21,203 bases of DNA from a virus. The stretch lies in IMG/VR virus record IMGVR_UViG_3300048550_000453, positions 1-21,203 of that record. One strand, 5' to 3'. Position numbers and translations under genes: made by a program. The notes under the pieces are model-generated. The model had not been told where the DNA came from. It made no database searches and worked only from the letters and a program-made list of their open reading frames with translations. Within the stretch, counting starts at the first letter, position 1. Each line of letters opens with the position of its first letter. Shown one piece after another: positions 1 to 21,203 of the stretch.

Positions 1-372
1 AAATGGGATGCTTATATTACAAGAACCTCTGATAGCGAAAGAGTAAGAGTTGATTTTGGAAGAGCAAAGTTAGTAGAAAACCTTGCTACATCTACAGCTG
101 ATTTAAGAAGTCATGCAAAAAAAGTACTAGATGCTATTGAGGCTGTTATTGAAAATAGAGCTTCCATGGATCAATCTTCAATGTCAATAGCAGGAAGATC
201 TTTATCTAGAATGACTATAGATGAGTTATTAGAATTTAGAGATAGGTATAATGCAGAGTATCTAAGAGAGGTTAAAAGAGATAGAGTTAGAAATAAAAAA
301 CCTTCAGGAAACGAAATACTTGTAAGTTTTGGAACAAAAACTTATTACGATAACATAACAGATTTAAAATAA
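1..372 (+). CDS. Phage head protein in gpW position, 5' truncated
   Basis: The frame is open from the first base, so this is the 3' part (123 codons) of a gene that starts outside the window; the ATG at 166 is internal. The visible part is charged and helical. The stretch around residues 27-55 (KLVENLATSTADLRSHAKKV) looks amphipathic, and it is followed by a short segment with SIAGRSLSRMTIDELLEF. That segment resembles the small 'GRSLTR..L.EL' proteins lying between large terminase and portal in lambda-like phages (gpW-type joining proteins or similar small unknown families). Lambda gpW completes the DNA-filled head before the tail joins; a similar role here is inferred from position and weak resemblance only. 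The TAA ends one base before the portal ATG, so translation is probably coupled. The true N-terminus and total length are unknown. Confidence 0.55.
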   Translation, partial: KWDAYITRTSDSERVRVDFGRAKLVENLATSTADLRSHAKKVLDAIEAVIENRASMDQSSMSIAGRSLSRMTIDELLEFRDRYNAEYLREVKRDRVRNKKPSGNEILVSFGTKTYYDNITDLK

Positions 373-373
373 T

Positions 374-1864
374 ATGGCATGGTATAACAATCTTTTTAAT
401 AGAAGTCCAAAGAAATCACAATCACTAAAAAGGAGAGGATATACTGCTGCAAGTGGAGGCAGATTATTTTCTGACTTTTACACAACATCCACATCTGCAG
501 ATGCAGAAATAAAAAACAATTTAAGAATATTAAGAGATAGGGCTAGAGACTTAGCTAGAAACGATCCATATGTTAATAGATATTTAAACTTAATGATTTC
601 TAATGTTGTTGGACACCATGGAATTAAAATTAGTTCAAAAGCAAGAAATGACGACGGTTCTTTAGATATGCTTGCTAATCAAAAAATTGAATTAGCATTT
701 AAGCAATGGTCACAAAAAGGAAACTGTACTTTAAATGGTAGGTTTTCATTTTTAGATTGCCAAAAAATGTTTATTGAAGCTTTAGCTAGAGATGGTGAGG
801 TTTTAGTAAGGCATATTAAAACAAACTCAAATCCTTTTGGTTATGCTTTACAGTTTTTAGAAGCAGATCATTTAGATGAAAAATTAAACGATACAAATCC
901 TAAGACTGGTAACAAAATTAAAATGGGAATCGAGTATGATAAAAATGATAAAGCTATTGCTTATCATCTTTATAAAGAACATCCTTATGATCAAGCTTAT
1001 TATAACGAAAATAAATATATAAGAATTCCTGCTAGCGAAATTATACACGCATATATACCAACAAGGCCAGAACAAAGAAGAGGAGTTACTATGATAGCTC
1101 CTGCTATGCCTAATTTGAAAATGCTTAATGGTTATTTAGAAGCAGAGATTGTTGCAGCTCGAGTGTCAGCATCCAAAATGGGCTTTTTTACATCGCCAGA
1201 TGGAGATGGTTATGTTGGTGAAGATTATATGAATGAATTCTCTCCTATAATGAATGCAAGTGCAGGTACTTTCGAGCAGCTTCCTGCTGGAATGGATTTT
1301 AAGGCTTTTGATCCAAATCATCCAAACTCTGCATTCGAAAACTTTACAACACAAGTTTTAAGAAGTATTGCATCTGGTTTAAATATTTCTTACCATGCTT
1401 TAACAAATGATTTAACAAGTATTAATTACAGTTCAATAAGACATGGTGCATTAGAAGATAGAGCAATGTTTCAAATATACCAACAATTTGTAATAGAGCA
1501 TTTTATGAAACCTATCTTTCATAAGTGGTTTGATATGTCTATTGCAAGTGGTATGATAAGTTTGCCTATTAGTAAGTTTGATAAATTTTATAATTCTATA
1601 ACATTTATACCTAGATCTTGGTCTTGGATTGATCCACTTAAAGAGCAACAAGCTAATGTAGCGGGTTTAAGTGCAGGTATAACAACATATGCAGATATAT
1701 CAGCAGCATATGGTAGAGATCCAGAAGAGTTATTTGAACAACATGAAAGAGAGTCAAAACTTGCTGAGCAATACGGTATTAAAACTGCATTCCAACCATT
1801 TGGTTCAAAATTACCTGTAGAAGCTACTATAAGTGGCGGTCAAAACGAAGAAGAAGATGGCTAG
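374..1864 (+). CDS. Portal protein, lambda gpB family
   Basis: This 496-residue protein is a portal of the lambda gpB type (Pfam Phage_portal_2). The portal is the dodecameric ring at one head vertex through which terminase pumps DNA and to which the connector attaches. Supporting segments are the N-terminal RDRARDLARNDPYVNRYLNL block (about residues 52-71), FLEADHLDE (about 161-169), IHAYIPTRPEQRRGVTMIAP (about 224-243), and SIASGLNISYHALTNDLTSI followed by NYSSIR (about 332-357). These match the order of conserved blocks in the family, and the length is normal. There is no clear SD before the ATG; translation probably continues from the upstream gene one base away. The 3' end overlaps the start of the capsid polyprotein by 8 bases. 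Confidence 0.93.
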   Translation: MAWYNNLFNRSPKKSQSLKRRGYTAASGGRLFSDFYTTSTSADAEIKNNLRILRDRARDLARNDPYVNRYLNLMISNVVGHHGIKISSKARNDDGSLDMLANQKIELAFKQWSQKGNCTLNGRFSFLDCQKMFIEALARDGEVLVRHIKTNSNPFGYALQFLEADHLDEKLNDTNPKTGNKIKMGIEYDKNDKAIAYHLYKEHPYDQAYYNENKYIRIPASEIIHAYIPTRPEQRRGVTMIAPAMPNLKMLNGYLEAEIVAARVSASKMGFFTSPDGDGYVGEDYMNEFSPIMNASAGTFEQLPAGMDFKAFDPNHPNSAFENFTTQVLRSIASGLNISYHALTNDLTSINYSSIRHGALEDRAMFQIYQQFVIEHFMKPIFHKWFDMSIASGMISLPISKFDKFYNSITFIPRSWSWIDPLKEQQANVAGLSAGITTYADISAAYGRDPEELFEQHERESKLAEQYGIKTAFQPFGSKLPVEATISGGQNEEEDG

Positions 1865-4358
1865 ACCAAATGCAGGTATGAAGTCAGAAGCTCAAAAGGG
1901 CTTAGACTGGCGTGAAGAATTTGGCAGAGGTGGTACTAGAGTTGGTGCCGTAAGAGCAAGGCAAATAGTGGCTGGTGAAAATCTTTCAGATGAAACTATT
2001 AAAAGAATGTTTAGTTTTTTTTCTAGACATGAAGTTGATAAAAAAGCCGAAGGTTTTAGTCCTGGTGAAAAAGGTTATCCTTCTAATGGAAGAATAGCTT
2101 GGGCATTATGGGGCGGAGACGCAGGATATAGTTGGTCAAGAAAATTGGTAAATAAAATGAAAAATGAAGAAGATAGAGCGGCGCCTAACGCATTAAGTGT
2201 AGGAGATTTTGTAAGCTGGGATAATCCGGGTGGAAGAGCTAAAGGTAAAATTACAAAAGTAGCAAGAGATGGAAAAATTAATGTACCAGGTACAGATTTC
2301 TCTATTACAGGTACTCCAGATGATCCTGCTGCATTAATAAGAGTTTATAGAAGTGGTGAACCTACTGATACACAAGTTGGTCATAAGTTTAGTACTCTAA
2401 ACAAAATTAGCCCAATAAGGGGTTTAAACGATTTCAATTCAAATGAATTGGAAGTACATCCAGTAGAAAATACTGAGGAGAAAACTATGTTAAAAGAAGA
2501 TAGACATATCCTTAGCGTTTCTGAAACCGATAGCTCTGTAGTTATTGAGTTTGAAAAACATGAGGATGTAAATCAAGAAGATGATGAAGAAAGATTAATT
2601 GATACTGAAATAGAGTATCGAACTTATGATTTTAGAAAAGGTCTAATTGATGAGGAAGAAAGAAGGGTTCGTATAGGAGTGTCCTCCGAAGAGCCAGTTG
2701 AGAGAAATTTCGGGATGGAAATTTTGTCTCACAATGCTGAAGATATAGATATGGAATTTATGTCTTCAGGTAGAGCACCATTATTGCTTGATCATGATAT
2801 GACTAAGCAGATTGGTGTTGTTGAAGAATATAAACTTGATGAGACAGCAAAAAGGACAGTTGCTGTAGTTAGATTTGGTAGATCTGACCTAGCTCGTGAA
2901 GTTTTTCAGGATGTAGCCGACGGAATCAAACAAAATATTTCTGTTGGTTATAGAGTAAATAAACTGAACAAAGACAAAGACAAAGATGGCTATTATAGAG
3001 CTAGTTGGACTCCAATGGAAGCAAGCATAGTATCTATACCAGCTGATCAATCTAAAGTTGTTGGAGTTGGACGTTCAAAATCATTTAAGGAAATAAAAAT
3101 GAGCGAAGTAAAAAACGAAGTTAATCAAGAGATTAACGTTGAAGAAGTTAGAGCTCAATCTGTTGCAGAAGCAAAAGCAGAATTTAAAAGAAACTCAAAA
3201 GAGATTTTAGATTTAGCTGCAAGACACAACAGAAGAGATCTAGCAGATAAAGCTATTTCCGAAGGTAATTCTGTTGAAGAATTTAGAGGCATTTTGTTGG
3301 AAAATATTTCTAACGATCAGCCTTTAGAGACTCCTGAAATTGGAATGACTCCTAAGGAAGTAAAAAGATTTAGTTTGGTAAAAGCTATTAATGCATTAGC
3401 TAATCCAACTGATCGTAGAGCGCAAGAAGAAGCCGCATTCGAATTCGAATGTTCAGCTGAGGCTGCTAAAAGATATGGCACAACATCACAAGGTGTTATG
3501 CTTCCACCAGAAGTTCTAGGAAACTGGAAACGTGATATTAACACTTCAGATGATTCAGCTTTAATCGCTGAAGACTTCAGAGGTCAAGATTTCATTGACG
3601 TTCTTAGAAATGAATCATCAGTCATGAGAGCTGGCGCGACTATGCTACAAGGACTTAAAGGCGATGTTGTCATACCTAAGAAAACTGGTACTTCAAGCCC
3701 AGGATGGATTGCAACTGAAGGCGGAGATTCTGCTGAAAGTGAATTCACAGTAGGTCAAGTTACTATGAGCCCTAAAACTGTTGGTGCTCATACAGAAGCT
3801 TCAAGACTTATGCTTATGCAATCATCATTAGATGTTGAAAATCTAATTAGAGATGATTTAACAAGATCAATAGCAACATCTATTGACCTTGGTGCATTAG
3901 CTGGTTCAGGATCTTCAGGCCAACCAACTGGTATTGCCAACACATCTGGTATTAACACAACAACTTTTGCTGCAGCTGTCCCAACATGGGCTGAGCTTGT
4001 AGCTATGGAATCTGCAGTAGCAAATGATAATGCGCTACTTGGTTCTTTAAGTTATATTATGAGACCAGCTGATTATGGCAACTTAAAAACTGTTGAAAAA
4101 GCTACTAACACAGCTCAATTTATTGTTGAGCCAGGTGGTAATGTCAACGGATATAATGTTGTTAAATCAAATCAAGTTACTGCCGGTGATTACTACTTCG
4201 GTAACTTTGCAGACCTATTAATAGGTATGTATGGTGGTTTGGACATCTTAGTTGATCCTTACTCAAACTCAAAATCAGGAACAATTAGAATTGTTGCTTT
4301 ACAAACTGTTGATTGTGCGGTTCGCCACGCGGTTAGCTTCTGTAAATCATCAGACTAA
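1857..4358 (+). CDS. Accessory module - S78 prohead protease - HK97 major capsid fusion
   Basis: This single ORF holds three units; residue numbers here count from an upstream in-frame GTG at 1833. Residues about 9-115 form a W/R/G-rich module with GRGGTRVGAVRARQI, FFSRHEVD and GYPSNGRIAWALWGGDAG. Residues about 120-192 look like a small SH3/Tudor-like barrel (VGDFVSWDNPGGRAKGKI). Residues about 219-420 are an S78 prohead protease, with candidate catalytic His321 in LLLDHDM and Ser370 in NISVGYRV, plus the EASIVSIPAD block at 396-405. Residues 423-841 are an HK97-fold capsid subunit: a helical delta/scaffold segment to about residue 500, then the shell domain. I prefer the ATG at 1857 over the GTG at 1833 because it overlaps the portal by only 8 bases and follows a purine-rich GAAGAAGAAG. 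The protease would cut the scaffold segment off during head maturation. Internal starts at 2487 and 3099 may give separate products. Confidence 0.92.
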   Translation: MARPNAGMKSEAQKGLDWREEFGRGGTRVGAVRARQIVAGENLSDETIKRMFSFFSRHEVDKKAEGFSPGEKGYPSNGRIAWALWGGDAGYSWSRKLVNKMKNEEDRAAPNALSVGDFVSWDNPGGRAKGKITKVARDGKINVPGTDFSITGTPDDPAALIRVYRSGEPTDTQVGHKFSTLNKISPIRGLNDFNSNELEVHPVENTEEKTMLKEDRHILSVSETDSSVVIEFEKHEDVNQEDDEERLIDTEIEYRTYDFRKGLIDEEERRVRIGVSSEEPVERNFGMEILSHNAEDIDMEFMSSGRAPLLLDHDMTKQIGVVEEYKLDETAKRTVAVVRFGRSDLAREVFQDVADGIKQNISVGYRVNKLNKDKDKDGYYRASWTPMEASIVSIPADQSKVVGVGRSKSFKEIKMSEVKNEVNQEINVEEVRAQSVAEAKAEFKRNSKEILDLAARHNRRDLADKAISEGNSVEEFRGILLENISNDQPLETPEIGMTPKEVKRFSLVKAINALANPTDRRAQEEAAFEFECSAEAAKRYGTTSQGVMLPPEVLGNWKRDINTSDDSALIAEDFRGQDFIDVLRNESSVMRAGATMLQGLKGDVVIPKKTGTSSPGWIATEGGDSAESEFTVGQVTMSPKTVGAHTEASRLMLMQSSLDVENLIRDDLTRSIATSIDLGALAGSGSSGQPTGIANTSGINTTTFAAAVPTWAELVAMESAVANDNALLGSLSYIMRPADYGNLKTVEKATNTAQFIVEPGGNVNGYNVVKSNQVTAGDYYFGNFADLLIGMYGGLDILVDPYSNSKSGTIRIVALQTVDCAVRHAVSFCKSSD
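2475..2489 (+). promoter_or_regulatory. Internal SD and in-frame ATG ahead of protease domain
   Basis: GAGGAG at 2475-2480 lies six bases before an in-frame ATG at 2487. The ATG encodes residue 219 of the fused ORF (MLKEDRHILSVSE), exactly where a stand-alone S78 prohead protease would begin. A product from here would be a 623-residue protease-capsid protein. The spacing and SD are better than those at the ORF's own 5' end. Use in the cell is inferred. Confidence 0.6.
3087..3101 (+). promoter_or_regulatory. Internal SD and in-frame ATG ahead of capsid domain
   Basis: AAGGA at 3087-3091 lies seven bases before an in-frame ATG at 3099. The ATG encodes residue 423 (MSEVKNEVNQ), just after the last protease block (VVGVGRSK) and at the first residue of the helical delta domain. 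The product would be 419 residues, a normal length for an unprocessed HK97-type capsid subunit. It is the natural way to make capsid in large excess over protease. Lambda C/Nu3 is the classic precedent for an in-frame internal start in a head gene. Confidence 0.65.
3099..4358 (+). CDS. Predicted stand-alone major capsid product (nested)
   Basis: This is the nested 419-residue reading of the capsid part of the larger ORF, starting at the internal ATG with SD AAGGA. Its first 75-80 residues are highly charged and helical (delta domain, an internal scaffold removed by the protease). The block IGMTPKEVKRFSLVKAINAL is a likely neighbourhood of the mature N-terminus. The shell domain follows, with GYNVVKSNQVTAGDYYFGNF and a C-terminal IRIVALQTVDCAVRHAVSF strand typical of HK97 subunits. 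Whether the subunit is made this way, or only released by proteolysis of the fusion, cannot be decided from sequence. Confidence 0.55.
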   Translation: MSEVKNEVNQEINVEEVRAQSVAEAKAEFKRNSKEILDLAARHNRRDLADKAISEGNSVEEFRGILLENISNDQPLETPEIGMTPKEVKRFSLVKAINALANPTDRRAQEEAAFEFECSAEAAKRYGTTSQGVMLPPEVLGNWKRDINTSDDSALIAEDFRGQDFIDVLRNESSVMRAGATMLQGLKGDVVIPKKTGTSSPGWIATEGGDSAESEFTVGQVTMSPKTVGAHTEASRLMLMQSSLDVENLIRDDLTRSIATSIDLGALAGSGSSGQPTGIANTSGINTTTFAAAVPTWAELVAMESAVANDNALLGSLSYIMRPADYGNLKTVEKATNTAQFIVEPGGNVNGYNVVKSNQVTAGDYYFGNFADLLIGMYGGLDILVDPYSNSKSGTIRIVALQTVDCAVRHAVSFCKSSD

Positions 4359-4378
4359 GTAACTGATGCTAAGTTGGA

Positions 4379-4400
4379 ATGGGGGCAGTAATGCCCCCAT
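4379..4400 (+). promoter_or_regulatory. Perfect 9-bp hairpin after the capsid gene
   Basis: ATGGGGGCA (4379-4387), a GTAA loop and TGCCCCCAT (4392-4400) form a perfect 9-bp stem with five consecutive G:C pairs, in otherwise AT-rich DNA. It sits 20 bases after the capsid stop and 10 bases before the next likely start. No U-tract follows (the next bases are ACTTAAAAAA), so it is not a standard intrinsic terminator on the + strand. On the - strand no U-tract follows either. A role in stabilising or partly terminating the abundant capsid mRNA is likely. Confidence 0.7.
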
Positions 4401-4410
4401 ACTTAAAAAA

Positions 4411-4623
4411 ATGAAATATTTAATATTAGTAGATACCGTAGCAAACGGTAAAAAAGTGCATGCTGGTGATATTGTTGAATTAAATCAACAAGAAGGTAAT
4501 ATTTTAATTAGCTACAATAAGGCTAGTGTACACATTGAAAAAAAATCTGAAAAAAAAGATAGAAGCGTAGGGTTAGAAAAATCCGAAGCTCCAAAGGTTA
4601 GCAAAAGAACCGCTAAAAAATAA
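4411..4623 (+). CDS. Small basic protein downstream of capsid
   Basis: This 70-residue protein begins MKYLILVDTVANGKKVHAGD and has a Lys-rich, probably disordered tail (about residues 43-70). Small proteins with a K.V..GD.hEL..... pattern often follow the major capsid gene in HK97-like phages; their function is mostly unknown. The ATG at 4411 is chosen over one at 4366 because the upstream 15 codons would be translated from the GC-rich hairpin and do not look like protein. There is no SD, only an A-rich stretch before the ATG. The TAA overlaps the next ATG (TAATG), so expression is coupled to the connector genes. Confidence 0.65.
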   Translation: MKYLILVDTVANGKKVHAGDIVELNQQEGNILISYNKASVHIEKKSEKKDRSVGLEKSEAPKVSKRTAKK

Positions 4624-5024
4624 TGGCGTTAGAGTCCCAGGCAGATTTTAATGCATATGTTTCTACCTCGGGGCACGGAGTTACGGGTACTTTTTTTGAA
4701 GTACAACAGTCTTTATGGGATGATAGATTAGGTCTTATAGATACCTGGTATGATATTGATTCAGGTAATGCTGAAAATATAAAATTTATATTAGATCAAG
4801 CATATTTTGGTATACCTGGTGGGTCTGTTGATATTAACGCATATCAACCTGTAGCATATATCAAATCTACAGATGCTCCTTATATTTCACACGCAGATAG
4901 ATTAATAGTTAATCCAATAACAACAAAACTTGGAAAAGTTATCGCTCCAGAAACAAGTTATAAAATTATAAATGTTCAAAAAGATAATGTAGGTTTTGTT
5001 ACTTTATTATTAGAAGAAGAATGA
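4623..5024 (+). CDS. Head-tail connector, gpFII-like, copy 1
   Basis: A 133-residue beta-rich protein placed between capsid and tail terminator, where lambda has the head-tail joining protein gpFII (Phage_attach family). Such proteins sit under the portal, close the DNA channel and dock the tail. The central PVAYIKSTDAPYISHADRLI block and the terminal TSYKIINVQKDNVGFVTLLL block follow the pattern of these small barrels (a loop, a strand pair, and a final strand carrying the measured quantity). It is clearly a paralogue of the next gene. The start overlaps the previous stop as TAATG and the end overlaps the next gene as ATGA. Assignment to the gpFII family rests on order, size and fold pattern. 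Confidence 0.6.
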   Translation: MALESQADFNAYVSTSGHGVTGTFFEVQQSLWDDRLGLIDTWYDIDSGNAENIKFILDQAYFGIPGGSVDINAYQPVAYIKSTDAPYISHADRLIVNPITTKLGKVIAPETSYKIINVQKDNVGFVTLLLEEE

Positions 5025-5377
5025 GTGATTGGAATATAGAATTTGACGAAGATTTTGCTGGTTATTTTGATAGTGATTTTGGCCATGCAATCACAGCAAC
5101 ATATACACCCTCTGGTGGAACATCAAAAACAATTAAAGTCATAAGAGATGAAGAATATAATGATATTATTGACGGAGAAGTCAGTATAGAATCATATACA
5201 CCTATTGCTTTGGTTTATTTTGATGATGTACAAAATGTTGCAACAGAAGATGATTTAGTTGTTAATGCTTATAAAGATCTAGATGGAAATGTATTAAAGG
5301 CTCAAACAAGTTATAAAATAGTAAATATAGAAAATGATAGAACAGGAATCATAAAACTTATATTAGAAGAACAATAA
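5021..5377 (+). CDS. Head-tail connector, gpFII-like, copy 2
   Basis: A 118-residue acidic, beta-rich protein. It shares its central and C-terminal segments with the preceding gene (TSYKIVNIENDRTGIIKLIL here, TSYKIINVQKDNVGFVTLLL there), so the pair comes from a tandem duplication. The N-terminal FDEDFAGYFDSDFGHAITAT with YTPSGG resembles gpFII-like stoppers more than copy 1 does, because it keeps the 'F..AITATY.P.GG....IKVI' beginning. This copy is therefore the better candidate for the true stopper; copy 1 might be an adaptor or a second connector ring. Overlaps on both sides (ATGA, TAATG) indicate tight coupling. Confidence 0.62.
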   Translation: MSDWNIEFDEDFAGYFDSDFGHAITATYTPSGGTSKTIKVIRDEEYNDIIDGEVSIESYTPIALVYFDDVQNVATEDDLVVNAYKDLDGNVLKAQTSYKIVNIENDRTGIIKLILEEQ

Positions 5378-5823
5378 TGGCAAATCATATTAGACAACAG
5401 ATACGCGAAAAAGTTGGTACAACGCTTACTGGTTTAACTACCACATCTTCTAATGTATTTCAATCTAGGGTTTATCCTTTAGAAAATGCTAACTTGCCAG
5501 CAATTATAATTTACACAAAATCAGAAGATTCTGAGCCTGTTGTAATTGGTACAAACAGACTTATGAATAGAGAATTAACATTGGCCGTTGAGGCATATGT
5601 AAAGAGTGTATCTAATAGTGATGATACTATAGATACTATAACCAAGGAAGTAGAATCTGCTTTAGCTGCTGATACAACGTTAGATGGTTTAGCTAAAGAT
5701 ACGTATTTAGAATCTACTGAAGTAACTTACACAGGAGAAGGTGAAAAACCAATTGCTGTATGTACAATGAATTTTATAATTGAATATTGTACCGCTCAAT
5801 CAAATCCTGATGTAGCAGCATAG
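5377..5823 (+). CDS. Tail terminator / tail completion protein
   Basis: A 148-residue protein starting NHIRQQIREKVGTTLTGLTT, with an early 'VFQSRVYPLENANLPAIIIY' block (about residues 27-46) and a later GEGEKPIAVCTMNFIIEY block. This pattern fits the small alpha/beta tail-completion proteins (lambda gpU or gpZ-type) that cap the tail tube and fix its length before the tail joins the head. Position supports it: after the connectors and directly before the tail tube gene. The start overlaps the previous stop (TAATG). The TAG overlaps the SD of the next small gene. Whether it corresponds to gpU or gpZ cannot be decided here. Confidence 0.72.
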   Translation: MANHIRQQIREKVGTTLTGLTTTSSNVFQSRVYPLENANLPAIIIYTKSEDSEPVVIGTNRLMNRELTLAVEAYVKSVSNSDDTIDTITKEVESALAADTTLDGLAKDTYLESTEVTYTGEGEKPIAVCTMNFIIEYCTAQSNPDVAA

Positions 5824-5832
5824 GAGATAATT

Positions 5833-5991
5833 ATGAAAATGATTAGTCCAGATGGAAAAGTTTCTATAGACGCTCATCCTTCAAAGGTTGGGTCTTTATT
5901 GAATAAGGGTTGGAAAGAAGAAGCAGCCCAAGTAATTAAATCTTCTTCTAAAAAGTCGAAAGACGAGGTAATTGAAAATGGCGACTCATAA
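5833..5991 (+). CDS. 52-residue protein of unknown function
   Basis: A short gene that would be missed by usual length cut-offs. It starts at an ATG six bases after a strong SD (AGGAG, 5822-5826) and encodes 52 residues (MKMISPDGKVSIDAHPSKVG, then KGWKEEAAQ and a Ser/Lys-rich tail). It ends at a TAA at 5989-5991 and overlaps the tail tube start by 14 bases. The 'SPDGK....HPSKV..LL..GW' pattern resembles small proteins encoded just before tail tube or after capsid genes in other phages. It is also loosely like the 70-residue protein at 4411: a short ordered N-terminus plus a Lys-rich tail. The function is unknown. Confidence 0.7.
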   Translation: MKMISPDGKVSIDAHPSKVGSLLNKGWKEEAAQVIKSSSKKSKDEVIENGDS

Positions 5992-6367
5992 AGGAAGCGA
6001 AGGCACCGTTAAAGTCGGTTCTAATGCTATAGCTGAAATTAGATCATATTCAATAGAAGAAAGTGCTGACACAATTGAAGATACAAGTATGGGCGATAGC
6101 GCACGTACTTATAAGCCTTCTTTGACTCAGTTTTCAGGATCTATTGATGTATTTTGGGATGAAACAGATACAAGTGGTCAAGGAGCTTTAGATGTTGGTT
6201 CTGAAGTAACATTAAACTTTTATCCAGAAGGCGATACATCTGGCGATACTTATTATTCAGGTAGCGCTATAGTAACAGGTGTAACAAGGACTGGTTCGTT
6301 TGATGGTTTAGTAGAAGCATCTATTTCTGTTCAAGGGAACGGAGCATTAACTGAATCTACTGTTTAA
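5978..6367 (+). CDS. Major tail tube protein
   Basis: A 129-residue protein with the usual start of siphovirus tube subunits (MATHKGSEGTVKVGSNAIAE) and the family-like GDSARTYKPSLTQFSGSIDV, FYPEGDTSGDTYYSG and VTGVTRTGSFDGLVEASISV blocks. The subunit stacks as hexameric rings to form the non-contractile tail tube through which DNA passes. I start at the ATG at 5978, which follows GAGGT (5965-5969) at good spacing, rather than the TTG at 5972. Location between terminator and assembly chaperone matches the lambda gpV position. The TAA overlaps the next ATG. Confidence 0.88.
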   Translation: MATHKGSEGTVKVGSNAIAEIRSYSIEESADTIEDTSMGDSARTYKPSLTQFSGSIDVFWDETDTSGQGALDVGSEVTLNFYPEGDTSGDTYYSGSAIVTGVTRTGSFDGLVEASISVQGNGALTESTV

Positions 6368-6708
6368 TGAAACCAATAGACAGAGCTAAAAATCATTTTG
6401 AGTCAAAAGACATAAAAGTGATTGAAGTGCCCGAATGGGCAGATGACGACGGTCAACCGTTAAAAATATTTGCTAAACCATTAACATTAGCAGAAACATC
6501 TAAACTTTATAAAATGAGTAAAGAAGATGATTTAACTATGATGGCTTATGTGTTAATTTATAAGGCATTAGATGAAAATGGTGACAAAATGTTTGAATTA
6601 AGTGACAAAATGTCACTTTTGCATAACGTTGATCGAGAAGTCTTAGTAAGGATAGCAACCGATATAATGGATTCTCCTTCTGTGGAGGATCAAAGAAAAA
6701 ACTCCTAG
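6367..6708 (+). CDS. Tail assembly chaperone, short form (gpG-like)
   Basis: A 113-residue, mostly helical acidic protein starting MKPIDRAKNHFESKDIKVIE and containing WADDDGQPLKIFAKPLTLAE (about residues 24-43). This is the pattern of siphovirus tail assembly chaperones, which coat the tape measure and recruit tube subunits; they are absent from the virion. It lies between tail tube and tape measure genes, the invariant place for this family. The last codons (Q-R-K-N-S, then TAG at 6706) run through an A AAA AAC slippery heptamer, so this is the short, non-shifted product. Confidence 0.88.
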   Translation: MKPIDRAKNHFESKDIKVIEVPEWADDDGQPLKIFAKPLTLAETSKLYKMSKEDDLTMMAYVLIYKALDENGDKMFELSDKMSLLHNVDREVLVRIATDIMDSPSVEDQRKNS

Positions 6709-6854
6709 AGGATAGTGAGCTCTTTGCTCAATATGCTTTAGCTGATCGACTTGGTAAAACCTTATCGGAATTACAAGAGATCACTATCCGCGAGTTTAAT
6801 GGTTGGATGGCTTATTTAGAAGTTTTACAAGAGAAACATAATGGCAAAAAATAA
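6367..6854 (+). CDS. Tail assembly chaperone, -1 frameshift long form (gpGT-like)
   Basis: A -1 slip on A AAA AAC (6696-6702) joins the first 112 codons to a 50-codon extension read from 6702: LLEDSELFAQYALADRLGKT and so on, ending EKHNGKK at TAA 6852-6854. The extension has no start codon of its own near its 5' end. Its LFAQYALADRLGKTLSEL / EFNGWMAYLE pattern is that of gpT-type domains, which bind the tail tube subunit. The long form has about 162 residues and overlaps the tape measure start by 14 bases. In lambda the G:GT ratio matters for tail assembly. The shift is inferred from sequence but the case is strong. Confidence 0.87.
6600..6618 (+). repeat. Perfect 8-bp inverted repeat inside the chaperone gene
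   Basis: AAGTGACA (6600-6607), AAA loop, TGTCACTT (6611-6618), followed by two more T residues. It is part of a short direct repeat, GTGACAAAATGT, found at 6581-6592 and again at 6602-6613 in the same reading frame (coding D-K-M twice). It looks like a weak terminator or RNA hairpin about 80 bases before the frameshift site. It may equally be a chance result of the duplication. Confidence 0.6.
6684..6702 (+). promoter_or_regulatory. Programmed -1 frameshift site with upstream SD-like stimulator
   Basis: The heptamer A AAA AAC (6696-6702) is in the correct phase (AAA AAC are zero-frame codons), three codons or fewer before the zero-frame TAG. An SD-like GGAGG at 6684-6688, seven bases upstream, could pair with 16S rRNA and promote slipping, as known for dnaX. 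A small stem (TGAGC 6716-6720 with GCTCA 6726-6730) lies downstream and may also help. Confidence 0.85.
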
Positions 6855-8373
6855 ATTAGATATAGTATTTCAAGGTATTGATAATACTAAAAAAGCCTTT
6901 AACTCTATAAGTAAAGGTCTTACAAAAGTAACAACAAAATCAACAGCGGCGGCTAAAAATGTTGGACGTATTGGTTTTGCTGCTACTGCTGCAGGGGCAG
7001 CAATAGGAGCTTTTGTTAAAGTCAATACTGATGCGGTAGATAGACTTGGTAAAACAGCTGATAAGTTAGGGATTAATGTAGAGTTATTACAACAAATGCG
7101 GTTTGCTGCTGAGCAAACTGGTATAGCTCAGAATACATTAGATATGGCTCTCCAAAGATTTATCAGGAGAGTTGGTGAAGCACAGAATGGAACTGGTGAA
7201 GCAAAAGCTGCTTTAGAAGAACTAGGTATACAGCTTAAAAATACAGATGGTTCATTTAGAAGTACTAAAGATGTTTTATTTGATGTTGCAGATGGAATAC
7301 AAAATACGGAAGATGCATCAACAAGATTAAGACTAGCTTTTAAATTCTTTGATTCAGAAGGTGCTGCTTTAGTTAATACTTTAAAAGGTGGTTCAGAAGG
7401 TTTAGAAGGATTTTTTACAGAAGCAGAAGCGGCTGGTTTATTATTAGACAGTCAAACTGTTGATGCTTTTGAAAATTTTAAAGACACATCAAATGTTTTA
7501 TTTAAACAAATAAGCACATTAACAAAATATATTGTTGCTGCTTTTTTACCAGTTTTACAAGGTCTTGTTGAAAGATTTTCTGCTTTATTAATATCTACAT
7601 CAAAAGCTGTAGGTGGTTTTAAGGAACTAGGAAGAACTATTGCAGTAAACATGGTTAACGCATTTGAAAAAGTTGTTGTAGCAATGGCAACATTTAGCAA
7701 CGCAACTTTAAATCTATTTAATGCTTTTGGTATTTTAGATGGTGCAATAGTAGATATTGATGCTCTTAAAGCAAAATTTGATGGAATTAGAGAGAGTGTA
7801 AGTACTATACCTGAACCATTAAAAGAAGTCAACGAAGAGATGAAAAAAACAGGAGAAAATGCAAAAAAACTTTCTCAACCAGTACAAGCTTTTGTAACTG
7901 AATTACAAGATACAGAAAAATCTTTGCAAAAGTTAACAGTAAGCTCTATGAAAAAGTTTGAAGATTCTATTGTAGATTCTTTAAAAGCAGGTAAACTAGA
8001 ATTTAAACAATTTGCAGATTATGTTATAGAGCAGCTTTTAAGAATAGCTATTAAAAAAATGATAATTGCACCTATAACAGGAAGATTTGAAGGATTTTTA
8101 GAAGGATTAGGTTTTGAAGGTGGAGGATATACCGGTTCAGGAGCTAGAGCTGGTGGTGTAGATGGTAAGGGTGGATTCCCAGCTATACTACATCCAAATG
8201 AAACTGTTATAGATCACACAAAAGGTCAAGGCATGGGTGGCGCTACAGTCAACTTTAATATATCAACAGTTGATGCTGCTGGATTTGATCAGTTACTAGC
8301 ATCAAGAAAAGGATTGATCACATCAATTATAAACAATGCCATGAACAATCAAGGCAAGATGGGGGTTGTATAA
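6841..8373 (+). CDS. Tail tape measure protein
   Basis: This 510-residue protein spans the tail lumen and sets tail length. The N-terminus (about residues 1-60) is helical and Ala/Lys/Thr rich, with a hydrophobic Gly/Ala stretch (IGFAATAAGAAIGAFV, about 44-59). The middle holds LGKTADKLGI (about 69-78) and a likely hydrophobic segment near residues 222-240. The C-terminus has LRIAIKKMIIAPITG and the family-like GGYTGSGARAGGVDGKGGFP then ILHPNETVIDHTKGQ. At the usual 1.5 angstrom per residue, 510 residues would give a tail near 75 nm; this is inference. It starts inside the chaperone extension and ends directly at the next ATG. Confidence 0.9.
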   Translation: MAKNKLDIVFQGIDNTKKAFNSISKGLTKVTTKSTAAAKNVGRIGFAATAAGAAIGAFVKVNTDAVDRLGKTADKLGINVELLQQMRFAAEQTGIAQNTLDMALQRFIRRVGEAQNGTGEAKAALEELGIQLKNTDGSFRSTKDVLFDVADGIQNTEDASTRLRLAFKFFDSEGAALVNTLKGGSEGLEGFFTEAEAAGLLLDSQTVDAFENFKDTSNVLFKQISTLTKYIVAAFLPVLQGLVERFSALLISTSKAVGGFKELGRTIAVNMVNAFEKVVVAMATFSNATLNLFNAFGILDGAIVDIDALKAKFDGIRESVSTIPEPLKEVNEEMKKTGENAKKLSQPVQAFVTELQDTEKSLQKLTVSSMKKFEDSIVDSLKAGKLEFKQFADYVIEQLLRIAIKKMIIAPITGRFEGFLEGLGFEGGGYTGSGARAGGVDGKGGFPAILHPNETVIDHTKGQGMGGATVNFNISTVDAAGFDQLLASRKGLITSIINNAMNNQGKMGVV

Positions 8374-8973
8374 ATGTCTGGTCAATTTCCAACAGACCCC
8401 AACTTTAGAACTTTAAATTTTAAAGATAATAGACCAACGCTTTTAAACCAGACTTTATCTGGTAAAAAACAAGTAAGACAAATAGGCTCACAATATTTTT
8501 CTTTTACAGTGGCAATGCCACCTTTACAGCAAGAAAAAGCACAAGAGATATTTGCATTTTTACAAAAGCAAAAAGGTTCTTTTGAGGACTTTACTATACA
8601 AGCACCATTAGACAATTTAGGTGCAAGCAAATCAGAAACAGATATAGTTGTTAATGGAGCTCATACTTCTGGTGATAACACTATAGCGATTGATGGCTTT
8701 TCACAAACAACTGGAGCATTAAAGGCTGGAGATTATATTAAGTTTGCCAATCATTCAAAGGTGTACATGGTGTCTGAAGATGCTAATGCATCAGGTGGAG
8801 CAGCAACAGTAACCATATCTCCAAATTTAGTAGCATCTCTTGCAGATAATGAAGCTGTTACTGTAAATAAACCTAGCTTTACTGTATATCTTGAAAACAA
8901 TGAAATCATGTATTCAACTGATGCTAGTGGTTTTTACAGTATTTCATTTGATGTTAGAGAGGTTATTACCTAA
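8374..8973 (+). CDS. Distal tail / tail-tip minor protein
   Basis: A 199-residue, beta-rich protein directly after the tape measure, where lambda has gpM and other siphoviruses have the distal tail protein forming the ring at the tube end. The N-terminal half has NFRTLNFKDNRPTLLNQTLS, GKKQVRQIGSQYFSFTVAMP and a helical EKAQEIFAFLQKQKGSFEDF segment. The second half includes a barrel-like insertion with LKAGDYIKFANHSKVYMVSE and a final EIMYSTDASGFYSISFDVRE. I recall similar proteins from marine and alphaproteobacterial phages without an established name, so the exact role is inferred. The start has no gap to the previous stop, and the end overlaps the next ATG by one base (TAATG). Confidence 0.68.
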   Translation: MSGQFPTDPNFRTLNFKDNRPTLLNQTLSGKKQVRQIGSQYFSFTVAMPPLQQEKAQEIFAFLQKQKGSFEDFTIQAPLDNLGASKSETDIVVNGAHTSGDNTIAIDGFSQTTGALKAGDYIKFANHSKVYMVSEDANASGGAATVTISPNLVASLADNEAVTVNKPSFTVYLENNEIMYSTDASGFYSISFDVREVIT

Positions 8974-9521
8974 TGCCTAGAAGTCTATCTGCTGCTTTAC
9001 AAACACAAGTATCATCCACAGCTACTAAAACAGCTTTTCTAGTTGAGTTAAATCTATCATCAATCATTAGGCTTACTGATTGGTATTCTGATGTAACTTA
9101 CGATTCTAATAATTATGAGGCTGGTGGCTCTTTTCTTACAGTTGATTCAACAACCGAAACAGGTCAATTACAAGTTAATGAAATTAACTTAGGATTTTCT
9201 AATATTACAGATCAAGTAAGGTCATTGGTTCAAGATGGTGAGTTTACAGATAAAATAGTTGATGTTTATTTAGCTTACTTTAATTCAGATGAAACCATAA
9301 TTGGTGCTATTAATTTTTTCACAGGTCAAATAAGAAATGTATCTATAAGTGAATCTCTAGATCAGTCAATTTTAAATATGACTGTGGCAAGTCATTGGGC
9401 AAATTGGAATCTAACTAAAGGCAGACACTTCTCAGACGAATCACAGCAGTCATTTAGCGCTGGTGATAGGGGTATGGAATTTGCTGGTCAGGTTAAAAAA
9501 GATGTCAGGTGGGGGTCTTAA
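8973..9521 (+). CDS. Tail-tip hub protein (gpL / DUF2163-like)
   Basis: A 182-residue protein with MPRSLSAALQTQVSSTATKT, then FLVELNLSSIIRLTDWYSDV (the usual opening strand pair of hub N-terminal domains), VNEINLGFSNITDQVRSLVQ, and a C-terminal RHFSDESQQSFSAGDRGMEF followed by a conserved VKKDVRWG ending. The layout matches the N-terminal part of DUF2163-type and gpL-type proteins, which form the baseplate hub under the distal tail ring. No extra C-terminal domain (iron-sulphur or peptidase-like) is present. The gpJ-like gene begins immediately after the stop. Confidence 0.72.
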   Translation: MPRSLSAALQTQVSSTATKTAFLVELNLSSIIRLTDWYSDVTYDSNNYEAGGSFLTVDSTTETGQLQVNEINLGFSNITDQVRSLVQDGEFTDKIVDVYLAYFNSDETIIGAINFFTGQIRNVSISESLDQSILNMTVASHWANWNLTKGRHFSDESQQSFSAGDRGMEFAGQVKKDVRWGS

Positions 9522-12500
9522 GTGGTCTGGGATAAAGTAGTCAAATTTTTTACTGATGTTTATGCTGCTTACGAAGCAAGCAAAACTCTTCAAGCTATTG
9601 CTACAGTATTTACATATGTATCTATGGCAGTTGGAGTTAAAGGATTCCTTCAAGCAAGACAGATGCTCAACAAGGGGCAAGATATACTGGCGAATAAAAC
9701 CTCTATGGGTGGAAAAATACCAGTCATCTACGGAACAAGAAGGGTGGGAGCGCAAATTATTTACATGGATGTTAATGACAACGATTCTAGAGATATGTAT
9801 GTTGTTTATGCTTTGTCAGTTGGCGAGTGCGATGAGATTTTGGGCAGAACAATTGAGCTTGATGGCAACCCATTAACTGATTCTCAAAGATTTAGAGATG
9901 GTGGTTATATTGGATCAGATAAAATATCTTCTGGCTCAGGATCATTAAATACAGTCTCTCAAAATGGAACAGATAGTCTAAATCTTGCTGGTGGTACTTT
10001 TGGAACTGATCCTACTGCTAAATATAGATATGTTATGAATCTACATCATGGGGCTGCATCACAAACAGCAGACCCCATGCTTGTTGCATCTATGCCCAAC
10101 TGGACTTCATCACATAGACTAGATGGAATTTGCTACATAGCTGCTCACTATGGTTATGATAAAGAAGGAATGTGGAAAGGAGTGCCACAGTTAACAGTAC
10201 AAGTTAGAGGAAAAAAAGTTTTTGATCCAAGAGACACAAATCAAACATTTGGAACTGTATCTACCTATGAGCACTCAGATAATCCAGCCTTATGTTTTCT
10301 TGATTTTATAACCAATGATGAGTATGGAAAAGGTTTAACTCAATCACAAATTAATATGTCTACTTTTAGCTCTGCTGCTAATGTTTGTGATACTTTGGTT
10401 GATCAGCCCTATTTTAATGGCTCTGCACAAAGCGTTACATGGGAAGGAACATCTGGAGATGATTTTATTAATATCACTGGAACTGGTGCTAATTCTATTT
10501 GGTGGCAGAATAAAATCGGTGAGTTAATAGATTTAGAGGATGGCTCTGGTAATCTTGTTTTAGATGGTGAAGAAATAAAAGATATACAAAGAACACAATT
10601 TTATGATGCCAATGAAGCATACTCTGTTTATTTTAATAATACTCTTGGCTCTACTTACTCTTCTCAAAGTGGCACATCTTTACTAAAGGTCAAAAGATTT
10701 CATTGCAATGGTTACTTAGATGCTAATAAGAATGTTATGGATAATGCTAAAGAGTTGCTTGCTAATATGCGAGGTATCTTTCTTTACATAGATGGTAAGT
10801 ATGAGCTCTCAATAGAAGATACAGGTTCATCTAGTTTTAGTATTACCGATGATCACATTATTTCTGATTCTGGTATATCAGTTGATTATGGCAATAAAGA
10901 CAAGAAGGCAAATAAAGTTATTGTTGAATTTTTTAACGCCAACAAGAAGTATGAACTAGACACAGCCACAGTTTTACATGATGCATCGCCTAACTACACT
11001 TCTGATGATGGTGGCGAGGTCTTAGAGGTTAAGGCAGAGTTCCCTTATGTTTCTGATCCTTACATTGCCTATAACATGGCAAAGGCTATTTTAACCAGAA
11101 GTAGGAATCAGACCACAATGCAGTTCTTGGGCACTCCTGAGATGTATAAACTGAACGTGGGAGACATCGTTGATCTTACCTATGCAGGACTAGGTTTTAA
11201 TGGAAAGGTATGCAGGGTGGAAGCCTTAGAGCTTCAGTCAAATGGTTTAGTTGCAGTTAGCCTAATAGAATACTTTGATGTTTATACATGGGAAGTGCCA
11301 CCACAAGAGCCAGTAGAAGAGCTATCTAATTTGCCCTCAGCTTTTGCTGTAAAAGCACCAACAGGATTATCTTTTACAGATAGCAGTTCTAGCTCAACAG
11401 ATAGACCTTTTTTATCTTGGAATGAACCAACAGACTTTCCAGATCATCAATATAGAGTCAATGTAGTAGACAGCTCAAGCAACGAGCTTACAAATAAAAT
11501 TGTTGATACTGAGTTCTGTGATCTTAACTTTTTACCTGTTGGCTCTAATTATGTTGCTAGTGTTAGCTCAATCAACACCCTAAATGTTGAGTCAGACCCA
11601 GCCACATTAACCTTTAGCGTTGCCACAGCACCTGTAGACACTGCTGATGTTAAAGATGATGCCATTACTTTATCTAAAGCAGCATCAGATTTAGTTGCTG
11701 CTATTGATGCAGGTGGAGCTGGTTCAACACAATTAATAAAAGCAACATCAGCACCATCAACAAGGGATGATGGCAATTCATTGCAAACCCAAGATTTGTG
11801 GGCAGATACCGATGACAACAATCAGATTTATGTAAGAAATGCATCTAACAATGGCTGGGTAAAAGCTAGAGACTCTTCTTTAGTTAGTTTGTATAACTCA
11901 CTAAGCTCAACTGTTTCTACAAATAGTTCTAACATTTCAACAGCTCAAGGAGATATAGTTACTCTAACAACTGATACCTCAGCCAATGCAAGTGCTATTA
12001 CAAGTCTTACATCAACAGTTAATAGCAACACATCAGCAATAAGCACTGAGCAAACAACCAGAGCAAATGCAGATAGTGCTTTGGCTGCTGATATAACATC
12101 TTTGACCTCTACAGTAGGTGGTAACACATCTTCTATTACAACAAACGCTACAGCCATATCAACATTAGATGGTAATGCTTCTGCTGGCTATGTGTTAAAA
12201 CTTAATGCAAATGGCAAAGTAGCTCAGATGGTTTTGGGCAGTAATGCATCTTCTGGCTCAGGAGCAACAAGTATTGTTTCTTTTTTAGCTGATACATTTA
12301 AAATTGACAATGATGCAGGATCAAGTGTATCTCCTTTTATTGTAAGTGGTGGCTCAGTCTTTATTGATAATGCAAGAATCACTAATTTATCTGGAACTAA
12401 AATTGATGTTGATACTTTAAATGTAAAACAGTTTGCAAATACTAGTTCAAAAATTATCAGCCATCTAACAGCAGGAACAAAATTTGATCTTGGTCGAGAT

Positions 12501-12860
12501 GGTCAAGCTTATGTACAAAGAACAGGAACTTACACAGGAAGCAATGCTTCTTTTGTACCAGTAACAATTACCGATGTTAGAAATAATGCAGGATATGTGG
12601 CAATCTTCTCAGGGGTTTTGGGTGATGTTAGTGGTGGCAGAGTGCAATACTCTTTAAATAATTCCACATGGGTCAATGCAAATGGAAATACCAATATTTA
12701 TTGGAACGCTGGAACTTACAGGGGTTATACCTATGTTTACACAGGTCAAATAACAACCTTGAGCACATCACAATCTACTGTTTATTGGCGAGTATATTTC
12801 TCAGGTGGCTACAATCATACTCAATTATCTTTAAACGTAATGATGGATAACACACGATAA
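9522..12860 (+). CDS. Tail tip attachment protein, gpJ-like
   Basis: This 1112-residue protein starts at a GTG directly after the previous TAA, with a G-rich stretch upstream (GGTGGGGG). It resembles lambda gpJ, the central tip protein that contacts the host receptor. The N-terminus has a hydrophobic stretch (about residues 22-44). Then come GKIPVIYGTRRVGAQIIYMD (about 63-82), FLDFITNDEYGKGL (about 260-273), a hub region up to about 590, and a fibronectin-III-like domain at about 607-702. An S/T-rich repeating helix (STVxxNxxxIS, about 786-880) that could form a trimeric coiled coil follows, then a beta-rich C-terminus with NGKVAQMVLGS and FKIDNDAGSSVSPFIV blocks as in gpJ C-terminal regions. 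The C-terminus is probably the receptor-contact part. Confidence 0.88.
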   Translation: MVWDKVVKFFTDVYAAYEASKTLQAIATVFTYVSMAVGVKGFLQARQMLNKGQDILANKTSMGGKIPVIYGTRRVGAQIIYMDVNDNDSRDMYVVYALSVGECDEILGRTIELDGNPLTDSQRFRDGGYIGSDKISSGSGSLNTVSQNGTDSLNLAGGTFGTDPTAKYRYVMNLHHGAASQTADPMLVASMPNWTSSHRLDGICYIAAHYGYDKEGMWKGVPQLTVQVRGKKVFDPRDTNQTFGTVSTYEHSDNPALCFLDFITNDEYGKGLTQSQINMSTFSSAANVCDTLVDQPYFNGSAQSVTWEGTSGDDFINITGTGANSIWWQNKIGELIDLEDGSGNLVLDGEEIKDIQRTQFYDANEAYSVYFNNTLGSTYSSQSGTSLLKVKRFHCNGYLDANKNVMDNAKELLANMRGIFLYIDGKYELSIEDTGSSSFSITDDHIISDSGISVDYGNKDKKANKVIVEFFNANKKYELDTATVLHDASPNYTSDDGGEVLEVKAEFPYVSDPYIAYNMAKAILTRSRNQTTMQFLGTPEMYKLNVGDIVDLTYAGLGFNGKVCRVEALELQSNGLVAVSLIEYFDVYTWEVPPQEPVEELSNLPSAFAVKAPTGLSFTDSSSSSTDRPFLSWNEPTDFPDHQYRVNVVDSSSNELTNKIVDTEFCDLNFLPVGSNYVASVSSINTLNVESDPATLTFSVATAPVDTADVKDDAITLSKAASDLVAAIDAGGAGSTQLIKATSAPSTRDDGNSLQTQDLWADTDDNNQIYVRNASNNGWVKARDSSLVSLYNSLSSTVSTNSSNISTAQGDIVTLTTDTSANASAITSLTSTVNSNTSAISTEQTTRANADSALAADITSLTSTVGGNTSSITTNATAISTLDGNASAGYVLKLNANGKVAQMVLGSNASSGSGATSIVSFLADTFKIDNDAGSSVSPFIVSGGSVFIDNARITNLSGTKIDVDTLNVKQFANTSSKIISHLTAGTKFDLGRDGQAYVQRTGTYTGSNASFVPVTITDVRNNAGYVAIFSGVLGDVSGGRVQYSLNNSTWVNANGNTNIYWNAGTYRGYTYVYTGQITTLSTSQSTVYWRVYFSGGYNHTQLSLNVMMDNTR

Positions 12861-13228
12861 TGAATACTTTTACTGTTTATGGTTTAGCAACTGGCGAGAT
12901 AGATCACTCAACAACAACTGTTGCAGAGATTAATGAAGTTGGTTTGCAAGAAGGTCAAGGAATTATAGAAGGCTCTTATCAAGCAAATGAATACATTGTT
13001 GTTAATGGTGAAGCAGTTGCAAGAACAGACAACATATTAGAAATACTGAGATTAAAAAGAGATGCTTTATTAACTGAATCTGATTGGACTCAAGTTAACG
13101 ACAGCCCTTTGTCAGATACAAAAAAAGAAGAATGGTCTACATATAGACAAGAATTAAGAGACTTACCATCTTCTTATCAATCAACTACAAATTTTGATGA
13201 TGTAGTGTTTCCAACTCAACCAGATTAA
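12860..13228 (+). CDS. Phage tail assembly chaperone-like protein (Phage_tail_APC type)
   Basis: A 122-residue protein whose C-terminal half reads LRLKRDALLTESDWTQVNDS followed by PLSDTKKEEWSTYRQELRDL. This is the signature of the Phage_tail_APC family, whose members lie next to fibre genes. The N-terminal half (FTVYGLATGEIDHSTTTVAE) is a short beta-rich segment often joined to this domain. A role in folding or assembly of the adjacent 1535-residue fibre is likely but inferred from family and position. It overlaps the gpJ stop by one base (TAATG) and is followed by a 26-base gap before the fibre gene. Confidence 0.72.
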   Translation: MNTFTVYGLATGEIDHSTTTVAEINEVGLQEGQGIIEGSYQANEYIVVNGEAVARTDNILEILRLKRDALLTESDWTQVNDSPLSDTKKEEWSTYRQELRDLPSSYQSTTNFDDVVFPTQPD

Positions 13229-13229
13229 A

Positions 13230-13254
13230 TATACAATAGGACAGAGGTAAATTA
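13230..13254 (+). promoter_or_regulatory. Fibre gene leader: SD and shared motif TATAYAATAGGA
   Basis: The gap holds TATACAATAGGA (13230-13241) and a strong SD, AGAGGT (13243-13248), six bases before the fibre ATG at 13255. The 12-base motif recurs with one change before the last gene (21137-21148). It contains a -10-like TACAAT but I see no convincing -35 box. Confidence 0.4.
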
Positions 13255-16200
13255 ATGGCACAACACGATTACAACCTAGCCAATCAAAGTGGAGCTGACT
13301 TCAGAGCTGATTTAAACAATGCTCTTGCAGCTATAGCCACAGTTAATTCAGGGGCTACCGAGCCTTCAACTACTTTTGCCCATCAGTTGTGGGTAGATAC
13401 AGCAAACAACGTATTAAAAATAAGAAATGCTGCTAATAATGACTGGATTACTTTTGGCGTAAGCATTAGCTCATCCAATGTGCTTACAGGTAATTTAACA
13501 GGCGATGTAACAGGTAATGTAACTGGCAATGTTACAGGTAATGTTACTGGAGACCTAACAGGTAATGCTGACACAGCAACTACATTAGAAACAGCAAGAA
13601 CCATATCTCTATCAGGAGATGTTGTTGGTTCAGTTTCTTTTGATGGTAGTGCTAATGTAGATATATCTACAGTTGTTCAAATTAACTCTATTACTCTTGG
13701 AACTGACACCACTGGCGATTATGTTGAGAGCATATCTGGTGGCACTGGCGTAACAATTACAGGTGGAACAGGCGAAAGCTCAACACCAGTTGTTGCTATT
13801 GGTCAGGCTGTTGCTGTAACAAGTGATGTTACTTTTAACACCATTACAGCAAGTAATGAGTTTATAGGTGATTTAGAGGGTGGTATTAGGTTTAACGCTA
13901 AAGCTGATGGTGCTTTATCTGCTGGAGATGTGGTTTATATATCTGGAGTTTCTGGAGATGTGCCAACAGTAGCTCAAGCAAAAGCTGATGATGCATCTAA
14001 GATGCCTGCTTTTGGATTGGCTTTATCTAATGCAAATGATAATGCTGCTTTGCAGGTTGTAACTTTTGGAACAATAGAGAATTTAGATACTTCTGGAGTT
14101 TCAGAGGGTCAGATTCTATATGTATCTACAACAGCAGGAGCTTATACAACAACAGCACCAACAGGCGAAAGCTCACAAATACAAAACATAGGTAAGGTTA
14201 TTAGAAGCCATGCTTCTGCTGGATCAATTAAAGTAGGTGGTGCTGGCAGATCAAATGCAACACCTAACCTAGACAATGGCAAAATATTTATAGGCAATGG
14301 CTCTAACCAATCAACAACATCAACATTAGATACTTCTATTGTTCCAGAGAACACTAACCTCTACTGGACTACAGCTAGGGGCGAATCTATGTTTGATACT
14401 AGATTGGCTACCAAAGACACTGGAGATTTAGCAGAGGGCTCTAATCTTTATTACACCACTGCAAGAGTTAATTCAGATTTTGATACTAGACTTGCAACAA
14501 AAGACACTGGTGATTTGGCAGAAGGCTCAAATCTTTACTATACAACTGCAAGGGTTAATTCTGATTTTGACACTAGATTAGCCACAAAAGACACAGATGA
14601 TTTAACCGAAGGTACTACTAATTTATATTACACATCAGGTAGAGCAAATACAGATTTTGATACTAGACTTGCAACCAAGTCTACAACTAATTTAGCAGAA
14701 GGAACTAATCTTTATTACACAGATGCTAGATTTGATACAAGACTTGCTACTAAAGATACTGATGATTTAACAGAAGGCTCTAACCTTTACTATACACAAG
14801 CTAGATTTGATTCTGCTTTTGGCAATAAGACAACCAACGATTTAACTGAAAACACTAATTTATATTACACAGATGCAAGGGCTAACTCTGCTATTGATTC
14901 GAGAGTTACAAAAACATTTGTAGATAATTTAGGAGTTATAGCTGGTAGCGTACAAGCTGACAGCGTTGCTTTAGGCACAGATACTACAGGCAATTATATT
15001 CAAACAATTACAGGAACTGCTAACAAGATTACAGTTACAGGCTCAGGCAGTGAATCTGCTGATGTGACTTTAACTTTGCCAGATGATGTGCAAATAGCAG
15101 ATAGCTTAACAGTGGCAGGAAATTTAACTGTTAATGGAACGCTAACCTCATTAGATACTACAAATTTAGATATAGAAGATAATCTGTTCCAGCTTAATGC
15201 AGGACTAACAGGCAGCCCAGTAAATGATTCTGGTATGTTGATTAACAGGGGTAATCAAGATAATGGCATCTTTATGTGGGATGAGTCAGCAGACAAATTT
15301 ACACTAGGTCTTACTACAGCCGATGGCAGTGCAACAGGAAATATTACACTTAACTCACTTGGTACTTTAGTTGCTAATATTGAAGGTAATGTTACGGGCA
15401 ATGTAACTGGTACAGTTTCAAGCCTATCTAATCATGATACTGCTGATTTAACTGAAGGAGCTAATCTTTATTACACAGATGCAAGAGCAGATGCTAGAGT
15501 TAATCTACAAACTGGGGCAAATTTAGATTTAAGCTCTAAATCCACATCTGACTTATCAGAAGGCACTAATGAATATTTCACTACAGCCAGAGCAAGAAGT
15601 TCTATCTCTGCATCTGGTGATATTGCTTATAACAGCTCAACAGGTGTTATTAGCTTTACAGCATCAGCAGCACCAGTAACCAGCGTTAATACACAAACTG
15701 GAGCTGTGGTTTTAGATACTGATGATATTGCAGAAGGTTTAAGCAATTTATATTACACAAGTGCAAGATTTGACTCTGCTTTTTCTGGTAAATCTACAAC
15801 TAATTTATCAGAGGGAACTAACCTCTATTACACAGATGCAAGAGCAGATGCCAGAGTTAATTTGCAAACTGGTTCTAATTTAGACCTAAGCTCTAAATCA
15901 ACCAGCGATTTAACTGAAGGCACTAATCTTTATTACACTGATGCTAGATTCGATACTAGACTAGCAACCAAAGACACAGATGATGTCTCAGAAGGTTCAA
16001 GCAATCTTTATTACACAGATGCTAGAAGCAGAGCTGCTGTTAGCGTATCAGGAGATTTAGCTTACAATTCTGGAACTGGTGTATTTTCCTTTACCGAGAG
16101 AACTGATGCAGAAGTACAAGCATTAATAACTGCTGGCACTGGTGTTACAGTTAGCAGTGGTCAGGTTTCTATTGGTCAATCAGTAGCCACATCAGCAAGC

Positions 16201-17862
16201 CCTACATTTGCCAACATGACATTAAATGGCACAGGATCAATTAAAGTTCCAAGTGGCACTACAGCACAAAGAGATGGCTCACCTGCAAATGGAATGTTCA
16301 GATACAACTCTGAAGATGCACAATTTGAAGGTTATGCTGATGGTGCTTGGGGTGCTATTGCAGGTTCAGGTGGTGGTGCTTCAGCAATGGAGACCAGCAA
16401 CTTTACAGGCGATGGTTCTACAACTGCATTTACATTAAGCTCAAGCGTTTCCGATGAAGATAATTTATTAGCTTTTATAGAAGGTGTTTACCAAAACAAA
16501 GCTGATTATGTTGCTTCAGGAACTACCATAACTTTTGATACAGCTCCTGCTAATGGCAGAAACATTGTTGTACATCATGTTAAATCTAATATTAGTGGCA
16601 GTAACGTCATACTTAATTCATTTACAGGCGATGGTTCAGATACTGCCTTTACACTATCAACAGCACCACAATCAGAGAATAACACTCAGGTGCACTTAAA
16701 TGGTGTTTATCAAAACAAATCAACTTATACAGTTTCTGGAACAACTTTAACTTTTGATGCAGCCCCTGCTAATGGTGTTGCTATTGAAGTTATTATGTTT
16801 ACTCAAACACAAATAAATGAGGTTGGTGATGGAACAGTTACAACCGCCAAATTGGCAGACGATGCAGTTACCTCAGCTAAGATTGCAGACAATCCTGCTT
16901 TTAGTGGCAATGAATCTATAACAGTTCCTTCAGGAACTACAGCACAGAGACCATCTTCAGCAGCAAATGGCATGGTTCGTTACAATACAACAGATAACAA
17001 GCTAGAGTCTTATGTAAATGGTGGTTGGATTGATTTAGGGACTCGGTTTGTAGCTGCTGGCGGAACAGAAGTAAGCTCTGGAGGATATAAATATCATACT
17101 TTTACAACTTCAGGTACTTTTTCTGTTTCCGCAGGAGAAACAACTGTTGAATATTTAATTGTTGCTGGTGGAGGTGGAGGGGGCTCTCGTCATGGTGGCG
17201 GTGGTGGAGCTGGTGGCTATCAAACTGGATCAGCTATTGCAACTGCTGGAAGTTACACAGTTACAGTTGGAGCTGGTGGAGCTGGTGGCGTTAAAGATAC
17301 AACAGCTTCAGGCGATGGTGGTGATTCTTCTGTGTTTAGCGTTACTTCAGCAGGCGGTGGAGGTGGTGGTGCTTTTAGCATAAGACAAGCAGCAAACTCA
17401 GGTGGCTCAGGTGGTGGGGCTGCAAATATAGGAGGAGGAACAACATCAGGTGCTTCAGGTACAACAGGTCAGGGCAATGATGGTGGTGATGTAACAAGTG
17501 GGGGTGCAGATTGGGCAGGTGCTGGTGGCGGTGGAGCTACAGCAGCAGGCGGAGGTTCTACAGGGGGAACAGGAGTATCAGGTGGTGATGGTGGAACAGG
17601 ATCAAATTCTGTAGCTACTTGGGCAACCGCAACATCAACAGGAGATAGTGGATATTACGCTGGCGGTGGTGGCGGTGGTGGATCACACACCAATGGGAGT
17701 GGTGGTTCAGGCGGTTCAGGTGGTGGCAGTGATGGAACTGCTTTATTAGATGGAGATGCATCAAATGCTACTGTTAATACTGGCGGTGGTGGTGGTGGCT
17801 CTCGTGATGATGATGGTGGTAATGGTGGTTCAGGAATAGTAATTTTGAGGTATGCGGAGTAA
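13255..17862 (+). CDS. Large repeat-built tail fibre with Gly-rich C-terminus
   Basis: A 1535-residue fibre. Residues 1-68 form an N-terminal attachment domain (MAQHDYNLANQSGADFRADL, then LWVDTANNVLKIRNAANNDW). Residues 77-104 are seven perfect tetrapeptide repeats (L/V-T-G-N/D). Residues about 220-335 are a globular beta region (GDVVYISGVSGDVPTVAQAK). Residues about 365-550 and 725-930 are arrays of a roughly 20-30-residue unit around NLYYTDAR, 13 copies in all. Residues about 1043-1190 hold two copies of an FTGDGxxTAFTLS...GVYQNK...TFD.APANG domain. Residues about 1295-1535 are a Gly-rich tip starting EYLIVAGGGGGGSRHGG and ending GSGIVILRYAE, matching the Gly-rich adhesin domains of phage fibres. 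It is very probably a trimer and a receptor-binding protein. Confidence 0.88.
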   Translation: MAQHDYNLANQSGADFRADLNNALAAIATVNSGATEPSTTFAHQLWVDTANNVLKIRNAANNDWITFGVSISSSNVLTGNLTGDVTGNVTGNVTGNVTGDLTGNADTATTLETARTISLSGDVVGSVSFDGSANVDISTVVQINSITLGTDTTGDYVESISGGTGVTITGGTGESSTPVVAIGQAVAVTSDVTFNTITASNEFIGDLEGGIRFNAKADGALSAGDVVYISGVSGDVPTVAQAKADDASKMPAFGLALSNANDNAALQVVTFGTIENLDTSGVSEGQILYVSTTAGAYTTTAPTGESSQIQNIGKVIRSHASAGSIKVGGAGRSNATPNLDNGKIFIGNGSNQSTTSTLDTSIVPENTNLYWTTARGESMFDTRLATKDTGDLAEGSNLYYTTARVNSDFDTRLATKDTGDLAEGSNLYYTTARVNSDFDTRLATKDTDDLTEGTTNLYYTSGRANTDFDTRLATKSTTNLAEGTNLYYTDARFDTRLATKDTDDLTEGSNLYYTQARFDSAFGNKTTNDLTENTNLYYTDARANSAIDSRVTKTFVDNLGVIAGSVQADSVALGTDTTGNYIQTITGTANKITVTGSGSESADVTLTLPDDVQIADSLTVAGNLTVNGTLTSLDTTNLDIEDNLFQLNAGLTGSPVNDSGMLINRGNQDNGIFMWDESADKFTLGLTTADGSATGNITLNSLGTLVANIEGNVTGNVTGTVSSLSNHDTADLTEGANLYYTDARADARVNLQTGANLDLSSKSTSDLSEGTNEYFTTARARSSISASGDIAYNSSTGVISFTASAAPVTSVNTQTGAVVLDTDDIAEGLSNLYYTSARFDSAFSGKSTTNLSEGTNLYYTDARADARVNLQTGSNLDLSSKSTSDLTEGTNLYYTDARFDTRLATKDTDDVSEGSSNLYYTDARSRAAVSVSGDLAYNSGTGVFSFTERTDAEVQALITAGTGVTVSSGQVSIGQSVATSASPTFANMTLNGTGSIKVPSGTTAQRDGSPANGMFRYNSEDAQFEGYADGAWGAIAGSGGGASAMETSNFTGDGSTTAFTLSSSVSDEDNLLAFIEGVYQNKADYVASGTTITFDTAPANGRNIVVHHVKSNISGSNVILNSFTGDGSDTAFTLSTAPQSENNTQVHLNGVYQNKSTYTVSGTTLTFDAAPANGVAIEVIMFTQTQINEVGDGTVTTAKLADDAVTSAKIADNPAFSGNESITVPSGTTAQRPSSAANGMVRYNTTDNKLESYVNGGWIDLGTRFVAAGGTEVSSGGYKYHTFTTSGTFSVSAGETTVEYLIVAGGGGGGSRHGGGGGAGGYQTGSAIATAGSYTVTVGAGGAGGVKDTTASGDGGDSSVFSVTSAGGGGGGAFSIRQAANSGGSGGGAANIGGGTTSGASGTTGQGNDGGDVTSGGADWAGAGGGGATAAGGGSTGGTGVSGGDGGTGSNSVATWATATSTGDSGYYAGGGGGGGSHTNGSGGSGGSGGGSDGTALLDGDASNATVNTGGGGGGSRDDDGGNGGSGIVILRYAE
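13483..13566 (+). repeat. Seven 12-bp tandem repeats in fibre gene
   Basis: Seven consecutive 12-base units encode LTGN, LTGD, VTGN, VTGN, VTGN, VTGD, LTGN with silent variation (for example GTAACAGGTAAT and GTTACTGGAGAC). A second mini-set (EGNVTGNVTGTV) occurs near 15385-15420. Repeats of this kind form regular beta structure in trimeric fibres of marine T4-like phages. Confidence 0.85.
14392..14565 (+). repeat. Tandem 87-bp repeat, identical protein, silent differences only
   Basis: Two adjacent 87-base units (14392-14478 and 14479-14565) encode the same 29 residues, from FDTRLATKDTGDL to TTARVNSD. By my alignment they differ at 13 bases, all synonymous. A third, diverged copy begins at 14566. 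Confidence 0.9.
17167..17860 (+). repeat. G-rich block encoding the Gly-rich fibre tip
   Basis: The coding strand carries many GGTGGNGG runs, such as the stretch at 17167-17183, in an otherwise AT-rich genome. The block encodes poly-Gly segments. Consecutive GG tracts at 1-base spacing could form two-layer G-quadruplexes on the + strand or mRNA. Confidence 0.7.
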
Positions 17863-17864
17863 TC

Positions 17865-18212
17865 ATGGCACATTTTGCAAAAGTTTTAGATGGTAAAGTT
17901 ATAGATATAATTGTGGCTGAGAGAGAGTTTTTTGATACTTTTGTTGATAATTCAGCAGGCACATGGATTCAAACTAGCTATAACACACACAAAGGGGAAC
18001 ACAGATTAGGTGGCACACCTTTAAGAAAAAACTATGCAGCTATAGGATATGTATATGATAAATCTAGGGATGCCTTTTATGCACCTAAGCCTTTTGAGTC
18101 TTGGATATTAAATGAAGATACTTGCCTATGGGAAGCACCAGTAGCATATCCTGATGATGGGAATATGTATAATTGGAATGAAACAGACCAACAATGGGAT
18201 GAAATTAATTAG
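17865..18212 (+). CDS. Small conserved marine-phage-type protein, function unknown
   Basis: A 115-residue protein starting MAHFAKVLDGKVIDIIVAER, with WIQTSYNTHKGEHRLGGTPL (about residues 34-53), RKNYAAIGYVYDKSRDAFYA and a C-terminal ILNEDTCLWEAPVAYPDDGN region. I remember near-identical patterns from cyanophage and pelagic phage structural regions, usually next to fibre genes and annotated as hypothetical. Rich in aromatic residues and without a signal peptide, it is probably a virion or fibre-associated protein. CGGAG (17855-17859), inside the end of the fibre gene, gives an SD five bases before the ATG. The stop is followed by a 12-base gap. Confidence 0.7.
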   Translation: MAHFAKVLDGKVIDIIVAEREFFDTFVDNSAGTWIQTSYNTHKGEHRLGGTPLRKNYAAIGYVYDKSRDAFYAPKPFESWILNEDTCLWEAPVAYPDDGNMYNWNETDQQWDEIN

Positions 18213-18224
18213 AGGAATAAAAAA

Positions 18225-18638
18225 ATGGCAAACACAAAAGTAACACAAGAACTCATAGCAGATGATGCTATAGGTAGCGATCAGCTTGCTAGCAGCGTAT
18301 CAGTTGCTGGTTCAGCTAGGATTGCACAGGTAGCAATCACCTCGAGCTCTAATGCAGTAGCTTGGGATTCTGTGAGTGCTGCAAATGCATATCACGTTAC
18401 CACAGAAAATACGACTTTCTCAGCACCAAGTAATGCTGTAGAAGGTGCAATCATTTCTGTCGAGATAGCACAAGGTGCTACACCTTACACAATAGCTTGG
18501 AACACAGTCTTTGAATTTGCAGCTTCAACAGCACCCACTGTAACTGCTACAGCTAACAAGACTGATATCTTTAGTTTTAGATACAATGGATCAGTCTGGC
18601 AGGAAATTGGCAGAGTTCAAAACATGGCACAAACCTAA
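18225..18638 (+). CDS. Short tail-fibre-like protein
   Basis: A 137-residue protein beginning MANTKVTQELIADDAIGSDQ and LASSVSVAGS, an N-terminal motif common in marine phage fibres. The remainder (about residues 45-137) is a beta-rich domain with AYHVTTENTTFSAPSNAVEG, ISVEIAQGATPYTIAWNTVF and FSFRYNGSVWQEIGRV blocks. These look like one turn of the repeats found in larger fibre proteins. It may form a small trimeric spike or cap. AGAGGA (18211-18216) provides an SD eight bases before the ATG. The role is inferred from motif and neighbourhood. Confidence 0.65.
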   Translation: MANTKVTQELIADDAIGSDQLASSVSVAGSARIAQVAITSSSNAVAWDSVSAANAYHVTTENTTFSAPSNAVEGAIISVEIAQGATPYTIAWNTVFEFAASTAPTVTATANKTDIFSFRYNGSVWQEIGRVQNMAQT

Positions 18639-18639
18639 T

Positions 18640-20061
18640 ATGGAAACGCTACAGCGTACAGCAAACAGAGGAAGCATATCGACTGGGTATGATATTGATA
18701 ATTCTTTAAAGTTTGAAGCTGATAATTCACAGTATATTGATGATAGACATTATACTGCTGGAAATAGACAAAAACTCACAATAAGTTTTTGGTTTAAAAG
18801 AACTGAGTTAGGTCAAGCGCAAATGCCTTTTGAACAATCATCACTACAAGCAAGAATATATTTAAGACCCACTGATGATTTATACATAACAGCTTTTGAG
18901 AGTGGTGGTTGGACAATAATAACTAATCGTTTATTTAGAGATTCTTCGGCTTGGTATCATTGTGTTTTTCAATTAGATACAACTCAATCTACAGCAGCAG
19001 ACAGGATGAAGCTTTGGATAAATGGTCAACAAGAAACATCTTTTTCTTCTGCATCTTATCCAACACAAAACGCTGATACTTACTTTAATACAAATCAATC
19101 TGCTAAAGTTGGGGGTGGTGGTGCAGGTTTGTATTTTTCAGGATATATGTCTGAGTTCTTTTTTATAGATGACCAAGCATTACAGGCTTCAGACTTTGGT
19201 GAGTACGATTCTGATAGTGGTATTTGGATTCCAAAAGAATATGATGGAACATTTGGTGGGCAAAGCTATTACTTAGAGTTTAAAAATGCTTCAAATTTAG
19301 CTGACAGGTCAGATGGACTAAGTAATGGTGTTAATCTTTCTGTTCAAAACATCACATCAGCCGACCAATCGACTGACACGCCTACCAACAGCTTTTGTAC
19401 ATTCAACCCAACCTTTAGTTGGATTTATAATGGCAATGATGCAGCTTCAACAATTCTAAATGGTGCAACCACCGCCGATAATGTAAGTGGCACTACTTGG
19501 AAAGGTGCAGTTGGCACTATGGCTGTTAATAAAGGTAAGTGGTATTGGGAATGGGAAAATAATGGTGGTGCTTTTGGTCATCGTACACATGGAATTTTAA
19601 CAACAGAATTTAGTGTTAGGTCAACCTATCAATCTGATGATTACTCAAATCAACTATATTTTAGAGATGGATCAAATCCTAGAATTATTAATTTAGTAGA
19701 TGCATCTGTAACTACACTTCATAATATGACAGCTTATACTTCTAACAATGCTGATGTATTTGGAATAGCATTAAACATGGACGATGAAGAAGCAACCTTT
19801 TACCGAAATGGTACTGCTATAACAATAGCTGGAACAAGTACTACAACCATTGATATTTCTTCTGTAGACGGAGTTACAAAATATGTTTATCCACTTTATA
19901 GTTGCTATGGTTCTACAGAAGCACATTACAACTTTGGCGGTTATACAGAAATGTCAATCTCAAGTGCAGCTTCTGATTCCAATAATTTTGGAACTTTTGA
20001 ATACGCACCCCCATCAGGCTACTACGCCTTATGCACTAAAAACTTAGCGGAGTACGGATAA
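18640..20061 (+). CDS. Adhesin with LamG-like and SPRY-like domains
   Basis: A 473-residue protein with two recognisable beta-sandwich modules. Residues about 22-200 look like a LamG/concanavalin-A-like domain: SLKFEADNSQYIDD, KLTISFWFKRTE, WYHCVFQLDTTQSTAADRMK, LWINGQQETSF, YFSGYMSEFFFIDDQAL. Residues about 245-473 look like a SPRY-like domain preceded by the linker STDTPTNSFCTFNPTFSW: GKWYWEWEN (299-307), HGILTTEF, DVFGIALNMDDEEATFYRNG (372-391), YPLYSCYGSTEAHYNFGG. Both folds bind glycans or proteins, so a receptor-binding or capsid-decoration role is likely. I chose the ATG at 18640, one base after the previous stop, over an in-frame ATG at 18586 that lies inside the preceding gene. Confidence 0.75.
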   Translation: METLQRTANRGSISTGYDIDNSLKFEADNSQYIDDRHYTAGNRQKLTISFWFKRTELGQAQMPFEQSSLQARIYLRPTDDLYITAFESGGWTIITNRLFRDSSAWYHCVFQLDTTQSTAADRMKLWINGQQETSFSSASYPTQNADTYFNTNQSAKVGGGGAGLYFSGYMSEFFFIDDQALQASDFGEYDSDSGIWIPKEYDGTFGGQSYYLEFKNASNLADRSDGLSNGVNLSVQNITSADQSTDTPTNSFCTFNPTFSWIYNGNDAASTILNGATTADNVSGTTWKGAVGTMAVNKGKWYWEWENNGGAFGHRTHGILTTEFSVRSTYQSDDYSNQLYFRDGSNPRIINLVDASVTTLHNMTAYTSNNADVFGIALNMDDEEATFYRNGTAITIAGTSTTTIDISSVDGVTKYVYPLYSCYGSTEAHYNFGGYTEMSISSAASDSNNFGTFEYAPPSGYYALCTKNLAEYG

Positions 20062-20062
20062 A

Positions 20063-21136
20063 ATGGCTTATACAAATATAGACGATCCAAGTGCAAATTT
20101 TCAGACTGCTTTATATACTGGTAATAATACTGCAAACCATGCTATAACCAACGATGGTAATAGTGATTTACAACCTGATTTGCTTTGGATAAAATCAAGG
20201 GATGCAACTCATAGTCATTGGCTTGTAGATTCTAATAGAGGAGTTACTAAAGGCTTTTTTGTAGAAACATCTGATGCTGAAAGAACCTCACTTGCAACAA
20301 GAGATGTAGCATCATTTGACACTGATGGATTTACAGTTGGAGTTCCTTATCAGTCTAGCTCTACCAATTCAAACGCAAGTACAAAAGTAGCATGGCAGTG
20401 GAAAGCCAATGGTGGTACGACTAGCTCTAATACGGATGGCTCAGTAACTTCTACAGTTCAAGCAAATACAACAGCAGGATTTAGTATAGTTACTTATTCA
20501 TCAGATAATACATCCTCAGAAACAATAGGGCATGGGCTAGGAGCTGAACCACAGGTTGTTTTGGTAAAAAGAAGGAATAGTGCTAATAGAGATTGGTCTA
20601 TGTATCACAAAAGTTTGGGCAATACACAATATATACAATTAAATGAAAACTTTGCAGCAGTCACTAGCAGTGCTTGGTGGAACGATACATCTCCTACTTC
20701 TTCTGTTTTTAGTATTGGAACGGGAAATAATAGCAGGGTAAATTCAAGTTCTCAAATAGCTTACTGCTTTGCAGAAAAACAAGGCTACAGTAAGTTTGGC
20801 AAGTATGTCGGTAATGGAAGTACAAATGGTGCGTTTGTCTATACTGGATTTAAACCTGCTTTTGTGATGATTAAAAATGCAAGTGCAACTACAAATTGGT
20901 ATATGTGGGATAACAAAAGGAATACATACAATGTTGTCAACAACGGATTAAATCCGAATACAAGCAATGCAACACAGGGAACATCTTATGACTCATTAGA
21001 TTTTTTATCTAATGGCTTCAAAATACGAGACTATGCAGATGGAACATGGAACGGAAGCGGAAATACAATCATCTATATGGCATTTGCAGAAAATCCATTC
21101 ACAACATCAACAGGTATACCAACAACAGCAAGATAA
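20063..21136 (+). CDS. Tail fibre-type protein with three internal repeats (DUF7483-like)
   Basis: A 357-residue protein made of three diverged units of about 100 residues (about 13-115, 140-240, 244-345). Each unit has a hydrophobic strand ending in Lys (PDLLWIKSR, PQVVLVKRR, PAFVMIKNA), a Trp about eight to ten residues later, a small loop, and a terminal strand (TKVAWQWK, SQIAYCFAE, NTIIYMAFAE). I associate this pattern with the phage fibre domain family DUF7483. The function is probably host-surface recognition next to the LamG/SPRY protein, which is inference. The ATG lies one base after the previous stop. GGAG at 20049-20052 and GGA at 20056-20058 are possible SDs. Confidence 0.72.
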   Translation: MAYTNIDDPSANFQTALYTGNNTANHAITNDGNSDLQPDLLWIKSRDATHSHWLVDSNRGVTKGFFVETSDAERTSLATRDVASFDTDGFTVGVPYQSSSTNSNASTKVAWQWKANGGTTSSNTDGSVTSTVQANTTAGFSIVTYSSDNTSSETIGHGLGAEPQVVLVKRRNSANRDWSMYHKSLGNTQYIQLNENFAAVTSSAWWNDTSPTSSVFSIGTGNNSRVNSSSQIAYCFAEKQGYSKFGKYVGNGSTNGAFVYTGFKPAFVMIKNASATTNWYMWDNKRNTYNVVNNGLNPNTSNATQGTSYDSLDFLSNGFKIRDYADGTWNGSGNTIIYMAFAENPFTTSTGIPTTAR

Positions 21137-21154
21137 TATATAATAGGAATTAAT
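21137..21154 (+). promoter_or_regulatory. Leader with TATATAATAGGA motif and SD
   Basis: TATATAATAGGA (21137-21148) contains a perfect -10-like TATAAT (21139-21144) and an SD, AGGA (21145-21148), six bases before the ATG at 21155. The same 12-base motif with one change precedes the large fibre gene. No clear -35 box is visible, so promoter activity is uncertain. Confidence 0.45.
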
Positions 21155-21203
21155 ATGTGGGCATTAGTAGAAAACAATCAAGTAACTCAGGTTTATACCA
21201 GAC
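21155..21203 (+). CDS. Start of a gene cut by the window edge
   Basis: An ATG with a good SD opens a frame (MWALVENNQVTQVYTR) that runs to the last base. This beginning resembles small 'MWA...N..V..V' proteins that I recall among marine phage structural genes. The function is unknown and the length cannot be seen. Confidence 0.6.
   Translation, partial: MWALVENNQVTQVYTR

Follow-up and report, generated by a model that had tools for sequence, protein, structure and literature searches.

Phage lambda and the herpesviruses both make assembly proteins from in-frame nested genes. In lambda, an internal start within the protease gene C gives Nu3, a shorter product with the same C-terminus. Herpesvirus UL26/UL26.5 and cytomegalovirus UL80 encode a protease-scaffold protein together with shorter, in-frame and C-terminally identical products, and the cytomegalovirus set has more than two tiers. 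HK97 keeps its protease and capsid as two genes (gp4/gp5). Single-ORF fusions of the two are also known, and some phage records annotate them as protease plus capsid, one product. In-frame nesting and protease-capsid fusion are thus each familiar; conserved internal starts within the fusions were not found in the annotations and open papers examined. Specifically, no conserved internal capsid start was annotated in the fusion records examined, and no report of nested starts in such fusions was found in the open-access literature, while subscription papers (VP882, phiHAP-1, S-CBS) may hold virion N-terminal data. The word “protease” is absent from the R4C (PMC10276861) and CRP-822 papers.

The window analysed here is a 21.2-kb virus record (21,203 nt) that carries a lambda-family portal gene (374-1864) and then head and tail genes; the capsid ORF described next and its parts lie on the + strand. 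Overlapping the portal stop, a marine phage ORF (1857-4358) is open throughout and encodes 833 aa, consisting of a helical N-terminal module, a TUDOR domain, an S78 protease, a delta domain and an HK97-fold capsid. The helical module (residues 1-105, 1857-2171) is phrog_2859-like by PHROG match; a fold search of its model against the PDB gave no match at E <= 0.001 and weak Tudor-like matches only. Pfam places an Hva1_TUDOR domain at residues 116-167 (2202-2357), the Peptidase_S78 core at residues 305-403 (2769-3065; 20.4 bits, just under the curated cut-off of 21) and Phage_capsid at residues 569-830 (3561-4346). His313 and Ser362 of the protease core are invariant among relatives. With S78 protease and Phage_capsid domains in a single ORF, this is the fused form of the HK97-type module, and phrog_617 and phrog_4523 match both its protease and its capsid parts. 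The order of S78 protease, then delta and capsid, is that of HK97 gp4/gp5 and of the fusions in ep3, PPpW-3 and Murka. In an AlphaFold model informed by 32 relatives (mean pLDDT 67), confidence is low at residues 188-261 (2418-2639) and 396-432 (3042-3152), both predicted to be disordered linkers, and at residues 560-576 (3534-3584), between delta and capsid. The last is probably the maturation cleavage zone; the R4C shell model starts at the equivalent of about residue 566. Farther along the window, the 1535-aa protein encoded at 13255-17862 is probably a tail fibre, with many TTNLAEGTNLYYTDAR-type repeats and an end rich in Gly.

A preliminary description had read the capsid ORF as three in-frame products of 833, 623 and 419 aa, and its coordinates and lengths were right. 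The full ORF forms tier 1. Tier 2 (protease-delta-capsid, 623 aa, 2487-4358) begins at ATG 2487, which the Shine-Dalgarno (SD) sequence GAGGAG (2475-2480) precedes by six bases, and tier 3 (delta-capsid, 419 aa, 3099-4358) begins at ATG 3099, seven bases after AAGGA (3087-3091); both placements were as described. Each internal start therefore has its own SD and shares the frame and the C-terminus of the whole. The proposed coincidence with domain borders also holds by Pfam and AlphaFold: Met211 (tier 2) lies in linker 188-261, shortly upstream of the first protease strands, and Met415 (tier 3) in linker 396-432, shortly upstream of the first delta helix. A consensus scan for sigma-70-type promoters only found none on the + strand of 1857-4358, with fewer matches than in shuffles.

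The likeness to lambda C/Nu3 lies in a nested start that would give many assembly subunits per protease. In lambda, however, the shared C-terminus is a scaffold, the protease is of the S49 type and the capsid has a separate gene, E, whereas here delta plus capsid form the common C-terminal part, and two starts are internal. We therefore regard the ORF as working like C/Nu3 without being a member of that class, which has a scaffold C-terminus. The herpesvirus sets are alike in using related assembly proteases, but they are made from separate transcripts and their shared part is scaffold, not capsid.

SD strength was scored as duplex energy (kcal/mol) with the anti-SD ACCUCCUUA. ATG 2487 scored -9.2 and ATG 3099 -6.1, which compares with about -6 to -9 for SD-led genes of the same window. 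Among the 104 internal in-frame ATGs of the whole window, ATG 2487 ranks first and ATG 3099 fifth, or fourth of about 103 without ATG 5978. The latter, ranked above 3099, is probably a true gene start; the TTG start listed at 5972 is probably wrong, and ATG 5978 has a GAGG SD (-7.2). On these ranks, and by comparison with the other ATGs of the same ORFs and genomes, we rejected a chance origin of the internal SD-ATG pairs. The start at 1857 scored only -1.0, and because of this poor SD the 833-aa product may be rare. The description of the first start as the weaker one is correct for this genome and does not extend to the group, in which the first start is usually well led by an SD (-4.5 or lower in 59/67 distinct contexts, scored on the strongest candidate Met).

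We then turned to the tier-3 position in relatives. Phage records and two scans of viral contigs together yielded 170 ORFs with the protease-end motif, which reduced to 61 clusters when grouped at 85% capsid identity. In all 61, no more than 35 codons separated the motif from the first ATG downstream, which stood at the end of a linker that varied from 6 to 35 aa and in sequence (FKEIKM, IEVKLM, KGIIM, SEDAM, QRSDPM). An SD core was present in 53 clusters, with a GG-to-ATG distance of 10 nt in 41 of these, and was found in all three codon phases (47/5/1). The median energy was -6.0; first ATGs at other places in these ORFs had a median of -2.1 (Mann-Whitney p about 6e-24, a value that overstates independence since the clusters are related). 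Of the tier-3 sites, 56% had energies of -6 or lower; the share was 1% for capsid ATGs farther downstream and 6% for those in other long ORFs. When synonymous codons were shuffled, the observed mean of -6.15 compared with -3.30, and none of 200 shuffles was as low; taken one sequence at a time, 10/61 sites fell below 0.05 and most were non-significant. The surroundings of the tier-3 ATG were less structured than those of other codons in 55/61.

The same pair occurs in CRP-811, CRP-821 and CRP-406, in E. coli ep3, Salmonella PT1, Enterobacter Arya, Pseudomonas PPpW-3 and Persinger, and in Rhodobacter RcCronus, Dinoroseobacter R4C, Vibrio VP882 and Halomonas phiHAP-1. Weak tier-3 SDs were seen in MQ-4, Murka and Acinetobacter prophages; in the Murka cluster the aligned capsid start probably lies downstream of the first ATG, with a similarly weak SD. 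A genome scan with a narrower alignment gave 13 loci, most with the ATG kept and the SD variable. Vibrio phage XM1, considered as a possible fusion, had an unrelated arrangement. Synechococcus phages had the tier-3 ATG and no SD; SD dependence is lower in cyanobacteria.

These data bear on the idea that the SD-like sequences are not starts at all and instead make ribosomes pause, aiding co-translational folding at domain borders. Pausing of elongation at SD-like sequences is an existing proposal, and both SDs do lie in linkers between domains. However, pausing needs no ATG at a fixed spacing, whereas all clusters preserve the ATG and most of those with an SD core the spacing, and the cyanophages, in retaining the ATG without the SD, do the opposite of what pausing predicts. 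We find this explanation scarcely credible.

The tier-2 comparison was confined to relatives with an RHI motif and covered 26 protease clusters with a Met close upstream of it; three further RHI-motif ORFs had no nearby Met, and one of these (L051) begins at a contig end. An SD of -4.5 or lower and the ATG were kept in 26/26 clusters, whether the upstream extension was about 25 or 340 residues. The observed mean was -7.34, against -3.41 for synonymous shuffles (0/200 as low); in single-sequence tests 8/26 sites fell below 0.05 and most were non-significant. Codon choice follows the SD: these genes prefer GAA over GAG about 4 to 1, yet Glu codons inside the tier-2 SD were GAG 36 times and GAA 7 times (36/43 versus a 21% GAG background), as in NEEEKSM, encoded from AAT GAA GAG GAG. 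Free loss of the SDs or ATGs among homologues, which the preliminary description had named as evidence against nesting, was thus not seen, either at tier 2 or at tier 3, where all 61 clusters kept the ATG and most had a strong SD.

The tier-2 signal admits a narrower version of our explanation, compatible with it for tier 3, in which tier 3 alone is active and tier 2 is kept because it, or an ATG nearby, serves module-free relatives as the gene's own start. Such relatives exist (L002, L007, L024 and L070, with only a short extension before tier 2), and if modules recombine often, the signal could be brought in again each time. However, ORFs with extensions of 270-340 aa before tier 2 (L059, L145, L083) have a strong SD there too, and we judge this version unlikely.

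Several relatives have natural splits in the ORF. Where protease and capsid are separate, the capsid gene begins at the tier-3 position. In contig L066, the TAA that closes the protease ORF overlaps the SD, and the tier-3 ATG opens the capsid ORF; in the more distant phi39:1 and L104, separate upstream and capsid ORFs meet at the tier-3 point with a one-base stop-start overlap. The N-module is separated in CRP-823 and L028, and L002 has no N-module even though its capsid and that of the window are 99% identical. Indel errors in metagenomic contigs can mimic splits, so single cases among these could be errors. The comparison as a whole, conserved SD-ATG pairs and splits at the tier-3 position, strongly supports nested starts.

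The one-base overlaps also make it plausible that the ORF arose by fusion of adjacent genes, and the mature shell needs the C-terminal part only. Accordingly, only the full-length protein might be made, with the protease removing itself and delta, and the internal SD-ATGs might be relics of once separate genes. Relics should decay, whereas in these clusters linker residues and lengths drift while SD, spacing and ATG persist. The portal gene served as a control. Although a strong SD (-8.6) precedes its ATG 1091, only 2/53 clusters keep the Met; the SD-like string often persists there, as expected since it codes for Arg-Gly. On the count of that Met we rejected ATG 1091 as a second nested gene. 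At tiers 2 and 3, judged against this control, the signal is retained beyond what the protein sequence demands.

A second site that argues against relics is the less constrained in-frame ATG bordering the TUDOR domain (2157-2159), which has a weak SD-like GGTAA (-2.8) in the window. Among 24 distinct contexts of this start, 15 had an SD of -4.5 or lower, 8 (the window among them) were weaker and one had no Met. It has decayed in the window lineage and is a strong SD-ATG in some relatives; therefore, border starts can decay here, and tiers 2 and 3 did not. We consider it very unlikely that those two are relics.

In six relatives (L130, L144, L082, L168, L154, L169) an SD-ATG lies directly upstream of TUDOR, with energies of up to -12.1, and is possibly a fourth tier. 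The three tiers originally proposed would thus be no limit for the relatives. The second N-terminal module is itself swapped among relatives (window region 1857-2486; L010, L058, L123): the module fused in frame ahead of the protease is TUDOR, DUF5824 (PF19141) or another. A contig of a Candidatus Onthoplasma MAG (L193:2116-4227) joins a ClpP-like protease to a related capsid; there, too, an SD-like ATG lies close to the fusion point, and this may be an independent case.

We consider it highly probable, on these comparative grounds, that nested starts operate here: one capsid ORF would be translated from two or three in-frame starts, and their relative use would set how much capsid a prohead receives for each protease-capsid subunit. 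For this phage we infer translation from the internal sites, and co-assembly, ratio and cleavage are modelled on HK97 biology. Strong initiation at ATG 3099 would supply the bulk capsid precursor, delta plus capsid; ATG 2487 would provide a protease-delta-capsid subunit. The start at 1857 would contribute a few longer subunits that also bear the helical and TUDOR modules. The capsid domain common to all products would admit them to the same shell, with their N-terminal parts expected to face the prohead interior, as in HK97, so that relative initiation would set the number of enclosed copies of the protease and modules. The protease would then cut off delta and everything N-terminal to it, leaving uniform mature shell subunits. 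The presumed purpose is many capsid subunits per protease.

The R4C virion has 415 MCP copies (PMC10276861), and its chain 8gta covers only residues 362-629 of a 629-aa ORF, where absence from the model is not proof of cleavage. The shell model lacks delta and protease, so N-terminal proteomics of mature virions would not tell the starts apart: should the missing part be removed by cleavage, nothing in a mature virion would reveal which start had been used.

More tentatively, and with considerable doubt, the capsid ORF might be a modular loading platform, in which any module fused in frame ahead of the protease would enter the head attached to a small number of capsid subunits, be released by the protease and perhaps be delivered along with the DNA. 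The nested starts at the borders would then determine how many copies there are of each layer.

Many phage genera have protease-capsid fusions, which pose a stoichiometry problem, hundreds of capsid subunits being needed against few proteases. A conserved internal start, if true, would solve it with a single gene, and the annotated capsid lengths would then be wrong for the main precursor in these phages. The exchange of N-terminal modules points to a natural way in which other proteins could be loaded into heads.
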